Assembly: GCA_027485645.1 (NCBI GenBank)
Contig: JAIXQR010000001.1
Location: 186,001-250,000, forward strand
Length of the DNA stretch: 64,000 nt
Source of the DNA: a bacterium
Lineage (GTDB): Bacteria > Armatimonadota > Fimbriimonadia > Fimbriimonadales > Fimbriimonadaceae
Direction of reading: 5' to 3'
Shown here: positions 1 to 64,000 of the stretch, one piece after another
Position numbering within the stretch: position 1 is the first letter of the stretch
Layout: every line of letters begins with the position of its first letter
Position numbers and translations under genes: made by a program
The notes under the pieces: model-generated
The model's input: only the letters and a program-made list of their open reading frames with translations
Told to the model about the DNA's origin: nothing
The model's database searches: none

Positions 1-2691
1 TGGCCGAGCAAATACAGCAAGCACACCGTGCGTGAGAGCGGTTGGAAGGGCGGAAAGGGCGACGTTCTGCGCGAGCTTTCGGAGGCTTGTAAAGAGTACG
101 GCCTGAAACTTGGGGTTTATCTTTCGCCTTGGGACCGAAATCATCCGGCTTACGGAACTCCGGAATACAACCAGATCTTTGCGAACACACTCACCGAGGT
201 TTTGACCCAATATGGTCCGGTCTTTGAAGTTTGGTTTGACGGAGCAAATGGCGAGGGGCCGAACGGAAAGAAGCAGGTTTACGACTGGAAATTATTCGTA
301 AGCACCGTTCGGAAGCATCAACCGAACGCGGTGATCTTCAGCGACGCCGGGCCAGATATTCGCTGGGTGGGCAATGAGGACGGAATTGCTTCTGAGACGA
401 ACTGGACGACTTTAAAGGCGGATGAGCTAACACCGGGGACTTCGCGTTACAAGGAGCTCCCGGTTGGGCATCCGGATGGGAAGTTTTATGTTCCTGCCGA
501 ATGCGATGTCTCCATTCGGCCAGGTTGGTTCTATCACCCAGAGCAGGATGACAAGGTTCGGTCGCCGCAGAACCTGTTCGATCTCTACGAGAAGTCGGTG
601 GGTCGGGGCGGAAACTTGCTGCTGAACTTGCCGGTCGACCGGCGTGGTTTGGTGCATGAGAACGACGAGAAATCGCTGCTCGGATGGCGCAAGCTGTTGA
701 ACGAAACCTACGGAAAGAAGGGCTCAAGCGGCTCTCTGAAGCGGGCGTTTCAGTCGACCAAGGTTGCGGTGACCAAGCCGTTTGACCGGGTGGTGATTCA
801 GGAAGACCTGCGGAACGGGCAGAAGGTGGAAGAGTTCTCTATCAATGTTCGGCGCGGGAAGGAGTGGTCTCGGCTTGCCCAAGGCACCACGATTGGGCCG
901 AAGCGGATCATCACCGTTCCGCCAACTACGGCGGAAGAGATTGAGGTTTATCACTACGGCCGAGAGGGGTCTCGGCTGAATTCGCTCTCAGTGCATGCGA
1001 CGCCGGGGCTGAAGAAGCAGGTGATTGAGAGCCAGGCCGAAAAGGATCGGCGCATGGCCTGGTGGCGCGAGGCGCGGTTTGGGATGTTCATCCACTGGGG
1101 GCTTTATGCGCAGCCGGCGGGTGAGTGGCGCGGCAAGAACTACGGCGGAGCGAGCGAGTGGCTGATGAACACGGCGCGGATTCCGGCGGCGGATTGGGCG
1201 CCTTTGCGGGATACGTTTAACCCGGTGAAGTACGACCCGAAGGCTTGGGTCGCCACCGCGAAGGCGGCGGGGATGAAGTACATCGTCATCACCAGCAAAC
1301 ACCACGAAGGGTTTGCCCTTTGGCCAAGTAAGCAAGGGACCTTTAACGTTGGCAACACGCCGTACCGAAAGGATTTGCTGAAGCCGCTGGCGGAAGAGTG
1401 CCGCAAGGCGGGCATTAAGCTCGGCTTCTACCATTCGATTCTTGACTGGCAGCATCCCGACTACGCGCCCCGCGTTTCTTGGGATTTGCGGCCGGAGGTT
1501 AAGACCAACTACGCCCGGTACGTGAAGTACATGAAGGCTCAGTTGAAGGAACTGTTGACGGAGTACGGCGACGTTGCGGTGCTTTGGTTTGATGGCGAGT
1601 GGGACGGCACTTGGACCCACGATGATGGGCTGGACCTTTACAAGTACGTTCGCGGTTTGCAGCCGAACATCATTGTCAACAACCGCGTGGACAAGGGCCG
1701 GAACGGGATGCAGGGCTTCAACGCGGCGGGCTCGTTTGCCGGAGATTTCGGCACTCCAGAGCAGGAGATTCCGGGGAATGGACTGCCGGGCGTCGATTGG
1801 GAGAGCTGCATGACGATGAACGGTTCTTGGGGCTTCCATGCGAAGGATGAGAACTGGAAATCGACGGAGACGCTGATTCGGAACCTGATCGATTGCGCAT
1901 CGAAGGGCGGCAACTACTTGCTAAACGTCGGTCCGACGGGGCTGGGCGAGATTCCGCCGGCTTCGGTGGATCGGCTGCTGGGCGTCGGGGCTTGGCTGAA
2001 GCTGAACGGCTCGGCGGTTTATGGAACGACGGCGGGGCCGTATGTTCGAGCGCCGAAGTGGGGGCGAATGACGCGGAAGGGCAACACTCTGTTTGCTCAC
2101 GTGTTTGAGGGTTCGACCGAGGTCGTTCTCTCGGGGCTTCGGGCGGATATTCGGTCGGCGAAGCTGGTTTCGACGGGGGCTTCGGTTTCGGTCTCGAAGC
2201 GCGATGGCGAATGGGTGATGTCGGTTCCGGCGGGCTCTGGGGTTCGGGTTGTGGCGCTTTCCATTGCCGGTGATGTTCGCGTTGAGACTCCATGGGCTGG
2301 CCAGGCGGCGGATGGTTCGGTGGCCTTCTCGGCTTCGGATGCAGTGCCTACCGGCCGGATTAGCTACGAGGCGGATAAGGACGCGCTGGGCTTTTGGACC
2401 GATGCGGAGGACTCGGTTACGTGGGAGTTCAACGTGACCCGGACGGGGACTTACCGGCTTTCGCTTTCGTATGCTTGCGAGCCTAGCTTTGCCGGCAGTG
2501 TCGTCGAGGTTCAGGTGGGCGGCGAGACGAAGTCGTTCACGGTGAAATCGACCGGGAGTTGGTCGACGTTCGAGACGGTCGACCTCGGCGAGGTTTCGCT
2601 GGTGACGACGGGCCGGGCAACGGTCCGGGTCAAGGCGAAGTCGATGCCGAACGGGGCGGTGATGAATCTGCGGTCGGTGAAGCTGGGATAG
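1..2691 (+). CDS. Tandem GH29 alpha-L-fucosidase, 5' end outside window
   Basis: The frame is open from base 1, so the N-terminus lies upstream of the window. Two GH29 catalytic domains follow each other. The first is already inside its barrel (LWPSK-like start) and has the nucleophile motif VWFDGA, Asp near residue 71 counted from a GTG at 28. The second begins near residue 340 with RRMAWWREARFGMFIHWG, includes SKHHEGFALWPSK, and carries LWFDGEWDG with nucleophile Asp near 522. The last 150 residues or so look like a beta-sandwich carbohydrate-binding module. GH29 enzymes remove alpha-L-fucose from glycans by a retaining mechanism. A protein with two complete-looking GH29 domains is unusual, as most have one. 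It is probably secreted, but the signal peptide cannot be seen. Family call secure; substrate not determined. Confidence 0.93.
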   Translation, partial: WPSKYSKHTVRESGWKGGKGDVLRELSEACKEYGLKLGVYLSPWDRNHPAYGTPEYNQIFANTLTEVLTQYGPVFEVWFDGANGEGPNGKKQVYDWKLFVSTVRKHQPNAVIFSDAGPDIRWVGNEDGIASETNWTTLKADELTPGTSRYKELPVGHPDGKFYVPAECDVSIRPGWFYHPEQDDKVRSPQNLFDLYEKSVGRGGNLLLNLPVDRRGLVHENDEKSLLGWRKLLNETYGKKGSSGSLKRAFQSTKVAVTKPFDRVVIQEDLRNGQKVEEFSINVRRGKEWSRLAQGTTIGPKRIITVPPTTAEEIEVYHYGREGSRLNSLSVHATPGLKKQVIESQAEKDRRMAWWREARFGMFIHWGLYAQPAGEWRGKNYGGASEWLMNTARIPAADWAPLRDTFNPVKYDPKAWVATAKAAGMKYIVITSKHHEGFALWPSKQGTFNVGNTPYRKDLLKPLAEECRKAGIKLGFYHSILDWQHPDYAPRVSWDLRPEVKTNYARYVKYMKAQLKELLTEYGDVAVLWFDGEWDGTWTHDDGLDLYKYVRGLQPNIIVNNRVDKGRNGMQGFNAAGSFAGDFGTPEQEIPGNGLPGVDWESCMTMNGSWGFHAKDENWKSTETLIRNLIDCASKGGNYLLNVGPTGLGEIPPASVDRLLGVGAWLKLNGSAVYGTTAGPYVRAPKWGRMTRKGNTLFAHVFEGSTEVVLSGLRADIRSAKLVSTGASVSVSKRDGEWVMSVPAGSGVRVVALSIAGDVRVETPWAGQAADGSVAFSASDAVPTGRISYEADKDALGFWTDAEDSVTWEFNVTRTGTYRLSLSYACEPSFAGSVVEVQVGGETKSFTVKSTGSWSTFETVDLGEVSLVTTGRATVRVKAKSMPNGAVMNLRSVKLG

Positions 2692-3029
2692 TTCGTGTTC
2701 GGGTTTGTTCGGATTTGTTCGGGGGTTCGGATTTGTTTTTCGGACAGCGCTCTGGCGGCGGAAAATTTATTTATAAATGCTCCCGCCTTAGGCTGGAAAT
2801 GTAAATTTTCGTTGTCGAAGCGCTTCGGTTGGCTTTGCATGGAATTTGGTTCCTATAGCTAACAGGCGTTTCGGGACGGAAAAGTAAATCAGGTGTTTGA
2901 AGGGAGCTTCGTGTTTTTAGGGCACGGGTTTTGGCTGGGTTCCGGGTTGCGTCTGTGCGAACTCACTCGGGACGAGTGAGCTACGGGACTGGACCGGAAT
3001 GGTGTATTTCGTGAGTAGAGAGGAAAAAA
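2692..3029. other. Intergenic region with repeats, no gene seen
   Basis: The first 50 bases after the fucosidase stop are G/T-rich and repeat a TTGTTCGG-like word several times. An A/T-rich patch follows around 2760-2815. The right end holds copy 1 of the 70-bp palindromic repeat (2921-2989). The GTG and ribosome binding site of the next gene lie at the very end. I see no convincing gene. Confidence 0.6.
2921..2989. repeat. REP-like palindromic repeat, copy 1
   Basis: Nearly the same 70 bases recur in the same orientation at 4801-4870, about 88 percent identical by eye. The core is a perfect inverted repeat CTCACTCG-GGA-CGAGTGAG at 2962-2980. The pair brackets the three-gene cluster at 3030-4587. 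It is unrelated in sequence to the repeats at 58.9-61.5 kb. Confidence 0.8.
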
Positions 3030-3485
3030 GTGGAACGGGAAGAATTTGATCTAAAGTGCGCGAGTTTGGGTGACGAAGCGTTGGTGTACTGGCTACAGGA
3101 ATACACCATGGACGAGGACTTGATTGATGTGATTCCTTACGCGGACGCTGAGATCAAGAACGGTGGACTGTTCCAGTACTACGGGAACGGATCATTTGAT
3201 GCAGCGCAGCATATTAAGTTCCTAGAGCTGATTGGTGCGAATGAGCATGCAGAGATTATTCGAGAGAGTCTGACAAGGTTCCCGGACGGAATTCAGCCGA
3301 TACGAACTGACGAAGATCCAGATGAGCATCACGATGCCGTTGCGGGTTTGATCGGCGGAACGAAGGCCTTTTACGACTTGGACGATCGGTATTTTGCATT
3401 GCCAGAAACGCTCGAAGAATCGATTCAGCGCTACGTTCGACTGCACTTGGATTTCTACTTTGAAGAGTATTTCAAGGACGAGTAG
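3030..3485 (+). CDS. DMP19/DUF4375-like protein
   Basis: 151 residues with a GTG start preceded by an A/G-rich ribosome binding stretch. The signature NGGLFQYYGNGS at about residues 43-54, followed by a helical region around IGANEHAEIIRESL and FPDG, matches the DMP19/DUF4375 family. The best known member, Neisseria DMP19, is an acidic DNA mimic that sequesters a transcription factor. Similar domains also occur among small immunity-type proteins. The protein is acidic, which fits. It heads a cluster with an ankyrin protein 11 bases downstream. Family assignment is moderately sure; the function here is not known. Confidence 0.7.
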   Translation: MEREEFDLKCASLGDEALVYWLQEYTMDEDLIDVIPYADAEIKNGGLFQYYGNGSFDAAQHIKFLELIGANEHAEIIRESLTRFPDGIQPIRTDEDPDEHHDAVAGLIGGTKAFYDLDDRYFALPETLEESIQRYVRLHLDFYFEEYFKDE

Positions 3486-3496
3486 AGTAACCAGGA

Positions 3497-4087
3497 ATGC
3501 AGAAAGTCAAGGTTGAGAACTCGGTCTTCTTTGATCGGTTTGACAAGCTACTCCGGGCTCGGTCCGAGGTGGTACGCGCGAAGTATCTGAAGGCGCTGTC
3601 CAATCCGGTCCTAGTCAATGCGGAAGGTGGGCGGACGATTTTGCATGCGGCGGCGACTTTTGGGGACTACGGGCTCGTTTATGATCTTCTGGAGTACGGC
3701 CATCCCGTGTCTGTGGTGGACTTCAGACGCTCGACGAGTCTTCACTATGCCGCCACAAGGGAATCTGAATCGCCTGAAATGGCCGCACTGCTGGTTGAGC
3801 GCGGGATTGATCCGAATGTTAAGGACCGGTACGGGTGGACTCCGATTCACCAGGCGGCACACGCGCTGAGCCTCGGAACGGTCGGCGTGCTCCTAGCGCT
3901 TGGATCGCGGATAGACGAGGAGGATCGGAACGGGTACTTGCCGATCGATCATTGCCGGTGTCAGTTCGAAACCGAGGACCAATGGAAGGTTTGGGAGCCG
4001 GCGTTTGGGCCGTTGTTGGGCACTCCTCGGTTTACATCGTATGGTGTGCCGGTTGTGGAAGGTCCAGGCATGGTGCAGCAGTCATGA
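3497..4087 (+). CDS. Ankyrin-repeat protein
   Basis: 196 residues. Three or four ankyrin repeats span about residues 38-150, seen as GGRTILHAAA, RSTSLHYAA, YGWTPIHQAAH and NGYLPIDHC. No signal peptide or membrane segment is visible, so it is probably cytoplasmic and works through protein-protein contacts. It starts 11 bases after the DMP19-like gene, and its stop overlaps the next ATG (ATGA at 4084-4087), so the three genes probably form one transcript with coupled translation. Ankyrin proteins in such small cassettes are sometimes immunity or regulatory proteins, but nothing here shows which. Confidence 0.8.
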   Translation: MQKVKVENSVFFDRFDKLLRARSEVVRAKYLKALSNPVLVNAEGGRTILHAAATFGDYGLVYDLLEYGHPVSVVDFRRSTSLHYAATRESESPEMAALLVERGIDPNVKDRYGWTPIHQAAHALSLGTVGVLLALGSRIDEEDRNGYLPIDHCRCQFETEDQWKVWEPAFGPLLGTPRFTSYGVPVVEGPGMVQQS

Positions 4088-4587
4088 ACATCACCCGGAA
4101 TGACTTTGAGGGTCCAGTCTTCAAGGCTTTCCAGTCCAAGTACGGCGAGATGTATGATTGCGATGACTTCTGTATCTTCTGGCCAGAGCATTCGTCGGTG
4201 CGGGAGATTGCGGTCAGAACGGCTGCCTTCGTCGGCCCGGCCCCTACGGTGTTTCTCTACGAAACGCTGGTCTGGGAAAGCTCGCGCAAGCATGATCTAG
4301 AGAAGATTGTTACGGACCGATGCCCGGAGTTGGGTGGTTTGACGGACGGGTACGTGATTGAGTTTGAAGATAGCCCGACCGATCTTGTCATCGATTTTCT
4401 GCAGTTTGCGATGGCATCGGTGCACGCGATTTTGGTTGATAGTCAGGACAAGACCCGTACCTTGGTTGCCACGGGCGATGAGGGCATTTTCGCTCGGGCG
4501 GGAGAGGGAGACGTGGACGGTTGGAATCAGATTCGGGAGTTGATGGAGTTGCTTCAGAAGGTCTGGCAGGAAAAGCGCGGAGAGTAG
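4084..4587 (+). CDS. Hypothetical protein coupled to ankyrin gene
   Basis: 167 residues starting at the ATG that overlaps the ankyrin stop codon. An open frame extends further upstream, but it lies inside the ankyrin gene, and the ATGA junction is the natural start. No transmembrane segment or known catalytic motif is apparent. The protein is soluble and acidic, with patches such as DCDDFCIFWPEHSS and FVGPAPTVFLYETL. I do not recognise a family. Context suggests a partner of the ankyrin and DMP19-like proteins. Confidence 0.75.
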   Translation: MNITRNDFEGPVFKAFQSKYGEMYDCDDFCIFWPEHSSVREIAVRTAAFVGPAPTVFLYETLVWESSRKHDLEKIVTDRCPELGGLTDGYVIEFEDSPTDLVIDFLQFAMASVHAILVDSQDKTRTLVATGDEGIFARAGEGDVDGWNQIRELMELLQKVWQEKRGE

Positions 4588-4623
4588 CGTTTGTCCGGAT
4601 TAGGATTCCGGTTTGGCTGTGAT

Positions 4624-4731
4624 ATGAAGAACAAGGACGTTAAAGGGTTTTTGGTAGTAGTGCTGCTCTTTGTTCTGTTGTCGGTGTTTATTGGTTGGCA
4701 CTTGGATGAGGTTTTAGGGGCAAATTTTTGA
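4624..4731 (+). CDS. Possible small membrane peptide
   Basis: A 35-residue frame begins MKNKDVKGF and runs into one hydrophobic helix (VVVLLFVLLSVFIGW), then a short polar tail. It lies 36 bases after the preceding gene on the same strand. The start lacks a clear ribosome binding site, so it may be chance. The charged head followed by one clean membrane helix is why it is listed. Confidence 0.35.
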   Translation: MKNKDVKGFLVVVLLFVLLSVFIGWHLDEVLGANF

Positions 4732-4800
4732 GGCTCCGAATCTCTGATGTGTTCGGTGACTCGTAGCGTGGGCGTCCCGCCTGCGTTCGGAAAGTTGTAG

Positions 4801-4870
4801 GGAACGGGATTTGGCTGGGTTGGCGGGTTGCGGCTATGCGAACTCACTCGGGACGAGTGAGCTACGAGAC
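4801..4870. repeat. REP-like palindromic repeat, copy 2
   Basis: Second copy of the element at 2921-2989. The perfect stem CTCACTCG-GGA-CGAGTGAG is at 4843-4861. Both copies are in direct orientation around the DMP19/ankyrin cluster. Confidence 0.8.
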
Positions 4871-5009
4871 GAAAGGCGTTCGGGCTTGTTCGGGAATTCG
4901 GGTTTGATGTTGGGATTTCACTCGGCAAATTGACCGGACCTGCCTTACAATGCTTAGATGGTCCGTGTTCTCAGTCTGAGCGACAGAAGCTGATCCAGGG
5001 TCAAGTTAT

Positions 5010-5534
5010 ATGGTGCGGAAAATTCTCATTGGTCTCGGAATACTGGCTGCCGTTGTTCTTGTGATTTTCCTTGAAGTTGATCTGCATAAACGAGAGGTGT
5101 TTAAGACCGTGCGGCAATTTGATGCGAACTACTCGCTAGATGTCAAAGGCAACAAGCATGTTGCGATGATTCTTACTGAGTTTATTCCTGTTGCTCTGAA
5201 CGAGATACCTAGCTTACAAAAGAAGGGAGTGTACTGCTATTGCGTTGATACCTCGGCAATGGAACCCGAATTGGCTTACGTTCACCCGTATGCGGATCCA
5301 GATACACTTTTTTGGGGAAGCAAGGATCGCACGAAAATCAAGTGTGTTCGGTTTGGAGAGCAGACGGCGGTTGACCAGTTTTCCGTTCCGAAAAACTACT
5401 CCGGCCGAGTGCTTCTTGAGGAGAAGGAGAACTTCTTTCGAATTGAATACTATGGATGGACCCACTGGCACTTTAGCTGGTGGTTCTTGGACGGTGAGCT
5501 CCTATTTATGATGAAGGAGTATTTCGACCATTGA
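5010..5534 (+). CDS. Membrane-anchored hypothetical protein
   Basis: 174 residues. One hydrophobic helix at about 4-23 (KILIGLGILAAVVLVIFLEV) anchors or exports it. The rest is a soluble domain with aromatic patches (GWTHWHFSWWF near the C-terminus) and a Cys pair in YCYCVD. No family recognised. The gene stands 36 bases before another small exported protein, and the two may be co-transcribed. Confidence 0.75.
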   Translation: MVRKILIGLGILAAVVLVIFLEVDLHKREVFKTVRQFDANYSLDVKGNKHVAMILTEFIPVALNEIPSLQKKGVYCYCVDTSAMEPELAYVHPYADPDTLFWGSKDRTKIKCVRFGEQTAVDQFSVPKNYSGRVLLEEKENFFRIEYYGWTHWHFSWWFLDGELLFMMKEYFDH

Positions 5535-5570
5535 GTGTCTCTGCCGCGCAATATCGATTCTCGAATATAA

Positions 5571-6089
5571 ATGGTAACAGCATGTTTGATTTGCATATTG
5601 ACCCTCGCTGGTGGGCCGAAACTGGTGTCTTCTCGAATCCCCCAAGTTGGGTTGGTGCAAGGTTCGATTTCACTACCTGCGGATCTGAAAATTCTATTCG
5701 GTACTTCTTCCGATGCCACGTCAAAGAAGATTCCCTTAGTCATTCTGCTGTCCAATGAAAGTGCCACCGAGCCGGTTACTTTTCTAGATCGGGACTTTCG
5801 CCGTTGGAAAGTGGAGGTTATCTTTGTTGACAAAAGCGGCAAGAGAATCTGGTCGGAGAATGATCGAATGATCGATCAGAGTCCATGGGGCGCCACGGCG
5901 CGTCCGAAAGAAATCACGCTGGACCCGTTCAGGGTGTTTGGCTATCGGGACGTGTTCGACTTCCAGAAGCCACTTACGATTGCGTATGCGACGGCTCGCG
6001 TAACCATTGAAGTGAATCGACCCAATCAAAACCCGCAGATTGTTCGACTCGTTTCGGAGAAGGTGAAAGTCTGGCCAAGACCACGATAA
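5571..6089 (+). CDS. Exported hypothetical protein
   Basis: 172 residues. The N-terminus (MVTACLICILTLAGG) is a short signal-like stretch, with a Cys that could be a lipobox or simply part of the hydrophobic core. The rest looks like a beta-sandwich, with alternating hydrophobic strands such as KIPLVILLSNESA, WKVEVIFVDKSG and ARVTIEVN. That resembles domains describing relative hydration or reference values in other secreted proteins, but no family is certain. It probably pairs with the preceding membrane protein. Confidence 0.7.
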   Translation: MVTACLICILTLAGGPKLVSSRIPQVGLVQGSISLPADLKILFGTSSDATSKKIPLVILLSNESATEPVTFLDRDFRRWKVEVIFVDKSGKRIWSENDRMIDQSPWGATARPKEITLDPFRVFGYRDVFDFQKPLTIAYATARVTIEVNRPNQNPQIVRLVSEKVKVWPRPR

Positions 6090-6169
6090 GGGCAGTCTCG
6101 CCTCCATTTTTTCAGGTTGTGCGTCTTCGACTTTGAGTGCGCATGAACACTTCGGCTCTCCACCCCCAA

Positions 6170-6203
6170 CCCCCTCCTCTCGTTGGGAAACGAAAGGAGG
6201 GGG
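6170..6203. repeat. Strong hairpin, probable dispersed element
   Basis: CCCCCTCCT at 6170-6178 pairs with AGGAGGGGG at 6195-6203, with an inner TCGTT/AACGA stem around GGGA. It lies between two genes on the same strand and lacks a T-tract, so it looks more like an interspersed C-rich/G-rich hairpin repeat than a terminator. Confidence 0.55.
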
Positions 6204-6302
6204 CTCGCGCGTCCTCATCCGTGCCCCCTCTTCATCGGAATGGAGAGCGGGTTCGGGCGGTCCATCTTGCTTATCGCCAATGGGATTGTGCACCGGTGCG
6301 CT

Positions 6303-7352
6303 ATGCTTCGGCAAATGATCGCCGCTGCTCTTGCGCTCGGATCTATTGCCATGCAGACCCTATACATTGGAACGTACACCGGCCCAGAAGGGAGTAAGGG
6401 GATTTATCGCGTCGAGTTTGACTCGAGTTCTGGCCAGCTTTCGGCGCCGGAGTTGGCGGCAGAGGTGGCGAACCCGAGCTATCTGGCGCGGCACGGTGAC
6501 CGACTTTTTTCGGTAACGGAATGGGGCGGGGCGGCGGACTTGTTGGAGTTTCGAATTGCGGCGGACGGTCGGCTTGATCCGAAGACGGCTCAGCCAGCGG
6601 GCGGGGGTGGACCATGCCATATCGGCATCGATCCTGCGGGCAAATTCGCGGCGGTCTCGGCGTATGGTGGGGGCACAGTAACGCTGCTGGACTTAGCCGA
6701 GCCGAAGGTGATTTGGAAATTCCAAAACGAAGGTAAGGGCCCGAACGCGCAGCGCCAAGAGCGGCCGCACATGCACTTTGCGACGTTCTCGGCAGACGGC
6801 AAGCACCTTTACGCCTGTGACCTTGGGACCGATGAGGTTTTGAAGTTTGAGGTCGGGAGTTCGACGCCGAAGCGGTTCAAGATTCCGGCCGGCGGCGGGC
6901 CGCGGCACTTGGCGATTCATCCGGGAGACAAGTTCGTTTTTGTCGGTAACGAGATGACGAGCGCAGTGACGACTTTCCGGCGCGATGCGGCGGGCGACTT
7001 GACCCAGCTGGGGACGGTCAGCACGCTGCCGGAGTCGTTTGAGGGCAATTCGACTGCGGCGGTCAAGCTGCATCCGAACGGGAAGTGGCTGTACGTTTCG
7101 AACCGTGGGCACAACAGCGTCGCAGTGTTTTCGATCGCCGAGGACGGCACGTTGAAGCTACGGCAGGCGAAGCGGCTGGACCTGAAGACGCCACGCGACT
7201 TTTCCCTGGATTCTTCGGGCAAGTGGATTTTGGTGGCGGGGCAGGACAGCGGCGAACTCGTGAGCTACCGGCTAGATCCGGCGACCGGCGAGGTCGGGGC
7301 GGCGGTCGGTCGGGCGAACATTTCGAGGCCGGTTTGTGTTTTGGTTCAATAA
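6303..7352 (+). CDS. Lactonase-family beta-propeller protein
   Basis: 349 residues from the ATG at 6303. A longer open frame reaches upstream but crosses the hairpin element and reads unlike a protein, whereas MLRQMIAAALALGSIAMQ is a plausible signal peptide. The body has YIGTYTGPEGSKGIYR, NPSYLARHGDRL, GGGPCHIGIDPAG, GGGPRHLAIHPGDKF and KWLYVSNRGHNSVAVF. That is the repeat pattern of seven-bladed 6-phosphogluconolactonase/YbhE-like propellers (PF10282). Exported members are usually of unknown substrate rather than true pentose-phosphate enzymes. Family sure, activity unproven. Confidence 0.88.
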   Translation: MLRQMIAAALALGSIAMQTLYIGTYTGPEGSKGIYRVEFDSSSGQLSAPELAAEVANPSYLARHGDRLFSVTEWGGAADLLEFRIAADGRLDPKTAQPAGGGGPCHIGIDPAGKFAAVSAYGGGTVTLLDLAEPKVIWKFQNEGKGPNAQRQERPHMHFATFSADGKHLYACDLGTDEVLKFEVGSSTPKRFKIPAGGGPRHLAIHPGDKFVFVGNEMTSAVTTFRRDAAGDLTQLGTVSTLPESFEGNSTAAVKLHPNGKWLYVSNRGHNSVAVFSIAEDGTLKLRQAKRLDLKTPRDFSLDSSGKWILVAGQDSGELVSYRLDPATGEVGAAVGRANISRPVCVLVQ

Positions 7353-7677
7353 ACGGAAAGAGCGCGACCGGCTATTGAACCAGGAGTTCGGCCTTGAGAA
7401 GCTAGAGCGGCTAAGAACGGGCGAGATCACCGAAATCGTGATCGGCCTGAACGATTGGTTCACCACGGACGAATGGTGGATTGAAGTTACGGTTAACGGA
7501 ACGAAGCTCTTCTTTGGGGAAGATCAGGATCGCGAAGCTTTTCAGCCAGCCCTGAGTTTTGTTCGAGAGCAATTTCCCGATTTGGTGCCCGTGATCACCG
7601 AAGAGTGGAAGGAACCGTTCCGGGTGTTCTCGAAGGTGATCTACTCGTCTGAGGCAGGAACCACGCCGATCCTATGA
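7336..7677 (+). CDS. Small hypothetical protein overlapping lactonase end
   Basis: 113 residues. The GTG start lies inside the last 17 bases of the lactonase gene, suggesting coupled translation. It is rich in aromatic and acidic residues (LNDWFTTDEWWIEV), with no signal peptide and no membrane helix. I do not recognise a family. It is followed by a strong hairpin that separates it from the convergent gene. Confidence 0.65.
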   Translation: MFWFNKRKERDRLLNQEFGLEKLERLRTGEITEIVIGLNDWFTTDEWWIEVTVNGTKLFFGEDQDREAFQPALSFVREQFPDLVPVITEEWKEPFRVFSKVIYSSEAGTTPIL

Positions 7678-7683
7678 GGGTTT

Positions 7684-7713
7684 GTGTCCCTTCCCACGGG
7701 CGGGAAGGGACAC
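7684..7713. terminator. Hairpin between convergent genes
   Basis: GTGTCCCTTCCC at 7684-7695 pairs perfectly with GGGAAGGGACAC at 7702-7713 around a 6-base loop. There is no clear T-tract on either side, so termination is inferred from its place between convergent stops. Confidence 0.6.
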
Positions 7714-7721
7714 TTCATGTG

Positions 7722-10232
7722 TTACCGTTTCAGCGTGAACTTAAGGATTCGGCTTTCAACCGTACCCGCACGTACTTGACCTTCGATGCGGTAGTTTCCG
7801 TTTGCGTTACTGGCCGGGTACGGCGCTTGGCCGCTACTTGCCCACGTGCTCCAGTCACCACCAGCGTAGCGGAAGCGGTACTGCAGCGAGGATTGGGGAC
7901 TTCCTAGTCGAGCGGCGGCAAGTCCTGTTCCGGTTGTCGTAATGAGGAAGTCATTTTGTCCATTGAGAGTGGCTTTCATTCCCCCGAAGGCAGAGATGGC
8001 GGTTTGGCCGTTGCCTTCTACGCTCGTGTACTCAAATCCGGCCTCAGTACTCACTTGCAGACTTTGGCTCTGAAGGTCGTAGAAAGTTTGGAACGTGACA
8101 AAGGCGGCCTGACCGGGGCCGGAAATCTGAGAGTATAGGGTTACATACCGTCCATCACTACTCAGCTTTGCCTTTTCCATTAACCACGAACTGGCCAAGT
8201 AGATGCCGTCTTGAAGGGCAGGAACAGACAGGTTTTTGACCTCTGCTCCGGTTGCTCCAACTACAGCGTACTTTTGAACCGGGGCGGTTCCGTAGGCAAT
8301 TAGGAGCCTCTCGGCATCTCTGGACATCGACAGGAGGATGTTATCTTCCAGACCATAAAGGCCAGGAAGAATTGTGGTACGACCTCGGAAAATGTCGAGG
8401 CGGACGATGCGTCGCGGAGTCGAAGCTTGTCCAGATGCATCGAAGCATGCAACCGAACCGGTAGCGTTGATGTGCAGATTTTGAATGTCGTAAAAGACGT
8501 TGACTCCGACATCATTGTTTACACGCTTGACTGAACCGTTGTCGGGTGCCCAGACAAAGATTCCGTTTGCTAATCGGCCAGATGGCTGATGTACGTAGCC
8601 TCCGATGAACACCACGTACTTGCCATCGTTGCTGACCTTTGGCTTGCTGCCGTACAGGATACTGTCGGGGAATACGAGGACTTTTAATCTGTCCTGTGCG
8701 CGATTGTAAAGGTAGATATAGCCTTTGGTGCTAGCGGGGGTTCCAGGAATCAGGTTGGACGATGAGGAACTAAACGCGGCAAACTTGCCATCGGCCGAAA
8801 TGTTTACGGAGTGTGACCAGCCGTTTTCTGGTCCAGAAATTGCCTTCGACATTCGGACCGCCCTTCGGCTGGCTACGTCGAGCCAGAACGCCGACTGAGT
8901 GAAGCCATCGACGGCTGGAGCATAGTCGGAGGATTGAGAAACGAACACGGCAGAACCGGCGGAGGGCGCAAGCTCAACTTCGTCATTGTCGAACGCCACG
9001 CCCTCCAAGGTGTTTAAATTTGGCTTGATGAGCGTCTGTGTGACTTGCGTTTCTGGATTAAACCGGTACGGCATGGCTGGCCCGAGCCACCATTTGTTTT
9101 CGCCGTTGTATGGTCCTTGCTTGTACAGGTAAAGGTGGATACCATCCTCGCTCCAAGAGACCGGGTCGGGCCCGTAATTGGTCAGTTTGGAAGTTGTTGC
9201 GCTGGTGGCGGCGCTCCAAACGTAAATGTCCGAGTTCGGCGCAGATGTGGTGAAAGCGAGCTTCGTTCCTGCGGGGTTTAAGTCCCAGCCCTCGGTGTCA
9301 TTGGTCAACGGCGCCCCGCCAGGGCGGAACGAGACTCGCTCCAGCACATCGGTTGTTCGGTCGTAGCGGTACACGTCGCGTCGGTTGTTTGTGTCTCCCA
9401 AAATGTACGCCGCGGTGCTCGAGAAGGCGACATATCGGCCATCGTCGCTCACTTTGACGTCGTCGATGGAGAATTCGGAAGTGACGGTTGCTCCTGGTGC
9501 GGGAACGTTGAGGACTTCGTATGCGCCGGTATTTAGGTCCGCATAGACCACAGCTTGCTTACTGGTTGATCCGCCAAAGAATGGACTTGTTGAAACGAAG
9601 GTCGCGGCGGGTTGGTTTGGGACCAAGCGAAGTGAGCTGATAACGTTACTTGCGTTCCCGGCTTTTAGAACTTCTTTGCCTAGGCCGGTGGTTGTATTCA
9701 TAAGGAAGAATCGGTCTCGGTTGAGATATCCCGCGATAAGAGCCGATTTGCCATCCCCCGATAAGCCGGCTAAGTAGCGGGTTTCCAGGAGGCCATTAAC
9801 GATTGGAACGAGTTTCCGGGTGGAGCCGGATTCGGTATCCAGGAAGTACGGATGGCCACCGATCGGGTCGAAGATGGGGTCGAGTACTTCCGAATTACTT
9901 GTAAAGCAGACGTAACGACCTGAGTGGTCGGTGGCTAGTCTTCGACTTCCGGGAAGGATTCTGATGTTCGCAGGAAGGATTGACTCTGGGGTCGAGGTCG
10001 CCATTTGGCGCAACAAGGCTGGTTGAGGGTTCGTGTCTGAATCGATGCTCGGGAAAGTTGAGAGGAAGTATCGCTTGCTCCCATTTTTGGTATCGACGAT
10101 GTCATACACTACACCGGTTTGAGTTCCCTGTGGGTGCCTTAAAACGGCGGGAACAGTTTCAGTTACGCTAGCATCTGAAAGAATAAAGAGGCTAGCGGTT
10201 GCGGCTAAAAAGGGGAATTTGAATCGATTCAT
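7722..10232 (-). CDS. Large secreted WD40/TolB-like propeller protein
   Basis: 836 residues if translation starts at the ATG at 10232, where MNRFKFPFLAATASLFILS makes a good signal peptide; an ATG five codons upstream is possible. Repeated blocks of the type LSGDGKSALIAGY, VSDDGRYVAFSS and ISADGKFAAFSS mark PD40/TolB-like propeller blades through most of the length. The last 100 residues form a different beta-rich domain. Such proteins are usually extracytoplasmic and bind polymers or other proteins; no catalytic motif stands out. The gene stands alone. Its upstream flank holds a 9-bp inverted repeat. Confidence 0.8.
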   Translation of the reverse strand: MNRFKFPFLAATASLFILSDASVTETVPAVLRHPQGTQTGVVYDIVDTKNGSKRYFLSTFPSIDSDTNPQPALLRQMATSTPESILPANIRILPGSRRLATDHSGRYVCFTSNSEVLDPIFDPIGGHPYFLDTESGSTRKLVPIVNGLLETRYLAGLSGDGKSALIAGYLNRDRFFLMNTTTGLGKEVLKAGNASNVISSLRLVPNQPAATFVSTSPFFGGSTSKQAVVYADLNTGAYEVLNVPAPGATVTSEFSIDDVKVSDDGRYVAFSSTAAYILGDTNNRRDVYRYDRTTDVLERVSFRPGGAPLTNDTEGWDLNPAGTKLAFTTSAPNSDIYVWSAATSATTSKLTNYGPDPVSWSEDGIHLYLYKQGPYNGENKWWLGPAMPYRFNPETQVTQTLIKPNLNTLEGVAFDNDEVELAPSAGSAVFVSQSSDYAPAVDGFTQSAFWLDVASRRAVRMSKAISGPENGWSHSVNISADGKFAAFSSSSSNLIPGTPASTKGYIYLYNRAQDRLKVLVFPDSILYGSKPKVSNDGKYVVFIGGYVHQPSGRLANGIFVWAPDNGSVKRVNNDVGVNVFYDIQNLHINATGSVACFDASGQASTPRRIVRLDIFRGRTTILPGLYGLEDNILLSMSRDAERLLIAYGTAPVQKYAVVGATGAEVKNLSVPALQDGIYLASSWLMEKAKLSSDGRYVTLYSQISGPGQAAFVTFQTFYDLQSQSLQVSTEAGFEYTSVEGNGQTAISAFGGMKATLNGQNDFLITTTGTGLAAARLGSPQSSLQYRFRYAGGDWSTWASSGQAPYPASNANGNYRIEGQVRAGTVESRILKFTLKR

Positions 10233-10258
10233 CAGGTGGCTCTCCATTGACCCAATGC

Positions 10259-10292
10259 CTCACGAAGCCTGAACGACTAACAACTTCGTGAG
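10259..10292. other. Inverted repeat between minus-strand genes
   Basis: CTCACGAAG at 10259-10267 pairs with CTTCGTGAG at 10284-10292 across a 16-base loop. It lies downstream of the hydroxyproline operon and upstream of the propeller gene. It could be a weak terminator for the first or an operator for the second. Confidence 0.4.
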
Positions 10293-10373
10293 ACATTCTG
10301 AAGAATGGACTCTCTTTGATTTTCACTTCGTTCGCGTACCTTGGTCAATACCAAGGATATTGCGTCGAGTCGG

Positions 10374-11738
10374 TCAAGATTCCATTCCCTGGAGAGTTAC
10401 GGGCCGCAAGAATCGGTCGATAGCGTGTGTGCCGACGCTGGTGGTTCGGGTGTCGGTGCTGGCGGGGTAGGGGCCGCCGTGGGTCATGGCGGGGCTGACT
10501 TCTACGCCGGTTGGCCAGCCGTTGGCGACGATCCGGCCGGCGATGCGGGTGAGGGTGGGGAGGAGGCTCAGGGCTTTGGCTTCTTCGTTTTTGTCGAAGT
10601 GGATGCTGGCGGTGAGCTGGCCCTCAAGAACGTCGGCGACGGCTTCGAAGTCTTGGAGTGACTCGCACTTGACGATGACGGCGGCCGGGCCGAAGACTTC
10701 CTGGCGAATGTCTGGATTCGCTAGGAAGTTGGCGGCGGTGGTTCCAAAGAGCGCGGGGCTGCCGGCGGCGCTGGGGGCGAGGAGGGTTTCTAGGTGCGCG
10801 TGGGCGGCGAACTCGGCGGTGTCTTGGACGTAGCGGTCAGCGATGCCTTTGTGCAGCATGTTTCCGGCGGGGACGGTGTCAAGTTCGGCTACGAGGGAGA
10901 GCAGGAACTGGTCGAGGTCAGTGGAATCGAGGGCGACGACGATGCCGGGGTTGGTGCAGAACTGGCCGACGCCAAGGGTGAGCGATGCGGCATAGCCTTT
11001 TGCGAGTTCGGCGGCGCGGCCTTCGAGGGCACCGGGGAACAGGAAGACGGGGTTAACGCTGCCCATTTCGGCGTAGACCGGGATCGGTCGCTCGCGTCGG
11101 CTGGCGAGGCCGAAGAGGGCTCGACCGCCGGAGTGTGAACCGGTGAAGCCGACAGCGCGGATGTGCGGATGCTGAACCAGGTCTTGGCCTTCCTCGAAAC
11201 CGCCGTGGACGAGGGCGAAGGTGCCGCTCGGCATTTCGCAGGCTTCAACGGCGCGCGTGATGGCGGCGCAGCAGAGCTCGGAGGTTTTCGGGTGCGCGGG
11301 GTGGGCCTTCACGACGACCGGGCAACCCGCAGCGAGAGCGCTGGCGGTGTCTCCACCGGGCACGCTATAGGCAAGCGGGAAATTAGAAGCGCCGAAGACG
11401 GCGACCGGGCCGACGGGGACCAGGTAGCGGCGCAGGTGCGGCTTCGGCGGAGTCCGCGTTGGGTCTGCGGGGTCGATGGTTTCGGCGTTCCAACCTTCGG
11501 TGCGGATGAGGTTGGCGAACATTCGGAACTGGCCGCAGGTGCGGGCGCGCTCTCCGGTGAGGCGGGGCAGCGGGAGGTTGGTTTCGGCGCTGGCGGTTTC
11601 GAGCAGCTCATCTCCGAGCTTTTCGATTTGGCTCGCAATTTCGTCCAGGAAGGCGGCGCGCTCGGCGTTGGTCTTGGATTGGAAAACGGGGAAAGCGGCC
11701 CAGGCGGCGTCGCAAAGAAGGTTGATCTGCGGGTTCAT
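10374..11738 (-). CDS. Alpha-ketoglutarate semialdehyde dehydrogenase
   Basis: 454 residues. Aldehyde dehydrogenase fold with cofactor motif GFTGSHSGG (about 197-205), general base Glu224 in AEMGSVNP and nucleophile Cys261 in GQFCTNPG. The GQFCTNPG and NPVF pattern is that of the ketoglutarate-semialdehyde dehydrogenase branch, which oxidises 2,5-dioxopentanoate to 2-oxoglutarate with NAD(P). An ATG one base after the previous gene's stop is the start; the longer open frame upstream overlaps that gene. It is the last gene and last step of the operon, delivering carbon to the TCA cycle. The same enzyme serves sugar-acid pathways, but its neighbours fix its role here. Confidence 0.9.
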   Translation of the reverse strand: MNPQINLLCDAAWAAFPVFQSKTNAERAAFLDEIASQIEKLGDELLETASAETNLPLPRLTGERARTCGQFRMFANLIRTEGWNAETIDPADPTRTPPKPHLRRYLVPVGPVAVFGASNFPLAYSVPGGDTASALAAGCPVVVKAHPAHPKTSELCCAAITRAVEACEMPSGTFALVHGGFEEGQDLVQHPHIRAVGFTGSHSGGRALFGLASRRERPIPVYAEMGSVNPVFLFPGALEGRAAELAKGYAASLTLGVGQFCTNPGIVVALDSTDLDQFLLSLVAELDTVPAGNMLHKGIADRYVQDTAEFAAHAHLETLLAPSAAGSPALFGTTAANFLANPDIRQEVFGPAAVIVKCESLQDFEAVADVLEGQLTASIHFDKNEEAKALSLLPTLTRIAGRIVANGWPTGVEVSPAMTHGGPYPASTDTRTTSVGTHAIDRFLRPVTLQGMES

Positions 11739-11739
11739 G

Positions 11740-12966
11740 TTAGTGGGTGGAGAGATCGTGTTGAACGGGTCGGTTGGCGATGAGGTCGGCGACGTACTGT
11801 CCGGAAACCGGGCCAAGGCTCATTCCCATCATGGCGTGTCCGGTGGCCAAAACGAGGTTTTCGAATCCATTTCCGCGCGAAAGATAGGGCAAGCCGGTGG
11901 GAGAGCAGGGGCGCAGACCACACCAGATTTCGCCTTTCAGTTTATCGGCGGAAAAGGCGGGATAGTAGCGCGAGATGCTCTTTTTCATACCGGTGACGCG
12001 GGGCGAATCGGCTTTGATCACGGCGCGGGCAAGCTCCATGGTGCCGACGAAGCGGATGCCATCGGGCATTGGGGTTACGGCGACGCGGGCCTCGGTGAGA
12101 ATGGCGGGCAGGTTGATTTGCTCCGGGGGATTTTTGACGGTGAAGCCATAACCGCGACCGGCGACGATTTTGACCTGAGGTTGGCGGAAGGTAGCGGCGA
12201 GGTCTTGGGTCCGCGCTCCGGTGGCGAGCACGAATTGATCGGCTTGGATTTGCGTTTGCCCGTTGCCGACGGATTCGATTTTTGAACCTCTTTCCCGGAT
12301 GGTTGAGACTTCGCACTCTAGGAAGTTCACGCCGTTTTGGGTCAGGTTCTTGCGCAAGGCGGCCATGAGGATGCCGGGGGAGAGGTGGGCATCGTCTTTG
12401 AAGTGGACGGCCCCGGCGGCGCGGAGTGTGAGGTTGGGTTCGAGCTTTTGGAGTTCGGCGGCAGTTAGGACTTCGGTGGTGAGGCCGAGCTTGTTAGCGT
12501 CGGCGGCGAGGTGTGCTTCTTCGTCGAGGGCGGTTTGTGTCTCGCAGATCATCAGCAGACCGCGTTGGCCGTAGCCGACTTGGACGTCGAGGTCTTGGAT
12601 CATGGCCTCGTAGAGCGCGCGGCTTTGGAGGTTGAGGTCGCGGAGGATGGGGCCGGCTCGCTTGACGTGGGCGGCAGTGGCGCTTTGAAGGAACCGGAGC
12701 ATCCAGCCGACGAGGCGCAGGTCAGTCCAGCGCTCGATTCCGAACGGACTCTCTTTGTCGAGGAGCATCTTTAGGCCGACTTTGACCATGCCAGGGGAGG
12801 CGAGGGGGACGAAGTGGCTGGGGACGATGATGCCGCCGTTTCCGTGGCTGCAGCCTGCGTCGGCCTCGCCCGGGCGATCAATTACGGTGACATCGTGCCC
12901 GTCTCGTCGAAGGTAGTAGGCGGAGCAGAGGCCGATGATTCCGCCGCCGATGACCGCGACTTTCAA
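11740..12966 (-). CDS. FAD-dependent D-hydroxyproline dehydrogenase (DadA-like)
   Basis: 408 residues. The N-terminal FAD-binding Rossmann motif is KVAVIGGGIIGLCSAYYL. The C-terminus has the DAO/DadA pattern (IWCGLRPCSPTGLPYLSR, ATGHAMMGMSLGP). The start is TTG, overlapping the epimerase stop as TTGA (12963-12966). Such enzymes oxidise D-amino acids to imino acids, passing electrons to the respiratory chain. Between a hydroxyproline-type epimerase and a DHDPS-like deaminase, the expected substrate is cis-4-hydroxy-D-proline, giving 1-pyrroline-4-hydroxy-2-carboxylate. General D-amino acid dehydrogenase activity is the alternative. Confidence 0.87.
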   Translation of the reverse strand: MKVAVIGGGIIGLCSAYYLRRDGHDVTVIDRPGEADAGCSHGNGGIIVPSHFVPLASPGMVKVGLKMLLDKESPFGIERWTDLRLVGWMLRFLQSATAAHVKRAGPILRDLNLQSRALYEAMIQDLDVQVGYGQRGLLMICETQTALDEEAHLAADANKLGLTTEVLTAAELQKLEPNLTLRAAGAVHFKDDAHLSPGILMAALRKNLTQNGVNFLECEVSTIRERGSKIESVGNGQTQIQADQFVLATGARTQDLAATFRQPQVKIVAGRGYGFTVKNPPEQINLPAILTEARVAVTPMPDGIRFVGTMELARAVIKADSPRVTGMKKSISRYYPAFSADKLKGEIWCGLRPCSPTGLPYLSRGNGFENLVLATGHAMMGMSLGPVSGQYVADLIANRPVQHDLSTH

Positions 12967-13889
12967 CTTTGCAGGCCCCAGCGAATTGGGTCTTCGGAAT
13001 CGAAGATGAGGGTGGCTTCGGCGGTGACATGCGCTCGGCCGGTGATGGTGGGGATGACGCCGTTTTCGGTCGCGGTGACGGTGCCGGTGAAGACGCTGCC
13101 GGTGACGCTTTCTTGGCGATAAGAGGTGGCTTCGGCGAGCTTTCCGGCGGCGTGGAGGGCGGCCATTTTCGCGCTGGTGCCGGTTCCGCAGGGGCTGCGG
13201 TCGTACGCTCCGCCGGGGCAGAGGACGAAGTTTTTGGAGTCAGCGATTGCGGACGGGCCGGTCAATTCGACGTGGTCGATCTCGGCGCCGTCGGCTCCGG
13301 TAATGCCTTGCCGATGGAGTTCAGCTCGGATTTTTAGAGTGAGTTCGGTGAACTGTCTCGTTTGGGATAGGGCGATTTCGAACTCGGGGGAGTGGACGAC
13401 ATAGAACCAGTTTCCGCCGTAGGCGACATCGCCGTGGTAGGTGACGCCATCGACCTCTACGGAAACGTCGGCGAGGTGACGGTAGCTGCGGATGTTGGTG
13501 AGGGTGACTTCCCCATTTTCGGCAACGGTGATCGAAATCTGGCCGACGGGGGTGTCGAGCTTGAGGTCGCCAGCGCCGATGTGGCCGAGGTGGCGGAGGG
13601 TTTCTACCACGCCGATGGTGCCGTGGCCGCACATGCCGAGGTAGCCGGCGTTGTTGAAGAAGATGACTCCGGCGTAGCTGCCGGGTTCAACTGGTGCGGT
13701 GAGGAGGGCTCCGACGATGACCTCGGAACCGCGGGGTTCGTTCACGATTCCGGAGCGGAAGTTGTCGAAGCGATTGCGGAAGTCATCTCGCCGCTCGGCC
13801 ATGGTGCGGCCGAGCAGCGGAAGTTGTCCGGCGAGGACGACCCGGGTGGGTTCGCCGCCGGTATGCGAATCGATGACGTTCAGCTTCAT
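12963..13889 (-). CDS. 4-hydroxyproline 2-epimerase (proline racemase family)
   Basis: 308 residues from the ATG at 13889, which overlaps the preceding stop as ATGA. Both catalytic cysteines of the family are present: Cys87 in MCGHGTIG and Cys234 in RSPCGTGTSA. The Cys/Cys pair marks a racemase/epimerase; the related trans-3-hydroxyproline dehydratases have Thr at the second site. The N-terminal DSHTGGEPTRVV matches hydroxyproline epimerases. It would convert trans-4-hydroxy-L-proline to cis-4-hydroxy-D-proline in the cytoplasm. True proline racemase is less likely given the operon. Confidence 0.9.
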   Translation of the reverse strand: MKLNVIDSHTGGEPTRVVLAGQLPLLGRTMAERRDDFRNRFDNFRSGIVNEPRGSEVIVGALLTAPVEPGSYAGVIFFNNAGYLGMCGHGTIGVVETLRHLGHIGAGDLKLDTPVGQISITVAENGEVTLTNIRSYRHLADVSVEVDGVTYHGDVAYGGNWFYVVHSPEFEIALSQTRQFTELTLKIRAELHRQGITGADGAEIDHVELTGPSAIADSKNFVLCPGGAYDRSPCGTGTSAKMAALHAAGKLAEATSYRQESVTGSVFTGTVTATENGVIPTITGRAHVTAEATLIFDSEDPIRWGLQS

Positions 13890-14785
13890 TTTAGGGTCGG
13901 TCGGTTCTCGATGCCCTTGCGGATGATAGCGAGGGTTTGCTCGCGCTCGACGCCGGTGAGCGGGAGGCGCGGAAGGCGGAGATATTCCTTGCCGAGGCCG
14001 ACTTCTTGGATGGCGAGTTTGATTTTCTGGACGAACTTGGTGCCGACGTCGAGGTGGAGGAGCGGGGTGTACCAGCGGTAGATTTCGCGGGCCCGTTCCC
14101 ATTCTCCGGCCATCGCGAGGTCCCAAAGCTTCTGGTTTTCGGTTGGGAAGGCGAGGCCGATTCCGGCGATCCAGCCGGTGGCGCCGAGGAACGCGCACTC
14201 GAGGGCGAGGTCATCTACGCCGGCGAAGAGGACGTAGCGGTTGCCGACCTGGTTGATGATGTCGGTGATGCGGCGGACGTCGCCGGAGGACTCTTTGATG
14301 GCCACGAGGTTGTCGACTTCGGCCAGAACTTCGAACATCTCGGGCGTTACATCGGCATGGTAGGCGATGGGGTTGTTGTAAACGATGATCGGGAGATCGG
14401 TGTTTTCGGCGACGGTCCGGTAGTGGGCCAGGGTCTCATCTCGGTCCGGCCGGAAGGCCATGGCGGGCATCAGCATGATGCCATCGGCGCCGAGAGCCTG
14501 GATGGACTGGGTGTAGTTGACGGCGGCAGCGGTACTGAGCTCAGCGACCCCGCTGAGGACCGGCACGCGGCCGTTCGAGACCTCGATGGCGGTCTTCAGG
14601 ACGTCTTGCTTTTCCTGGGTGGTGAGGGTGACATTTTCACCGAGGGATCCGAGCATCACCAGGCCGGAGACGCCGGACTGGATGAGTACCTCCAGGTGCT
14701 GAGCGGTGGCTTCTAGGTTGGGGGTGAGATCCTCATGAAACTGGGTAGTGACCGCAGGAAAAACGCCGGACCAGGAGACGTGCAT
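13886..14785 (-). CDS. DHDPS-family 1-pyrroline-4-hydroxy-2-carboxylate deaminase
   Basis: 299 residues from the ATG at 14785, which has GAAGG just upstream; the longer frame has no support. Class I aldolase barrel with Schiff-base Lys164 in VAIKESSG and the conserved Tyr136 in IIVYNNPI; GSLGEN near 46-51 is the carboxylate-binding loop. The family includes dihydrodipicolinate synthase and KDG aldolase, but with the downstream epimerase, FAD dehydrogenase and semialdehyde dehydrogenase the best fit is the deaminase giving ketoglutarate semialdehyde and ammonia. First gene of the operon. The toxin gene upstream ends only 26 bases away, with no terminator seen. Confidence 0.87.
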   Translation of the reverse strand: MHVSWSGVFPAVTTQFHEDLTPNLEATAQHLEVLIQSGVSGLVMLGSLGENVTLTTQEKQDVLKTAIEVSNGRVPVLSGVAELSTAAAVNYTQSIQALGADGIMLMPAMAFRPDRDETLAHYRTVAENTDLPIIVYNNPIAYHADVTPEMFEVLAEVDNLVAIKESSGDVRRITDIINQVGNRYVLFAGVDDLALECAFLGATGWIAGIGLAFPTENQKLWDLAMAGEWERAREIYRWYTPLLHLDVGTKFVQKIKLAIQEVGLGKEYLRLPRLPLTGVEREQTLAIIRKGIENRPTLK

Positions 14786-14811
14786 CCTTCGAGTATCCCA
14801 TCTTCGCGGAG

Positions 14812-15228
14812 CTATTGCTGGAATGGATTGATGATTCGGGCGGAGCCGAATGTTCGGTTTGCTTGCATATCTTCTGAGAAGAGAATCGAGCAGTTCGCGC
14901 GGTTTGCGGCGGCCACAATGCACGCATCCCAGAATGAGAGACTTGCCCTTGTCATCCAGGAAAGGCCGTCGGCAACCTCTTCTGGGCCAAGCCGAATAAT
15001 GCCAAATGCTTGGAACACTTCGAGTCTTGCTTGCACTGCCGCCGGAGGCACATTCGCCTTTTTGATAAGGTTAGCGCTGAATTCCATCATCACCTGAGTG
15101 GAAATCCAAACGTCATGGTTGTCGATAGTATCGACAAGCCACTTCCTGGCAAAGTCTTCTTTTGGAGAGCCAGTATGGCTAGCCGCATAAAGAAGAAGAT
15201 TGGTGTCAACGAACACGTTATCGCTCAT
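14812..15228 (-). CDS. PIN-domain toxin (VapC-like)
   Basis: 138 residues. PIN-domain acidic residues are visible in VFVDTNLLLY (near the N-terminus), VMMEFSANL and SFWDACIVAAA, with FSEDM near the end. PIN toxins are Mg-dependent ribonucleases, often cutting tRNA or rRNA. The ATG at 15228 lies inside the 3' end of the small antitoxin gene, giving an 11-base overlap typical of toxin-antitoxin pairs. The stop is 26 bases before the hydroxyproline operon. Confidence 0.88.
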   Translation of the reverse strand: MSDNVFVDTNLLLYAASHTGSPKEDFARKWLVDTIDNHDVWISTQVMMEFSANLIKKANVPPAAVQARLEVFQAFGIIRLGPEEVADGLSWMTRASLSFWDACIVAAANRANCSILFSEDMQANRTFGSARIINPFQQ

Positions 15229-15445
15229 GAATTTCTTCTCGGGAAAGCCACGTTCCGCCTTCAGGTGCAATTTTCTCCTTTTCGGTCCACTGAAGGAAAG
15301 AGACTATTTTTTGCTTTCGGTCCTGTTCAACTGTCCGGGTGAGCAGATCGCGGATGAGCTGATTTAAGGTCGTGCCTTGTTTCTGGGCAAACTCACGGGT
15401 TTGCCGTATGAGTTCTTCATCGAGGCTGATCGTGACGTTTTTCAC
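15218..15445 (-). CDS. Ribbon-helix-helix antitoxin
   Basis: 75 residues from the GTG at 15445 (VKNVTISLDEELIRQTREFA). The N-terminal strand followed by two helices is a ribbon-helix-helix DNA-binding fold, as in CopG-type antitoxins. The acidic C-terminal half (EKIAPEGGTWLSREEIHER) would wrap the toxin. A longer frame exists upstream but would start beyond the operator-like palindrome. It overlaps its toxin by 11 bases. A CACGAA palindrome at the start suggests autorepression. Confidence 0.85.
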   Translation of the reverse strand: MKNVTISLDEELIRQTREFAQKQGTTLNQLIRDLLTRTVEQDRKQKIVSFLQWTEKEKIAPEGGTWLSREEIHER

Positions 15446-15470
15446 GAATCTAGTGTACACGAAGTTCGTG
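15443..15470. promoter_or_regulatory. Likely operator of the antitoxin-toxin operon
   Basis: A perfect 13-base palindrome CACGAA-G-TTCGTG lies at 15458-15470, just upstream of the antitoxin GTG. A further CACGAA half-site sits at 15443-15448. Spaced half-sites of this kind are how ribbon-helix-helix dimers bind. Autoregulation is inferred. Confidence 0.65.
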
Positions 15471-15508
15471 GAGATCGATACTAGGTTCGCTGCGGATATG
15501 ATGACGGC

Positions 15509-16021
15509 GTGGATGGCGTCAAGCACGAATACACGGTGGAGTTTGATACGGAGGCGATGCTGCGGGCTCAGCGTGCGGCCTTCTGGGAGTTTAAGTGGAA
15601 CTGGATAAAGATCGGGCTCAAGCTGTGGTTTTGGAACGGAGTCTTGGTCTGGTTGTGCTGGGGCTTCTTCGCCAGTGAAGTTCAAATTGACCACATCCGG
15701 GCCCTTTTGGTGACGCTCTGCATCTGCTTGCTTTTTGCCGTATCAAGCATCGTGGACTACTTTCTCAAGGCTGGGACGAGAGCTGGCTTGCGGGCGCAGG
15801 AAGGCACGGTCTGGGACTGCTCGTTTGATGACCATGCTTGGACCTTTACGAAGCGCGGGGGCACAACGCTGACCATTCCTTGGTCCCTCATGAGCATCAT
15901 GTTTGAGCACGAGGACGCGTGGCTGGTGCTTTACGAGGAGACCGAGCTATGGATTTTTCGGGGACCGATACAGAAGGCAGGCCTGGAAGCGGAGTTCCGG
16001 CAGCGGCTTGTGGCACCGTAG
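15509..16021 (+). CDS. YcxB-like membrane protein
   Basis: 170 residues with a GTG start. Two adjacent membrane helices (about 33-54 and 62-85: LKLWFWNGVLVWLCWGFF and LLVTLCICLLFAVSSIV) are followed by a soluble tail containing DDHAWTFTKRGGTTLTIPW and LVLYEETELWIFRG. This architecture matches the YcxB-like family (PF14317), whose role is unknown. It is transcribed divergently from the antitoxin gene, with the operator between them, so the antitoxin could affect both. Confidence 0.7.
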   Translation: MDGVKHEYTVEFDTEAMLRAQRAAFWEFKWNWIKIGLKLWFWNGVLVWLCWGFFASEVQIDHIRALLVTLCICLLFAVSSIVDYFLKAGTRAGLRAQEGTVWDCSFDDHAWTFTKRGGTTLTIPWSLMSIMFEHEDAWLVLYEETELWIFRGPIQKAGLEAEFRQRLVAP

Positions 16022-16069
16022 ATACGGCGATTGCGAGTTGAGGTCCGGACGCGGACAGTTGAAATCTGG

Positions 16070-16143
16070 TCGGGGCGGCGGGATTCGAACCCACGACCTC
16101 ATCCACCCCATGGATGCGCGCTACCAAACTGCGCTACGCCCCG
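16070..16143 (-). tRNA. tRNA-Pro (GGG)
   Basis: On the minus strand the acceptor stem CGGGGCG pairs with CGCCCCG, with the C1-G72 pair typical of tRNA-Pro. The anticodon stem CATCC/GGATG encloses loop ATGGGGT, anticodon GGG. The T arm is GTGGG-TTCGAAT-CCCGC. CCA is not encoded. Confidence 0.95.
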
Positions 16144-16181
16144 AATCGTTTCCGGCTCGGAAGATTTCAGGATACCCGTGC

Positions 16182-18365
16182 TTAGTTATCTGACCGGAAG
16201 ACGCTGAGCACGTTCGAGTAGTCGTCGGTCCAGGCTTTGGTGCCGGCAAAGGTGTCGACTTCGGACCACCAGCTGAGGCGGCCAGACATTTTGCCGAGGT
16301 GAGACTTCTTTCGGGCGACGAGCATCCAGTTGGAGGACGACTTGCCTTCGAGTTCTTCGTCCTTGGTGATGCCATCGACTTGGCTCCAGGCGAGGTAGCC
16401 GAGTTCTTTTGCGTTTTGGCCAACCACGGGTTCGAGGTCAAGGTAGCGATTTGAGACGTGGACCGCCAGGACGCCGTCCGGCGTGAGTTTCTTCATGTAC
16501 ATCGCGAAGGCTTCGCGGGTGAGAAGGTGGACGGGGATGGCATCGGAGCTGAAGGCGTCGAGGACGATGATTTCGTACTTGCCGTCGGGCTGTTTGGCGA
16601 GGGTGAGTCGGGCGTCGCCGAGGACGTAGTCGATTTTCGCTTTGCTTTCCGAAACGTAGGTGAAGAGCTTCGGGTTGGTGGCGATTTCGACGACCTTCGG
16701 GTCGATTTCGAAGAAGGTCATGTTCTGGCCGGCTTCGCCGTAGCTGGCAAGGGACCCGACGCCGAGGCCGACGAGGGCGACGTTATCCTTTCGCGTTGGT
16801 CCGGAGAAGTTTTTGAAGACCTGGCCGATCGGGCCGGTTGGGTGATAGTAGGTGAGCGGCGTTTTCGAGCCGACGAGGTTTTGCTTTCCGTGAAGGGTGT
16901 TTCCGTGGACGTAGTAGCGGCTTGTCGAGGACTGGGAGACGCGGTGGACGCCGAAGAAGCTCCGGTCTTGGACGAGGGTTTTGCCGCTGGAGACGGAACC
17001 GGCGAGGATTGAGACGACAAAGAAGACGCCGAGTGAGCCGGCCAGCCGGAACGGGCGGTCGCTGGCGATGAAGCAGAGAACGACGGGGAGGGCGAGGGTG
17101 AGCACCGTTCGGGTTGGACCGAATTGCAGGTTCAGTTGCTTCGCAATAAGGATCGCGACGAGCGTAACGATGCCCACTGCAGTGATCCAAATGTAATCGA
17201 ACTGCTCGGCGTACTTGCCTTCCTTGTAGGGCACCTTAACGGCCGCTACTGCGAGAAGCGCAAGGGGATATTCCCAGAGGTTGTTGAAAATGGACGGGGC
17301 CAGAAGGCCGTTAAAGGCACCACCGACGAGGCCGCCGACGGAAACCCAGACATAAAACTCGGTGAGAAACTTGGTGCCTGGTCGCTCATCGTACAGGCGG
17401 GAATGGCACATCCAAGCGGCGACGAAGAAGGCCGCGAGGTGGATAAGCGCAGACATGGGCTGGTGTTCGTCGAGAACCAGCATGACAAAGAGCGGACAGA
17501 TCAACAACGGCGCCGCGCGGGAAAGGCCGTGAGTGCTGACAAATCGCTTATTCGTGAACGCGAGATTGAAAGTGAAGAGATAAAGCGCGAGCGGAACCAC
17601 CCAGAGCAGCGGAATTGGCGCGACGTTGGTGGTTACGAACTGGCTGACGCCGGTGAGAAGGCTGCTGGGGATGGCGGCGAGGAGGACCCAAAACGCGCGT
17701 TGTTTCCAGGTGAGGGCGGTTTCTTCGGTTGCCGCTTGTGCTTCGGTCACGGTCGCCGGGGAGCGCAGCATCATGGCGGCGCAGCCGAGCATTCCGAGCA
17801 CCATGACGCCGAACACTACGGCCCAGATTTGGCTCTGATCGATCAGGCGGTAGCGGGGTTCGAAGAAGAACGGGTAGGCAAACAGGCCGAGCATTGAACC
17901 GAGGTTGCTTGCCCCGTACAGGAAGTACGGATCTTTGGCGCTCGGGTCGTTGGTCTCGCTGAACCAGCGCTGGATGAGCGGTGCACCAGCGGAGACAATG
18001 AAGAACGGGATGCCAACGAGCCCGGCCAGGGCGGCGATGACCAGCAGGCTTGGGTTTGCGTAGCCGACAGACGCTTGCCCCTCTACCCATTTCCAGATGG
18101 GGGTGTTGAGGGTGAACGGGAGGGCAAGCCCGGCGAGCGCCATGAGCGGCAGGTGCAGAAATGGCTGCTTCCGCCCAAGCTTCTTGGTGCTGAAGTGGGC
18201 ATAGCCATAGCCGAGGAGCAGCGCGGTTTGGAAGAAGACCAGCGAGGCATTCCAAACGGCCGGGGCTCCGCCAAAGGTCGGCAAGATGAGCTTTGCGGCG
18301 AGCGGCTGAACCAGGAACAGCAAAAAGGAGCTGACGAACAGGGTGATGGTGTACAGCGCGCGCAC
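16182..18365 (-). CDS. Membrane-fused spermidine-synthase-like protein
   Basis: 727 residues. The first 440 or so are a run of hydrophobic helices resembling a transporter (N-terminus TLFVSSFLLFLVQPLAAK). The C-terminal 250 residues form a soluble aminopropyltransferase-like domain with VALVGLGVGSLASYG (nucleotide-binding loop), FFEIDPKVVEIA, VLGDAR and IIVLDAFSSDAIP. Fused MFS/spermidine synthase proteins are widespread but their reaction is not established, and many lack polyamine activity. The start is a plausible membrane N-terminus. The gene stands between tRNA-Pro and a toxin-antitoxin pair. Confidence 0.87.
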   Translation of the reverse strand: MRALYTITLFVSSFLLFLVQPLAAKLILPTFGGAPAVWNASLVFFQTALLLGYGYAHFSTKKLGRKQPFLHLPLMALAGLALPFTLNTPIWKWVEGQASVGYANPSLLVIAALAGLVGIPFFIVSAGAPLIQRWFSETNDPSAKDPYFLYGASNLGSMLGLFAYPFFFEPRYRLIDQSQIWAVVFGVMVLGMLGCAAMMLRSPATVTEAQAATEETALTWKQRAFWVLLAAIPSSLLTGVSQFVTTNVAPIPLLWVVPLALYLFTFNLAFTNKRFVSTHGLSRAAPLLICPLFVMLVLDEHQPMSALIHLAAFFVAAWMCHSRLYDERPGTKFLTEFYVWVSVGGLVGGAFNGLLAPSIFNNLWEYPLALLAVAAVKVPYKEGKYAEQFDYIWITAVGIVTLVAILIAKQLNLQFGPTRTVLTLALPVVLCFIASDRPFRLAGSLGVFFVVSILAGSVSSGKTLVQDRSFFGVHRVSQSSTSRYYVHGNTLHGKQNLVGSKTPLTYYHPTGPIGQVFKNFSGPTRKDNVALVGLGVGSLASYGEAGQNMTFFEIDPKVVEIATNPKLFTYVSESKAKIDYVLGDARLTLAKQPDGKYEIIVLDAFSSDAIPVHLLTREAFAMYMKKLTPDGVLAVHVSNRYLDLEPVVGQNAKELGYLAWSQVDGITKDEELEGKSSSNWMLVARKKSHLGKMSGRLSWWSEVDTFAGTKAWTDDYSNVLSVFRSDN

Positions 18366-18420
18366 GGAGGTCAGTTTGGCACGGACGGGTTGAAGGGCGT
18401 TACTAGTGCTGATGGGAAGA

Positions 18421-18816
18421 TCAAATCGTTGTTAGCCATGGCAGCTGTCTCAGGCGATCATCCGCGGTGGCCAGTGGGCAACGCAGGTGGTAGGCCGTGG
18501 CGGCGATGAACCGGTCAGCGGGATCTTCGTGCAGAAACGACAAGGTTCTCGACAGCAGCGCGATCTCATGGTCCAGCGGAATGAGGCGTAGCGAGCTTTG
18601 CGTTAACCACGCCCGAACGGTATGTTCGGGGCTTGAGGTGGTGTGGATCCGGCCCTTTTGCATCGCCACGACGGTTTCCCAGACGGAGACCGATGAAAGT
18701 GCGATCTCCGACTCTTCGGTTAGCGCCGCTTGAACCTTAGGGTCAAATTTCTCGGGTTCCAAATTAGCCCAAATCCAGATGTGGGTATCCAGCAAGATCA
18801 ATCGAGGGCCTCCCAT
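18421..18816 (-). CDS. PIN-domain toxin (VapC-like), second pair
   Basis: 131 residues. PIN acidic sites appear in LILLDTHIWIW, SVWETVVAM and DPADRFIAATA, with ATADDRLRQ at the end. This is the type II VapC/PIN subgroup (LLDTHxWLW). It starts inside the Phd-type antitoxin gene with a 19-base overlap. It differs clearly from the PIN protein at 14812-15228, so the two pairs are not recent duplicates. Confidence 0.9.
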   Translation of the reverse strand: MGGPRLILLDTHIWIWANLEPEKFDPKVQAALTEESEIALSSVSVWETVVAMQKGRIHTTSSPEHTVRAWLTQSSLRLIPLDHEIALLSRTLSFLHEDPADRFIAATAYHLRCPLATADDRLRQLPWLTTI

Positions 18817-19031
18817 GGCTCACTTAAGGGAGAGATGATGTCATCAACGATTTTCGCAGAGTCTCGGAATCGGCCCAACTCGAACTTGGCCGGCGGAGCG
18901 GTCGGCGGCGGGACCACCATTGCGGTCGGTTTCCCATGCTTGGTCAGCAAAACAGGTTCACCCGTTTGGGAAACCTCGTTGAGCATTTCTAGGCAATGTG
19001 CCTTGAAATCTGTGACCGAGACTGTTTTCAT
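18798..19031 (-). CDS. Phd/YefM-type antitoxin
   Basis: 77 residues from the ATG at 19031 (MKTVSVTDFKAHCLEML); an ATG three codons upstream at 19040 is also possible. The N-terminal Phd/YefM DNA-binding fold is shown by FKAHCLEMLNEV and PVLLTKHGKPTAMVVPP. The acidic C-terminal part would neutralise the PIN toxin whose gene overlaps its end. Both candidate start codons lie inside a perfect 7-bp inverted repeat, a likely self-operator. Confidence 0.9.
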   Translation of the reverse strand: MKTVSVTDFKAHCLEMLNEVSQTGEPVLLTKHGKPTAMVVPPPTAPPAKFELGRFRDSAKIVDDIISPLSEPWEALD

Positions 19032-19044
19032 AATGACCATTATG
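19029..19044. promoter_or_regulatory. Likely Phd-type operator
   Basis: CATAATG at 19029-19035 and CATTATG at 19038-19044 form a perfect inverted repeat with a 2-base spacer, overlapping the antitoxin start codons. Position and symmetry fit autorepression by a Phd/YefM dimer. Confidence 0.55.
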
Positions 19045-19140
19045 CATAGTCATTTCTGACATCGATGAGGAATTTGTCCTGGGATTGGAAGGCGATGTTC
19101 TGGCGTTACGGTTGGTTGAAAGGTACGTCGAACAAGTGCG

Positions 19141-20055
19141 ATGTATAAATTCCCTCCGCTGTGGGCCGTATGCGCCATCGGTGCGCTCTCAATAGTAAAG
19201 GGGATCGACGAAGAACCGATTCGGGTGCGCGAAGTTTTGGATATGCCGGAGTTTCCGCTGGTTCACGTGGCTGGGGTGTGCGACATTTCCGCCGAAGGTG
19301 CCAAGTGTTGGGACAATCAGGGTCGGCGGTTTAAGTCTTTGAGCGAGCGGATTACGGCTTACTATCTCAGTCAGACCTTTGCCAGCCTCGCGATTCGTCC
19401 TGGGCTCAAGAATCGATGGGTCGCCTTTGAAAGGATGGATCCGGCGCCGCAGGCCATTTTTCAGTACAGCGGATTTGAGTCGGGCAACACGGGCGGGTAC
19501 GTGAGCGGTTGGCGCTCGGGAATGATGCTGGAGTGGGCGCGGCTGGACGTGTTGAAGGAAGACACGACGGCTCAGATGGCGATCAATTTCCATCGCATTC
19601 TGCCCTCGATCAACATTGGGCTGAAGAAGGGTGAAAGTGCGGTCGTCGGCGGAGCGCGGCTGACCGTGGCGGATTTTGGTCGGCTGACAAAGTCAAAGCT
19701 AACCTCGACACAAAGGTTTAGCGGTCCCGAAATGAAGTACTTCATTTCGGTTGATCGAAGCGCGATTGGGCAAGCCGAGCAAACGTTCAACCTGCCGCTG
19801 CTGTTGGACAAAAATGGTCAGGTTATTCAGCGAGTCGCCGAAAATGGGAAGCCGTTTCCGGCAGTCGATGGTTTTCCGATGAGCGGAAACTTCGCGCAGA
19901 TTTCGATATATTCAACTTCAGCGACCCGCGTACAATTCGCGACCAACGTCGATCCGGGCCAGGTAGCCCAGCTTCAATTTGGCCAGCACCAGAGCCGGAA
20001 GGTGATCTTTGAGGACCTTCGGCTGGATCCGCTGCCGGCCGGCACTGATCAGTGA
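19141..20055 (+). CDS. Secreted protein of unknown function, paralog A
   Basis: 304 residues with a short hydrophobic N-terminus (LWAVCAIGALSIVKG). Clearly paralogous along its whole length to the protein at 26129-27061: both have IRVREVLD-PEFPLV-VAGVCDI, GAKCWD-QG, IRPG-KNRWV, GMMLEW-RLD-LKED and a C-terminal ATNV-P block. The two conserved Cys (GVCDI and AKCWD) may form a disulfide. No known family recognised. It converges on the subtilisin gene 12 bases away. Confidence 0.75.
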   Translation: MYKFPPLWAVCAIGALSIVKGIDEEPIRVREVLDMPEFPLVHVAGVCDISAEGAKCWDNQGRRFKSLSERITAYYLSQTFASLAIRPGLKNRWVAFERMDPAPQAIFQYSGFESGNTGGYVSGWRSGMMLEWARLDVLKEDTTAQMAINFHRILPSINIGLKKGESAVVGGARLTVADFGRLTKSKLTSTQRFSGPEMKYFISVDRSAIGQAEQTFNLPLLLDKNGQVIQRVAENGKPFPAVDGFPMSGNFAQISIYSTSATRVQFATNVDPGQVAQLQFGQHQSRKVIFEDLRLDPLPAGTDQ

Positions 20056-20067
20056 ACGCGCATCTTG

Positions 20068-21387
20068 TTACAATCCAGAAACCGAGCCGTACACATCAAG
20101 GGCGCCTTGCCCCAAATTTTGATCGCTGAGCGGTTGGCTTCTCGACAGTGCACTTTGAAGGTCGCTGTAGGTGGCGGTTGGGTTGTAGCGCAGAATTTTC
20201 AGGGCGAGGCCTGAGACCAGGGGGGCGCTGAATGATGTGCCCCACCCTCCTGCCCAGCGATTTCCTGGGAACGGAAGCATGAGCCCTTCGCCCGGTGCGG
20301 CAACCCAGGTGAGGTCCGTGCCGGCATTGCTAAACAGGCTTCGCGTCGAGTTTGGTGTGATGGAGGCCACACCGGTCACCTTTGGCAGGGCTGCAGGGTA
20401 GCTGAGGGTGTTGATTCGACCATCGTTACCGGTAGAGGCCACGAGGATCACACCAAGGTCTGAGAGCTCGTCTGACGAGCGGGCGAGTTCAGGGGAATAA
20501 ACGTAGGTGTTCAGGCTCATGTTGATCACCTTTGCTCCACGAGCGTGGGCAGCATGCATTCCGCGGATGACGTCAAACAGTCGACCGGAGCCATTCTGGC
20601 TGAAAGCGCGGATCGGCAAAATCTTGGCATTCGGCGCAACTAGTCGGATTGCACCAGCGACCATTGTTCCGTGCCCAAGCCCTTTCGGGATCGCGCTGTA
20701 GGAAGGTGATGTAATCGTGCTCTCCGGAAACATTGGAGCGGTTCCGTTTGAGAGCCAGGAGAGTTTTGTTCGCAAAAGCGGCGTTGTGGTCGGGTTCACC
20801 TGTGCCAGCACTTCAGGACTCAAGCCCGTGAGCTCAGATCCTTGACCTGTAGGTGTGATGTAATCGAAACCGCGCAGGACGCGGCCAGCAAAAAATGGAT
20901 GGGAGGCATCCACGCCAGTGTCGATGACCGCAACGGTACCGTTGCCAAGGCTGTGGGCAGTCCAAGATGAGCTGATGCGGGACTGGTAAACGGTGTACTG
21001 CGTGGTCGCACCTTGCGGCACCGTCGCGCCATAAAAGTTGATGTTGGTGCTCCGAAGGAGAGCCTGCTGTAAGAGGTTTAGCGATGAGGTTTGCGGCCGG
21101 CTGAAGGAGAAGATGGGTAATCGGAGAGCTTGATCTCTTTCGATCGATACATCGCCATCGGATTCGCCAGAAATTTGCTGGATCAGAGATTGCGGATCAC
21201 GATTGAGGGCATCTTGAATCGAGTAGATCGGCTTTCCGGGAACGGTTGCTCGCAATCGGAGATTGTAGCGAGCGAGAAAAGTCCCGATGGGTTCGCTCTC
21301 GGTGTAGCGAAGAATGTAGTTCTGACTCGCGCTTGAGAGGGTGCAAAGAAGGGCAACGATGCCCACGCTCACGACTTTACTTTTCAT
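20068..21387 (-). CDS. Secreted subtilisin-like serine protease (S8)
   Basis: 439 residues. Signal peptide about 1-20 (MKSKVVSVGIVALLCTLSSA), then a propeptide-like region. The triad is complete: Asp156 in AVIDTGVDASHP, His239 in LGHGTMVAG and Ser385 in GTSFSAPLVSG, with the oxyanion Asn321 in ASTGNDG. The catalytic domain is of normal length and ends near the C-terminus, with no anchor. It is the last gene of the sigma/CHAT operon, its ATG overlapping the previous stop (21384-21387). An active exported protease is expected; its substrate is unknown. Confidence 0.92.
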   Translation of the reverse strand: MKSKVVSVGIVALLCTLSSASQNYILRYTESEPIGTFLARYNLRLRATVPGKPIYSIQDALNRDPQSLIQQISGESDGDVSIERDQALRLPIFSFSRPQTSSLNLLQQALLRSTNINFYGATVPQGATTQYTVYQSRISSSWTAHSLGNGTVAVIDTGVDASHPFFAGRVLRGFDYITPTGQGSELTGLSPEVLAQVNPTTTPLLRTKLSWLSNGTAPMFPESTITSPSYSAIPKGLGHGTMVAGAIRLVAPNAKILPIRAFSQNGSGRLFDVIRGMHAAHARGAKVINMSLNTYVYSPELARSSDELSDLGVILVASTGNDGRINTLSYPAALPKVTGVASITPNSTRSLFSNAGTDLTWVAAPGEGLMLPFPGNRWAGGWGTSFSAPLVSGLALKILRYNPTATYSDLQSALSRSQPLSDQNLGQGALDVYGSVSGL

Positions 21388-21902
21388 ATCTCAATCTCGT
21401 AGATCTCGCTGGACTGAACATCTTCAAATCTCAGAGTTCTCACTTCTGAGTCAATGACGATTTCGAATTGGCCCCGCTCATCGCAAAGAACTGCGTTGGA
21501 GTTCGTGGCCAAGACACGCACGGAAGTCGCTTCGCCAGCTTGGAAAATTCCAATAACGGCAAGCTTGTTTGACTTCGGAATCGGCTCTACCCGAAGTTCA
21601 ACTTGGGCGGATTCAAATTCGAAGCGGTAGTCGCGCACGGCGGAGGCAGTGCTTCTCATTCCAATGCCGCTGGTCGAAAAAGTGAGAATCCCTTTCCAAA
21701 CCTTTTGTGTCGGCAGGACGGGCAGAAGCGCTTTCGCCCGGGCAAGAAGCTCGGCGGGTACCGCTGGCGGCTTGGAGGCGTTCACTTTCCGCAAGAGCAT
21801 GGCCTGCTCCAGCGCAACCGGGTCAGATTCAACGCGGCTTGATTCTTGGGCATTTGCTAGACCCAAAGCATAGTTAACAATCTCTTCCCAGTTGGTTTTC
21901 AT
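21384..21902 (-). CDS. Anti-sigma-like small protein in CHAT operon
   Basis: 172 residues from the ATG at 21902. The N-terminus WEEIVNYALGLANAQESSRV followed by ESDPVALEQAMLLRK aligns with the short helical start of anti-sigma domains (YALG-ALD-EE-RVEAHL pattern) but lacks the zinc His/Cys residues. No membrane helix is visible. The C-terminal 80 residues are beta-rich, ending LRFEDVQSSEIYEIEI. Placed between a CHAT gene and an S8 protease behind an ECF sigma gene, an anti-sigma or adaptor role is reasonable but inferred. Confidence 0.65.
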   Translation of the reverse strand: MKTNWEEIVNYALGLANAQESSRVESDPVALEQAMLLRKVNASKPPAVPAELLARAKALLPVLPTQKVWKGILTFSTSGIGMRSTASAVRDYRFEFESAQVELRVEPIPKSNKLAVIGIFQAGEATSVRVLATNSNAVLCDERGQFEIVIDSEVRTLRFEDVQSSEIYEIEI

Positions 21903-21942
21903 TCGACCTCCGTATTCTATGGGCAGCAAGCGGGCAAAAGCA

Positions 21943-24414
21943 TCACAAGTTTTTGCCGATCGGTCTGCCAAAAAGTGCAAAAGGTGCCCAATCCGCTGGA
22001 TGCGGGTACCGATCCTTCGTGTGACGGACGGCGATTTCATAGGCTGCAAAGAGCCCACCGGGTAGAGCGCCGTAAAACTCGGTCATGAAGAAGCTGGTGG
22101 CTTCGTCTGAGACATCCCAAAGGGATGCTAAAACCGTATTCGCACCGGAAACAAGGAATGCCTCGATGAATCCTTCGGAATCGAGATGGTCCCCGAGGTT
22201 GGAGATGCCGGTTGAGCAGCCGCTCAGGGTCACTAGCTTGGCCTGAAGTTTTAGCGAGGCAACGTCAAGCACGGTCAAATCCCGTTCGCCAAGGCGCATT
22301 GCGCTGAGAAGAGGCTGATCTTCTTTCACAATCCCGTGGGCCGCGAGGTGAATCCATCCTGCCGAGCGAGCGTGCTCAAGGAGGTCACTTGCGGGGATCG
22401 GGGAGGTTCCAAGAAGGGTTGCAACTCGCTCAACTTCAAGGTCAATCAGGGGTGCCTTGTCGTCTCCGCTGCCACACACGACAGCATTTGTTCCTCCCCA
22501 CTTTCTTGCGGAGAGGGCGGCGTATACCGATGCACTCGGAGCGTAGGTCACTCGTGAATCTGGGAAGACCGCATGAAAAGGGACCGAGCGCAAGGGAGTC
22601 TCGCGGCCGATGATGAGTTGGGTTTGGTCGGCATAAATTGGGAGCAAGGCCTCATGCAGGTCTGCTAAGACTTGAGTTGCGCCTTCTCCGCCGGCCCGCC
22701 GATCTCGGCCAAGTTGAAACCGGAGCAGCCGCGCAAGTCGCTCGAACTTGGAGATCGGTCCGAGATTGTGCTCGACGACCGAATCCGAATCCAACACGAA
22801 AGCAAGCAAGTCGCCTTGGTCAGCAAAGAGTTCCACAAACCGCTGGTTCTGCTCCAGGCGAGGCAGCTGAATTTGCGGCACGGAGCCATCCGTAAGATTC
22901 CGGGCTTCTCGGAGTTCGTGCTCCGAGGTCACTTGCGGTAGCGCTTCGGGCGACCAGATCAACTCGGCAAGGGCCTGGTTTTTGAGGCGCACGACAACTT
23001 CGAGCCGTTGGCTGGGCTCGGTAAATGTTCTGAGTGCCTCGCGTAGGCGGAGGGATTGGGCTTGGGTTGTCGCTTGGCGCAGTCGGGAAGCCCCGAGTTT
23101 GGTCCGGTTCTGATCGTACGCCTGCAGTCCTTCTCGGGCGTGGGCCTTAGCTTCTTCTGCGTTCTTCTGAATTCGATGATATTTTGCGAGAAGGAACGGT
23201 TCGCGAGGCAACCGCTCGAAGGTCGTGAGGTCGCCGAGTTTGAGGGCTTGTTCCGCAAGTTCGGATTGGATATGCGGCAATCTCTCTGGTGCTGGGCCGG
23301 CAGATTCGGCAAGTTGCCATTCCCGATATGCCCGTCGACCTTTTCCTTGGCCCTTCCACAGTTCGGCAAACCCGGAATGGAGGAGGGATCTCCAGTTGGC
23401 ATTTGGTTCGCGACTGAGTAACTTCCGGGCTTCCTTGAGCGCGATCTCCCCTCGAGCGAGGTCGTCCCTTCGGATGAGGGCAATGCCTTCGATGAGCTTG
23501 GCTTTCCCGGTCTCAAACCGGGCTCCGAGAGTTTGAAAAACGTTGGCCGCTTGCGTGGCCGCGTCTTGGGCGTCGGTCCAAAGACCGAACTCTAACATGA
23601 AGTCGGCCTGATCTAAGAAGCAGTGACCGAGCTCAAACCCCATTTCGGACAGGAGGTTGAGCCTAAGGTGACGATAGAGCTGCAACGCGGACTGCAACTG
23701 GCCCTGTCGGCCGAGTAGGTAGGCCCGGTTGAGGTCAATTTCGAAAACAAGGGAATGTTGCTCAGCTTCTTCAAAGACGACTCGCGCTTCGGCGTACATC
23801 TTTTCCGCCGATTCAAAGTCGAGGAGCCCCATGAGGCAAACGCCGTAGTTTCGGGTGACGATCGTGAGGTCAGCGATCGCACCGGCCCCCGCCAGCACTG
23901 CCCGTGCCGATTCGTAGTGGGCTTTGGCTTCGGCTAAGCGATCCAACCGATGAAGGGCGTTGGCAAGATTTGCCTCGACGCGGGCAGCGCGGAACGTGTC
24001 ACCGCTCTCTTGAAAGTAGTCGAGCGCTTCGCGAGCAATGAAAAACGCTTGTTCGTACTGGCCCGTGTAGGCAAGGGCTTGCAGCATGGCTACGGCAGTT
24101 GCCGCGCGTTCTTCAGGTGAACTCGCAAATGCCTCTCGGGCTTGCTGGTAGCAAGGTACGGCTCGCTTGGCACGGCCAGCGAGCAGATTGACGTGGCCCG
24201 CAAGGCGGGCGGCTCTACCCACGGAGGGCGCATCGTTCAGTTTTTTCGCGAGTCGGGAGGCGTTGTCGGCGAGGTGGCGTGCAGCTTTGAGGTCCTGGCG
24301 AATGACGGCAAGTCCTTCGTCGGTGAGCGCGGTGACGGTTTCAACCGTTCGCAAAAGGCGTGGCGCCGGGATGGGGGCAGTTTTTGCCGCCGAAATGTAC
24401 TCAGGAAGGGTCAA
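21943..24414 (-). CDS. TPR-CHAT caspase-like protein
   Basis: 823 residues. Residues from about 35 to 450 are helical tetratricopeptide-type repeats (for example NYGVCLMGLLDFESAEKMY, DLNRAYLLGRQGQLQSAL). From about 560 on is a CHAT domain with the caspase-like dyad His693 in IHLAAHG and Cys733 in LSGCSTG, then FLVSGANTVLASLWDVSD. CHAT proteins are cysteine peptidases of the separase/caspase clan, often switched on through their repeat sensor. The TTG start overlaps the sigma factor stop (TTGA, 24411-24414), so the two are translationally coupled. No signal peptide, so cytoplasmic. An active protease is expected from the intact dyad. Confidence 0.9.
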   Translation of the reverse strand: MTLPEYISAAKTAPIPAPRLLRTVETVTALTDEGLAVIRQDLKAARHLADNASRLAKKLNDAPSVGRAARLAGHVNLLAGRAKRAVPCYQQAREAFASSPEERAATAVAMLQALAYTGQYEQAFFIAREALDYFQESGDTFRAARVEANLANALHRLDRLAEAKAHYESARAVLAGAGAIADLTIVTRNYGVCLMGLLDFESAEKMYAEARVVFEEAEQHSLVFEIDLNRAYLLGRQGQLQSALQLYRHLRLNLLSEMGFELGHCFLDQADFMLEFGLWTDAQDAATQAANVFQTLGARFETGKAKLIEGIALIRRDDLARGEIALKEARKLLSREPNANWRSLLHSGFAELWKGQGKGRRAYREWQLAESAGPAPERLPHIQSELAEQALKLGDLTTFERLPREPFLLAKYHRIQKNAEEAKAHAREGLQAYDQNRTKLGASRLRQATTQAQSLRLREALRTFTEPSQRLEVVVRLKNQALAELIWSPEALPQVTSEHELREARNLTDGSVPQIQLPRLEQNQRFVELFADQGDLLAFVLDSDSVVEHNLGPISKFERLARLLRFQLGRDRRAGGEGATQVLADLHEALLPIYADQTQLIIGRETPLRSVPFHAVFPDSRVTYAPSASVYAALSARKWGGTNAVVCGSGDDKAPLIDLEVERVATLLGTSPIPASDLLEHARSAGWIHLAAHGIVKEDQPLLSAMRLGERDLTVLDVASLKLQAKLVTLSGCSTGISNLGDHLDSEGFIEAFLVSGANTVLASLWDVSDEATSFFMTEFYGALPGGLFAAYEIAVRHTKDRYPHPADWAPFALFGRPIGKNL

Positions 24415-24983
24415 CCGATACCCCGGGCTCGGAGCGCCCGCTCAAGGGCTTCAAGGCATCGCTGCCGAGTCATCACGAGGGATGCTGGCTTCAGGCCCAT
24501 TGCTTGCGCGACGTCGGCATAACGTTGCGGAGACTCATCAAAGAAGAGGCGCATGATGAGCTCTTGGCATTTTGGAGATTGGGTTTGCACGGCGTCTCGA
24601 ACGATCTGCGCCGTTTCGGCCTGCTCAAGATCGGCCTCGAGATTTTGATCGGCAACGAAGTACTCGACGTCGTCTAGCGACACGTCCGCGGTGGTGGCCC
24701 TTTTTCGAACTCGGACGGCGTGGCGCAGGGTGGTTTGTCGAATCCAGGGGGTGAGCACATCGACCTTTTTGAGCTGGGGAAGCGCTTTGAAGAGCTCGAC
24801 AAAGACGTGCTGAAACGCGTCGGATTGCTCAGAGTCTGGAACCCGAAAAGTACGAAGAAGGGTGTAGACGTAGCCCGAGTAGCGATCAACGATGGCGGCC
24901 CAATCTTCGGCACTGCCACCTTGCGCGCGTTTGATGAAGTCAGCATCACTTCCGCGGGGCGCGCGCAACGGAAACTCCGACAT
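24411..24983 (-). CDS. ECF-type RNA polymerase sigma factor
   Basis: 190 residues from the ATG at 24983. Region 2 is seen as YSGYVYTLLRTFRV, SDAFQHVFVELFKALP and TPWIRQTTLRHAVRVRKR; region 4 as LIMRLFFDESPQRYADVAQAMGLKP followed by a recognition helix. Region 3 is absent, as in ECF factors. It heads an operon with a CHAT protease, an anti-sigma-like protein and a subtilisin, and probably controls this operon and the divergent gene at 25084. The target promoter motif cannot be told from one example. Confidence 0.9.
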   Translation of the reverse strand: MSEFPLRAPRGSDADFIKRAQGGSAEDWAAIVDRYSGYVYTLLRTFRVPDSEQSDAFQHVFVELFKALPQLKKVDVLTPWIRQTTLRHAVRVRKRATTADVSLDDVEYFVADQNLEADLEQAETAQIVRDAVQTQSPKCQELIMRLFFDESPQRYADVAQAMGLKPASLVMTRQRCLEALERALRARGIG

Positions 24984-25083
24984 AGCTGAATAATACGACC
25001 TGCCGCAAAGAATTATTGTTATGTATCGGTGCGCCGCTTGCCCTAGAAGGATGTAGCCGGACAATTCGGCCCAAGGAACAACA

Positions 25084-25995
25084 ATGAAGAACCTTCTTTT
25101 GCTTGCACTTAGCTTGTGCTCTGTTACTGCCCTCGCGAACAACGTGAGCGCCGAAATTTCCAGTAGCGACCTGAACATTCAGGGCGACTCGCTCGGAAAC
25201 CAGATTCGAATCGATCGCACGGTCAACGGTGTCCGGGTGGTTGGTCTGAATGGAACGCTCGTGAACGGCCTTCCGAGCGTTGCTTTCGTTACCGGCCCGT
25301 TGGTCAACATCAGCATGCTGATGGACGCTGGAGATGACGCGGTCACTTTCCGCAATGTCAGCAATCTGGGCGACGTGATCGTGGATGCGGGTGATGGCAA
25401 CGACATCATTACCGTCACCGGAAGCGGATCTCAGACCAACTTTGACCTGAAGGGCGAAGCTGGTAACGACCGAATCTTTGTGACGAACAGCACGGTTCTT
25501 GGCGACCTGCGAATGGACGGCGGCATCGGCGCAAACACGCTTCGTGCTACCAGCTCAACCGCAGGGAACAACCTGAGCGTGTTTGGCGGAGACTTAGCCG
25601 ATCGGATCGATCTCAGCGGCCTTCGAATCGGCGGAAACCTGGAAGTCTTTGCCGATAAGGGTAACGACGTCGTTAACGTAACCACGGCTGCGGTCGGTTT
25701 GAGCGCATTGCTCAACACCGATGAGGGCCTCGATCGGGTTGCCGCCTCTGGCATTCAGACGGGTCAGGACTTTGTGCTGGAGACCGGAGCGCAGAACGAT
25801 GTCGCTTCGCTTACGAACATCCTCAGTGCTGGCTCGATCGGAATCAGTTTGGACTCTGGCAACGACCAGCTTACGGCAACCAACGTGCAAGCACAGCTTG
25901 ATGCGGTGGCGATTGGCGGCGCTGGCTCCGACCGATTCACTCGAACCGGCTTCGGAGGGCTCAACAAGACCGAAGTCGTCGAATTCGAGTTCTAA
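25084..25995 (+). CDS. Secreted RTX-like repeat protein
   Basis: 303 residues with a signal peptide (MKNLLLLALSLCSVTALANN) and AAGGAAC-type ribosome binding site. Glycine/aspartate repeats recur throughout: DAGDDAV, DAGDGNDII, GEAGNDRI, GGDLADRI, ADKGNDVV, DSGNDQL and GGAGSDRF. These resemble calcium-binding RTX nonapeptides, spaced wider than in toxins, and predict a parallel beta-roll on the outside of the cell. It is transcribed divergently from the sigma factor with about 100 bases between, and ends in a good terminator. Possibly a substrate or co-regulated partner of the operon; that is inference. Confidence 0.75.
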   Translation: MKNLLLLALSLCSVTALANNVSAEISSSDLNIQGDSLGNQIRIDRTVNGVRVVGLNGTLVNGLPSVAFVTGPLVNISMLMDAGDDAVTFRNVSNLGDVIVDAGDGNDIITVTGSGSQTNFDLKGEAGNDRIFVTNSTVLGDLRMDGGIGANTLRATSSTAGNNLSVFGGDLADRIDLSGLRIGGNLEVFADKGNDVVNVTTAAVGLSALLNTDEGLDRVAASGIQTGQDFVLETGAQNDVASLTNILSAGSIGISLDSGNDQLTATNVQAQLDAVAIGGAGSDRFTRTGFGGLNKTEVVEFEF

Positions 25996-26017
25996 GTTCG
26001 ACTTTGCCCTGCCCTCC

Positions 26018-26043
26018 CCCCCACAGTTTGTGGGGGTTTTTTT
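26018..26043 (+). terminator. Rho-independent terminator
   Basis: CCCCCAC at 26018-26024 and GTGGGGG at 26030-26036 form a perfect stem with a 5-base loop, followed by seven T. It ends the RTX-like gene. Confidence 0.92.
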
Positions 26044-26128
26044 GTTTGGGGGTCGGGTGCTGGCGGCCCTTGAGATTTGCCGGTCATGCTGAACGATTGA
26101 GACGGGCTTGACCCGTCGAATAACTGCA

Positions 26129-27061
26129 ATGAAGCAATACCGTCAACTTTTCGCACTTTTCTCGTTGTTGGGCCTTGGGTTGGTGCAGGCGGCGCCTCAG
26201 TTATCCACCGCAAAAGACGAGGCGGTGATTCGAGTTCGAGAGGTTTTGGATCGGCCGGAGTTTCCGTTGGTGCGGGTTGCGGGGGTTTGCGATATTACGG
26301 CGGATGGGGCGAAGTGCTGGGATGGGCAGGGAAAGCCTTTTGCTTCGCTCGGTGAACGGGTCACGGCCTACTACATGGCCCAGAGCACGTTTACGCTCTC
26401 CATTCGGCCAGGGGTGAAGAACCGGTGGGTCGTGATGGAGCGGGAACAGCAGAACGCCAAGGCAAGCTATTTGTATACCGGCTTGAGTACGGGCAACAAT
26501 GCCGGCTCAATCTTGAACTGGCGCGAGGGGATGATGTTGGAGTGGTACCGGTTGGACCTGTTGAAAGAGGACAAGGTGGCCTCGGTGCAGGTGAAGTTTC
26601 TAAAGGAGGCTCCGGGCGTTCAGCTGCCGCTGAAGAAGGGGGCGAGTGCTGAACTTGACGGCGTTCGATTCTCAATCGACGAGTTCGGAGCGCTTCCCCG
26701 TGAGAGCATGACGGCGGCGTTGCTGTATATGGCACCCGCCGCGAAATACCGAATTCGCGTCAAGCGCCAGGTGCTGGTTGCGGGCCATCACCGATATAGC
26801 GGGCCGACACTTTTGGACAGCGAAGGGAACGCGATTCGGCAAGTGGACGAAAATGGCAAGCCCCTGCTTATGGGCTCGGCCCCGTTCGGTACGGGATCCG
26901 CTACCCAGCTTACTAACAGCCGAAGGTCGCCGGAGGAAGACGAGTACGCGACGAACGTAAATCCCCGGTATATCTCCGGCCTCAAGTACGGAAAGAATGA
27001 CCTTCAAGCGGTCGAGTTTGAGCAGATTCCGCTCGATCCGATTTCTGGCTCCGGCGAGTAG
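26129..27061 (+). CDS. Secreted protein of unknown function, paralog B
   Basis: 310 residues from the ATG at 26129 (MKQYRQLFALFSLLGLGLVQAAP is a good signal peptide; a TTG 7 codons upstream is less likely). It is a full-length paralog of 19141-20055 with the same VAGVCDI, GAKCWD and GMMLEW blocks. Differences are spread evenly, so the duplication is old. The two copies, in the same orientation, bracket the sigma/CHAT/subtilisin operon and the RTX-like gene. No family recognised. Confidence 0.75.
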   Translation: MKQYRQLFALFSLLGLGLVQAAPQLSTAKDEAVIRVREVLDRPEFPLVRVAGVCDITADGAKCWDGQGKPFASLGERVTAYYMAQSTFTLSIRPGVKNRWVVMEREQQNAKASYLYTGLSTGNNAGSILNWREGMMLEWYRLDLLKEDKVASVQVKFLKEAPGVQLPLKKGASAELDGVRFSIDEFGALPRESMTAALLYMAPAAKYRIRVKRQVLVAGHHRYSGPTLLDSEGNAIRQVDENGKPLLMGSAPFGTGSATQLTNSRRSPEEDEYATNVNPRYISGLKYGKNDLQAVEFEQIPLDPISGSGE

Positions 27062-27062
27062 C

Positions 27063-27728
27063 TTAGTTTGTTACGCCCCAGACCTTTGCGATGAGCGCGA
27101 AGGTCTCGGGGTCGTGGGTTTTGAGTTCGGCATTGACGAAGGGGTAGAAGTCGTTTTGGCCGAAGTAGGCTTCGCTGGCTTCGGCGAAGAACTCCATTGA
27201 GTTATTTTTGGCGTAGTGGCTGGTGGTTTTGCCATCCCAATGCAGCACGGCATCGTACTTTTTGCTTTCTAGTCCGCGCTTGTGGGCGGCGGCGAGGTCT
27301 GGGTTTTCAAACCCTCTGGGCAGAAAGCGGTCGTGGTACGCATGAGCCAGTTCGTGAAGGACCATCCAGGGCTGCTGCTGAGTCCAGCTGAGGAAGTTAT
27401 CGGCGCTCCCGATTTCGATCGCCTTTTCCATCTCGGGGTTCATCTTATGTTCGCGTAGCCACTGCGCGCCGGGGTGGTAGGCCATGCAGCGGGTCTCGGG
27501 CGAGGTGTTGTGGATGTAGATCGGAACCTGGTTCAGCTTCTGCAGGGCGGGTTTTGGAATCACGCGATTGATGCCGAGGAGCTGGCGATGCAGCTCAGTC
27601 CGCACCGCCGCCCAGGTTTGCGCGCGGGATTTAATGAGGCTGGTCTCGACGACGAGGGTGAAGCCGTCGAGCTTGAGATTCGTGTAAGCGGGTGGGGCAA
27701 TTACGGTCAGGCAGAGCGCAGCGAGCAT
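27063..27728 (-). CDS. Secreted zinc metallopeptidase (HExxH)
   Basis: 221 residues with a short hydrophobic N-terminus (MLAALCLTVIAPPAYT). Zincin motif HELAHAYH at 125-132 gives ligands His125 and His129 with catalytic Glu126. A likely third ligand lies in MEFFAEASEAYFG some 50 residues later, as in gluzincins of the anthrax lethal-factor-like group. Small, exported peptidases of this type are common in Planctomycetes and Armatimonadota. It converges on paralog B with one base between stops. Confidence 0.78.
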   Translation of the reverse strand: MLAALCLTVIAPPAYTNLKLDGFTLVVETSLIKSRAQTWAAVRTELHRQLLGINRVIPKPALQKLNQVPIYIHNTSPETRCMAYHPGAQWLREHKMNPEMEKAIEIGSADNFLSWTQQQPWMVLHELAHAYHDRFLPRGFENPDLAAAHKRGLESKKYDAVLHWDGKTTSHYAKNNSMEFFAEASEAYFGQNDFYPFVNAELKTHDPETFALIAKVWGVTN

Positions 27729-27752
27729 CTGCCTGAGTTTGGCACTTACGGG

Positions 27753-28271
27753 TTAGCTCCGCCGCTTCCGGACGAGCGCGACGAGACCCGCACTCAGGGC
27801 GATGAGGGTTGCAGGTTCTGGGACAGGCGGTGGGTTCGGGTTGGAATCTACTCTGGCGTAGTGCGTATCAAATTCGTAGAACCCTTGTGCACTTTGACCT
27901 GGTACGCGAGCAAATCCAATTCCAATTCTGGCATTTGCAGGATAATCGGTAAAAGGATTGCCAACGAACTTAATTCTTGCAATCGGGCCTCGATACACGA
28001 TATTTTGATCAAACACTGGAACGAACCATTCTTCCACGCTCAAACGGTAATCATAATTCACCCCTGTAAACTCAGACCAATCTATCAGAGTGAGTTTGCC
28101 GGGACCGTGATCTAGCAAGCTTTGCTGATCCCAGTAAGCAATGCCAGAGATCAAGATTGTTCCGTCAGTATCAAAAACCTTCGGACCTGTGATGTCCAAG
28201 AATTGAGCCGAAGCAACTGCGCTGCTGGTCACGGCCACACAGACAATTGTGAATTTTGAGAAGGATTTCAT
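27753..28271 (-). CDS. PEP-CTERM protein, tandem copy 2
   Basis: 172 residues from the ATG at 28271 with signal peptide (FTIVCVAVTSSAVASAQ). The C-terminus has the sorting tag VPEPATLIALSAGLVALVRK followed by basic residues, the signal for exosortase-type processing. The mature part is beta-rich. It is a close paralog of 28367-28885 (FD-DGTILISG, EEWFVPVFD-N-VY-GPIA). The last 30 residues are identical between the two and also nearly identical in DNA, implying recent duplication or gene conversion. Confidence 0.85.
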   Translation of the reverse strand: MKSFSKFTIVCVAVTSSAVASAQFLDITGPKVFDTDGTILISGIAYWDQQSLLDHGPGKLTLIDWSEFTGVNYDYRLSVEEWFVPVFDQNIVYRGPIARIKFVGNPFTDYPANARIGIGFARVPGQSAQGFYEFDTHYARVDSNPNPPPVPEPATLIALSAGLVALVRKRRS

Positions 28272-28330
28272 AGGGTTCCCGACATGATCACTTTCCACTA
28301 GGTGGTGGAAGGTACGCCGAATTTGGTTAT
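28272..28330 (-). pseudogene. Remnant 3' tail of the 28882-29784 gene
   Basis: Upstream of PEP-CTERM copy 2, the minus strand keeps GTGATCATGTCGGGAAC and TTCCACC-AGTGGAA, the same words that encode the last residues (EWNVIMSG) of the 300-residue protein upstream of copy 1. The frame here is broken and a piece is missing. This marks the left edge of the duplicated unit. Confidence 0.6.
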
Positions 28331-28366
28331 CGTGCTGTCAGTCATTAAACGCGATGCCTCCGCTCG

Positions 28367-28885
28367 TTAGCTCCGCCGCTTCCGGACGAGCGCGACAAGG
28401 CCCGCACTCAGGGCGATGAGGGTTGCGGGTTCTGGGACAGGAGGTGGGTTCGGGTTCGAGTTCACTCTTGCACTTATACCGGCGGCAGCATAGTAGTACT
28501 CGTTATTATACGTGCCTGCCTGATGAAAGCCAATGCCAATTAGGGCGTCGACGGGGTAAGTAGTGCCTCGTTGTCCGGTAAACCTAATTTTAGCAATCGG
28601 GCCTTCGTAGACCATGTTTTTGTCAAAGACAGGCACGAACCACTCTTGAGCTTCTAAACGGTAGTCGTAGTGCACTCTAGTGTAAGCGTACCAATCAATG
28701 AGCTTTAGTTTTCCGGTGCTAAAGCCGTTAAGATTGTTCTTGCTCCATCCTATTCTTCCCGAAATCAGGATCGTTCCATCAGCGTCGAACGTTTTAGGTG
28801 CGGATAAGCTGATACTTTGTGCATGGGCACTCGCCGCGATAGCCAGGGCAATGGGTAGGAGGACGAAGTTGCGAGGGTTGTTCAT
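28367..28885 (-). CDS. PEP-CTERM protein, tandem copy 1
   Basis: 172 residues from the ATG at 28885 (MNNPRNFVLLPIALAIAASA, signal peptide). It has the same architecture as copy 2: a beta-rich domain with TFDADGTILISG and AQEWFVPVFDKN, then NSNPNPPPVPEPATLIALSA and RKRRS. Its ATG overlaps the stop of the upstream 300-residue gene (ATGA), so it is probably co-transcribed. No exosortase gene is in the window. Likely cell-surface or extracellular matrix protein. Confidence 0.87.
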   Translation of the reverse strand: MNNPRNFVLLPIALAIAASAHAQSISLSAPKTFDADGTILISGRIGWSKNNLNGFSTGKLKLIDWYAYTRVHYDYRLEAQEWFVPVFDKNMVYEGPIAKIRFTGQRGTTYPVDALIGIGFHQAGTYNNEYYYAAAGISARVNSNPNPPPVPEPATLIALSAGLVALVRKRRS

Positions 28886-29784
28886 ATAGTTCCCGACATG
28901 ATCACGTTCCACTCGGCGGTGGAAGCAGCACGGAAGGCGGCGAATCGGCCTCCGAAGAGTTTGATGAAAGTGTTGGTATCTATGCGCTGGTTATTGACAC
29001 CGGGGCCTGAGAAGGCATAGACCTCGCCAGTAATCGCTTGCGCAGAGCAATTGCGAATGACGAATACCGTCCCGATTGGTACGGCGAGAAGGTCTGGAAG
29101 AACAAGGCGGTCGTTCGGTGCAGGAAGGACGGATACGGGTTTCCAGCGGATGAATGGATGGGTGGTTGGCGGTAACGGATTCGGCTCGTTCCCATCGATT
29201 TCAGCCGCGTCTGTAACAAGGTACGACATGCATTGTATTTCCGTTCGGTAGGATGCCCGTCGGGAAATTGAGAACGGCGCGTTTCTATTAAAGAACGGCG
29301 AAAATGCAGTGATTTTTATCTCGTCGCCGACGTACTTAGCGAGATCGCCAGCTTGGTCACCGGTTGAACTGGTAACCGTCTCAATGTCACCCATGTGGAA
29401 CTGGCCGGAACTGCTCCGAATACTTAACTCAATCACGTTGGCACCGTTTGACCGGTTCATCCAGAGACCAGCAAATTGAGTGTAGTCCACTTTTCCGCTG
29501 ATTCTCCAGTTCTCCGGATTGGTGTAACCACCAAAAAGAATGCCGGAGGCCTGCGTGGCCCCGACACCGCCGTAGCCAAGGGAATCTCCACCCGTGTTGT
29601 AAATCCAAATTTCATCGACGGTTCCGTTGGACCCTTCGATAAAGAGGTTCGGGCCGTTCGTGCCTTCAGCTTCGCAATCGTTTTGTGCCCAAAACGGGCA
29701 ACTTCTTATGAGTCCGCTCGGAACATCGGCCTCGCATGCATTCTTAGCGTTTGCACTTGCGAGATCCTTTGCCGAAAGGGTCAT
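28882..29784 (-). CDS. Hypothetical protein upstream of PEP-CTERM gene
   Basis: 300 residues. No signal peptide at the N-terminus (MTLSAKDLASANAKNACEA). The middle is glycine- and asparagine-rich with beta-strand character (WIYNTGGDSLGYGGVGATQ, GLWMNRSNGANVIELSI). The C-terminus (VFVIRNCSAQAITGEVYAFS ... FAAFRAASTAEWNVI) resembles the beta-structured tips of phage or contractile-system tail proteins. No neighbouring tail genes support that. It overlaps copy 1 of the PEP-CTERM gene. Family unknown. Confidence 0.65.
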   Translation of the reverse strand: MTLSAKDLASANAKNACEADVPSGLIRSCPFWAQNDCEAEGTNGPNLFIEGSNGTVDEIWIYNTGGDSLGYGGVGATQASGILFGGYTNPENWRISGKVDYTQFAGLWMNRSNGANVIELSIRSSSGQFHMGDIETVTSSTGDQAGDLAKYVGDEIKITAFSPFFNRNAPFSISRRASYRTEIQCMSYLVTDAAEIDGNEPNPLPPTTHPFIRWKPVSVLPAPNDRLVLPDLLAVPIGTVFVIRNCSAQAITGEVYAFSGPGVNNQRIDTNTFIKLFGGRFAAFRAASTAEWNVIMSGTI

Positions 29785-29968
29785 TGCTTAAGTCTATTGC
29801 AAAGGCGTCAAAGCGGCCCTGTCACGTATTTCTGCAATTTTGGGGGTTGACCAAGTGGTTTTAGTACAGATGGCGCTTACGAACAGGACAAATGCGCAGC
29901 AGTTCAGGAAGTCGGAAAATCCTCCGACCCTTTGCCCGAACCTGCAGGGGCACTGATAGCTTGGAGGC

Positions 29969-30607
29969 GTGAGTACGGTTCAGAACTTTATTGCGGCGGC
30001 GAAGGCGCGGGCGCTTTCGGATGAGGTGATTCTTGGGTTGCTCTCGGCGGCGGGGTGGTCGCCCCGGGTTGCCCAGCGCGAGATCACCCAATACTATTCG
30101 AGCACGATTGGTCTCTCGGTTCCGGGGCGGGAGGGGCCAAAGGAATCGGACCCGCTGGATGGCTTTCTTTACTGTCTCGCCCTGGTGACCCTGATTGCGT
30201 GGGTCACGAGCGCGATTTTTCTGGGGAACGGTTTGATTGACCGGTATTTTGCGGCCAGCGACAACGGAGGTTGGCGAGGGGATAGCGACTCGGTGGTGTG
30301 GCTGTTGGCAAACATCCTGGTGAATGCTCCTCTCTATCTGTGGGTGATGCGTACGTTGGCCCACCGGTTGCGCGCGGGGGTGACTTCGTATGCGTCCTCA
30401 GTGCGGCTCTGGGTGCTGAGTGCCACGTTGCTGCTGAGCACAGGGGTGGTGCTCGGCGACATTGTGGTTGCGCTGGCTCACGTTCTGGGCGGGCAGCCGC
30501 TGATGGCATCAGTCCTTAAGTACCTGTATGCCGGGTTGGTATTGGGCGGAGTGGCGCTGTTCTATTGGTGGGAGCTGAACGCAGGTCCGAAAGAGGGGGC
30601 GATTTGA
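29969..30607 (+). CDS. DUF5671-like membrane protein
   Basis: 212 residues with a GTG start. The first 40 residues resemble a short helical putative peptidoglycan- or ligand-binding start (FIAAAKARALSDEVILGLL-AAGW), followed by about four membrane helices, the pattern of DUF5671 proteins. A GGAGG lies only one base before the GTG, too close to act normally, whereas a TAGCTT box six bases before GTG suggests leaderless initiation. The next gene overlaps its stop. Confidence 0.7.
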   Translation: MSTVQNFIAAAKARALSDEVILGLLSAAGWSPRVAQREITQYYSSTIGLSVPGREGPKESDPLDGFLYCLALVTLIAWVTSAIFLGNGLIDRYFAASDNGGWRGDSDSVVWLLANILVNAPLYLWVMRTLAHRLRAGVTSYASSVRLWVLSATLLLSTGVVLGDIVVALAHVLGGQPLMASVLKYLYAGLVLGGVALFYWWELNAGPKEGAI

Positions 30608-31053
30608 AGCATCTCCCTTTACTTGCGGTGCTGGCTTTGCTCGGGACACTGTTGTCGCTCTCGTTTCAGCGGCTCGGGACTCCGGTGGAGATGGGGAAGT
30701 ACCGGAGAGATGAGGAGCGGTGGGACCGGTTTCGTCTTTTGGTGACGGACCTTGATGAGAAGATGCCGCTGCCGAAGAGCGGGAAGCCGAGGGTTTTTCC
30801 GAAAGTGGTTTCGAAATGGACGATGGAAGGGCCTTCTTACTGGCCGCGGGTGGACCCTTTGACGAGGAAGCCGTTTGAATATCGGTGGATTTCGGACGAC
30901 CGAATTGAGGTTTGCATCGACTTTGAGCTGTCTTCGGAGGAGTATCGGCGTCGGGGAGACCGGTTGCCGCCGATGTTTTTGAAATATTCGGCGGGTCGAA
31001 CTTGCGTGCCGGTCGAGGTTGAGGATCTTTCGGTGATGAAGGAATCCTGGTGA
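30604..31053 (+). CDS. Membrane-anchored hypothetical protein
   Basis: 149 residues from a TTG that overlaps the previous stop (TTGA, 30604-30607). One N-terminal hydrophobic helix (HLPLLAVLALLGTLLSLSF) and a soluble domain with KWTMEGPSYWPRVDPLTRKP and WISDDRIEVCIDFEL. It recalls small proteins paired with DUF5671 membrane proteins. No catalytic motif seen. Probably extracytoplasmic and a partner of the upstream membrane protein. Confidence 0.7.
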   Translation: MKHLPLLAVLALLGTLLSLSFQRLGTPVEMGKYRRDEERWDRFRLLVTDLDEKMPLPKSGKPRVFPKVVSKWTMEGPSYWPRVDPLTRKPFEYRWISDDRIEVCIDFELSSEEYRRRGDRLPPMFLKYSAGRTCVPVEVEDLSVMKESW

Positions 31054-31160
31054 AGTGGCCGATTTTTGGGGGAAGGTTGTCGATAACCGGGCCGCAAGAG
31101 ATACAGACGGGCCATTTTCGGGGTTCGGAGGGCTTTTTTCGACTTTTTTCGTTAAGGGCC

Positions 31161-31190
31161 TTGACAATCGGTAGGGCGCTCTGCTTAAAT
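31161..31190 (+). promoter_or_regulatory. 16S rRNA promoter
   Basis: TTGACA at 31161-31166 and TTAAAT at 31185-31190 with an 18-base spacer. T-rich tracts immediately upstream look like an UP element. It lies 34 bases or more before the 5' processing arm of the 16S transcript. Confidence 0.8.
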
Positions 31191-31226
31191 ATTCCTTGTC
31201 CCCAGCCGAAGGGCGAAGGACGAGCA

Positions 31227-31260
31227 CCTTGAAAGCTTCATAGGTAAGTAAGCGTTCAGT
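31227..31260 (+). other. 5' arm of the pre-16S processing stem
   Basis: Complementary to 32951-32985 over about 34 bases: CCTTGAAAGC pairs with GCTTTCAAGG and AAGTAA-GCGTTCAGT with ACTGAACGC-TTACTT, with a few G-U pairs. A long stem bringing both ends of 16S together is the usual RNase III substrate. A separate small hairpin CCCGCA-TTA-TGCGGG lies at 31372-31386, just before the mature 5' end. Confidence 0.85.
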
Positions 31261-31394
31261 TTACAAGACGGTTAGAAATAACAGTCAAATCGATGGCCTG
31301 AATCCTCCGAGCTAGTCTCGATGGAGGAGGGTACCCGCAAGGGAAACATCACAATCAAATGAGAGAACAATCCCGCATTATGCGGGGCAAACTT

Positions 31395-32901
<1,507 letters not shown>

Positions 32902-32950
32902 AGGAGACGTACTCTAGAACTGCAAGTCAGTACTAGACATCTCTAGGTCG

Positions 32951-32985
32951 ACTGAACGCATTACTTACTTGTGGAGCTTTCAAGG
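32951..32985 (+). other. 3' arm of the pre-16S processing stem
   Basis: Pairs with 31227-31260 (see that entry). It lies 50 bases beyond the 16S 3' end and directly before the terminator hairpin, so the whole precursor is enclosed by this stem. Confidence 0.85.
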
Positions 32986-33019
32986 AAAGCCCGAGACTCA
33001 AAAGGTCTCGGGCTTTTTT
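32986..33019 (+). terminator. Terminator of the 16S unit
   Basis: AAAGCCCGAGAC at 32986-32997 pairs with GTCTCGGGCTTT at 33005-33016 and runs into six T. It closes transcription after 16S alone. Confidence 0.93.
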
Positions 33020-33042
33020 GCGTTTAGAAGGTCTCTGACGCA

Positions 33043-33074
33043 CAAAAATGCCGGGGCAGTCCAGCTGCCCCGGC
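33043..33074 (-). terminator. Terminator of the beta-helix gene
   Basis: GCCGGGGCAG at 33050-33059 and CTGCCCCGGC at 33065-33074 form a perfect 10-bp stem with a 5-base loop. On the minus strand five T follow. It lies 12 bases after the stop of the 33087-34439 gene. Confidence 0.85.
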
Positions 33075-33086
33075 TTAGCTCTTGGC

Positions 33087-34439
33087 TTAGTCGATCACTT
33101 TGATCGTCTTCTGATCGATCTCAACGTACTTGCCAACGCGGAACTTTGCCGGGGCTTTACCGCGGAAGGCGAGAGCCTGCTGGTTACCGCTAATCTTTAC
33201 ACCACCGGATCGGCTACCACCGCTTGCGGCGGCAAACAGTACGACTACCGGGTCTGCTCCAACCAAGTCGCCGATGGTATTCCCTTCCACGTTAACGTTT
33301 AGCGCGTTCAGAATAATGACTGCAGCGCCGCCAAGTTTCGGATCGGATCCGACGCGCTCGAAGGTGTTGTTGCGGATGTTAATGTTCTGAGTCCCGCGCC
33401 CTTTCTTTCCAAAGCCGACCATGATTCCGCGCTCGGTGTCACGGATGGTGTTGCCGATGATATCGATCCCCTGGATGCCCTCAATCGCGATGGGGATCGG
33501 GGTCTTCTCGATAATGTTGTCCTGGACCACCACGCCGGATTGGGCCGCGGTAGCATCGAATTCGCTGAACTGGTTGAGGAGAATCCCGCGTCTCTGCTGG
33601 TTGCGAATCTTGTTTCGCTTGAAGATCAGCGTGTTCATCGGGCGCTTCATTTCTCGCTGGGGAGTGGCGACATCGACGACGATTCCCGTGCCGCCGTTAT
33701 CGTTAAACTCACAGTCAAGAATCTGAATGTTCTGCGCAATGTGATAGTTGTTTTTGTTCTGCTCAATATCGATTGTGCCGGGAGATTTGTCGCTTGTCGT
33801 GCGCGTGAACTTGCAGCGACGAACGATGACATTTTCACCATCGCCAATCGTAATGCCGTTTCGGTTTTGCTTGTTAAGCCCGTCAAACTCGCAGTCTTCG
33901 ATGATCAGGTCTTTGTTGTGCCGAATGACCGCTTTGTCGGCCAGGCCGTCTCCGATGTAGAGGCCGTCGCCTCGGAAGCCTACAAATCGAACTTTGGAAA
34001 CGGTGGATGATTCAACGCCGAAGAACCGGAGGAGGTCGGTGTGCTGTCGGTACCCTTCCTTTACGGTGTTTCCGAGGAGGGTGAGGTTCTGGACCTTCAC
34101 TCCCTTCTCTGCCAATCGGGCAGATGCGCCCGCTCCGGTCACCGGGTTCACGGTGATCATCGCGCCCATGCCGCCGTCCGAGGTGCGGATGACGGAGCTC
34201 GGTCCGACCCCTTCCAGGGTCGTGCTTCCCCACAGGAACAGTCCATTGCCCTCGAACGTCCCGGCCGGCACCTTGACGGTCGAACCGGGGTTTGCCTTTG
34301 CCTTATCAAAAGCAGCCTGAATGGCCGCGGTGTCGTCTCCCGGTGATGCCGAAGCGCCAAAGTCGGTGATGTCAAAGGTTTGACCTTGGGTCGCCACCAT
34401 GGGAGTAGCGATGATAGAAAAGGCAAGCAACGAGACCAT
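33087..34439 (-). CDS. Secreted right-handed beta-helix protein (pectate-lyase-like)
   Basis: 450 residues. Signal peptide at the N-terminus (VSLLAFSIIATPMVATQG). It continues with FDITDFGASASPGDDTAAIQ, the entry motif of pectate lyase superfamily/GH28-like helices (PF12708). Repeating rungs such as DLIIEDCEFDGLN, NIQILDCEFNDNGGTGI and NINIRNNTFERVG fill residues 110-400. Such proteins act on plant or microbial polysaccharides, or are structural. No GH28 catalytic Asp pair is obvious, so activity is open. The final 40 residues form a separate short tail. Confidence 0.85.
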   Translation of the reverse strand: MVSLLAFSIIATPMVATQGQTFDITDFGASASPGDDTAAIQAAFDKAKANPGSTVKVPAGTFEGNGLFLWGSTTLEGVGPSSVIRTSDGGMGAMITVNPVTGAGASARLAEKGVKVQNLTLLGNTVKEGYRQHTDLLRFFGVESSTVSKVRFVGFRGDGLYIGDGLADKAVIRHNKDLIIEDCEFDGLNKQNRNGITIGDGENVIVRRCKFTRTTSDKSPGTIDIEQNKNNYHIAQNIQILDCEFNDNGGTGIVVDVATPQREMKRPMNTLIFKRNKIRNQQRRGILLNQFSEFDATAAQSGVVVQDNIIEKTPIPIAIEGIQGIDIIGNTIRDTERGIMVGFGKKGRGTQNINIRNNTFERVGSDPKLGGAAVIILNALNVNVEGNTIGDLVGADPVVVLFAAASGGSRSGGVKISGNQQALAFRGKAPAKFRVGKYVEIDQKTIKVID

Positions 34440-34525
34440 TACTCGTTTGACGTTCGTTAAGCCGATTGCGTAATCGATCCCGGCAGCAAAACTGTAGTTT
34501 TTCGGTGTGTCAGAATGTCGCTGGC

Positions 34526-34969
34526 ATGAAAGCGTTGACCTACCTCACCGTCCAAGACATTCTGTGGACAAACCTGCGGGTGACCGGCAACGTGCAGACC
34601 TACCGGTTTGCCGACCTCGAAGAGGCGACCTACTACCAATACGCTTACGGCGGCAGCTCCGATGTGCTTCGGCAAGCAGAGCGGTTCCTCACTGGGTTCG
34701 CGGCAAAGGCGCCTCTCGGCAAGGCGAACGAAGCCACCGCGTTTGTGGGTTTTGTGGCTTTCCTTCGGCTGAATAGCTACGATTTGAACCTGGGCGATGA
34801 CACCGCTGCCGGGATTTTCGGCAAGGCAAAAGGAACCGGCTGGATCAGCGATCTGGTTTCGCCCGTCGAGGACCATCACGGTGAGGGCAAAGCCAACGTG
34901 CGCGCGGCAATCACCAGCGTTTTGAACGACTACGCGGGCACGATTAAGAGCCTGTCGTCGAATTCGTAA
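34526..34969 (+). CDS. Degenerate Doc/Fic-like protein
   Basis: 147 residues from the ATG at 34526; an upstream extension in the same frame is unlikely. The fold order matches Doc toxins: LTVQDILWTN, then a mid-helix region ending QAERFLTGFAAKAP, then VGFVAFLRLNSYDL. Where Doc/Fic has the catalytic H-x-F-x-D/G-x-N-K-R motif, this protein reads APLGKANEATA (62-72): His is Ala and the Lys-Arg pair is Glu-Ala. Fic-type AMP or phosphate transfer is therefore not expected. No antitoxin gene is adjacent. The family call is from pattern only. Confidence 0.6.
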   Translation: MKALTYLTVQDILWTNLRVTGNVQTYRFADLEEATYYQYAYGGSSDVLRQAERFLTGFAAKAPLGKANEATAFVGFVAFLRLNSYDLNLGDDTAAGIFGKAKGTGWISDLVSPVEDHHGEGKANVRAAITSVLNDYAGTIKSLSSNS

Positions 34970-35396
34970 TCGGCGTTTTTAGGTACCGCGCGGCTAACCG
35001 CTCGATGGTCAGTTGAAGCTCTTCGAAGTTCGTCGGCTTCACGGCGTATTCCGCCGCCCCAAGATTGCGTGCGCGATTGAACGAGGTAGCGCTGTCTTCG
35101 GAGCTGAACACGACGATGGGTGATTGATCCGCAAAGCCGCGCTGCTGCAGTTCTAAAAGGACTTCGAAGCCGTCGACCTTTGGAAGTTTGAGGTCGAGCA
35201 GGATCAAGTGGGGGGCTTTTGACAAGCCGGCGATCATTTCGATTGCTTCTTGGCCGTCTCGCGCGACGGAGACAAGGTTGACACCGATTTTTCGTAGAGC
35301 CCGAATAACGAGCGATTCGGTATCTGCGTCATCCTCGACCAGAAGCACCTGCGGATCTACACTCACTTGGTTGTTATAGAGCACGGGGGGTGGCAA
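34944..35396 (-). CDS. Single-domain response regulator
   Basis: 150 residues; receiver domain alone. Acidic pocket VLLVEDDADTES, phosphoacceptor Asp in LILLDLKLPKVDG, VVFSSEDS with the switch Ser, and the conserved Lys in AVKPTNFEEL. This is the Rcp1/CheY-like stand-alone group that passes phosphate to or from a histidine kinase; no kinase gene is nearby. The exact start is uncertain: the first 10 residues are unusual and a GTG 11 codons in (VSVDPQVLLVEDD) is possible. It overlaps the end of the convergent Doc-like gene by 26 bases. Confidence 0.9.
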   Translation of the reverse strand: MPPPVLYNNQVSVDPQVLLVEDDADTESLVIRALRKIGVNLVSVARDGQEAIEMIAGLSKAPHLILLDLKLPKVDGFEVLLELQQRGFADQSPIVVFSSEDSATSFNRARNLGAAEYAVKPTNFEELQLTIERLAARYLKTPITNSTTGS

Positions 35397-35473
35397 AAGG
35401 TTCGAACCTGATTAAGAATCGCAATTTCTCAGGATGCGGCCCCAGAAATCGCAATGAACAGTTAAGAACTTGG

Positions 35474-35544
<71 letters not shown>

Positions 35545-35566
35545 TTAGATCATTTATTGTACTTGA

Positions 35567-36742
35567 TCATTTTGTTCCGCGCCATAGCCAGCGGAGAGAA
35601 GTGGGCAATGTGGCCTCCCCGTGGGCATTTGAGTGATAGCCATTGCCCGGTTGCCACATGAGGTCGTAGCCCATGAAGTTGAGGGCCCGTTCCATTTGTA
35701 GATTGCTGTGCCACCAACTGCCAAATTGGTTCTCGATATCTTGTTTGCCGTCTTGTAGCCAAATGCGGAGTGGCTTTTTCGGGGTCTTGCGGATGAAGGC
35801 GGGATAGTCGTCTCCGCCGGTTTCCTTTCCGTGCAGTTTGGCGAGGTCCACGTAGCTGCCAATCCAGCTGAGAACTTTGCCGAACTTATCTGGATGATTC
35901 CAGGCAACGGTGAAAGCGCAAATGGCGCCGCTACTGCTTCCGGCGATCGCGCGGGAGTCGGGGGTTTGCCGCAGGTTGTACTTCTTCTCGACCTCGGGAA
36001 GGATTTCGGTGAGAAGGAACTGGCTGTACTGGTCGCTGACCACGTCGTACTCGAAGCTGCGGTTTGATCCGCCATCCGGCTTTGTGCCAGGTTCGAGAAA
36101 GATGGCGATGGTCGTGGGCATATCGCCCGCATGGATGAGGTTGTCGAAGCTTGTGGGGACGTAGTTTTTGGACCACTGCCCGTCTTGCCAAACCATCGTG
36201 CAGGCGGGCTTGGCGGGGTCGTACTGGGCCGGAACGTAGATCCACCAGTTCCGCTTCACGCCCGGAAAGACCTTGCTCTCCCACATCGGCATTTGGGTGA
36301 GGGTGCCTTTCGGCACGTTTGGCTTGGCGTAGGTGTCCGGGTGGCGCAGGTACGCCTCCACGGTGTCTGGGGAGCCAACCAAGGTGCTGTCATCGATCAC
36401 GACGGTCCACCGGAAAGCTGCGCCGTCATAGAGCCCAATCGGCCCAGCCCAGAGGTCTGGCGATCCGGGCGCCTTCTTCAGGCTGACGTTGACCGTTTTG
36501 TCGTCGGAGTAGACGCGGACCGACTTGGCGGTTGCCGACCGGTAGGAGAACACCGCGTCAAGCCCGCGGATGCGGACGGTTGGCTTTGTGACCGGCCCGA
36601 GGAGCTTTTCGATTCGTGGCAAGTCGGCGGCGGTCCAAGTGTCGGCCTCAATCATCTGGCGCAGGTCGAACGCGTTCAGGTCTGGGCTTTGGGGAGCAGA
36701 GAGGGCCGCCAGGGCGACAATCATGGCGGTGGCCGACATCAT
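35567..36742 (-). CDS. Secreted esterase, enterochelin-esterase-like
   Basis: 391 residues. N-terminal signal region (MMSATAMIVALAALSAPQS). An all-beta N-terminal domain of about 150 residues is followed by an alpha/beta hydrolase: KRNWWIYVPAQYDP, CTMVWQDGQ, TIAIFLEPG, YNLRQTPDSRAIAGSSSGAI with nucleophile Ser in GSSSG, and GYHSNAHGEATLP supplying a late His. This is the esterase D/Fes-like family (PF00756), often acting on esters of plant cell walls or siderophores. No siderophore genes are near, so a polysaccharide ester or similar substrate seems likelier. Confidence 0.85.
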   Translation of the reverse strand: MMSATAMIVALAALSAPQSPDLNAFDLRQMIEADTWTAADLPRIEKLLGPVTKPTVRIRGLDAVFSYRSATAKSVRVYSDDKTVNVSLKKAPGSPDLWAGPIGLYDGAAFRWTVVIDDSTLVGSPDTVEAYLRHPDTYAKPNVPKGTLTQMPMWESKVFPGVKRNWWIYVPAQYDPAKPACTMVWQDGQWSKNYVPTSFDNLIHAGDMPTTIAIFLEPGTKPDGGSNRSFEYDVVSDQYSQFLLTEILPEVEKKYNLRQTPDSRAIAGSSSGAICAFTVAWNHPDKFGKVLSWIGSYVDLAKLHGKETGGDDYPAFIRKTPKKPLRIWLQDGKQDIENQFGSWWHSNLQMERALNFMGYDLMWQPGNGYHSNAHGEATLPTSLRWLWRGTK

Positions 36743-36776
36743 AGCGAGGCTAGCTTAATGGATTTCCGAAATTTGC

Positions 36777-37466
36777 TCAAGCCGCCGCTTCGCTTCGGGC
36801 CATGTGGACGATGATAAGCGACCATCCGGCTTCGGCGAACAGATAAAGCAAGAACTGCAGCGCGGGGTTTGGCATCGCATAAATGGCGCTCACCGCCGGC
36901 AACCAGAACGCCCAGCAGGTGACTAGCATTGGTAAATAGATCGCCTGGAAACCTCCATTGCGAAAGGCCGTCCGGGTCCGGGAGAGGCTGTAGCCACGTT
37001 CATGGAACGCAAACATCGCGGCGCTGAACGGAATGGTGAGCAGCGGGGAGGATACGAACATGTCGGCGCAGACCTTTTGGATGAGCGTAACGATGTTTGG
37101 ATCCTTGCCAAAAATGCGGTCCAAGACTTGGTACAGCAAGTCGATGATCATGCCGATGGACCCAAAGAACAGGATCTGAAACGGCACATCTCTTTGCGCA
37201 AGCAGCGGGGCACGCGACAGCAACTGAGCAGTTTGGGGAATGACGATGCTCGCAAAGATGTTCGCTAGAGCCGCGCCGAGGAGGCCAGACTGTACCTTCG
37301 TCTTGGCAAGGTTTTCCGCAAATGCTTGTACCGCGGGCAATTGGTAGTAGGAAATTGCTCCCGCGATCAGGCAGACCTGAATCATCAGAAACGGCCGGAG
37401 GTTATTTCGAACGGCAGAAATTCCGGGTGCGGTGAGTTTTTGCCACTGACTCGGCTGGCTCGTCAA
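36777..37466 (-). CDS. Membrane protein coupled to serC
   Basis: 229 residues with four or so membrane helices (PFLMIQVCLIAGAISYY, ILFFGSIGMIIDLLYQV, SPLLTIPFSAAMFAF, AIYLPMLVTCWAFWLPAVS). The arrangement faintly resembles Mpv17/PMP22-type proteins. The start is TTG, overlapping the serC stop as TTGA (37463-37466). Translational coupling to serC suggests constant expression; role unknown. Confidence 0.65.
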   Translation of the reverse strand: MTSQPSQWQKLTAPGISAVRNNLRPFLMIQVCLIAGAISYYQLPAVQAFAENLAKTKVQSGLLGAALANIFASIVIPQTAQLLSRAPLLAQRDVPFQILFFGSIGMIIDLLYQVLDRIFGKDPNIVTLIQKVCADMFVSSPLLTIPFSAAMFAFHERGYSLSRTRTAFRNGGFQAIYLPMLVTCWAFWLPAVSAIYAMPNPALQFLLYLFAEAGWSLIIVHMARSEAAA

Positions 37467-38536
37467 CCGTGTCTCCGAACAAAGTCTTCCATCAGCTCAG
37501 CAAGCGCGACGCAACCGGCACGAGGAAAGGCGTTGTAGATGCTGGCGCGAATGCCGCCGATGCTTCGGTGCCCGCGCAGGCCAGACATTCCGTTTGCTTC
37601 CGTCTCGGCCAAGAAGGCCTTTTCGAGCTCGTGGCTTGGGAGTCGGAACGTGACATTCATTCGGGAGCGGGAGCCGGGTTCGGTGTGTCCGCGATAGAAC
37701 TCTGGAGCCCCATCGATGGCGTCGTAGAGAATCTCGGCCTTCGCCTCGTTTTCCGCCTCGATCGCGGCGAGTCCGCCATTGTTTGCCCAGTAGTCCAAGG
37801 CGAGGCGCAGAACATAGATGGACCACGTGGTGGGCGTGTTGTACAGGCTCCCGCTTTTGGCGTGGACGCGGTAGTTCAGCATCGGCGGCAGGCCGTCTTT
37901 GCCGGTAGCCAGGAACTCTTTCGAAGCGATGACGACCGTGACGCCGGCGGGCCCAAGGTTCTTTTGCGCGCCAGCATAGATGAGGGAGTAGTTTTCGATC
38001 GGCACTTTTCGCGAGAGGATGTCAGAGCTCATGTCGGCGACGACCGGCACGTTCGCGGCGATGTCCGGAGCAAGTTGGATTCCTTCGATCGTTTCGTTCG
38101 AGGTCACGTGGAGGTACGAGCCCGTGGCACTCGCGAAGTCCTCGGCAACTGGCGCGAATGAGTAGGAGCCGGTCCCTGAGACGTTGTGAGCCTTTACTGG
38201 CCCGACGGCCCGCGCTGATTCCTCTGCTTTCTCGCCCCAAGTTCCGTTGATCACGTACGTCGGGGTCTCATGCGCGAAGTTCATCGGCACCATGGCGAAC
38301 TGCAAACTGGCCCCGCCCTGGAGGAACAAGACCTCATATGAGTCCGGGATTCCCATCAGGTGGCGTAGCTGTGTTTGCGCGGCCAGGATGATTTCTTCAA
38401 ACTCGGCCGAGCGGTGGCTGAGCTCCATCACGCCGATTCCGCAACCGTTGTAGTCGTGAATTCCGGCCTCTGCGGCCTTCAGAACGGGTTCGGGAATGGT
38501 TGCCGGTCCGGCGGAGAAGTTAAAAATGCGGGCCAC
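37463..38536 (-). CDS. serC: Phosphoserine aminotransferase
   Basis: 357 residues from the GTG at 38536, in-frame immediately before ARIFNFSAGPATIPEPVL. Class V PLP-dependent aminotransferase: PLP Lys in YAGAQKNLGPAGVT, LQGGASLQFAMVPMN and SHRSAEFEEI are serC signatures, and GLRGHRSIGGIRASIYNA is the C-terminal substrate region. It makes phosphoserine from phosphohydroxypyruvate for serine and also serves pyridoxine synthesis. A TACCCT box lies six bases before the GTG, consistent with a leaderless transcript. The longer frame upstream overlaps the divergent tgt gene and is not used. Confidence 0.96.
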   Translation of the reverse strand: MARIFNFSAGPATIPEPVLKAAEAGIHDYNGCGIGVMELSHRSAEFEEIILAAQTQLRHLMGIPDSYEVLFLQGGASLQFAMVPMNFAHETPTYVINGTWGEKAEESARAVGPVKAHNVSGTGSYSFAPVAEDFASATGSYLHVTSNETIEGIQLAPDIAANVPVVADMSSDILSRKVPIENYSLIYAGAQKNLGPAGVTVVIASKEFLATGKDGLPPMLNYRVHAKSGSLYNTPTTWSIYVLRLALDYWANNGGLAAIEAENEAKAEILYDAIDGAPEFYRGHTEPGSRSRMNVTFRLPSHELEKAFLAETEANGMSGLRGHRSIGGIRASIYNAFPRAGCVALAELMEDFVRRHG

Positions 38537-38574
38537 GCCATAAGGGTACCGGCGGGCTTGTTCACAATGAAGGG

Positions 38575-39672
38575 GTGTCCGTTCACTTCGAACTTCTCGC
38601 CACGTGCCCGAATACCCAAGCGCGGCGAGGACGATTGCACACTCCGCATGGCACGGTTGAATCGCCATTTTTCATGCCGGTTGGCACGGTCGGATCGGTC
38701 AAAACGGTCGGAAGCGAAGACCTTGAAGCGATCGGGTTTGAGCAAATCCTTTCGAACACTTACCACCTGAACCTGCGCCCCGGAGCGGACTTGGTGGAGA
38801 GGTTTGGTGGAATCCATAAGTTCATGTCCTGGCGAGGCGGAATTCTGACGGACTCCGGCGGATACCAGGTGATGTCGCTCTCGGACACGCGAAAGATTGA
38901 TGACGAGGGCGTGGTGTTCAAGAGCCACTTGGACGGTTCGCTGATGTTCCTTTCGCCCGAAAAGTCGATCCAGATTCAGGGGCAGCTTGGAGTCGATATC
39001 AGCATGAGCCTCGACGAGTGCCCGCCGTATCCGTGCACTCGAGAAGAAGCCGCGGCGGCGATGGCACGGACCCACCTTTGGGCACCTCGAAACTTAAGCG
39101 CGGCGAGAGATAGCCAGGCGGTCTTTGGCATTGTGCAAGGCGGTGTACACGAGGACCTGCGGACCGAATCGGCGCAGTTCTTTAGCGAGATGCCCTTTGC
39201 CGGTCTTGCGATCGGCGGCGTTTGCGTGGGCGAACCGACGGAGATGCAATACCCAGTGGTCGCGCACACCGCGCCAAAATTGCCGAGCACCAAAGTTCGG
39301 TACCTCATGGGCGTTGGCCACCCGCAGGACATCCTCCATGCGGTCGAGTGCGGCGTGGACATGTTTGATTGCGTGCTCCCAACCCGGATGGCAAGGCACA
39401 ACGTGATGTACACCCTGCAGGGCCGGCACAACATGTTGAATGCGAAGTTTGCCGAGATGCAGAACTGGCTGGATACCGAGAGCGTCTTCTCGCCACTAGA
39501 CCGCTACAGCCCGGCCTATGTGCGGCACTTGGTTCGCGCGAAAGAGCCGCTCGGTGCCCGATTGCTGACGCTGCATAACCTCAGCTTTTATGCCCGCCTG
39601 ATGCGTGAAATTCGGGAAGCAATCACGGCGGGCACATGGCAAGAACTGCGGACGCGATATGCGAACGCCTAA
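38575..39672 (+). CDS. tgt: tRNA-guanine transglycosylase lacking zinc cysteines
   Basis: 365 residues, GTG start. Catalytic Asp93 (LTDSGGYQVMSL) and nucleophile Asp265 (MFDCVLPTRMARH) are present; LDECPPYP and GLAIGGVCVGEP match bacterial enzymes that use preQ1. It exchanges guanine-34 for preQ1 in tRNAs with GUN anticodons. The zinc site is odd: where E. coli has C-x-C-x2-C (302, 304, 307), this protein has S303, F305 and L308, although the fourth ligand His334 (LTLHNL) remains. Length is normal. The active-site conservation argues for function without bound zinc. Confidence 0.95.
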   Translation: MSVHFELLATCPNTQARRGRLHTPHGTVESPFFMPVGTVGSVKTVGSEDLEAIGFEQILSNTYHLNLRPGADLVERFGGIHKFMSWRGGILTDSGGYQVMSLSDTRKIDDEGVVFKSHLDGSLMFLSPEKSIQIQGQLGVDISMSLDECPPYPCTREEAAAAMARTHLWAPRNLSAARDSQAVFGIVQGGVHEDLRTESAQFFSEMPFAGLAIGGVCVGEPTEMQYPVVAHTAPKLPSTKVRYLMGVGHPQDILHAVECGVDMFDCVLPTRMARHNVMYTLQGRHNMLNAKFAEMQNWLDTESVFSPLDRYSPAYVRHLVRAKEPLGARLLTLHNLSFYARLMREIREAITAGTWQELRTRYANA

Positions 39673-40586
39673 CTTGCCGAGTGCTTCTTAAAGAACTCCC
39701 AGAGCTTGGTGGTCGCGTTGAGGTGTCTCGTGTCGGGGCCGATCATGCTGGCTGGCAGGCCGGATTCTTGGCCGCCGGGCCAGCCGTGGCCTTGGCCGTC
39801 GATGGTGAGGGCGGTGAATGGCGCGCCGCCGCGCAAGGGGCCGAACTCGTACCGCTGAATTGGTCCAGGCATTTTCGGGCTCATCCCACGCTCGCGTCCG
39901 CCCATGCCTTTGGCATAGCGACCCAACTCACCCAGAATGGGTGCCATATCCTGCTCCTGGCCCCACGGGTTTTTGCGTTTGCCCCCGTTCCATGGCACGA
40001 GCGGGTCGACAAGGCCGTAAATCGCCAGAACCGGGATGGCACGAGACTTTTCGTTCGGCATTACCCAGGGCGGAGCCATGACGGGGCCAATGGCCGCGAG
40101 GGGAACGTTTCCTTCCGCCGCATATCGCCAGGTCATGCCGGCTCCGTTCGAGTGTCCGGTGATGTAGATTCGGTGCGGGTCAGCGTTCAGCGATTTCACC
40201 GCGTGCCGCAGGAGGTCGTCCAAGAAGGCGACGTCGTTTATCCGGGCTCGCGGGCTTAATCGGTTTAGCTGCCCGCTGTTCCAAAGGTTGGGGTTTGTCC
40301 GGAAGCTGCTTGCTTGTCCGCGGATGGCAGATTGGCCCGTGGGGGCGATGCAGAGAAAGCCCTCCTTCTCGGCGGCGGACTGCCAGCCGTTCTTGATCAG
40401 ATACTGGTCGCCGCTTCCGCCCGCTCCGTGAAGAACCACCACCAACGGTCTTTTAGCCCCGGAAAGCTCCGCTCCGGCGTAATGCACCGTCCACTCGCGG
40501 CCCTGGCTTTCGAGCTTAAACTGGTCCGGAGCGACGCTGGCGGGGGCTAAGTAGGGTGCGAGCATTGGCATCAAAGCAGCGAGCAT
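39669..40586 (-). CDS. Secreted PHB-depolymerase-like esterase
   Basis: 305 residues with an N-terminal hydrophobic leader (MLAALMPMLAPYLAPASV). Alpha/beta hydrolase of the LpqC/poly(3-hydroxybutyrate) depolymerase and feruloyl esterase group: VVVLHGAGGSGDQYL (oxyanion), nucleophile Ser in ITGHSNGAGMTWRYA, Asp in IYGLVDPLVPWNGG and a final His in IDGQGHGWPGG. All catalytic parts are intact. It converges on tgt, and the two stop codons overlap by sharing CTAA. Substrate not known. Confidence 0.87.
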   Translation of the reverse strand: MLAALMPMLAPYLAPASVAPDQFKLESQGREWTVHYAGAELSGAKRPLVVVLHGAGGSGDQYLIKNGWQSAAEKEGFLCIAPTGQSAIRGQASSFRTNPNLWNSGQLNRLSPRARINDVAFLDDLLRHAVKSLNADPHRIYITGHSNGAGMTWRYAAEGNVPLAAIGPVMAPPWVMPNEKSRAIPVLAIYGLVDPLVPWNGGKRKNPWGQEQDMAPILGELGRYAKGMGGRERGMSPKMPGPIQRYEFGPLRGGAPFTALTIDGQGHGWPGGQESGLPASMIGPDTRHLNATTKLWEFFKKHSAS

Positions 40587-40697
40587 ATGCAGGTAGACGG
40601 CTCGGCAATCTGGGAGTTCAGACAGCCTAGGACCGATCGGCGGAGAAATCGTGGCTTATGTCCACCGGATTGCCGAATAAGTTCGTAAACTGTGAGC

Positions 40698-42395
40698 ATG
40701 CCCGTTGGTCGCTTTCTTCTGTGCCTGCACTCGCATATGCCGTACGTACTCAGCCACGGAAAGAGTCCGCACGGCACCGACTGGCTGCACGAAAGCGCGA
40801 TCGAGTGCTACCTACCGCTTTTGCGCACATTGAAGCGGCTTGAAGCCGAGGACATTAGCCCTCGATGGACGATCAATCTCACGCCGATTTTGGCCGAACA
40901 GTTGCTCGACCCGAGCTTTGCGGACGGTTTTGAAGCCTATTGTAACGACAAGATCGCGGCCGCCAAGCAGGATTTGCAGCGTTTCCAGATGAACGGCGAA
41001 CTCAACATGATCGGCCTCGCGGGGTTCTGGATTGCCCTCTTTGAGCGCGGGCTGAAGGAGTTCAAAGAAGACTGGAGCGGAAACATCGTCGCCGGGTTCG
41101 GAGGATTTCAGGAACGCGGACGAATCGAGATCATCACCAGCGGTGCCACGCATGGGTACCAGCCGCTACTCGGGACCGATGAAAGTGCGCAGGCACAGAT
41201 TGAGCTGGGAGTCTCGGCATACGAGGGCTATTTCGGCAAGAAGCCGCGTGGAATTTGGCTGCCGGAATGCGCCTATCGGCCACGGTACGACTGGAAGTCG
41301 CCGGTCGACGACAATGAAACTCCTTGGGCGAGACGAGGCACGGACGAGATTCTCGCGGAAAACGGCATCGAGTACTTCTTTGTCGACTCGCACATGATTC
41401 GAGGCGGGAAGCCGCTCGGAACGTATGCGAACCAGTTCCCTCAACTCGCGGAGATGTTTGCGCGCAGTTCTCGCTACTTCACGCCGCCCGAAGAGTTCCG
41501 CAGCGAGTACGAGCACTATGTGCTTCCTTCTGGGTTGACCATTTTTGCTCGAGACCCGGAGACAACGGTGAAGGTTTGGTCGGGCGATGTTGGCTATCCG
41601 GGCGATCCGTACTACTTGGAGTTTCACAAGCAGCTGTATCCGGGGCGTCATCGCTACTGGCGAATTAGCGAGAACAAGGCGGACCTTGGACAGAAGCAGG
41701 TTTACGATCCATACGAGGCGTACGACCGCATCGTGCGCCACGCGAACGACTTGGTCAACGTGCTGAAAAACACGTTGGCACAGTACAAGGGACTTTCCGA
41801 TCGAGTTGGCACGCTGGTGGCGATGTACGACACCGAGCTGTTTGGGCACTGGTGGTTTGAAGGGCCGGAGTTCTTGTATGAATTGGCCAAGGCCATCCAT
41901 CGGGACGGAACGCTGGAGATGGTCAGCGGCGGCGATGTGCTCGATACGGACCCGGCGAAGCACTTGATCCACTTGCCAGAAGGAAGCTGGGGTGAGGGTG
42001 GTTATCACTCGGTCTGGCTTAACACCGACAACTCTTGGACTTGGAAGCGGCTGTATCCGTTGGAGCGAAAGCTGCGCCAGCTTGTGCGCGACAGCGTTCC
42101 GGGCACGGCGGACGAGATTATCAAGCAAGCGGCTCGAGAGTTGCTCCTAGCCGAAGCTTCTGACTGGCAATTCCTCATTTCGACGATGTCGGCGAAGGAC
42201 TACTCGGAAGTGCGGTTCACCGATCACGCGGATCGCTTTGAGCGACTTGCGGCGATGGCGGAGGCCAAGCTTGCCGGGCGCGAGCTCACCGAGGAAGAGT
42301 CGGCGTTCCTGTTGGACTGTCAGGAGAAGGATGCGCCGTTCCCAGATATCGATTTGCAAATTTGGGCCCCGAAGGCGAACGCGGGCCGGAAGTAG
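40698..42395 (+). CDS. GH57 1,4-alpha-glucan branching enzyme
   Basis: 565 residues from the ATG at 40698; a GTG two codons earlier is possible, but a TAAACT box six bases before the ATG favours it. GH57 signatures: N-terminal LLCLHSHMPYV, nucleophile Glu190 in GIWLPECAYRP and acid/base Asp378 in MYDTELFGHWWFEGP. The C-terminal helical domain (residues 440-565) is as in the Thermococcus/Thermus branching enzymes. It transfers alpha-1,4 chains to alpha-1,6 branch points, making glycogen. No other glycogen genes are adjacent. Confidence 0.92.
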   Translation: MPVGRFLLCLHSHMPYVLSHGKSPHGTDWLHESAIECYLPLLRTLKRLEAEDISPRWTINLTPILAEQLLDPSFADGFEAYCNDKIAAAKQDLQRFQMNGELNMIGLAGFWIALFERGLKEFKEDWSGNIVAGFGGFQERGRIEIITSGATHGYQPLLGTDESAQAQIELGVSAYEGYFGKKPRGIWLPECAYRPRYDWKSPVDDNETPWARRGTDEILAENGIEYFFVDSHMIRGGKPLGTYANQFPQLAEMFARSSRYFTPPEEFRSEYEHYVLPSGLTIFARDPETTVKVWSGDVGYPGDPYYLEFHKQLYPGRHRYWRISENKADLGQKQVYDPYEAYDRIVRHANDLVNVLKNTLAQYKGLSDRVGTLVAMYDTELFGHWWFEGPEFLYELAKAIHRDGTLEMVSGGDVLDTDPAKHLIHLPEGSWGEGGYHSVWLNTDNSWTWKRLYPLERKLRQLVRDSVPGTADEIIKQAARELLLAEASDWQFLISTMSAKDYSEVRFTDHADRFERLAAMAEAKLAGRELTEEESAFLLDCQEKDAPFPDIDLQIWAPKANAGRK

Positions 42396-42404
42396 ACTCC
42401 GGGT

Positions 42405-43238
42405 GTGTCGCTTTCCCTAGTCGCTGCCCTTGCCGTCACTTCGGCCTTACAAACGCGGGTAGGTCCGGTTCCAAAGCCGACCACCACCCAATCCGCTCGA
42501 TTGCCGGCCGAAATGATCATTGCCGTGGCGGGTACGGCGGGCTGGGCAAAGACCAACATCACGCCGGCTCAAATTGCGGCAAAGATGGACCAGAGCTTAA
42601 AGGTCCTGAAACAGACGAAGGGGCAGTATCGCTACATGGTCGACACGCCGAAAGGCCGCGGAGTGGCTTTTGGTGACCTTTGGGTTCCGAGCCCAGGCAA
42701 GTACCGGTTAGAAGTACCGTTCATTCCGAGCGATCCTCGCGATTTGACCAAGCAAACGCTCGTTTCGGACGGTGCCCGGTTTGGCATGATTGCGGCGGGC
42801 GGCTGGCAGAACGTGCGGCCAAAGGCTCAGCGCCCCAATCTCGTTTCTAAGCCGGTGCGGTCGAAATGGCTCTACCAAATGGGGCGAATCGCGGTTGCCG
42901 GGATCGGTTCCAGCGAGCGTCCGTTTACGGATTTGGTGCGCGAACTTGGTCCGAATGGGTACCGGATCGTAGCCGAACAGCGCGTTCTGGTCGCTGGCAC
43001 CGGCAAGACGACGTTCTACCGAATTCTGGCGACCAAGTCCGGATCATTGCTCGATTCGATCGAGCTGACCACGGTCGGGACGAGCTGGCTACCCCTGAAT
43101 TTACGAGGCAGACGCTCGGTTGCGGTCAAGAAGGGGCAAGCGGCGGCAAAGCCGGTTACGGCCCTTTGGACGGCACGTTGGGAGCCCGCCCGCCCGCTTG
43201 AGTTTGACCAGAAAAAATTCGAACTTCCAAAAAAGTAG
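42405..43238 (+). CDS. Secreted hypothetical protein, LolA-like length
   Basis: 277 residues, GTG start, with N-terminal hydrophobic stretch (SLSLVAALAVTSALQT). A central region FGDLWVPSPGKYRLEVPF followed by LVSDGARFGMIAAGGW and FYRILATKSGSLLDSIEL suggests a single beta-sheet half-barrel such as LolA/LolB-type or DUF2092 proteins, but the match is weak. It follows the branching enzyme by 9 bases; a TAGACT box overlapping that gene's stop lies six bases before the GTG, hinting at its own leaderless promoter. Confidence 0.65.
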   Translation: MSLSLVAALAVTSALQTRVGPVPKPTTTQSARLPAEMIIAVAGTAGWAKTNITPAQIAAKMDQSLKVLKQTKGQYRYMVDTPKGRGVAFGDLWVPSPGKYRLEVPFIPSDPRDLTKQTLVSDGARFGMIAAGGWQNVRPKAQRPNLVSKPVRSKWLYQMGRIAVAGIGSSERPFTDLVRELGPNGYRIVAEQRVLVAGTGKTTFYRILATKSGSLLDSIELTTVGTSWLPLNLRGRRSVAVKKGQAAAKPVTALWTARWEPARPLEFDQKKFELPKK

Positions 43239-43249
43239 ACAAAATGTAT

Positions 43250-43266
43250 ACCGATTTATAAACGGT
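43250..43266. promoter_or_regulatory. Candidate operator/promoter of the GntR-LacI regulator
   Basis: ACCGATTTATAAACGGT is a near-palindrome with ACCG/CGGT arms, ending one base before the regulator GTG. A TATAAA box (43257-43262) lies inside it. A regulator of this type often represses its own gene; this site is placed for that. Confidence 0.45.
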
Positions 43267-43267
43267 T

Positions 43268-44467
43268 GTGATACAGTTACTCTACGTGCAAGGGAGCATC
43301 GAGAGTGGCGGTACTGGTTACCGAGAAATTGCTGAGGAGCTGAGGCAAAACATTGGCTCTGGCAGAATTGAAGTTGGCAGTTTGCTGCCGACCGAGCGCG
43401 AACTTTATTCCCAATTTGGAGTCAGCCGCACGACGGTTCGCCGGGCTTTGCAAGACCTGGTTCGAAGCGGCTGGGCCGTTAGTCAGCCGAACCGCGGTCA
43501 CATTGCGAGCCAACCCTCTCCGGCCCGCGAAAGTCGCCTGGTGGCCTTCATTGACCACGCTAACTCAATTCATCAGACACTGTTTTTCAAGCTATCTCAA
43601 TCGCTTGCATCGCAAGGTTTTCACTTAGTCCATATTGACAGCGAACAGGTTGGAACGGTCGGTGCGATGGAGCGTGCCGCCGCAGAGGGCATGTACGGGG
43701 CAATTGTGTGGTCTAAGACAAGTACACCAGATGTACACCGACTTCAGAAATTAAAGTCGTCTTTGAATGTAGTTACGATATTGCACCATTTGCCGTACGT
43801 TGGGGCAGCCCATGTGCAGCCGAAGCTTTACGAAGGCGCACGGATGGCGGTTCGGCACTTGCATCGCATGGGGCATCGACGCCTTGCGGTTACCGGCATG
43901 ATGGACGGGTTTCGGGCCCACCACGAGGGCTTTTCTGGCTTCCTTGCCGCCTGCCACGAACTCAATCTTCACCCTTCACCGATCGATTTTCTGTTCTGCC
44001 GAACAAGCACGACAGAAGCCTTGGAGCTTCGCCACATTGAGCGAAGACTTCGGGACGAGGACCGGCCGGATGCGATTCTCATGTTGCAAGACATGTGGGT
44101 CGAACCGATCGGTCAGGTCATTGCGAAAGTCGGGCTGTCCGTGCCCGACGACATTGCCGTGGTTGGCATGGGCAACGACTTTCCCCACTCGTTCAGCGGA
44201 ATACATCTCACCACCGTTGCCTATGACTGGTCCATGGCGGCCCAGCAAATCATCGAGCAGTTGTTGGAACCGAAGACATCTTCGAGTCGGCACTCCCGAT
44301 CTAGGCAATTTGATGTTTCACTCGTCATCCGCGGAAGCGCTGGAGAGCCGGTTGATCAATGGTCAAGCGAGCCCTACACGCCAAACCGCGCCATCCCGTT
44401 CAACTCAGTACCGCAAAGATCTGCGGGACGCCTAGCCACCACGACGGTGGCATCTACATTGCAGTAG
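43268..44467 (+). CDS. GntR-type regulator with LacI-like sensor domain
   Basis: 399 residues, GTG start (the GTG at codon 8 is an alternative). The winged-helix GntR domain spans about 18-85: [42 protein letters not shown]. The C-terminal 280 residues are a periplasmic-binding-protein-like sensor as in LacI/Ara[33 protein letters not shown]. Such fusions (AraR type) sense sugars. The ligand is unknown; the following gene is a prepilin-type secreted protein rather than an obvious sugar enzyme. Confidence 0.88.
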
Positions 44468-44472
44468 AACTC

Positions 44473-45300
44473 ATGAAAAAAGCATTCACGCTCATTGAAC
44501 TTCTCGTTGTCATCGCGATCATCGCGATTCTTGCCGCTATCCTCTTCCCCGTATTCGCTCAGGCTAAGGCCGCTGCGAAGAAGACCCAGTCGCTCAGCAA
44601 CGTCAAGCAGCTTGGACTTGGCACGCTGATGTACAACAATGACTACGACGGCTCCTTCACCATGGGCACGAACTCGTGCTGGTGGCAGCCAATTGATGGA
44701 GGCTGGACGTACAACGTTCTTCCTTACATCAAGAGCGTTCCAATGTTCGTTAGCCCTGGAGACCCGAAGAGCAAGGCTTCTTGGCCAGGCTGGATGGGCG
44801 GAGTTACCGAAGCCATCAACATCTCCTACGCTGCTAACGGCTACATGGCCGACAAGGGTTCAGGCTGGGGCGTTTACGGCGTCATCGGTATGAACCAGGC
44901 AAACTCGCAGCGACGAGCTGACGGAACCTTCTGCGGCGCTTGGATGAGCCGAGGCATCACCGCCGAAACGGAAGTCACCAACGTTGCTGAGACGGTTATG
45001 TTCGCCGAAGCTTACGGCGGCTACCCAGTTTGGGGACCATCGAACTTCTTCACCGGCGTTAACTGGTGGGACTTCGTCGGCTTTGGTGGCTTGACGCCAA
45101 ACCCAGCTCGAAGCGGCGGCACGTACCAGGTCAACGGCGTCACCTTCTCGAAGAACAACCGAAACGGTGGCGTTAACGCTGACTGGACCGGTAACAGCAA
45201 CTTCGTTTGGGTTGATGGACACGCGACGGCGAAGAACCCGCAGTCGACCTTCCGAACGCCAACCGACAACACCACTAACCAGTGGGACGCTCTTCGCTGA
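44473..45300 (+). CDS. DUF1559-type prepilin-like protein
   Basis: 275 residues from the ATG at 44473; upstream in-frame sequence belongs to the regulator gene. The prepilin cleavage site and N-terminal helix are plain: [20 protein letters not shown], then [20 protein letters not shown]. The C-terminal part has VWVDGHA with surrounding H-x-G-like pattern of DUF1559 pseudopilins, a large family in Planctomycetes and Armatimonadota. Six of seven Arg codons are CGA, suggesting high expression. It is followed by a lipoprotein gene after a hairpin. Confidence 0.92.
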
Positions 45301-45318
45301 GCTTGTTCTAACAACAAT

Positions 45319-45340
45319 GACCGGGGTGAAAACCCCGGTC
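45319..45340 (+). terminator. Intercistronic hairpin
   Basis: GACCGGGG pairs perfectly with CCCCGGTC around loop TGAAAA. No T-tract follows; instead AAAGGA, the ribosome binding site of the lipoprotein gene, comes next. It may stabilise the prepilin mRNA or reduce transcription of the lipoprotein. Confidence 0.6.
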
Positions 45341-45351
45341 AAAGGATATTC

Positions 45352-45624
45352 ATGAAGAAGATCACAACTGTCATTTCAGCATTGCTTCTTTGCGGCGCAT
45401 TGATCGGATGCGGCCCCTCGGAAGCGAGCATGTCGAAAAACGAAGAGGATTCGCTCAAAAATCCTGGCAAAACTATCCCACCTGAGGCCGCTGCGGGGAT
45501 GAGCAAGATGGGCGATCTTGTGAAGCAGCAGCAGGAAGCCAACAAGGCCGCCGGAGTTGACTCGCGCGGACTTCCAATTGAGTCTTCCACCGAAAAGGAA
45601 CCGCCCAAAGTCGGCCCTAACTGA
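45352..45624 (+). CDS. Small lipoprotein
   Basis: 90 residues. Signal peptide with lipobox ALIGCG (Cys20), so lipid-anchored outside the cytoplasmic membrane. The mature part is polar and acidic with no fold visible (KNEEDSLKNPGKTIPPEAAA, KQQQEANKAAG). It follows a DUF1559 prepilin in the same orientation, a pairing that recurs in this group of bacteria. AAAGGA ribosome binding site. Role unknown. Confidence 0.82.
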   Translation: MKKITTVISALLLCGALIGCGPSEASMSKNEEDSLKNPGKTIPPEAAAGMSKMGDLVKQQQEANKAAGVDSRGLPIESSTEKEPPKVGPN

Positions 45625-45671
45625 TTCTTTGCCCCCTGGGTTCAACACCCTACCGGGTGGACATCGTCTTG

Positions 45672-45706
45672 ATCGTTTCTGGACCCTGTGTTCAGAAACG
45701 ATTTTT
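45672..45706 (+). terminator. Rho-independent terminator
   Basis: ATCGTTTCTG at 45672-45681 pairs with CAGAAACGAT at 45693-45702, followed by T-rich sequence. It ends the prepilin/lipoprotein unit. Confidence 0.85.
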
Positions 45707-45763
45707 CTTCACATTTGACGAAAAATTAGGTGTATTCTCAGTACCTACTGTAGGAGTGTCAAG

Positions 45764-47776
45764 TTGAAAAATCGCTGGCTAACAATTCTAACCACAGGCG
45801 CACTGGCATTGTCTGCGTCCGTCTTCTCGCAAACGACGGAGATCAAACCACTCCGAAAGGTCACGGCGACGCCGGCAGGAAAGATCGACACGCGATCCTT
45901 CAGCCCGCAGATCTCGACCAGCTTCAACAAGAAGCCAAAGATTTCCGAAAACCCGATGATCTTGCCTTGGCGCAAGACCGGAACGAAGAACACCCTTAAG
46001 GCGGGTGTTTCCGATGCGAAGCTTGATCATGGCGCGCAGCCAAAGATCACCTTCGGCGGCCCTGGCTTCAACGGCGGCATCCCACCAGACTGTGACGTTG
46101 CGGTTGGACCAAAGCACGTCGTTGCCGTTGTTAACACCGTTCTCGCTTTCTACAACAAGACCACCGGCGCGAAGACTTTCGAGCAGAGCTACGATGCATT
46201 CTTTGCCGGCATCGGTGTTACCGGTGAAGTCATCTCCGACCCTAAGGTCATCTACGATCCGATCAGCAAGCGATGGTTTACGCTGATCATCGAAGTCGGC
46301 TTCGCAACGCCGCTCAGCAAGCAGCTCGTTGCGGTTTCGGACGATGAAGATCCAAACGGAACCTGGTTCCGCTACCGTGTTGATTCCGAACTTACGGTTG
46401 GCAGCAACAAGTACTGGCTGGACTACCCTGGCTTCGGCGTTAACAAGGACTCGTTGGTCATCACCGGCAACATGTTTGGCTACACCAGCGGATTTGCCGG
46501 AAACCTGTTCATCGTTCTTCCAAAGCAGCCGTTCCTGACCGGAGCGACCGCGACGGCAACACAGTTCCACGATCCGCAGGGCAGCACGACGAAGATCGTG
46601 ACCACATACGATTCGGCAGTGAACGCGGTCTATGCGATCGGCGATTTCAACACGTCGTCCGTCAAAGTCAACGCCGTCACTGACGGGGCAACTTCTTCGC
46701 CGCGACTCTTCCAGAGCTTCGTGACCGTTCCAAACATCACGTATTACGCGGCTGGCACGGTGAACGGCGCAGGCGGTTCGGTCCTCGATGGATTCGATGG
46801 CCGCATCTACAACGCGTCCTACCGAAACGGCTCGATCTTGGGTGCTCACGGCATTCAGGTGAGCGATAGCGACACCCGACAGAAGGTCCGCTGGTACGAC
46901 GTTCGAACCAACAACTGGCCATTTGGCGGAACGCCATCGCTCCGACAAGCGGGTGACATCGTTGGTGGAACGGGTGAGAACCTGCACATGCCGGCGATCA
47001 ACATGAACTCGCGAAACGAGATCAGCGTTCTCTACACGCGAACGAGCGCAAACATTGTTGCCGACCTGGTCTTCTCGACGCGACGAGCAACCGATCCATC
47101 GGGCGTGGTTGGCCGACCAACCTTGGTTGCGCGATCTACGGCGAACTATCCGTTCTACCGATGGGGCGACTACTTTGGTGTCGCAATTGACCCGGTTGAC
47201 GACCGAACCTTCTGGGGCTTCGGAATGGTTTCGACCGCCAACATCTGGGACACCTTCGTTACCAGCTGGCGCATCCCGTCGAACGGCGAGGGCGCAATTG
47301 CTTTCAACGCACAGACGGCTGGCATCTTCAGTGCACAAGGAACTTACGTTTCCGGAACGCTCGCTTCGGTCTACAACGCAGACAACAACCTTTACCGAGT
47401 CAACTCCAGCCGCGTTGCTGGATTCGGTCAGGTGACGGCAGTTGAAGCGGCTTACGGCACGACCTTGACGCCAGAAACCTCCCAGTACCTGGGCCTGAAC
47501 ATCAAGTCGGCCGCACCAGCCGGTAGCACCGTGCAGGTGTACTTCTATAACCAGGTTAAGCGAGCATACGAGCTCGTGAAGAGCTACACCGCTTCGACCA
47601 CGGTGATGAAGATTGATCTTGCCGAAGCGCAGGCCAAGCTCTACGTTGCCGCTAACGGTCAGGTAAAGGTTATGGTTCGAACCATCAACCCAGTTCGATC
47701 GGGCAGCATGCCGCCGACCTTCACCCTTGGCCTGGATCAGCTCCAGCTCTTGGGCGAAGCAAAGCCAGTTAACTAA
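45764..47776 (+). CDS. Large secreted protein, highly biased codons
   Basis: 670 residues, TTG start with TAGGAG about nine bases upstream. Signal peptide MKNRWLTILTTGALALSASVFSQ. Motifs such as IPPDCDVAVGPKHVVAVVNT and SKRWFTLIIE resemble secreted beta-propeller-like proteins; the final 150 residues look like a separate beta domain (TVQVYFYNQVKRAYELVKSY). No catalytic site is evident. About 20 of 28 Arg codons are CGA and Pro is mostly CCA or CCG, which sets it apart from most genes here and suggests it is abundant. It stands alone between two terminators. Confidence 0.8.
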   Translation: MKNRWLTILTTGALALSASVFSQTTEIKPLRKVTATPAGKIDTRSFSPQISTSFNKKPKISENPMILPWRKTGTKNTLKAGVSDAKLDHGAQPKITFGGPGFNGGIPPDCDVAVGPKHVVAVVNTVLAFYNKTTGAKTFEQSYDAFFAGIGVTGEVISDPKVIYDPISKRWFTLIIEVGFATPLSKQLVAVSDDEDPNGTWFRYRVDSELTVGSNKYWLDYPGFGVNKDSLVITGNMFGYTSGFAGNLFIVLPKQPFLTGATATATQFHDPQGSTTKIVTTYDSAVNAVYAIGDFNTSSVKVNAVTDGATSSPRLFQSFVTVPNITYYAAGTVNGAGGSVLDGFDGRIYNASYRNGSILGAHGIQVSDSDTRQKVRWYDVRTNNWPFGGTPSLRQAGDIVGGTGENLHMPAINMNSRNEISVLYTRTSANIVADLVFSTRRATDPSGVVGRPTLVARSTANYPFYRWGDYFGVAIDPVDDRTFWGFGMVSTANIWDTFVTSWRIPSNGEGAIAFNAQTAGIFSAQGTYVSGTLASVYNADNNLYRVNSSRVAGFGQVTAVEAAYGTTLTPETSQYLGLNIKSAAPAGSTVQVYFYNQVKRAYELVKSYTASTTVMKIDLAEAQAKLYVAANGQVKVMVRTINPVRSGSMPPTFTLGLDQLQLLGEAKPVN

Positions 47777-47796
47777 CCACTCAACCTAGACCAAAT

Positions 47797-47831
47797 AAAA
47801 GAGCCAACGGAGAAATCCGTTGGCTCTTTTT
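47797..47831 (+). terminator. Rho-independent terminator
   Basis: AAAAGAGCCAACGGA at 47797-47811 pairs perfectly with TCCGTTGGCTCTTTT at 47816-47830 around GAAA. Very strong; it works in either direction. Confidence 0.95.
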
Positions 47832-47859
47832 ATGTATCTGGTGTGCTACCTTTCTAGCG

Positions 47860-48780
47860 ATGTCTCTCGCGATTTTTGCCACTCTTCTCGCCGTGTCTGG
47901 ACCAGTGCAAGAACGCACGGTGGACCTCACGCCGATCGCGAAAGTTGAGCTTCCGGCGCTTGATGAAATGAGCGGCATCGTGAAGAGCCGCCGGTATCCG
48001 AACACCTACTGGGTGCATAACGACTCCGGCGACGCGGCACGAATCTTCGCCATTCAGCCAACCGGCGACGTGCTCTTCAAGGGCTGGGAGAATCGAAAGG
48101 CCGACGCAGGCAAAACGCCGGATGCCAAGCCCTACGAAGGTATCTCGATCCTCGGAGCCTTCAACCAGGACTGGGAAGACATCGCCATTGACGGCGACAC
48201 GCTCTACCTAAGCGATCTCGGCAACAACGCCAACGCACGGCGTGACTTGGGGATTTACGTCATCGATGAGCCGAACCCGCTGGAGGCCCGAGAAGCGCAT
48301 CTCATCTCTCGCATTCCGGTTCGGTACCCCGAGCAGACTGACTTTCCGCCGAAGGCTGGTTATCGGTACGACTGCGAGGGCATCTTCGTCAAGGCAGGCA
48401 AGCTTTATGTCGTCACGAAAGAGCGAACCCCAGGTGGAAAGCTGCCGGTGGATACCACCGTTCTCTATCGGCTCGATTCACGACGAACCGACGCGGTGAA
48501 TCCGCTGAAGCGGCTCGGAGAGCGCAAGGGGCTTGGTGGTTGGGTCACCGCAAGCGACATGTCGCCAAACGGTAAGTATCTTGCGCTGCTCACTCAGGCA
48601 CCGTTTGCCAGCGTTTGGATCTTCGATGCCTCCGGCCCCGACACTCAATGGCTCAACAAGCCGATTCGCCAGATTCGACTGAACAAGGCGCAGCAGTGCG
48701 AAGCCATCGGGTTTGAAGACGACCGAACCGTGCTCATCACGAACGAGCAGCGCGAAATCTTCCGCCTCAAAGTTGACTAG
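47860..48780 (+). CDS. Secreted propeller protein (esterase-like)
   Basis: 306 residues with an N-terminal hydrophobic leader (SLAIFATLLAVSG). Sequence blocks MSGIVKSRRYPNTYWVHNDSGD, DWEDIAIDGDTLYLSDLGNN (Asp-rich loop) and CEGIFVKAGKLYVVTKE are typical of phytase-like or esterase-like beta-propellers that bind metal. A catalytic function is not shown by motif alone. It converges with the next gene, sharing CTAG as overlapping stops. Confidence 0.75.
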   Translation: MSLAIFATLLAVSGPVQERTVDLTPIAKVELPALDEMSGIVKSRRYPNTYWVHNDSGDAARIFAIQPTGDVLFKGWENRKADAGKTPDAKPYEGISILGAFNQDWEDIAIDGDTLYLSDLGNNANARRDLGIYVIDEPNPLEAREAHLISRIPVRYPEQTDFPPKAGYRYDCEGIFVKAGKLYVVTKERTPGGKLPVDTTVLYRLDSRRTDAVNPLKRLGERKGLGGWVTASDMSPNGKYLALLTQAPFASVWIFDASGPDTQWLNKPIRQIRLNKAQQCEAIGFEDDRTVLITNEQREIFRLKVD

Positions 48781-49514
48781 TTGACGTTGATCGATTCTAT
48801 GGTTAGGGTTCCGCTGGCGTCGCGTGGGTTCACGTAGACGCCGGTTTGAACTTGCAGAACATCAATCCGGTCGGGCTTGCCGAATCCGAGATTCGTGTTC
48901 CCTCCGTTGCTGGGGCGGGTGTGTTGCAGTTGGCTGAGGGGGAACTCGTACTGCTTTGTCACCGGGTTCAGGGCCATCGGTGGCGTTAGGTAGCTATCGG
49001 TGCCTTGCATGAGACGGAGCCGAAATTTCGGCAAAGTTCCGCGGGCCTTTATGACGACTTTGCTAAGGCCCCGGGTTTCGATGGGGTCGGATGGGTAGCG
49101 AAGGGTAGCAAAGTACCGTTCTTCGTTTCCGAACTTGATCACTTTGAGCTCGGTAAAGCCTTGTGAGTCAACGGAGGTCGTGGCCTCGGCGCCGGGGCTC
49201 GTTTCTAGCAGCCAGGCCGTTTGCTTCGGAATCACGACGGGCGGCGCGGGTGCGGGCGGCTGCCCTATGAGCATGAAAGACGTTAGGGCGAGGGCAATCG
49301 CAAACGCGATCAAGATCGCGATGACAATTTGGTTTTTGTTTCCAGCCTTTTTGGCGGCGATCTGCGTCCGCGCCTTTTGAAGGTATTCAACCGGAACCTC
49401 GATTTCGGCGAAGGCCGCTTCCTCCGCCTGTTTTTGCTGCGCCGCTTCGCGGTCTTGCTCGTAGAGCTTTAAGGCAAGCTCCTCCGCAGATTCTTCCTTT
49501 TTTGTTCGCAGCAT
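48777..49514 (-). CDS. Single-pass membrane hypothetical protein
   Basis: 245 residues. The first 60 residues are charged and helical, likely a coiled coil in the cytoplasm (EELALKLYEQDREAAQQKQA). One membrane helix sits at about 62-84 (IVIAILIAFAIALALTSFML). A proline-rich linker (PPAPAPPVVIP) leads to an external beta domain. No family recognised. Confidence 0.7.
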   Translation of the reverse strand: MLRTKKEESAEELALKLYEQDREAAQQKQAEEAAFAEIEVPVEYLQKARTQIAAKKAGNKNQIVIAILIAFAIALALTSFMLIGQPPAPAPPVVIPKQTAWLLETSPGAEATTSVDSQGFTELKVIKFGNEERYFATLRYPSDPIETRGLSKVVIKARGTLPKFRLRLMQGTDSYLTPPMALNPVTKQYEFPLSQLQHTRPSNGGNTNLGFGKPDRIDVLQVQTGVYVNPRDASGTLTIESINVN

Positions 49515-49550
49515 AAAATCAGTACGGAGGAGAGGCGAGTTAGGTTCGGC

Positions 49551-49964
49551 TTAGGCCTGAACGGTGAGGTCGAGCGTGATGTCGAGGTCGAGGACTCGGC
49601 TGATCGGGCAGCCTTCTTCGGCGGCTTTAGCGGCTTCCTGGATCAGGGCTTCATCGGCGCCGGGCGCAACCACGGTGCAGGTGAGCACGCTTCGGGTGAG
49701 GGTGAGCTCTTCCATGGTGATGGCGGCGGTGGTGGAGATGGACTCTGGGGTGATTCCGCGCTCGCCAAGCTGGGCGGAGAAGGCCATGCTGAAGCAGCCC
49801 GCGTGAGCGGCGGCGATCAGCTCTTCCGGATTCGTGCCGGGAGCGTCCTCAAATCGGGTTTTGAACGAGTAAGGCGTGCCATTGAGAATGGTGGATGGGG
49901 ACGTGAGCGTGCCGTGGCCTTCTTTTAGGTTGCCGTTCCAAACGGCGGATGCGGTTCTAATCAT
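49551..49964 (-). CDS. osmC: OsmC-family peroxiredoxin
   Basis: 137 residues from the ATG at 49964, with GGAGAGC ribosome binding site; the longer frame upstream lacks support. Both redox cysteines of the family are present: Cys57 in AAHAGCFSMAFS and Cys119 in EEGCPISRVL. TNPEELIAAAHAG is diagnostic. It reduces organic hydroperoxides, probably in the cytoplasm. Confidence 0.95.
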   Translation of the reverse strand: MIRTASAVWNGNLKEGHGTLTSPSTILNGTPYSFKTRFEDAPGTNPEELIAAAHAGCFSMAFSAQLGERGITPESISTTAAITMEELTLTRSVLTCTVVAPGADEALIQEAAKAAEEGCPISRVLDLDITLDLTVQA

Positions 49965-50026
49965 GTTGCTCTCCAAAACGCGAGTGCGCCCCTCAGTCAT
50001 ACCCGTGCTTTCTGTAGAATGACGGC

Positions 50027-51040
50027 ATGAGTCCCGAATTTCTGGCAAGAATCCCGAAGGTTGAGCTTCACGTACACCTGGAGGGGTCCATTCGGCCAGA
50101 AACCGTCTTGCAACTCGCGGCGCGCAACGGCATCTCGCTCCCGGCCGACACGGTGGAAGGGCTCCAGGCGTGGTACGCCTTTCGAGACTTCCCGCACTTT
50201 GTGGAGGTGTACGTGGAGGTTTCGAAGTGCATTCGGACAGCGGATGATCTGGAACTCCTCGTGCGGGAATTCTTGGAAGAACAGGCGCGGCAGAACGTGC
50301 TGTATTCCGAGTTCACCTACACCGTCTCGACGATCGAAAAGTACGCCGGGCTCTCCTGGAAGGATCAGTTTGCCGCGTTGCAGCGGGGATTAGCATACGG
50401 TGCAGAGCTTGGGACAGAGGCTCAGATCATCATCGACATCGTGCGTGGCGACTCGCTGGAGCGTGCGCAGGAGGTTTTGGGCTGGGTGAAGGAATGTTTG
50501 GGGCACGGGGTTTGTGCCCTTGGGATTGCCGGGGAGGAACGACTTGGGACGGAAATGTATGCGCCCGTGTTCGAAGAAGCCCAAGCGCTCGGCATTCCGG
50601 TAGTCGCCCATGCCGGGGAAACGGTGGGGCCAGAGTCCATTTGGGAAGCTCTTCGGTTAGCCCACGCCAAGCGCATTGGGCACGGCGTCCGGTGCGTGGA
50701 AGACCCCGAGTTGGTGAAGTACTTGGTTCAAAACCAGACTCCGCTCGAAGTTTGCCCTTCCAGCAACGTTTGCCTCGGCGTGTATCCGTCGCTTGCCGAG
50801 CATCCGCTTCCGCGAATGCTGGATGAGGGAATGAACGTCACGATCAACTCCGATGACCCGCCGATGTTCGGTACTTCTCTCGCGGAGGAGTGGATTCGGG
50901 TTTGCCGCGAGTTTGAGCTGACCGAAGACATGGTGTTTAGCCTCATGCAAAACGCCGTAAACGCCGCCCTGCTCCCGGCGGAGCGAAAGGCGGAGTTACG
51001 AACGGCGTTACGCGAAGGATTCGCCGAAGCGGCGGAGTAA
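50027..51040 (+). CDS. Adenosine deaminase family protein
   Basis: 337 residues. Metal ligands His15 and His17 in ELHVHLEGS, then VVAHAGETVGP, IGHGVR and the late NSDDPPMFGT supply the remaining active-site His/Asp residues. This is the ADA/AMP deaminase-like group of zinc purine deaminases. Adenosine, adenine or aminodeoxyfutalosine are possible substrates; length and NSDDPPMFGT fit bacterial adenosine deaminase-like proteins generally. A TAGAAT box seven bases before the ATG suggests a leaderless mRNA. Confidence 0.88.
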   Translation: MSPEFLARIPKVELHVHLEGSIRPETVLQLAARNGISLPADTVEGLQAWYAFRDFPHFVEVYVEVSKCIRTADDLELLVREFLEEQARQNVLYSEFTYTVSTIEKYAGLSWKDQFAALQRGLAYGAELGTEAQIIIDIVRGDSLERAQEVLGWVKECLGHGVCALGIAGEERLGTEMYAPVFEEAQALGIPVVAHAGETVGPESIWEALRLAHAKRIGHGVRCVEDPELVKYLVQNQTPLEVCPSSNVCLGVYPSLAEHPLPRMLDEGMNVTINSDDPPMFGTSLAEEWIRVCREFELTEDMVFSLMQNAVNAALLPAERKAELRTALREGFAEAAE

Positions 51041-51073
51041 CCAAGAGTGGCGAGTTCTAGCCCGCCGCTTCTC

Positions 51074-52891
51074 TTACTTGGCTGCGCTGTGCTCCGCCCA
51101 CAGTTCTTCGAACGTGCTCACGAACCGCTCGATCACCGCGAAGCCGCCTTGCCAGAATTCGGGCGAGTGGAGGTCTACACCGACGATCGCCATGAGCTCA
51201 TCGGGCGATTTTGAACCACCGAGGCGCAGGACTTCGAGGTACTTCGCTTCAAAGCTCGGGCCCTCTTGCTTCGCCTTTTCGTAAAGCGAAAGCACGAGCA
51301 GTTCGCCGAACGAGTACGCGTAAACGTAGAACGGAGCGAAGAAGAAGTGGCCGACGTAGCTCCACCAGTGCTTGTGCTGGTCGCCCATGGTAACGCTGGT
51401 ACCGAACATCGCCTGGAGTTCGGCTTGCCAGATTTCCCCGAACTGCTCAGATGACAGTTCACCGGTTTCACGCCGCGCGCGGTGGCACTTTTGCTCAAAC
51501 GAGAACATCGCGGCTTGGCGGAAAACAGTAGCGAAAATGCCTTCGGCCTTATCGGCGTAAAGGGCCAACTTATCCTCTAGGTTCGCCTTCGCTACCAACT
51601 TTTCAAACACGAGCATTTCGCCGAAGGTGCTGGCGAGCTCGGCCAGAGGAAGGGTGCCGTGGAAGTTGAAATAGCTTTGCTCTCGGCTGAGGGAAGCGTG
51701 GACGCCGTGGCCAAGCTCGTGGGCCAGGGTCATCACATCGTCCATCCGATTCATGTAGCTTTGGAACACGAACGGGTGGGTGTCGGGAGTGACGTAGGAG
51801 CAGAACGCGCCGCCCTGCTTACCCTTGCGCGGCTCGGCATCGATCCAGTTTTTGTCGAAGAACTCGGCGGCCCGATCTTTGAGGGTCGGGCTGAATTGAC
51901 CAAAGGCATCGAGGACAATCTCCTTTGCTTCGGGCCACTCTACGGGTGCTTCCGATTCAAACAACGGAGCGTAGCGGTCGATGTGGGTGAGTTCGGGAAG
52001 GCCGAGGGCGTCGCGCTTGACGAGGTAGTACCGCTCCACGAGGCCGTAGTTCTCCCGGCAAAGCCGCATGACGAGGTTGACGGTTTCGGAGTCGAGCTCA
52101 TTGGAAAGGTGGCGGCTGGTCTCTGGCTCCGGCATGTTTCGAAGTCGATCTTCGACGGCCTTGTCTTGCAGGAGGTTGTTGTAGACGAAGGTGATGACCC
52201 GGTTGATTTCCAGAAGGCCAGCAGTCAGCGATTCCGCGGTGGCGAGTCGCTTGCTGCGGTCCGCATCGCGAAGGAGCGTTAAGACTTCCTGCTCGGTCGC
52301 CGATTTTGGCTCTTCTCCCGGTAGCTGAAGGGTGAAGACGTGGTTGGTGGTGACTTCTTCAAACAGCCGCACCCACGCCCGGGAGCCCGTGTTTGCCGTT
52401 TCTTCGAGAATCACTTCCTCGGCTTCCGAGAGGCGGTAGGGCTGGTAGCGTCGGCTAGCTTCGATGAAGTGCCGGTACGGAGCAACGGCGGGATCGGCCA
52501 AAAGAGGATCGATGATCGCGGCATCGACTTGCTGCAACTCGAGTTCGGCAAAGAGAGTGAGGACGCTGAGCTCGGTCGCAAGTTCGCGTTGCTTCTGCAT
52601 GAACGCGCCAATCTGGGCGTTGGCCGAATCGGTGCTGAACAACAGGTTCGCATAGGAGAGTGGCTTGGCGATCTCGTTTGAGATGGCTTCGAGTTCCTGA
52701 ATCGAGCCCGCAAGGACCTCGGCGGTCAGGCCAGCGTCGTTGATTTTTCCGCGGTATTTAGCGGCATAGGCTTCGCACTTGGCCCGTGCATCGGTCCAAG
52801 TGGCTTGAATAGCAGGGTCTTCTAGGCCAGAAAAAAGCACCGAAAGGTCCCAACGAACGTTTGGAACCGGCAATGACGCAGCGTCACTCAT
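51074..52891 (-). CDS. pepF: Oligoendopeptidase F
   Basis: 605 residues, normal for M3B peptidases. Zinc motif HELGHGVH in MTLAHELGHGVHASLS with the third ligand in LASTFGEML; C-terminal SYVGHFFFAPFYVYAYSFGEL is typical of PepF. No signal peptide, so cytoplasmic; it trims short peptides of about 7-17 residues. It converges with the deaminase gene. Confidence 0.93.
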   Translation of the reverse strand: MSDAASLPVPNVRWDLSVLFSGLEDPAIQATWTDARAKCEAYAAKYRGKINDAGLTAEVLAGSIQELEAISNEIAKPLSYANLLFSTDSANAQIGAFMQKQRELATELSVLTLFAELELQQVDAAIIDPLLADPAVAPYRHFIEASRRYQPYRLSEAEEVILEETANTGSRAWVRLFEEVTTNHVFTLQLPGEEPKSATEQEVLTLLRDADRSKRLATAESLTAGLLEINRVITFVYNNLLQDKAVEDRLRNMPEPETSRHLSNELDSETVNLVMRLCRENYGLVERYYLVKRDALGLPELTHIDRYAPLFESEAPVEWPEAKEIVLDAFGQFSPTLKDRAAEFFDKNWIDAEPRKGKQGGAFCSYVTPDTHPFVFQSYMNRMDDVMTLAHELGHGVHASLSREQSYFNFHGTLPLAELASTFGEMLVFEKLVAKANLEDKLALYADKAEGIFATVFRQAAMFSFEQKCHRARRETGELSSEQFGEIWQAELQAMFGTSVTMGDQHKHWWSYVGHFFFAPFYVYAYSFGELLVLSLYEKAKQEGPSFEAKYLEVLRLGGSKSPDELMAIVGVDLHSPEFWQGGFAVIERFVSTFEELWAEHSAAK

Positions 52892-52920
52892 GCGTTTATT
52901 AGACCCCAGCGCTACGGCGA

Positions 52921-53538
52921 CTAAATGATGGACCCAGGGTGACGATTAGAGTAGTAGTCCACCGCGTCCATGGCATCTTTGAGGCCGAGACCGGTGATCT
53001 TCCGCAGGTAGGCGATTGTGTCCACCTTCGGAGCTGGCGTGTACTGAAGCTTGTAGGTGCTCACGAAGTCGGCGATCACGGCTTCCACGTTGTGGCTGAC
53101 ATTGAGCTGATCAATCTTGGCTCGCGTCCTTCGCCACTCTTGAAACGCAGCTTCGACGGACGGACCGTTGCCAAGGGCGCTTGCGGCGTGGCCCGCGAGG
53201 CCAATTCCCCAGCCCAACAGCGGGTACAGGAACCAGAAGTCCCCTTTGCGAAGGCTCAGGAAGGCGAGAAACAGGTTGACCAAGACGAAGGGCAAGAGGT
53301 GCTGAAGAAATCCGTTACGGCGTTCGGCATCGAATAGGGCGCGTTCTTCCTTTGAGCTTTTTGTTTGGGCGTACTCGAGTTCGGCAGCTTCCAAATCGGC
53401 GGGAGAAATGCCGAGTTCATCGGCCATCGCGAGCAAGCGCTGACGATTGTCGACTCCGGTGGCGGTGGGCATGCGGCGAGAGGCGATCTTTAGAATCTGC
53501 TCAAGATCTTCTTCACCATATTGCTCAAGGCGTGACAC
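52921..53538 (-). CDS. 2TM-domain protein with L7/L12-like tail
   Basis: 205 residues, GTG start. N-terminal 75 residues are helical (ILKIASRRMPTA, LAMADELGISPADLEAAELE). A two-helix membrane domain follows at about 85-125 (FLQHLLPFVLVNLFLAFLSL, FLYPLLGWGIGLAGHAASA), the pattern of 2TM proteins. The last 40 residues (TIAYLRKITGLGLKDAMDAV) resemble the C-terminal helix-turn-helix of ribosomal L7/L12. An excellent promoter places the transcription start on the GTG. Role unknown; the tail may bind a translation factor, which is speculation. Confidence 0.75.
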   Translation of the reverse strand: MSRLEQYGEEDLEQILKIASRRMPTATGVDNRQRLLAMADELGISPADLEAAELEYAQTKSSKEERALFDAERRNGFLQHLLPFVLVNLFLAFLSLRKGDFWFLYPLLGWGIGLAGHAASALGNGPSVEAAFQEWRRTRAKIDQLNVSHNVEAVIADFVSTYKLQYTPAPKVDTIAYLRKITGLGLKDAMDAVDYYSNRHPGSII

Positions 53539-53544
53539 GGAGAC

Positions 53545-53573
53545 ATTTTAGCAAGGTCTGGTTCCGAGTCCAA
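53545..53573 (-). promoter_or_regulatory. Leaderless promoter of the 2TM gene
   Basis: On the minus strand TTGGAC (53568-53573), a 17-base spacer and TAAAAT (53545-53550), then six bases to the GTG at 53538. Transcription should begin at or within a base of the start codon. Confidence 0.8.
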
Positions 53574-53584
53574 GATTTTTGGGT

Positions 53585-54559
53585 CTAACGCATCTCTGGT
53601 ACGGCCAAAAATCGGCCGTGACCAGGCCTGTATCCCACTTCGCGCTGGAACGCGCGAGAGAACGCGGATTCAGATTCATAACCGACCTCGGCGGCCACGG
53701 CGCTGACCGTCAGGTTTTTGACTTGGAGCCGCTGAATAGCGATGTGCATTCGCCAGCTGGTGAGGTAGCTCATCGGGGCCTGGCCAACGGTTCGCTTGAA
53801 CCGATCGGCGAAGGTTGAGCGCGAAAGTCCGGCGAGGTTGGCCATGGAAGCCAAGGTCCAATCTGCGCCGGGATCGGCGTGGATCCGGGCCACGACCCGG
53901 CCAATTTCGGGATCGCCCAAGAACCCGGCCCAACCGCCATCGGACAGGGCATAGCTGCGAATCGCGTGCATGATGACGGCATCTAGTAGGCGGTTTACGA
54001 TGGGCCGACTGCCGGGGCGGATCGACTGGGTTTCCTCGGTCACTCGGGCCAGCAGCTCATGAATCGGCTCCGCGCCGGAGTTCTTTCGAACAATGATCGT
54101 GTCGGGGAGGCTGCGGATGAGAGGATGGCTGAGAAGGTTTCGAACATGGACTAAACCCGTCAGGTACTGGTGCGTTGGCTCGGCGTTGCCCACTTGGTAA
54201 ACGAGTCCTGATCGGCATAGCTGGTTGCTCTTTTCGAGGAGCTCCGAGAACGGAATGACTTCAATTCCTGGTTTCGTTCGAGCGGAGGTGAAGATAGGTG
54301 CCAAGCAGAGGGCAAAGTCTCCGGGTTCGAGGACGTGGAACTTGCCGGAAGCTTCGACCAAGAGGGCCCCCTGAAAGACAAACATGATCTTCGCGCGGTC
54401 TGCCTTTGGATCAAAGGCGATACCAAGCGGCTCGGACGTGATGACCCGACCCACGACTTCGCTGTCGATTTTGAGCGAGGTCATCAGTTGATCGAGCAGA
54501 AACAAGTCCGGATGATCGGCCATGTTGTTCGGTTTATCTGACGTAGATCGTCCGGTCAT
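53585..54559 (-). CDS. AraC-family regulator with cupin domain
   Basis: 324 residues from the ATG at 54559; an ATG 12 codons later is possible. N-terminal cupin-like sensor (AKIMFVFQGALLVEASGKFH, LEPGDFALCL), as in AraC proteins of the cupin_6 group. C-terminal pair of helix-turn-helix motifs (LASMANLAGLSRSTFADRFK, VSAVAAEVGYESESAFSRAF) is complete. It is divergent from the NmrA-like gene, and its -10 box (TATTAT on the minus strand, 54568-54573) overlaps that gene's, so it probably controls its neighbour. Confidence 0.9.
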   Translation of the reverse strand: MTGRSTSDKPNNMADHPDLFLLDQLMTSLKIDSEVVGRVITSEPLGIAFDPKADRAKIMFVFQGALLVEASGKFHVLEPGDFALCLAPIFTSARTKPGIEVIPFSELLEKSNQLCRSGLVYQVGNAEPTHQYLTGLVHVRNLLSHPLIRSLPDTIIVRKNSGAEPIHELLARVTEETQSIRPGSRPIVNRLLDAVIMHAIRSYALSDGGWAGFLGDPEIGRVVARIHADPGADWTLASMANLAGLSRSTFADRFKRTVGQAPMSYLTSWRMHIAIQRLQVKNLTVSAVAAEVGYESESAFSRAFQREVGYRPGHGRFLAVPEMR

Positions 54560-54579
54560 GTGGGTTGATAATACTTGAG

Positions 54580-55455
54580 ATGAGTTTTGTAGTTTCAACC
54601 CCAACCGGCCAAATTGGCAGTCAAGTTGTTCGCGGTTTGATCCGCGCGGGCGAGCGCCCATCGGTCATCGTTCGCGATCCGTCACGGCTTGCTGCCGATG
54701 TACTTCCCTTTGTAAACGTGTTCCAAGGTTCCTTGGATGATGTTGAAGTCGTCGCTCGCGCTCTGAAGGGAGCGAAGGCCGTTTTCTGGCTGACTCCGCC
54801 GAATTACGGATCGAATGATCCTTTTGCCGATTACGCTCGCTATGCGCAGACCTTGGTCGACGCGGCTAAGCTATCTTCGGCACCGCACATTGTCCACCTG
54901 AGTTCGGACGGAGCCCAGTACCGCCACGGTCTTGGCCTCATCGATGCCGTTGCCGCATCGGAGCTAACTCTCGACACCCTCGGTGGAAACGTTCTTCACC
55001 TTCGCCCCGGCTTCTTCTACGAGAACTTCCTCTGGCAAGTCGAGCCGATTCGGAGCGGCCATGTCTTCCAGGCCGTTCCGGGCGAAACGGTGACGAACTT
55101 CGTTGCTACGGCGGATATTGCGGAAGTCGCCGTTCTCCGGATGCTAGCGCGGAATTGGACTGGAACGGAGGCGCAACTGATCCACGGCCCGGAACGGCTT
55201 TCGTTCTTGCAGGTTACGGCGGCGCTCTCGGCAGGGATCGGCAAACCGATTCAGTATGTGGAAGCTTCCGATGAGGATACGAAGGCTGGATTCATGGCTA
55301 CCGGCGGCAGTGAAGCGGTTGCCGAGCCTTATGTTCAGATGTTCCGGGCCATGCGCGGGGCACCATCGATTCCGGACCCGCGAACGCCATTAACGACCGG
55401 GCGGACGACGGTCGCGGATTGGGCATTCCGAGTTCTGCGGCCGATCGTGGGTTAG
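54580..55455 (+). CDS. NmrA-like NAD(P)-binding oxidoreductase
   Basis: 291 residues from the ATG at 54580. N-terminal nucleotide-binding TPTGQIGSQVVRGLIRAGER, then VFWLTPPNYGSNDPF and RPGFFYENFLWQVEP, typical of the atypical SDR (NmrA/QOR2) family. Such proteins are either quinone reductases or redox-sensing regulators. The GATAAT box seven bases before the ATG suggests a leaderless mRNA overlapping the divergent AraC promoter. Likely target of that regulator. Confidence 0.87.
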   Translation: MSFVVSTPTGQIGSQVVRGLIRAGERPSVIVRDPSRLAADVLPFVNVFQGSLDDVEVVARALKGAKAVFWLTPPNYGSNDPFADYARYAQTLVDAAKLSSAPHIVHLSSDGAQYRHGLGLIDAVAASELTLDTLGGNVLHLRPGFFYENFLWQVEPIRSGHVFQAVPGETVTNFVATADIAEVAVLRMLARNWTGTEAQLIHGPERLSFLQVTAALSAGIGKPIQYVEASDEDTKAGFMATGGSEAVAEPYVQMFRAMRGAPSIPDPRTPLTTGRTTVADWAFRVLRPIVG

Positions 55456-55486
55456 GGCAATTGTGGGCTCCCTCCGGGGAGCCTAG

Positions 55487-56101
55487 CTAGCCGGGCTTAG
55501 CCTTTTCAACAAGTTGGTGCAGCTCGGAGAGCGTCTTGAGAGTTGGCACCGGCAGACCCGTGAATCGCGGAAGTTCTCTGGTAGCGCTGCTGTTTGGCAG
55601 CGACGACGACGTAGATCGGGCGCTCTCAGCAAAGAGCGCATCTAGCAAAAGCCGGCGCAAAATTCGCTGTTTCCAAATCGGAAAACCGGGACCAAAAAGC
55701 GATTTGAAAAATCCGTAAAGCATTGGCAGTACGGTGAGTGCGAACATGTAGCCTTTGAACTCCATATCCGCGTTTGCTATCCAAATAATGTACGCGTGCC
55801 CTCCAAGGATCAGGGGCCAGATGATTAAACAAGTTAATACGCCTAGGGCGAAATCCTGCTCGTAGCTGGATTTCATGCGCGCCTGGAATTGCTCCGACTC
55901 GAAGAACGCCACTAACTCATCGACTCTTTGTGGTTCGAGTCCGAGCGCAATCGCCGTATTCACGGCATCTTCCGAGCCTGCTTTCAATTCTTCCAAGCTC
56001 GGCTCGATCAGCTTCCTAAGCATATCCTTCGGAAAATCGTCCACGTGCGGCACACCGAATTCTAGCTCTACAGACTTAGGTTTCGATAGGCATCGCGACA
56101 C
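55487..56101 (-). CDS. Membrane protein, HVDDFP family copy B
   Basis: 204 residues, GTG start. N-terminal soluble part contains VELEFGVPHVDDFPKDMLRK and LIEPSLEELKAG, followed by two membrane helices (GVLTCLIIWPLILGGHAYII, GYMFALTVLPMLYGFFKSLF) and a helical tail. It is a paralog of the next gene; the shared block is nearly identical in DNA as well. No known family. Tandem copies suggest local duplication. Confidence 0.72.
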   Translation of the reverse strand: MSRCLSKPKSVELEFGVPHVDDFPKDMLRKLIEPSLEELKAGSEDAVNTAIALGLEPQRVDELVAFFESEQFQARMKSSYEQDFALGVLTCLIIWPLILGGHAYIIWIANADMEFKGYMFALTVLPMLYGFFKSLFGPGFPIWKQRILRRLLLDALFAESARSTSSSLPNSSATRELPRFTGLPVPTLKTLSELHQLVEKAKPG

Positions 56102-56108
56102 TGCTTGC

Positions 56109-56804
56109 CTACCGTCTTTCTAAGCGTCGGATTTGAACCCCGGTTTGAACCCACTTCCGAAACTCGTCTCGGTGTCGTAGGCGGAACTGAGCAAAGAGAT
56201 CTGTGACCGCTGAAGAGGGAAGTCCTGTTGAGTCCTGGATCTCTTTACACGGGTCGGCTTGAAAATTGCCTGGGTTTCGCGAGAACCAGTCGCTAAACAT
56301 CCGTTCGGTTTGAAAGATGTCTGCGACTAGACGAGTTCGGAACTCCGACAACTTCCAAGTTTCGAGTTTTGCCTTCGAGCCGAGTTCATCCTTAACCACG
56401 GTGCCAGCGACGTAGACAGCGACAACAAACAAGGACAGCTCCCAAAGGGTGAACTCTTTCTTGACTGCCCAAGCGATGGCGGCGATTGCGACGAGGACTG
56501 CGACGAAGATTAACGAAAGCGTACGCATCGTGGCCCGTTGACTTCGGAATTCTGCGGCCAGGAGAGCCTGCATTTCCTCGGATTCAAACTCCCGCTGCAA
56601 ATCGACGCAGCGATCGTAGTCGTGCCCAAGCAGCACTGCGGTGTGGAGCGCGTAGCTCGGACCCGCTTGTAAATCCTCGGCGGTCGGCTCTATAAGCCGA
56701 TTCAATTCCTTCCGGGGAAAGTCGTCCACGTGCGCCACATCGAATTCTAGCTCTGAACTAAACTGAATCCATGCGTTTTCAGGTGGCGTGTGCGCAGTTT
56801 GCAC
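56109..56804 (-). CDS. Membrane protein, HVDDFP family copy A
   Basis: 231 residues if it starts at the ATG at 56804. That start overlaps the divergent amidase gene by 34 bases, so a later start is likely; no strong alternative was seen. The body has ELEFDVAHVDDFPRKELNRL, LIEPTAEDLQAG, two membrane helices near the middle (LSLIFVAVLVAIAAIAWAV, LSLFVVAVYVAGTVV) and a long tail with GLPSSAVTDLFAQF. Same architecture as copy B. The DNA around the HVDDFP block is nearly identical in both copies while the rest has diverged. Confidence 0.68.
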   Translation of the reverse strand: MQTAHTPPENAWIQFSSELEFDVAHVDDFPRKELNRLIEPTAEDLQAGPSYALHTAVLLGHDYDRCVDLQREFESEEMQALLAAEFRSQRATMRTLSLIFVAVLVAIAAIAWAVKKEFTLWELSLFVVAVYVAGTVVKDELGSKAKLETWKLSEFRTRLVADIFQTERMFSDWFSRNPGNFQADPCKEIQDSTGLPSSAVTDLFAQFRLRHRDEFRKWVQTGVQIRRLERR

Positions 56805-57634
56805 CCAAAAAGGCGGAGGTTTCGGCGAATCTCGACACGATCTCCGAGATCATTCTTCAGTGCCAGGACGAAAACGTGGACCTGGTTCTGTTTCCGGAAA
56901 CCGCAACCAGCGGCTACTTCCTCGAGGGCGGGGTCATTGAAGCGTCTCTCTCGGCGGAAGCGCTTGCGCGTGGATTGCGGGAGCGGCTGCAGGGCAAATT
57001 GACGCGGCCCATCGATGTTGCGTTGGGATTCTATGAAGCGGCGGAAGGGATTCTTTACAACAGTGCCTGCTATCTGGAAATGACCAACTACGGAACCCGC
57101 CCGGTGGCGGTGTACCGAAAGTTCTTCTTGCCGACCTACGGCGTGTTTGACGAGGAGCGGTTTGTCTCGCGAGGACGAGATTTGGCCGTTTTCGAAACGC
57201 GCTTCGGCAAGATGGCGATCCTGATTTGTGAGGACATTTGGCACTCGATCATGCCGACCCTTTGCGCGGTGAACGGCGCACAGGTGATCTTGGTCCCTGC
57301 GGCAAGCCCGGCTCGCGGATTCCGAGGCGAACGGATTGAGAACCACGAGCGCTATGAGCGCCTGTTCCGGGGCGTGGCCGAAGAACATTCGGTTTACGTG
57401 GTGAGCGCCCAGCTTGTTGGGTTCGAGGGCGGGAAAGGATTTATCGGGGGCTCGATGGTCATTGGCCCGTTTGGGGAGACCATTGGCGCGGCGCCGGTGG
57501 CCGATCCTCACCTTTTGGTAGCGGATTTGGACCTCGATCAGGTGACCATCGCCCGGGCACAGTCGCCACTCGTAAGTGACTTGCAGGGTGCGTGGGAAGA
57601 TGTGCGACGTTTGGTAACCCGCGCGGCGCAGTGA
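56771..57634 (+). CDS. Carbon-nitrogen hydrolase (nitrilase superfamily)
   Basis: 287 residues. The catalytic triad is intact: Glu43 in LFPETATSG, Lys117 in YRKFFLPTYGVFDEER and Cys153 in ILICEDIWHS. The pattern is closest to amidases and to the glutaminase domain of NAD synthetase, but without the synthetase part. Cytoplasmic. It hydrolyses an amide; substrate unknown. It starts divergently from the membrane-protein pair. Confidence 0.9.
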   Translation: MRFQVACAQFAPKKAEVSANLDTISEIILQCQDENVDLVLFPETATSGYFLEGGVIEASLSAEALARGLRERLQGKLTRPIDVALGFYEAAEGILYNSACYLEMTNYGTRPVAVYRKFFLPTYGVFDEERFVSRGRDLAVFETRFGKMAILICEDIWHSIMPTLCAVNGAQVILVPAASPARGFRGERIENHERYERLFRGVAEEHSVYVVSAQLVGFEGGKGFIGGSMVIGPFGETIGAAPVADPHLLVADLDLDQVTIARAQSPLVSDLQGAWEDVRRLVTRAAQ

Positions 57635-57635
57635 C

Positions 57636-57664
57636 TTGCCATCTCGATTTGAATCGGTTATAGT
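57636..57664 (+). promoter_or_regulatory. Leaderless promoter of the VOC gene
   Basis: TTGCCA at 57636-57641, a 17-base spacer and TATAGT at 57659-57664, with only six bases to the ATG at 57671. The transcript probably starts at the A of the ATG. Confidence 0.78.
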
Positions 57665-57670
57665 AGACGC

Positions 57671-58063
57671 ATGTCTATAAGGCTAGATATGATTGGGATC
57701 GTCGTCCATGACATGGAGCGATCCGTTGCTTTTTACCGAGCGTTGGGATTAGAGATTCCGGACGGAGATGGCGGCCCGTACCATGAGGTGACTTTGGACG
57801 GCGGGGTTCGACTGAGTTGGAACCACATCGACATGGTCAAGCAGATTGATCCTGATTGGACGGCGCCGACCGGTTACCGAATGGGACTGGCGTTCCTCTG
57901 CGATTCGGTTGCTGATGTTGACGCCAGATTTGCGAGCGTGATAGCGGCAGGATTTGAGGCACATAAGCAACCTTGGGACGCGTTTTGGGGCCAGCGGTAC
58001 GCGCAGGTTTTGGATCCGGACGGGAACATCGTGGATCTGTTTGCGCCTCTTCCAACCGAGTAG
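57671..58063 (+). CDS. VOC-superfamily (glyoxalase-like) protein
   Basis: 130 residues. Two paired beta-alpha-beta-beta-beta units: RLDMIGIVVHDMERSVAFYR ... LDGGVRLSWNHIDMV, and GLAFLCDSVADVDARFASVI ... YAQVLDPDGNIVDLFAP. This is the glyoxalase/bleomycin-resistance fold with metal ligands in the usual places (His or Glu in strand positions). Function can be antibiotic binding, dioxygenase or isomerase. Ends in a terminator shared with the convergent rplA gene. Confidence 0.88.
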   Translation: MSIRLDMIGIVVHDMERSVAFYRALGLEIPDGDGGPYHEVTLDGGVRLSWNHIDMVKQIDPDWTAPTGYRMGLAFLCDSVADVDARFASVIAAGFEAHKQPWDAFWGQRYAQVLDPDGNIVDLFAPLPTE

Positions 58064-58067
58064 GCGC

Positions 58068-58102
58068 AAAAAAGCCCGGCAAGGAATGATCCTTGCCGGG
58101 CT
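58068..58102 (-). terminator. Terminator of rplA
   Basis: AGCCCGGCAAGGA at 58073-58085 pairs perfectly with TCCTTGCCGGGCT at 58090-58102 around ATGA. On the minus strand a run of T follows. Confidence 0.92.
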
Positions 58103-58114
58103 GTTGAATTTGAC

Positions 58115-58843
58115 TTAGGCGGCGAGCTTGCCGGCGAGGGTTGGGTCCATTGGGACGCCAGGGCCCATCGTGCTGCTCATCGTGAGCGTTCGGATGTAGC
58201 GACCCTTTGCGGAGGAAGGCTTAGCCTTGATGAGCGCGCCGAGGGCGGCCTTGAAGTTCTCCAGAAGCTGCTCGTCGGTGAAGTTCACCTTTCCGATGGC
58301 CATGTGGACGACACCGGCTTTGTCAGCTCGGTATTCGACACGGGTTGCAGCCTTGATTTCGCGGACGGCGGCGGCGATGTTGTTCGTAACCGTTCCGTTT
58401 CGCTTGTTCGGCGTTCGGGGGCCGAGGATTCGACCGACCTTACCGATCTGTGGAGCCATTTCCTCCGTAGCGAGAAGGACATCGAAGTCGCGGAATCCGC
58501 CCTGGATCTTGGCAATCAGGTCTTCGTCACCGACGGTGTCGGCGCCAGCATCTTCAGCAGCCTTTGCGAGGTCTCCCTTCGCGAGGACGGCGACTTTTCG
58601 GACCTTACCGGTTCCGTGAGGCAAGTTGGTGATACCGCGAACGTTCTGGTCGCTCTTCTTAGGGTCAATTCCGAGGACCACGCTGATGTCGACGGTTTCG
58701 ACGAACTTAGCGGTTGCGGTCTGCTTTACCAAGCTGAGGGCAGCGGTGAAATCGAGCTGCGTGTCTTTGTCGACCTTTTCGGCGACAGCGAGGTAACGAG
58801 GCGAATGAGGGTTTGTGCGAATGTTCTGCTTTGCTTTTGGCAT
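58115..58843 (-). CDS. rplA: 50S ribosomal protein L1
   Basis: 242 residues with L1 signatures: VETVDISVVLGIDPKKSDQNVRG, GLPHGTGK-like (NLPHGTGKVRKVAVLAKG), ILGPRTPNKRNGTV and YRADKAGVVHMAIGK. L1 binds 23S rRNA near the E site and represses its own operon in many bacteria. Here it stands alone: L11 is not upstream and L10/L7-L12 do not follow. Instead the repeat/transposase array starts about 100 bases upstream. It has its own terminator. Confidence 0.97.
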   Translation of the reverse strand: MPKAKQNIRTNPHSPRYLAVAEKVDKDTQLDFTAALSLVKQTATAKFVETVDISVVLGIDPKKSDQNVRGITNLPHGTGKVRKVAVLAKGDLAKAAEDAGADTVGDEDLIAKIQGGFRDFDVLLATEEMAPQIGKVGRILGPRTPNKRNGTVTNNIAAAVREIKAATRVEYRADKAGVVHMAIGKVNFTDEQLLENFKAALGALIKAKPSSAKGRYIRTLTMSSTMGPGVPMDPTLAGKLAA

Positions 58844-58949
58844 TCTAAAATCGGTTCCAACGTCCTGCCCCTGGCAAGACTCCCGACCTCCGAACCTAAG
58901 ATGATACCTTGTTGCGGGGTGCGTTCGGCACTCCTTCCGAAAGGGAACC

Positions 58950-58976
58950 GTCTTCGACGTCTCTATAGTCGAAGAC
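58950..58976. repeat. Inverted repeat-end pair
   Basis: GTCTTCGAC (58950-58958) and GTCGAAGAC (58968-58976) are the outer ends of the 85-bp repeats joined head to head with 9 bases between. Looks like a collapsed or miniature derivative. Confidence 0.7.
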
Positions 58977-59049
58977 TACAGAACTGACTCAGTAGAAGTG
59001 AGTTGTCCACGCATGTGGGCGACTTCTGCGAATACCGACCGCGCGTAAA

Positions 59050-59134
59050 GTCTTCGACCCCTCCGGGGTCGGTTCCGGCGCGAGCCTTCCAGGCATTTTC
59101 AATGCCTGGCTACCTTCTTGGTCCCGCTGGGATC
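59050..59134 (+). repeat. Three-hairpin repeat A
   Basis: Order on the plus strand: GTCTTCGACC-CC...GGGGTCG hairpin, CCAGGCATT/AATGCCTGG hairpin, then TACCTTCTTG and a GATCCC/GGGATC-type hairpin. This orientation is called forward. First full copy of eight. Confidence 0.85.
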
Positions 59135-59271
59135 GGGAAAGGGGATGCATCTTGACGCGATGTTCAGAAGTCCGGCTTTCTAGGCTGCGAAAGCTGAAAA
59201 TAGTGCGGTCGCGCTTGAATCGCCCCTCGTCTCTGGGGCGCATCCTCCTCGACCGCGACTCAATTTCGACC

Positions 59272-59349
59272 ATCCCGGAGGGATTAAAGATCGTAGCCCG
59301 GCACTGAAAGTGCCTGGATGGGAGTGCCGACCCCGGAGGGGTCGAAGAT
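59272..59349 (-). repeat. Three-hairpin repeat B
   Basis: Reverse orientation: ATCCCGGAGGGAT, then a slightly changed middle hairpin (CCCGGCACTGAAAGTGCCTGG), then GACCCCGGAGGGGTCGAAGA. Confidence 0.83.
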
Positions 59350-59470
59350 GCTTAGCAGCCACTGACGGCGTTGGGATGCTGAACGCTAAATCCCGTTCTT
59401 CATCCTGAATACGCTGTGTTCTCAAGCTGTGGCACCGAAACAGTCGCATAACGCAGCTCAACGCGTGGTA

Positions 59471-59554
59471 GATCCCGGAGGGATCAAGAAGGTAGCCAGG
59501 CATTGAAAATGCCTGGTAGAGCGGTTTCCCTTCCGACCCGGAAGGGTCGAAGAC
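59471..59554 (-). repeat. Three-hairpin repeat C
   Basis: Reverse orientation, complete. It lies 90 bases upstream of the first transposase gene and faces repeat D on its other side, so the gene is bracketed by inverted repeats. Confidence 0.88.
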
Positions 59555-59643
59555 TACAGAATCAATATGTAATTCAGCTTGAAGTTAGGCGCTCGTCCGG
59601 AGCCGGACGCTAAACTTTGCATACTTTTCACGGGTATTGCTTC

Positions 59644-60084
59644 ATGCCAACAACGCATTCGAGCCTTCACGTTCACGTCATCTTTGCAACGAAAAGTCGG
59701 GCTCCGTTATTAACTCCTGAGCTCATTGAAGATGTCCACAGCTATATTGGTGGCACCTTAAGGTCATTAGATTGCAAGCCAGTAGCGGTTGGTGGGGTTG
59801 AAGATCATGTTCATCTGTTGATTGGCATGAAGCCCGTGCATCGTCTTTCGGACGTGATGCGCGAAACGAAAAAGACCTCATCGATTTGGATGAATGAGCG
59901 AATTCGAGGCTTTGCCTGGCAGCAAGGCTACAGCGCGTTTGGTGTTAGTGCTCACGAAATTTCGATGATGGTTAGGTACATCAGTCACCAGAAAGCGCAC
60001 CATCGGAAAAAGACCTTCGTTGAGGAGCTGGCGGACGTGTACCGATTAGCAGGCATTCCGTTCGAGCCGGGCGAATTCGACTGA
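59644..60084 (+). CDS. IS200-like Y1 transposase (RAYT type), copy 1
   Basis: 146 residues from the ATG at 59644 (an upstream ATG at 59617 adds nine residues). Y1 transposase of the HUH superfamily: His55-Val-His57 in GVEDHVHLLIG binds the metal, and Tyr112 in VRYISHQKAHH is the nucleophile. SSIWMNERIRGFAWQQGYS is typical of IS200/REP-associated transposases. It would cut and join single-stranded DNA at hairpin ends. No TnpB gene is present. Bracketed by inverted repeats C and D. About 73 percent identical by eye to the second copy. Confidence 0.93.
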   Translation: MPTTHSSLHVHVIFATKSRAPLLTPELIEDVHSYIGGTLRSLDCKPVAVGGVEDHVHLLIGMKPVHRLSDVMRETKKTSSIWMNERIRGFAWQQGYSAFGVSAHEISMMVRYISHQKAHHRKKTFVEELADVYRLAGIPFEPGEFD

Positions 60085-60112
60085 CGCTTGCCATCCACGA
60101 TGTCGGCTGTGA

Positions 60113-60199
60113 GTCTTCGACCCCTTCCGGGGTCGGGAGAGACGGGACCTCATCCAGGCATTTTCAATGCCTGGCTACCTTCTTGATCCCTCCGGGATC
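60113..60199 (+). repeat. Three-hairpin repeat D
   Basis: Forward orientation, complete, 28 bases after the first transposase stop. GACCCC-TTCC-GGGGTC, CCAGGCATT/AATGCCTGG and GATCCC/GGGATC stems are all perfect. Confidence 0.9.
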
Positions 60200-60319
60200 T
60201 ACTGCCGATTGCGCTAAGAGTTCCGCGAATTCCTGCACCACAACTTGAGAACGATGCTTGTTCAGAAGAATTAGATTTTTTAGCGTACGGCGTCCCAATG
60301 CCTTCAGCGGCAGATACAA

Positions 60320-60403
60320 GTCTTCGACCCATGCGGGGTCGGTGTTCGCGATTCACGCTAGGCAGTTTCACGATCTGCCAACCTTCTTGATCCTGCTGAG
60401 ATC
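60320..60403 (+). repeat. Three-hairpin repeat E, degenerate
   Basis: Forward orientation. The outer ends are kept (GTCTTCGACCC, CCTTCTTGATC) but the first and third stems are mismatched and the middle stem has changed to GGCAG/CTGCC. An old copy, apparently decaying by point mutations. Confidence 0.75.
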
Positions 60404-60522
60404 GGCTGATGTGAACGAGATCGAAGTAAAGGCTTTCGACCGCAGGAGCTTAAGGTCAAAGTCGATTGCCCAAGTGCTATGGTAAACGACCCTTTCCTCT
60501 GCTTATCGGTGGAAGTTCAGAT

Positions 60523-60607
60523 ATCCCGGAGGGATTAAAGATGGTAGCCAGGCATTGAAAATGCCTGGACGGGCCCGCACGTTACGACCCCGGGAGGGGT
60601 CGAAGAC
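60523..60607 (-). repeat. Three-hairpin repeat F
   Basis: Reverse orientation, complete, 113 bases before the second transposase ATG. Partners with G around that gene, as C and D do around the first. Confidence 0.88.
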
Positions 60608-60719
60608 TTTTGGACTTCCGAACGTTTTCACCACCGATTCGAATCCCCGTGATGTACTTTGGGTCCGCATACTGAAGTGGGCCTCTAAGATTTTCCATAC
60701 TTCAAAACGGGAACTCTCA

Positions 60720-61160
60720 ATGCCAACGACTCACTCGAGCCTGCATGTTCACATCGTCTTCTCTACGAAAGAACGTGCACCGCTTCTGACTACCGACCTC
60801 ATCGAGGATGCCCATGCGTATATCGGGGGAATTCTTCGAGAACTCGACTGCAAGCCTGTTGCTGTCGGCGGAGTCTCAGATCATGTTCACATTCTCGTCG
60901 GCATGAGGCCCATCCATCGGCTGTCGGACGTGATGCGCGAAACGAAGAAGGTCTCTTCGATTTGGATGAATGCAAGACGTAGAGGCTTTGCGTGGCAAGA
61001 GGGTTACGGAGCCTTTGGAGTGAGCAACCACGAGGTTCCGATGATGATGCAATACGTGAGCCACCAAGCCGATCATCACAAAAGCAAGTCGTTTCTAGAG
61101 GAGATGGAGCAGGTCTATCGGCTCGCAGGAGTGCCATTTGATGCGAGTGAGTTTAGTTAA
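60720..61160 (+). CDS. IS200-like Y1 transposase (RAYT type), copy 2
   Basis: 146 residues from the ATG at 60720; the in-frame upstream extension runs into repeat F. The same catalytic layout as copy 1: His55/His57 in DHVHILVG and Tyr112 in MQYVSHQADHH. The N-terminal MPTTHSSLHVH and the block CKPVAVGGV are identical in both. About 40 of 146 residues differ, so the two copies separated long ago yet both keep intact active sites. Bracketed by inverted repeats F and G. Confidence 0.93.
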   Translation: MPTTHSSLHVHIVFSTKERAPLLTTDLIEDAHAYIGGILRELDCKPVAVGGVSDHVHILVGMRPIHRLSDVMRETKKVSSIWMNARRRGFAWQEGYGAFGVSNHEVPMMMQYVSHQADHHKSKSFLEEMEQVYRLAGVPFDASEFS

Positions 61161-61193
61161 TGCGACCGTGATTCTAAACAAGCCGCGCGTGAA

Positions 61194-61278
61194 GTCTTCG
61201 ACCCCTACCGGGGTCGGCGATTGCGGAGTCGACCAGGCATTTTCAATGCCTGGCTACCATCTTTAATCCCTCCGGGAT
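61194..61278 (+). repeat. Three-hairpin repeat G
   Basis: Forward orientation, complete, 33 bases after the second transposase stop. Confidence 0.88.
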
Positions 61279-61411
61279 ACTCGAATGTTGGGTCCGAAGT
61301 GGAGGATGCGCGCCGGAAAGAAGAGCGGTTGAATAAAAACCAAGTGCTATTCAATTCTCACTAACGAGAAAGATGGACTTGTGCAAAACGCACGGATGCA
61401 CACCCTTTTCC

Positions 61412-61497
61412 GATCCCGGAGGGATCAAGAAGGTGGCCAGGCATTGAAAATGCCTGGTAGAGCCGCCAAGTCCCCGACCCCGGAAGGGGTCGAAGAC
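61412..61497 (-). repeat. Three-hairpin repeat H
   Basis: Reverse orientation, complete. With G it forms an inverted pair about 130 bases apart that has no gene inside, similar to a two-repeat BIME. Confidence 0.88.
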
Positions 61498-61555
61498 TTG
61501 GGTCCGCAGGCTGTAGAGAAACGGAGCGCGGAGAAACGCCCGTCTCACGAAGACC

Positions 61556-62107
61556 TTACGCCTCCGGCTGGAAGGCTTCGTCGAGCGGAGCGGGGCTGAT
61601 GTGGTCTAGGTAGTTGCTGATTGTTTTTAGGGCGACGCCTAGGAGGATTTCCATGAGGTTGGCGGGCGTGTAGCCTGCAGCCAGGAAGGCATCTCGGGTT
61701 TCCGTCGAAAGGTAGCCGCGTTCTCGGACGATTTCTCGGACCGTGGTGATCAGGGCCTGGTGCTTATCGTTAGGAACGGCTTCACCAGCGCGGACGGCAT
61801 CCACGATTGCCGGGTCGACCTTCATCATGCTTTTGAGAATCGTGCTGTGCGCCGCGGTGCAGTATCCGCACTCGTTCTCCAAGCTCACCGCAAGAAGGAT
61901 GACCTGTCGCTCGACCGGGGAGAAGCCTGACTGGTTGTAGGCTGCGTCCAGAGCAAGGTAGCCGCTGATGACCGAAGGTGAGTTGGCGAAAGTAGCGAAA
62001 AGGTTCGGAATGAAGCCGAGGCCGCCTTTGACTGCTTTCAGAGATTCAAGGCTCTGCTCAGGCGCGGTTTCAAGGGTGAGTGGTTGAAATAGGGTGGTGG
62101 ACTGCAT
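61556..62107 (-). CDS. AhpD-like carboxymuconolactone decarboxylase-family protein
   Basis: 183 residues from the ATG at 62107, with AAGGAAAA a few bases before it. The redox motif ENECGYCTAAHSTI gives the Cys-x2-Cys-x3-His pair of the AhpD fold, with the usual helices around it (VERQVILLAVSLENE). Peroxidase-related enzymes of this group reduce hydroperoxides. It lies next to the repeat array; no other redox genes adjoin. Confidence 0.9.
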   Translation of the reverse strand: MQSTTLFQPLTLETAPEQSLESLKAVKGGLGFIPNLFATFANSPSVISGYLALDAAYNQSGFSPVERQVILLAVSLENECGYCTAAHSTILKSMMKVDPAIVDAVRAGEAVPNDKHQALITTVREIVRERGYLSTETRDAFLAAGYTPANLMEILLGVALKTISNYLDHISPAPLDEAFQPEA

Positions 62108-62193
62108 GTTCGTTTTCCTTAAATTGTCGAGTGACACCGATTACAGTACCGATCAGTACAAATGAGTTCCCGCTAATTTCAGAGACCACAAAC

Positions 62194-62229
62194 AAAAAAG
62201 CGCCCGACCCAATTTGGGTCGGGCGCTTT
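62194..62229 (-). terminator. Terminator of the anchor-A gene
   Basis: AAAGCGCCCGACCCA and TGGGTCGGGCGCTTT form a perfect stem with a 3-base loop. On the minus strand a run of T follows. Ten bases after the stop of the 62240-63172 gene. Confidence 0.93.
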
Positions 62230-62239
62230 CCGTAGTTGC

Positions 62240-63172
62240 TTAGTTCGAGCGTCGACGTCGGATGAACGCCGCGACACCGGCGCCGAGGGCGAGGAAGGTG
62301 GCTGGCTCTGGTACCGGCGCGGATGGCAGGTTGCCGTTGAACTTGTACTGGTTTCCGAAGTGCAACTCAGCCGAGTTTCGGTTGACCCACGACTTTGCGA
62401 TCATGGTGCCTTGAATGTTCTGGGCCTGGTTGACCGTGGCGTTCACGGCGAGCATCGAGCCATCAAAGTTGCGGTTGGCGACCGTGATGTTCGTGGCGTC
62501 GACGAAGTTCCAAACGAGCTTGTTCTTGTTTGCGTAGTTGACCTGCCAACCCCAGTTAACGGTGGCTCCGGTGACGTTGATCACGACCGTCTCGTTTCCG
62601 TTTCCACCGCTCAGGTTCAGCGTGCTCAGGCTGCTCAGCTGGCTAGCGTTCACGTTGTAAACCTTCAGGTTTCCGTTGCCCGTATTGGAACTCAGGTTAA
62701 CGTTGATGTTGTTCGGGTCGGAAATATTGATTGCCTGTCCGGTCAGGGAGGCAAGGTAGCTCGACTGGTTGGTGCTGTAGTTTCGCTGCTGGTTAAAGAT
62801 CGCAGCCGAAGCTCCTAGTCCACCAGGGTTGAGCTGGCCGTTCTGGACATCGAGGGTCCCAGTAATCGTTCCGCCAACGTAGGCGTTTCCGCGCAGAGTT
62901 CGAGCAACACCCTGAGTGGTGATGTTGCCACCGACATAGATGGCGGCATTGGACGAGCCAGCTACGGACGAAGCGCCGAGGTTGTGGCCGTTTGATTCGT
63001 AGCCCATTTTCCAGTTTCCACCGACGGCCACCGCGCCGTCGCTGTGGCCACCGTTGGTGTCCGCATTCTCAAAGATAAAAGCGTTGAATTCGTTTGCGAT
63101 TCCGAGGTCTACCGCCTGGCCGGAGGCGAGGACGGATGCAAAGATGGCGGTGGTGAACAGGATTTTCTTCAT
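62240..63172 (-). CDS. Choice-of-anchor A family PEP-CTERM protein
   Basis: 310 residues. Signal peptide MKKILFTTAIFASVLASGQA. The start LGIANEFNAFIFENADTNGG with DGAVAVGGNWKM is the entry motif of choice-of-anchor A domains. The body is a beta-rich, asparagine-rich fold. The C-terminus VPEPATFLALGAGVAAFIRR is a PEP-CTERM tag followed by basic residues. It would be exported, cut and attached by an exosortase system encoded elsewhere. Confidence 0.93.
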   Translation of the reverse strand: MKKILFTTAIFASVLASGQAVDLGIANEFNAFIFENADTNGGHSDGAVAVGGNWKMGYESNGHNLGASSVAGSSNAAIYVGGNITTQGVARTLRGNAYVGGTITGTLDVQNGQLNPGGLGASAAIFNQQRNYSTNQSSYLASLTGQAINISDPNNINVNLSSNTGNGNLKVYNVNASQLSSLSTLNLSGGNGNETVVINVTGATVNWGWQVNYANKNKLVWNFVDATNITVANRNFDGSMLAVNATVNQAQNIQGTMIAKSWVNRNSAELHFGNQYKFNGNLPSAPVPEPATFLALGAGVAAFIRRRRSN

Positions 63173-63260
63173 GAGCTGACTAGCACAATTAGTTTGGAGG
63201 GTGCCATGAAGCCCAAGGGGTCAGGCTTTCGCGTGACACCGGATTCCGGAGACCAGAGCG

Positions 63261-64000
63261 CTACTGTTTGATCGCAGAAAAATGAACGCGATCACTCTTT
63301 TTTCGGGGAGGATCGAGGGTGTAGGCATGATAGGCGCGAAGCTCGCCGAAGCCTGCGGCTCGGAGCAATTCTGCGACTTCGTCAATCTCGTAAGCACGCT
63401 GAACGTGCACCTCTTCGAAGGCTTCGCCTTGCCACCAGAACTTCATATAGACCGTGATTAGCCGAGTCACCGGGTCCCATTCGCCGTTCCAAACGTAGCG
63501 GAGCTTCGAGCGCGGTTTCATGTCTGACTGGTCAAAAAGTTGCTCTTCGAACGCGTACGCCATGTTCAGGTCGAAGATAAACGACCCTCCAGCAGGCAAG
63601 TGGTTGGCGACGCACTTGAAGGCACTGCCGAGCCGTTCGGGTTCGAGAATGTTGTTCAGCGAGTCGAACATGCTGTACGCCGCATCGAACGATTCTCCCA
63701 GGCTAAAGTCGCTGGCGTCGGCCACGATGTACGGAATCTGTAAGCCTTTGTCCGTAGCCTTTTGGCGGGCAAGCTCGATCATTCCGGGTGAGAGGTCGAT
63801 GCCGGTTGTGGCAATACCTTCGTTCAGAAGAAGCTCGGCAACGGTCCCGGTGCCACAGCCGACGTCGAGGGCGGTGTGGGGGTGAACGTCTTGGGTGGCC
63901 AAGAGGAGCAGGTAGTAACTCGCCCACATGTCATACGGAACCTTCCGCATGAGCTCGTCATAGTAGGGGGCGACGTTACGGAACGAATCAGCTTTCGGGA
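63261..64000 (-). CDS. Class I SAM-dependent methyltransferase, 5' end outside window
   Basis: Open to the right edge: the frame reads ADSFRNVAPYYDELMRKVPY, which is a typical start of this family and runs past base 64000, so the true start is probably just outside. An internal ATG at 63950 would remove the conserved opening. SAM-binding motif ALDVGCGTGTVAELLLNEGI, then GIDLSPGMIELARQKA and SFDAAYSMFDSLNNIL. Small-molecule methyltransferase; substrate unknown. Confidence 0.92.
   Translation of the reverse strand, partial: PKADSFRNVAPYYDELMRKVPYDMWASYYLLLLATQDVHPHTALDVGCGTGTVAELLLNEGIATTGIDLSPGMIELARQKATDKGLQIPYIVADASDFSLGESFDAAYSMFDSLNNILEPERLGSAFKCVANHLPAGGSFIFDLNMAYAFEEQLFDQSDMKPRSKLRYVWNGEWDPVTRLITVYMKFWWQGEAFEEVHVQRAYEIDEVAELLRAAGFGELRAYHAYTLDPPRKKSDRVHFSAIKQ

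Follow-up and report, generated by a model that had tools for sequence, protein, structure and literature searches.

What does an ECF sigma factor govern when it shares an operon with a small protein and two proteases of different types? The question is raised by a minus-strand operon (24983–20068) of the window, that is, the whole 64,000-nt stretch of DNA analyzed here, which begins with an ECF sigma factor gene and continues with genes for a TPR-CHAT protease, a protein of 172 aa, and a secreted S8 subtilase (table 1). A sequence-only reading of this DNA had described four overlapping genes at 20068–24983 and had proposed a circuit in which the TPR-CHAT protease may cut the small protein and free the sigma factor. 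All four genes are found at that place, and 4-nt overlaps join the sigma factor gene to the CHAT gene and the 172-aa gene to the S8 gene, but the CHAT and 172-aa genes lie 40 nt apart. That interpretation as a whole is partly supported by our analysis; it did not include the parallel with the Csx29–Csx30–CASP-sigma arm of type III-E systems, an invariant arginine, the occurrence in several phyla, or the ECF54 neighborhoods.

The genome has no CHAT gene other than the TPR-CHAT gene of the operon. A CRISPR-guided system was considered and rejected because no RAMP-fold Cas gene (PF03787) was found in this 98%-complete genome, in agreement with the earlier remark that no CRISPR genes are present in this DNA. 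Control genomes do give matches to PF03787.

Table 1. Features of the Four-Gene Operon and of the Divergent Gene Next to It (Positions in the Window)
Feature	Position	Strand	Basis
ECF sigma factor, 190 aa, first gene	24411..24983	-	TIGR02937 sigma70-ECF 6.5e-13; adjoins in 34/38 Armatimonadota module loci
TPR-CHAT protease, 823 aa, TTG start	21943..24414	-	Pfam CHAT 1.2e-29, TPR_12 2.6e-12
CHAT catalytic His693	22336..22338	-	Invariant in 77/77 CHATs
CHAT catalytic Cys733	22216..22218	-	Invariant in 77/77 CHATs
Soluble anti-sigma factor, 172 aa, degenerate zinc anti-sigma domain and beta-sandwich	21384..21902	-	zf-HC2, RsrA, and antisigma matches in relatives
Anti-sigma domain, helices 5-12, 18-26, 28-42, 50-59	21726..21902	-	AF2 model
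C-terminal beta-sandwich, CarboxypepD_reg-like	21387..21707	-	AF2 model; CarboxypepD_reg and CarbopepD_reg_2 matches in relatives
Arg83, P1 position of the proposed CHAT cut, coil 77-89	21654..21656	-	R in 95/95 homologues
Secreted S8 subtilase, 439 aa	20068..21387	-	Peptidase_S8 2.5e-35; hydrophobic, signal-like stretch at the N-terminus
Divergent intergenic region with TGTYA-N15/16-YGYCC-like element	24984..25083	.	Alignment of 8 loci
Divergent secreted RTX-like protein, 303 aa, candidate target gene	25084..25995	+	Syntenic homologue in window and L032-L038

Association of the Four Genes in Distant Phyla

For Armatimonadota, 40 loci were fetched after a phylum-wide search with the TPR-CHAT protein and their genes were called. 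GTDB contigs were scanned for CHAT proteins with a profile built from a four-sequence alignment, and the profile of the 172-aa protein alone was used in a reverse search of the phyla of one Nocardioides and one Terriglobia genome. Two independent searches, one with CHAT and one with the 172-aa protein, show the four families as neighbors in Armatimonadota, Acidobacteriota, Actinomycetota, and Chloroflexota. The contig scan located the gene set in Acidobacteriota, in relatives of Rubrobacter and Nocardioides, and in Chloroflexota.

According to a six-frame tally, the anti-sigma-like gene adjoins 37 of the 38 Armatimonadota CHAT loci, the sigma factor gene 34, and the S8 gene 33, and 31 loci carry all four. 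The same tally over 44 CHAT loci from other phyla gave 37, 32, and 28, respectively, with 26 complete sets, many of the missing ones corresponding to contig ends or to distant CHATs. Six more distant CHATs (L104, L107, L108, L115, L118, and L123) have none of the partners and serve as an internal negative control. In the reverse search, strong matches to the anti-sigma profile were found in 13 of 198 genomes for the Nocardioides phylum and in 12 of 149 for the Terriglobia phylum. At the 23 profile loci with a full CHAT, the sigma factor gene is always adjacent (23/23), the S8 gene is co-directional in 19, and the set is complete in 20. A Bacteroidota sample, which held no positive control from that phylum, gave no match at 1e-12 (0/148 genomes). 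Adjacency is thus common in all these counts (31/38, 26/44, and 20/23 complete sets), contrary to the rare adjacency that would have spoken against the circuit of the sequence-only reading. Two gene orders are distinguishable: sigma-CHAT-small-S8, found in the window and in many Acidobacteriota, and sigma-small-CHAT-S8, found in most other loci.

Over 72 loci, the distances within the four families are correlated (Mantel r 0.77–0.86, 0/500 permutations), with r 0.86 for CHAT versus anti-sigma. As this correlation includes organismal descent, it demonstrates co-inheritance and not interaction. The combination of the four genes is far above chance, and their synteny is well supported.

Some genomes depart from the one-copy arrangement. 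One genome of the Terriglobia-phylum sample (G625) has seven full-length anti-sigma matches, suggesting a paralogous expansion into parallel switches, and at locus L062 two S8 genes stand in tandem downstream of the module (4599–7178, minus strand).

A Soluble Anti-Sigma Factor Encoded by the 172-aa Gene

The 172-aa protein of the window has no Pfam match above cut-off. An iterated profile started from it recovers the neighbor of CHAT throughout Armatimonadota. Among 27 of its relatives, zf-HC2 is matched in 7, and RsrA-type (8.6e-5) and antisigma (3e-4) matches are also found. Their C-terminal halves match CarboxypepD_reg (5/27) and CarbopepD_reg_2 (4/27). When PDB sequences were compared with the profile, RsiW (5wuq) aligned across the whole domain with an E value of 0.83, which is weak alone. 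In a search of 291 genomes, many further anti-sigma-like proteins aligned with positions 1–90 of the profile, and matches over its full length corresponded to CHAT loci. The AF2 model of the window protein (pLDDT 90.4) consists of four helices followed by a beta-sandwich. A structure search (Foldseek, VIA) with the small protein returned mostly generic Ig/SOD-like beta-sandwiches (best Z 8.2) and listed no anti-sigma structure, but it barely covered the helical domain and hence is no counter-evidence. The protein has neither a membrane segment nor an export signal. Its identification as a soluble anti-sigma factor, anticipated from the resemblance of its first residues to an anti-sigma domain, is well supported, and it would be expected to bind the sigma factor encoded beside it.

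The HxxxCxxC zinc motif is present in 56 of 95 homologues and absent from the window protein, as had been noticed from its sequence; several anti-sigmas of Rubrobacter and Nocardioides also lack the zinc residues. The window copy therefore belongs to the zinc anti-sigma family (ZAS, zf-HC2) by homology of the N-terminal domain within its family and not by its own zinc motif. Zinc anti-sigma domains of the RsrA/ChrR type can respond to redox or metals, and a ligand might bind to the beta-sandwich. Such a ligand, a metal, or a redox signal could then act on the anti-sigma itself to release the sigma factor, the TPR-CHAT protease and the S8 subtilase being co-regulated outputs with other substrates and Arg83, the invariant residue described below, a structural residue. 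We regard this alternative as unlikely, although worth keeping in mind: with the zinc motif in only 56 of 95 homologues, metal sensing cannot be general, and the tightly joint divergence of CHAT and anti-sigma (r 0.86) also speaks against it.

The TPR-CHAT Protease Resembles Csx29 and Separases

The large protein of the operon is a CHAT peptidase (PF12770, clan CD) by its domain match (1.2e-29) and by the conservation of H693 and C733. Cys733, the residue that the sequence-only reading had named for a cleavage test, is the catalytic cysteine and is invariant in all 77 CHATs analyzed. The best structural match of the AF2 model (pLDDT 90.2) is Csx29 (8eey_B, Foldseek E 1.1e-15, Z 30.3). Separases follow with Z scores of 20–27, their catalytic domain superposing at 3.0–3.4 A over about 290–300 residues, and DdvA (8rot_A) reaches Z 19.4 over 555 residues. 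Sequence comparison with a CHAT-domain profile ranks these proteins similarly: Csx29 1.7e-14, DdvA 1.7e-6, and separase 1e-3. Against NF041237, the curated Csx29 model, the protein scores 25.5 bits, far below the cut-off of 300.

The likeness to DdvA raises the possibility that TPR-CHAT acts as a scaffold or co-anti-sigma and not as a protease on the pathway, as may be the case for DdvA. A pure scaffold would have no need for His693 and Cys733, both invariant in 77/77, and the module has a separate anti-sigma; we consider this role very improbable. CHAT proteases also occur in defense systems, and the PADLOC model of BovA matches 8 of 22 module CHATs (best 1.4e-14), as would be expected if CHAT were an abortive-infection effector whose expression is controlled by the sigma pair. 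This match probably reflects similarity of the CHAT domain, and the wide distribution, the correlated divergence, and the constant secreted S8 partner fit regulation better, making a conflict system improbable.

The acidic residue D770 aligns with the LWDVTD motif of separase. CHATs at large probably share such a residue, which therefore offers weak support for a specificity for arginine; the conservation here of one particular separase aspartate was rejected after positions were counted. A preference of TPR-CHAT for arginine is suggested by the separase-like fold together with the invariant arginine of the putative substrate.

An Invariant Arginine as the Candidate Cleavage Site

Despite a median pairwise identity of 20%, one column of the anti-sigma alignment is fully invariant: Arg83, first in 67 homologues and then in 95/95. 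The next most conserved positions, Gly118 and Phe146, are kept in 92/95 each. Arg83 is embedded in the consensus G-[VA]-R-[SGA]. As a check of the alignment, we built a profile from 31 Armatimonadota sequences with the Arg column masked, and an arginine was exactly at this place in 59 of 64 sequences from other phyla. The residue sits in the coil 77–89 near the start of the beta domain, where the AF2 confidence is lowest. Separase, gingipain R, and MALT1, which belong to the same clan as CHAT, cut after arginine (PMC4626109).

We infer from these data that CHAT cleaves the anti-sigma factor and that Arg83 is the site. Arg83 could also be structural, because an anti-sigma that retains it is found at locus L164 (4534–6620, minus strand) beside an S8 gene with neither CHAT nor sigma factor. 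This apparently decayed module is the single clean case of a CHAT-less relative, a control too small to decide, and it agrees with release of the sigma factor by a signal on the anti-sigma itself. On the other side, invariance in the loop modeled with the lowest confidence is not what a structural arginine would usually show. A conserved cut site is no general rule for CHAT proteases, since Craspase orthologues cut at nonconserved sites (PMC11106740).

Taken together, we favor, with a probability of roughly 0.6, a cytoplasmic protease-gated sigma/anti-sigma switch in which TPR-CHAT cuts the anti-sigma after Arg83 and releases the sigma factor. In the resting state, the four-helix domain at the N-terminus of the soluble anti-sigma would hold the ECF sigma factor, and the long TPR superhelix would keep the CHAT peptidase inactive until a ligand or partner is met. 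The activated peptidase (His693/Cys733) would then cut after Arg83, which lies in a loop some 20 residues past the start of the C-terminal beta-sandwich, and the cut would destabilize the anti-sigma and set the sigma factor free. Once free, the sigma factor would induce its own operon and with it the secreted S8 subtilase; the divergent secreted RTX-like protein would probably be induced as well. As the proteins induced are secreted, a cytoplasmic cue would become an extracellular response.

Secreted Products and the Divergent Intergenic Region

An N-terminal signal-like segment is present in 54 of 61 S8 proteins, and the anti-sigma lacks a membrane segment; of the proteases in the set, CHAT alone is therefore expected to share a compartment with the anti-sigma. 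That the S8 subtilase, a protease gene co-inherited with the module, performs the cut in place of CHAT is hardly credible given these different expected compartments, and the S8 gene is absent from some loci that retain the sigma factor, CHAT, and anti-sigma genes. The subtilase is more plausibly an output of the switch, and autoregulation of the sigma factor is predicted, with the S8 and RTX-like genes among its putative targets.

The divergent RTX-like gene, for which a tie to the operon had been suggested, has no Pfam match and is syntenic in all eight closest loci (the window and L032–L038). Alignment of their shared intergenic regions revealed a conserved TGTYA-N15/16-YGYCC element. It is a weak lead to a sigma-dependent promoter that might place the operon and the RTX-like gene in a common regulon. 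Upstream of 56 module operons, a search for a shared promoter motif gave nothing above shuffles.

Comparison with Known Regulatory Systems

The closest parallel is the CASP arm of the type III-E system Craspase, which likewise combines a TPR-CHAT protease, a sigma inhibitor, and an ECF sigma factor in one locus (PMC10028731). There, Csx29, by sequence and fold the closest solved relative of the module CHAT, cuts the sigma inhibitor Csx30 (PMC10028731). The cut (427–429) falls about 20 residues into the C-terminal domain, visible from residue 407 (PMC10028731), and Arg83 is similarly placed. There are differences as well. Craspase has the effector gRAMP/Cas7-11 with its crRNA, whereas the genome of the window has neither this nor any other RAMP gene. 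Csx30 has about 565 aa, whereas the module anti-sigma has a zinc-type domain and a length of 172 aa. Among the matches of the anti-sigma profile to PDB sequences and of the model search, no Csx30 was listed. The proposed site of the module is an invariant arginine, unlike the nonconserved sites of Csx30 (PMC11106740), and the secreted S8 subtilase is a constant partner in the module, unlike in the Craspase arm. Because it has no guide effector, scores below the Csx29 cut-off, and carries an apparently different inhibitor, the module is not a member of Craspase; by analogy, it may work as a CRISPR-free counterpart of the Csx29–Csx30–CASP-sigma arm.

Genes for carboxypeptidase, subtilase, and CHAT-domain proteins are conserved beside the sigma factors of group ECF54, for which proteolytic control without an anti-sigma was proposed (PMC8999054, section 3.3 for the neighborhoods). 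The module matches this context by its CHAT, its S8, and the CarboxypepD_reg domain in relatives of the anti-sigma, and the loci of that review may be module loci. Our data differ from that description in that the CarboxypepD_reg-like protein is the anti-sigma and in the three further phyla. Anti-sigmas devoid of the zinc motif may explain why the ECF54 loci were described without one.

Proteolysis of anti-sigma factors is an established mode of control, and part of the gene association had been recorded for ECF54. In the RseA/DegS/RseP and RsiW systems, cleavage of an anti-sigma by proteases also frees an ECF sigma factor, but the anti-sigma and the proteases are membrane bound, whereas the module has a soluble anti-sigma and, as candidate protease, a cytoplasmic CHAT. 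DdvA, described in the title of PDB 8rot as a CHAT-domain-containing transmembrane anti-sigma factor, likewise ties a TPR-CHAT-like fold to an anti-sigma, but in a single transmembrane protein, whereas the anti-sigma and CHAT of the module are separate and soluble. Eukaryotic separase shares the helical superhelix with a caspase-like domain, the catalytic His and Cys, and the LWDV(S/T)D motif, and it cuts after arginine (PMC4626109), as is proposed for the module; it differs by its cohesin substrate, its regulation by securin, and its very distant sequence. The identity of the anti-sigma, its breadth, and the invariant site were absent from the literature searched, which left out most subscription papers.

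For CHAT proteases outside CRISPR, the module thus offers candidates for the substrate, the cut site, and the output, a set conserved in four phyla or more, and the remark on ECF54 neighborhoods (proteases and no anti-sigma) becomes a testable pathway. Given the invariance of Arg83, a single point mutant would test the key claim. The module also suggests a possible origin for the protease-inhibitor-sigma arm of Craspase. Tentatively, we propose a widespread pathway in which a separase-like, Arg-specific TPR-CHAT activates transcription by cutting a soluble anti-sigma at a single, strictly conserved position; the type III-E arm (Csx29–Csx30–CASP-sigma) could have been recruited from a pathway of this kind.

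Genes Flanking the Module

The module of the window is flanked on both sides by paralogous proteins of about 305–317 aa without Pfam match (19141–20055 and 26108–27061, plus strand), which start with VIRVREVLDRPEFPLVRVAGVCDI; several copies of this paralogue surround the same module at L032, a locus of a neighbor genome. Farther out (27753–28912, minus strand), two tandem, closely similar proteins share an identical PEP-CTERM-like C-terminus (NPNPPPVPEPATLIALSAGLVALVRKRRS), probably as the result of a recent duplication. Beyond the other end of the operon (18421–19040, minus strand), a PIN-domain-like toxin ORF (18421–18816) and, just upstream, a Phd/YefM-like antitoxin ORF (about 18798–19040) were recognized by eye.

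Follow-up and report, generated by a model that had tools for sequence, protein, structure and literature searches.

Inverted three-hairpin repeats around subclass 1.2 Y1 transposase genes: a probable REPtron-like mobile element with a link to Acido-Lenti-1

Introduction

The described systems closest to the locus analysed here are REPtrons, in which the gene of a Y1 HUH transposase of the class 2 RAYT type lies between inverted structured repeats of one hairpin each, and the IS200/IS605 insertion sequences (IS608, ISDra2), which occur as many identical copies. The ends of the latter carry small subterminal hairpins according to the relevant parts of Quentin et al. (2018, PMC6006769). The same parts credit TnpAY1 subclass 1.2 with neither a REP nor the secondary structures typical of IS200, place it mostly in Cyanobacteria and Bacteroidetes, and give as its common traits the motifs DH[IV]H, WQ and Y---Q--HH, a length of about 148 aa and few divergent copies per genome. 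For Acido-Lenti-1 (RF01687; Rfam type sRNA), the main account of Weinberg et al. (2010, PMC2864571) gives the score 'y' (probably RNA) and presents an RNA whose function is unknown; in 2026 the passage naming it in PMC13298647 still called it little understood. Literature passages around the name, taken outside the 2010 supplement, draw no tie to a transposase.

The locus lies in the window, by which we mean the whole 64,000-nucleotide stretch of DNA analysed. It resembles the REPtron in a Y1 HUH gene flanked by structured repeats of opposite orientation, in pairs of repeats that are dispersed in relatives, and perhaps also in a REP-like tag at the foot of the middle hairpin in the window copies. 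It differs from the REPtron in a class 1 enzyme, in three hairpins rather than one and in a gene-bearing unit that in relatives is itself duplicated with sharp ends. Its enzymes come nearest to those of IS200/IS605 in sequence and, if ranked by E-value, in fold, and target duplication is absent in both; it differs from IS200/IS605 in its inverted three-hairpin ends and in the two divergent copies (73% identity) in its own genome, a copy trait that agrees with subclass 1.2. Unlike the published members of that subclass, as far as the cited parts describe them, the genes considered here are bracketed by three-hairpin repeats and occur in many other phyla. We conclude that tnpA and two such inverted repeats very likely make up a REPtron- or REPIN-like mobile element of a widespread subclass 1.2 TnpAY1 HUH family.

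Results

A preliminary description of the locus had listed eight repeats of about 85 nt (A–H), each built of three stems. All eight were found, seven of them well folded and one decayed, with the stems h1 (GACCCC-GGGGTC), h2 (CCAGGCATT-TTC-AATGCCTGG) and h3 (GATCCC-GGGATC) following one another. When the repeats were folded as single-stranded DNA, seven of the eight gave z values of -3.5 to -6.5 against dinucleotide shuffles. Repeat E (60318–60403, plus strand; covariance model 73.4 bits) had been called decaying, and indeed its h2 is mispaired, its z is -1.97 and 11 of 200 shuffles fold equally well. The gene tnpA1 (59644–60084, plus strand) is bracketed by repeat C on the left (59471–59557, minus strand, h3 outermost) and repeat D on the right (60111–60199, plus strand), which are 76% complementary over 117 nt, and tnpA2 (60720–61160, plus strand) by repeat F on the left (60523–60609, minus strand) and repeat G on the right (61192–61278, plus strand), which are 89% complementary over 88 nt. 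These four ends were recognised by covariance model and single-stranded DNA fold, and the proposed bracketing of both Y1 transposase genes by inverted pairs was confirmed. The remaining repeats are A (59048–59134, plus strand; 96.1 bits, z -4.1), B (59272–59352, minus strand; 80.7 bits) and H (61412–61499, minus strand; 100.2 bits, z -6.5). The pair G/H had been named as having no gene between its members; this holds, and A/B and E/F are likewise gene-less inverted pairs. In the gene-bracketing pairs h3 lies outside (<- tnpA ->), whereas the gene-less pairs of the window have the opposite sense (-> <-). Two facing repeat ends, consisting of h1 ends only, were found at 58949–58983 (GTCTTCGAC...GTCGAAGAC), with a stretch of 16 nt identical to the end of C; this remnant is probably the copy that had been described as reduced to ends.

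The repeats are not confined to one locus. A genome search for the middle stem, allowing 3 mismatches at most, located 14 distinct places in 3.19 Mb, and the same pattern read backwards gave no match. With a covariance model made from the window's eight copies, 15 places were detected at E <= 0.01: eight in the window, three on contig C4, two on C7 and one each on C5 and C1. A restriction of the repeats to one locus was rejected on the results of both searches. The copy number in the window genome (15) is low. Among 61 genomes of the order, tnpA was present in 21, R1 repeats in 14 and both in 13 (Fisher p 3.7e-7, a value that ignores shared ancestry). Repeats equally common without the transposase would have spoken against an enzyme–repeat link; genomes lacking tnpA seldom carried them.

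The two genes, the only such genes in the genome, each encode a Y1 transposase of 146 aa matching Pfam PF01797 (Y1_Tnp; E 9.3e-24 for tnpA1 and 2.6e-23 for tnpA2); relatives had 0–10 matches per genome. As had been claimed, the HUH motif and the tyrosine are intact despite the divergence: DHVH and Y112/Q116 are kept in both of the 73% identical proteins, and that of tnpA1 reads DHVH, WQ and YISHQKAHH. All three motifs of subclass 1.2 are present in both, and by motif the window enzymes fit that subclass. The RAYT identity that had been assigned to them did not stand up to the tests applied. A classical REPtron, in which a domesticated class 2 RAYT maintains REP hairpins and the repeats are simply unusual, would explain genes flanked by inverted pairs, a tag of the GT[AG]G type at the foot of h2 in seven of the eight window copies (six CTAC and one CCAC on the repeat strand; the REP tag GTAG, reverse-complemented, reads CTAC) and an AlphaFold2 monomer (tnpA2 product, mean pLDDT 89) whose best superposition by rmsd is the RAYT 4er8 (3.0 A). 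We regard this reading as very improbable. Both proteins passed the NCBIfam model transpos_IS200 (65.6 and 66.2 bits, cut-off 55) and neither reached the cut-off of REP_Tyr_transpos (80), one enzyme scoring 22.8 bits and the other lying below the listing; at E <= 0.001 the latter model matched 6 of 21 relatives. The class 2 signature Y---NP was absent from all 127 full-length intact relatives, of which 126 carry Y---Q--HH (46/47 and 80/80 in the two sets), and the PDB profile matches were to IS608/ISDra2 TnpA and similar proteins, with no RAYT among them. A class 2 assignment was rejected on motif and model scores, and the gene-bearing unit, judged from sequence, itself appears mobile. The REPtron-like layout and the enzyme–repeat link of the preliminary description were upheld.

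Similar flank pairs were observed at tnpA genes of relatives. Of 55 places with tnpA in the order, counted after fragments of a split gene had been merged and without L054 and some further fragments, 49 had an inverted flank pair of their own that scored above all 50 shuffles; in 37 of the 55 the gene's own downstream flank was the best of all 55. Among named relatives from many phyla, 69 of 80 loci (including L133, which coincides with order locus L048) had an inverted flank pair above all 100 shuffles, while control flanks 600–820 nt away did so in 3 of 66; a flank pair was absent at six of the order loci and 11 of the named ones. Under a strict three-hairpin grammar 129 of 267 flanks scored higher than each of 40 shuffles, as compared with 13 of 251 distant flanks, and the relative examples that we folded gave hairpin–hairpin–hairpin. 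Using 107 of 135 loci (flank score >= 38), we predicted the structure on one copy and tested it on the partner copy: double stem changes restored a pair in 52 of 66 and 53 of 58 cases, against 18 of 89 and 21 of 77 in the slid control. In the same loci repeat similarity followed TnpA identity (Mantel test; Spearman 0.385 versus a maximum of 0.118 over 300 permutations). The 3' foot of h2 was GCTA or GCTG in 113 of 205 copies family-wide and in 4 of 205 at the mirrored position. The plasmid collection gave two records, both Bacteroidota, one copy with a three-hairpin pair (score 46, shuffle maximum 31) and the other without (18, shuffle maximum 34); the phage collection gave none.

Comparison of relatives located the boundaries of the unit. 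Two near-identical gene-bearing copies at different sites of one genome (L105 and L109, 98.5% identical) shared homology along 651 bp and no further, the limits being the outer edges of the two repeats, and a second pair (L093 and L094) had the same limits at 87% identity. Near-identical copies amounted to one pair, in G008. Because gene and both repeats thus recur in relatives as one sharp-ended unit, the description of the enzyme as domesticated is doubtful. Gene-less <- -> pairs are dispersed as sharp-ended units, in the manner of REPINs, in G063 and G065; eleven such pairs in G063 share their ends with the tnpA unit, and similarity falls to near chance just outside h3. The gene-less pairs of the window, being -> <-, are unlike these. 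No target duplication was found at the units. With regard to palindromes as preferred targets, the inverted flank of one unit (L301) measured 11 bp; the mean over 15 units was 2.1 versus 1.0 in the control. We also weighed whether the repeats could be a pre-existing palindrome family serving as insertion targets of an IS200-like transposase, as REPs do for other insertion sequences. Some genomes carry repeats without the gene, and G190 has another element inserted in h1 loops, as such targets would allow, but insertion into one repeat would not yield an inverted pair, each tnpA has its own pair type, and homology that stops at the outer edge of each of the two repeats is not expected from insertion; we consider this highly unlikely. 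In G190 many RF01687 matches fall within an element that looks unrelated and has terminal inverted repeats of about 20 bp, and the boundary suggested by those copies is therefore misleading; G063 and G065 were used instead. The comparison with related genomes that had been suggested gave no clean empty site, either at the syntenic locus of G014 or for one G014 repeat set against the window genome. Only the tnpA1 unit is present at that locus, the tnpA2 unit being absent, and the arrays are so rearranged that gain is indistinguishable from loss. At the rplA locus, none of the 17 other genus loci scanned carried repeats.

RF01687 corresponds to h2 and h3 of the repeats: its hairpin, CUA, spacer of about 12 nt and second hairpin match these two elements, and it is without the h1 and the mirrored partner that the window repeats possess. 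In an Rfam scan of 20 loci (18 named and two of the order, some without a flank pair) and in genome scans, it matched h2 and h3 in many relatives. It was above its cut-off in 22 of 24 tnpA genomes, one of which had as many as 142 matches, and in none of 14 control genomes; the 24 were picked from the 80 named to span groups and include loci without a flank pair. In Acidobacteriota 27 genomes had both, six tnpA only, eight RF01687 only and 108 neither (p 4.9e-17 by Fisher test, which ignores shared ancestry; the tnpA column excludes G160 and G191, with only E ~1e-12 matches). In eight of the 35 RF01687-bearing Acidobacteriota genomes tnpA was absent at E <= 1e-10, and four of these eight had no match at 0.01. 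The window copies themselves lie below the threshold of 37 bits, the h2 and h3 of repeat B being the only stretch with a listed match (21.5 bits), and none of 20 order loci scanned reached it (best 31.8); the link between window and RF01687 therefore runs through architecture and gene family.

On a different view, Acido-Lenti-1 and the repeats of the window function as RNA (as terminators, as mRNA stabilisers or as a small RNA), and a transposon merely carries them. This would accord with the Rfam type and the 2010 score cited above, with the compensated stem changes and with an orthologous gene-less array in which repeats are 90.7% and spacers 62.5% kept. An RNA made from one strand should, however, favour G-U, and single stem changes to G-T and A-C were about equally frequent (38 versus 34, p 0.72). 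The mirrored pairs, their fixed spacing (26 of 27 RF01687 neighbours less than 300 nt apart in two genomes are arranged <- ->, mostly 137–152 nt apart), their limits at h3 and the co-occurrence with tnpA also count against an RNA role, which we judge unlikely. Since in other phyla RF01687 makes up the h2 and h3 portion of such ends, a DNA transposition end is more likely than an RNA gene.

Discussion

The favoured reading is that the repeats form the element's two ends, with h1 adjoining the gene, h2 forming a long hairpin with a conserved tag at its 3' foot (GCTA/GCTG) and h3 as the outer terminus. TnpA would presumably recognise the repeat as single-stranded DNA, its tyrosine presumably cutting beside a hairpin foot, and may move either the unit of about 650 bp or, in trans, the shorter gene-less <- -> pairs of about 190 bp. 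Such an element would act in the way of a REPtron and its REPIN derivatives, except that its enzyme is IS200-like and its ends have three hairpins each. The repeats contradict what has been published on the surroundings of subclass 1.2 and not the enzyme class, because the class rests on protein motifs.

We think it likely that subclass 1.2 TnpAY1 founds a separate cross-phylum class of HUH elements with three-hairpin inverted ends, and that Acido-Lenti-1 is a dispersed single-stranded DNA end and not an RNA. A little-understood Rfam family would thus gain an identity linked to function, and a transposase subclass published as REP-less would gain cognate repeats. The case also carries a warning: the covariation seen in bacterial repeats can be the mark of a DNA end and not of an RNA.

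Repeat array and its surroundings

On contig C3 of the genome to which the window belongs (3.19 Mb, 98.4% completeness), rplA and a carboxymuconolactone-decarboxylase-like (CMD-like) gene flank eight repeats of about 85 nt, A to H, and two Y1 transposase genes, tnpA1 (59644..60084) and tnpA2 (60720..61160). The elements are arranged, with their sense, as A-> B<- C<- tnpA1 D-> E-> F<- tnpA2 G-> H<-, and our analysis confirmed the three-hairpin repeats, the two Y1 genes and the gene-bearing inverted pairs C/D and F/G of the preliminary description. Within each repeat a variable spacer separates the first hairpin (h1) from a long middle hairpin (h2); then come CTAC, a short spacer and a third hairpin (h3) similar to h1. 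In both gene-bearing pairs h3 is outermost and h1 lies towards the gene. The tag 3' of h2 is CTAC in six of the eight copies and CCAC in H; it has been lost from E, the decayed repeat. The B-C spacer is similar to the inverse of the D-E spacer. The syntenic array of the closest relative, G014, contains the tnpA1 unit and lacks the tnpA2 unit. At 58949-58983 a remnant, GTCTTCGAC...GTCGAAGAC, retains two repeat ends that face each other but no middle, and a similar remnant was observed in G014.

Between rplA and a methyltransferase gene (63261-63950), within 58844-63260, lie ∼4.3 kb that include the array, a putative PEP-CTERM protein and the CMD-like gene. Since rplA and the methyltransferase gene adjoin in three more distant relatives (L269, L272 and L281), what separates them here was probably acquired in the lineage of the window genome and G014. 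These two genomes also have in common a gene-less three-hairpin array (L117, G000:C4:32721-33339, and L118 on C4 of G014), in which the repeats are 90.7% identical and the spacers 62.5%, so either constraint or homogenisation seems to act on the hairpins even with no transposase nearby.

Inverted pairs around tnpA genes

Among 61 genomes of the order, 21 had tnpA relatives, 14 had repeats that match the window model and 13 had both (p 3.7e-7, shared ancestry ignored). Repeats in a genome without the transposase were rare (only G016 of the 61), in line with the enzyme-repeat link proposed earlier. For 55 tnpA places in the order, the 220 nt upstream, reverse-complemented, were aligned to the 220 nt downstream and scored against 50 shuffles. 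The inverted pair beat all 50 shuffles at 49 places and the own downstream flank was the best of all 55 at 37, which indicates that most tnpA genes of the order carry their own inverted pair, its sequence varying from gene to gene. Folding gave h1-h2-h3 in both protein subgroups.

One contig scan provided 80 named loci, assigned from record titles mainly to Verrucomicrobiota, Planctomycetota and Acidobacteriota and further to Bacteroidota, deltaproteobacteria, Nitrotoga, Chloroflexota, Lentisphaerota and others. An inverted pair above 100 shuffles was detected in 69 of the 80, and in 3 of 66 when flanks 600-820 nt away were used. A strict three-hairpin grammar was passed by 129 of 267 near flanks versus 13 of 251 far flanks. 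When the structure was taken from one copy and tested on its partner (107 loci), double changes restored Watson-Crick pairing in 52/66 cases with the downstream copy as model and 53/58 with the upstream copy, against 18/89 and 21/77 in slid controls. Repeats were more alike where the proteins were more identical (Spearman 0.385, against at most 0.118 in 300 permutations).

Relation to Acido-Lenti-1

An Rfam search of 20 loci (18 named, two of the order) placed RF01687, the Acido-Lenti-1 RNA, at the flanks of many of them in mirrored orientation, in five above the gathering score of 37 bits. The 46 positions of RF01687 correspond to h2, CUA, spacer and h3. Within the window no copy exceeded 21.5 bits (repeat B), and 31.8 was the highest score among the order loci tested. 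Matches over the cut-off were present in 22 of 24 named tnpA genomes, with up to 142 matches in one (E <= 0.01), and in none of 14 control genomes. Of 149 Acidobacteriota genomes, 35 contained RF01687 (E <= 1e-4) and 33 tnpA (two weak-match genomes set aside), 27 both and 108 neither (p 4.9e-17). The eight genomes with RF01687 only count against the link: in four (G207, with 37 counted copies, G117, G183 and G198) not even an E 0.01 search picked up tnpA, which may reflect a lost transposase, gaps in the assembly or a different enzyme, and two (G091 and G140) contain tnpA fragments. Many of the RF01687 matches in G190 (L227-L246) fall within an element that has terminal inverted repeats of ∼20 bp (GGTGTCTGTGTCATAGCT). 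This element surrounds a three-hairpin repeat, and its own insertion point is the h1 loop of other such repeats.

Boundaries of the units

Two tnpA copies of G008 (L105 and L109) are 98.5% identical and lie in unrelated places; their likeness is confined to 651 bp, from outer repeat edge to outer repeat edge. A comparable pair in G003 showed 87%. In Granulicella mallensis X5P3 (G063) and Verrucomicrobia LW23 (G065), 26 of 27 neighbouring RF01687 matches less than 300 nt apart were oriented <- ->, mostly 137-152 nt start to start, and the two known tnpA units span 596 and 660. Eleven gene-less <- -> pairs and the tnpA unit of G063 have common ends: beyond h3, mean identity is 0.33 over the ten nearest bases and close to chance further out. 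In G065 about ten extra bases are common, about forty in some arms. No target duplication was seen at the units, and a search for a direct empty site, including the syntenic G014 locus, yielded none. Taken together, these observations are what a mobile unit and derivatives lacking the gene would produce. One gene-less pair of G063 (L301, on C1) is exactly centred in a palindrome of 11 bp or longer, as if the target had been a hairpin tip.

Placement of the transposase

Both window proteins (146 aa; motifs DHVH, WQ and Y---Q--HH) passed the NCBIfam IS200 cut-off. A PDB search with a profile of 60 relatives matched IS608, ISDra2 and similar TnpA chains, with no RAYT among the matches. The AlphaFold2 monomer (pLDDT 89) had these same proteins as its matches by E-value, but its lowest-rmsd superposition was on RAYT 4er8 (3.0 A). 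Class 1 enzymes are dimers that swap the tyrosine helix, so that one predicted chain taken alone superposes with a higher rmsd; the low value for 4er8 should therefore, we caution, be weighed lightly. In the near-identical unit copy L109 (G008:C1:18669-19103) the catalytic Tyr is changed to Cys.

The preliminary description had read the locus as having a REPtron layout. In function it does resemble a REPtron with REPINs, but by membership the enzyme lies outside class 2 RAYTs (REP-associated transposase model: 22.8 bits versus 80 for one protein, no listed match for the other), and the system lies outside ordinary IS200 elements. Judged by its motifs, the enzyme fits TnpAY1 subclass 1.2 of Quentin et al. 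2018 (PMC6006769), which that study presents as newly characterised. Where that study describes the subclass, it is marked 'no' under REP and terminal IS200 structures are generally absent. The REP search described there needed a GT[AG]G tag and one hairpin, which would overlook most of these three-hairpin repeats and may be why the subclass was published without REP. The system is real, well supported and spans phyla.

RNA or DNA

Acido-Lenti-1 is presented by Weinberg et al. 2010 (PMC2864571) as a probable RNA, probably not cis-regulatory; a 2026 paper (PMC13298647) states that little is known of its function, and another paper counts it among Vibrio anguillarum ncRNAs. An RNA on one strand should tolerate G-U more readily than A-C. 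Where stems were predicted on both strands, G-T arose from 38 single changes and A-C from 34 (p 0.72), and this near-equal tolerance mildly favours DNA over RNA, short of proof. The notable consequence is that Acido-Lenti-1, an orphan Rfam RNA, is probably to be reinterpreted as a DNA transposition end.
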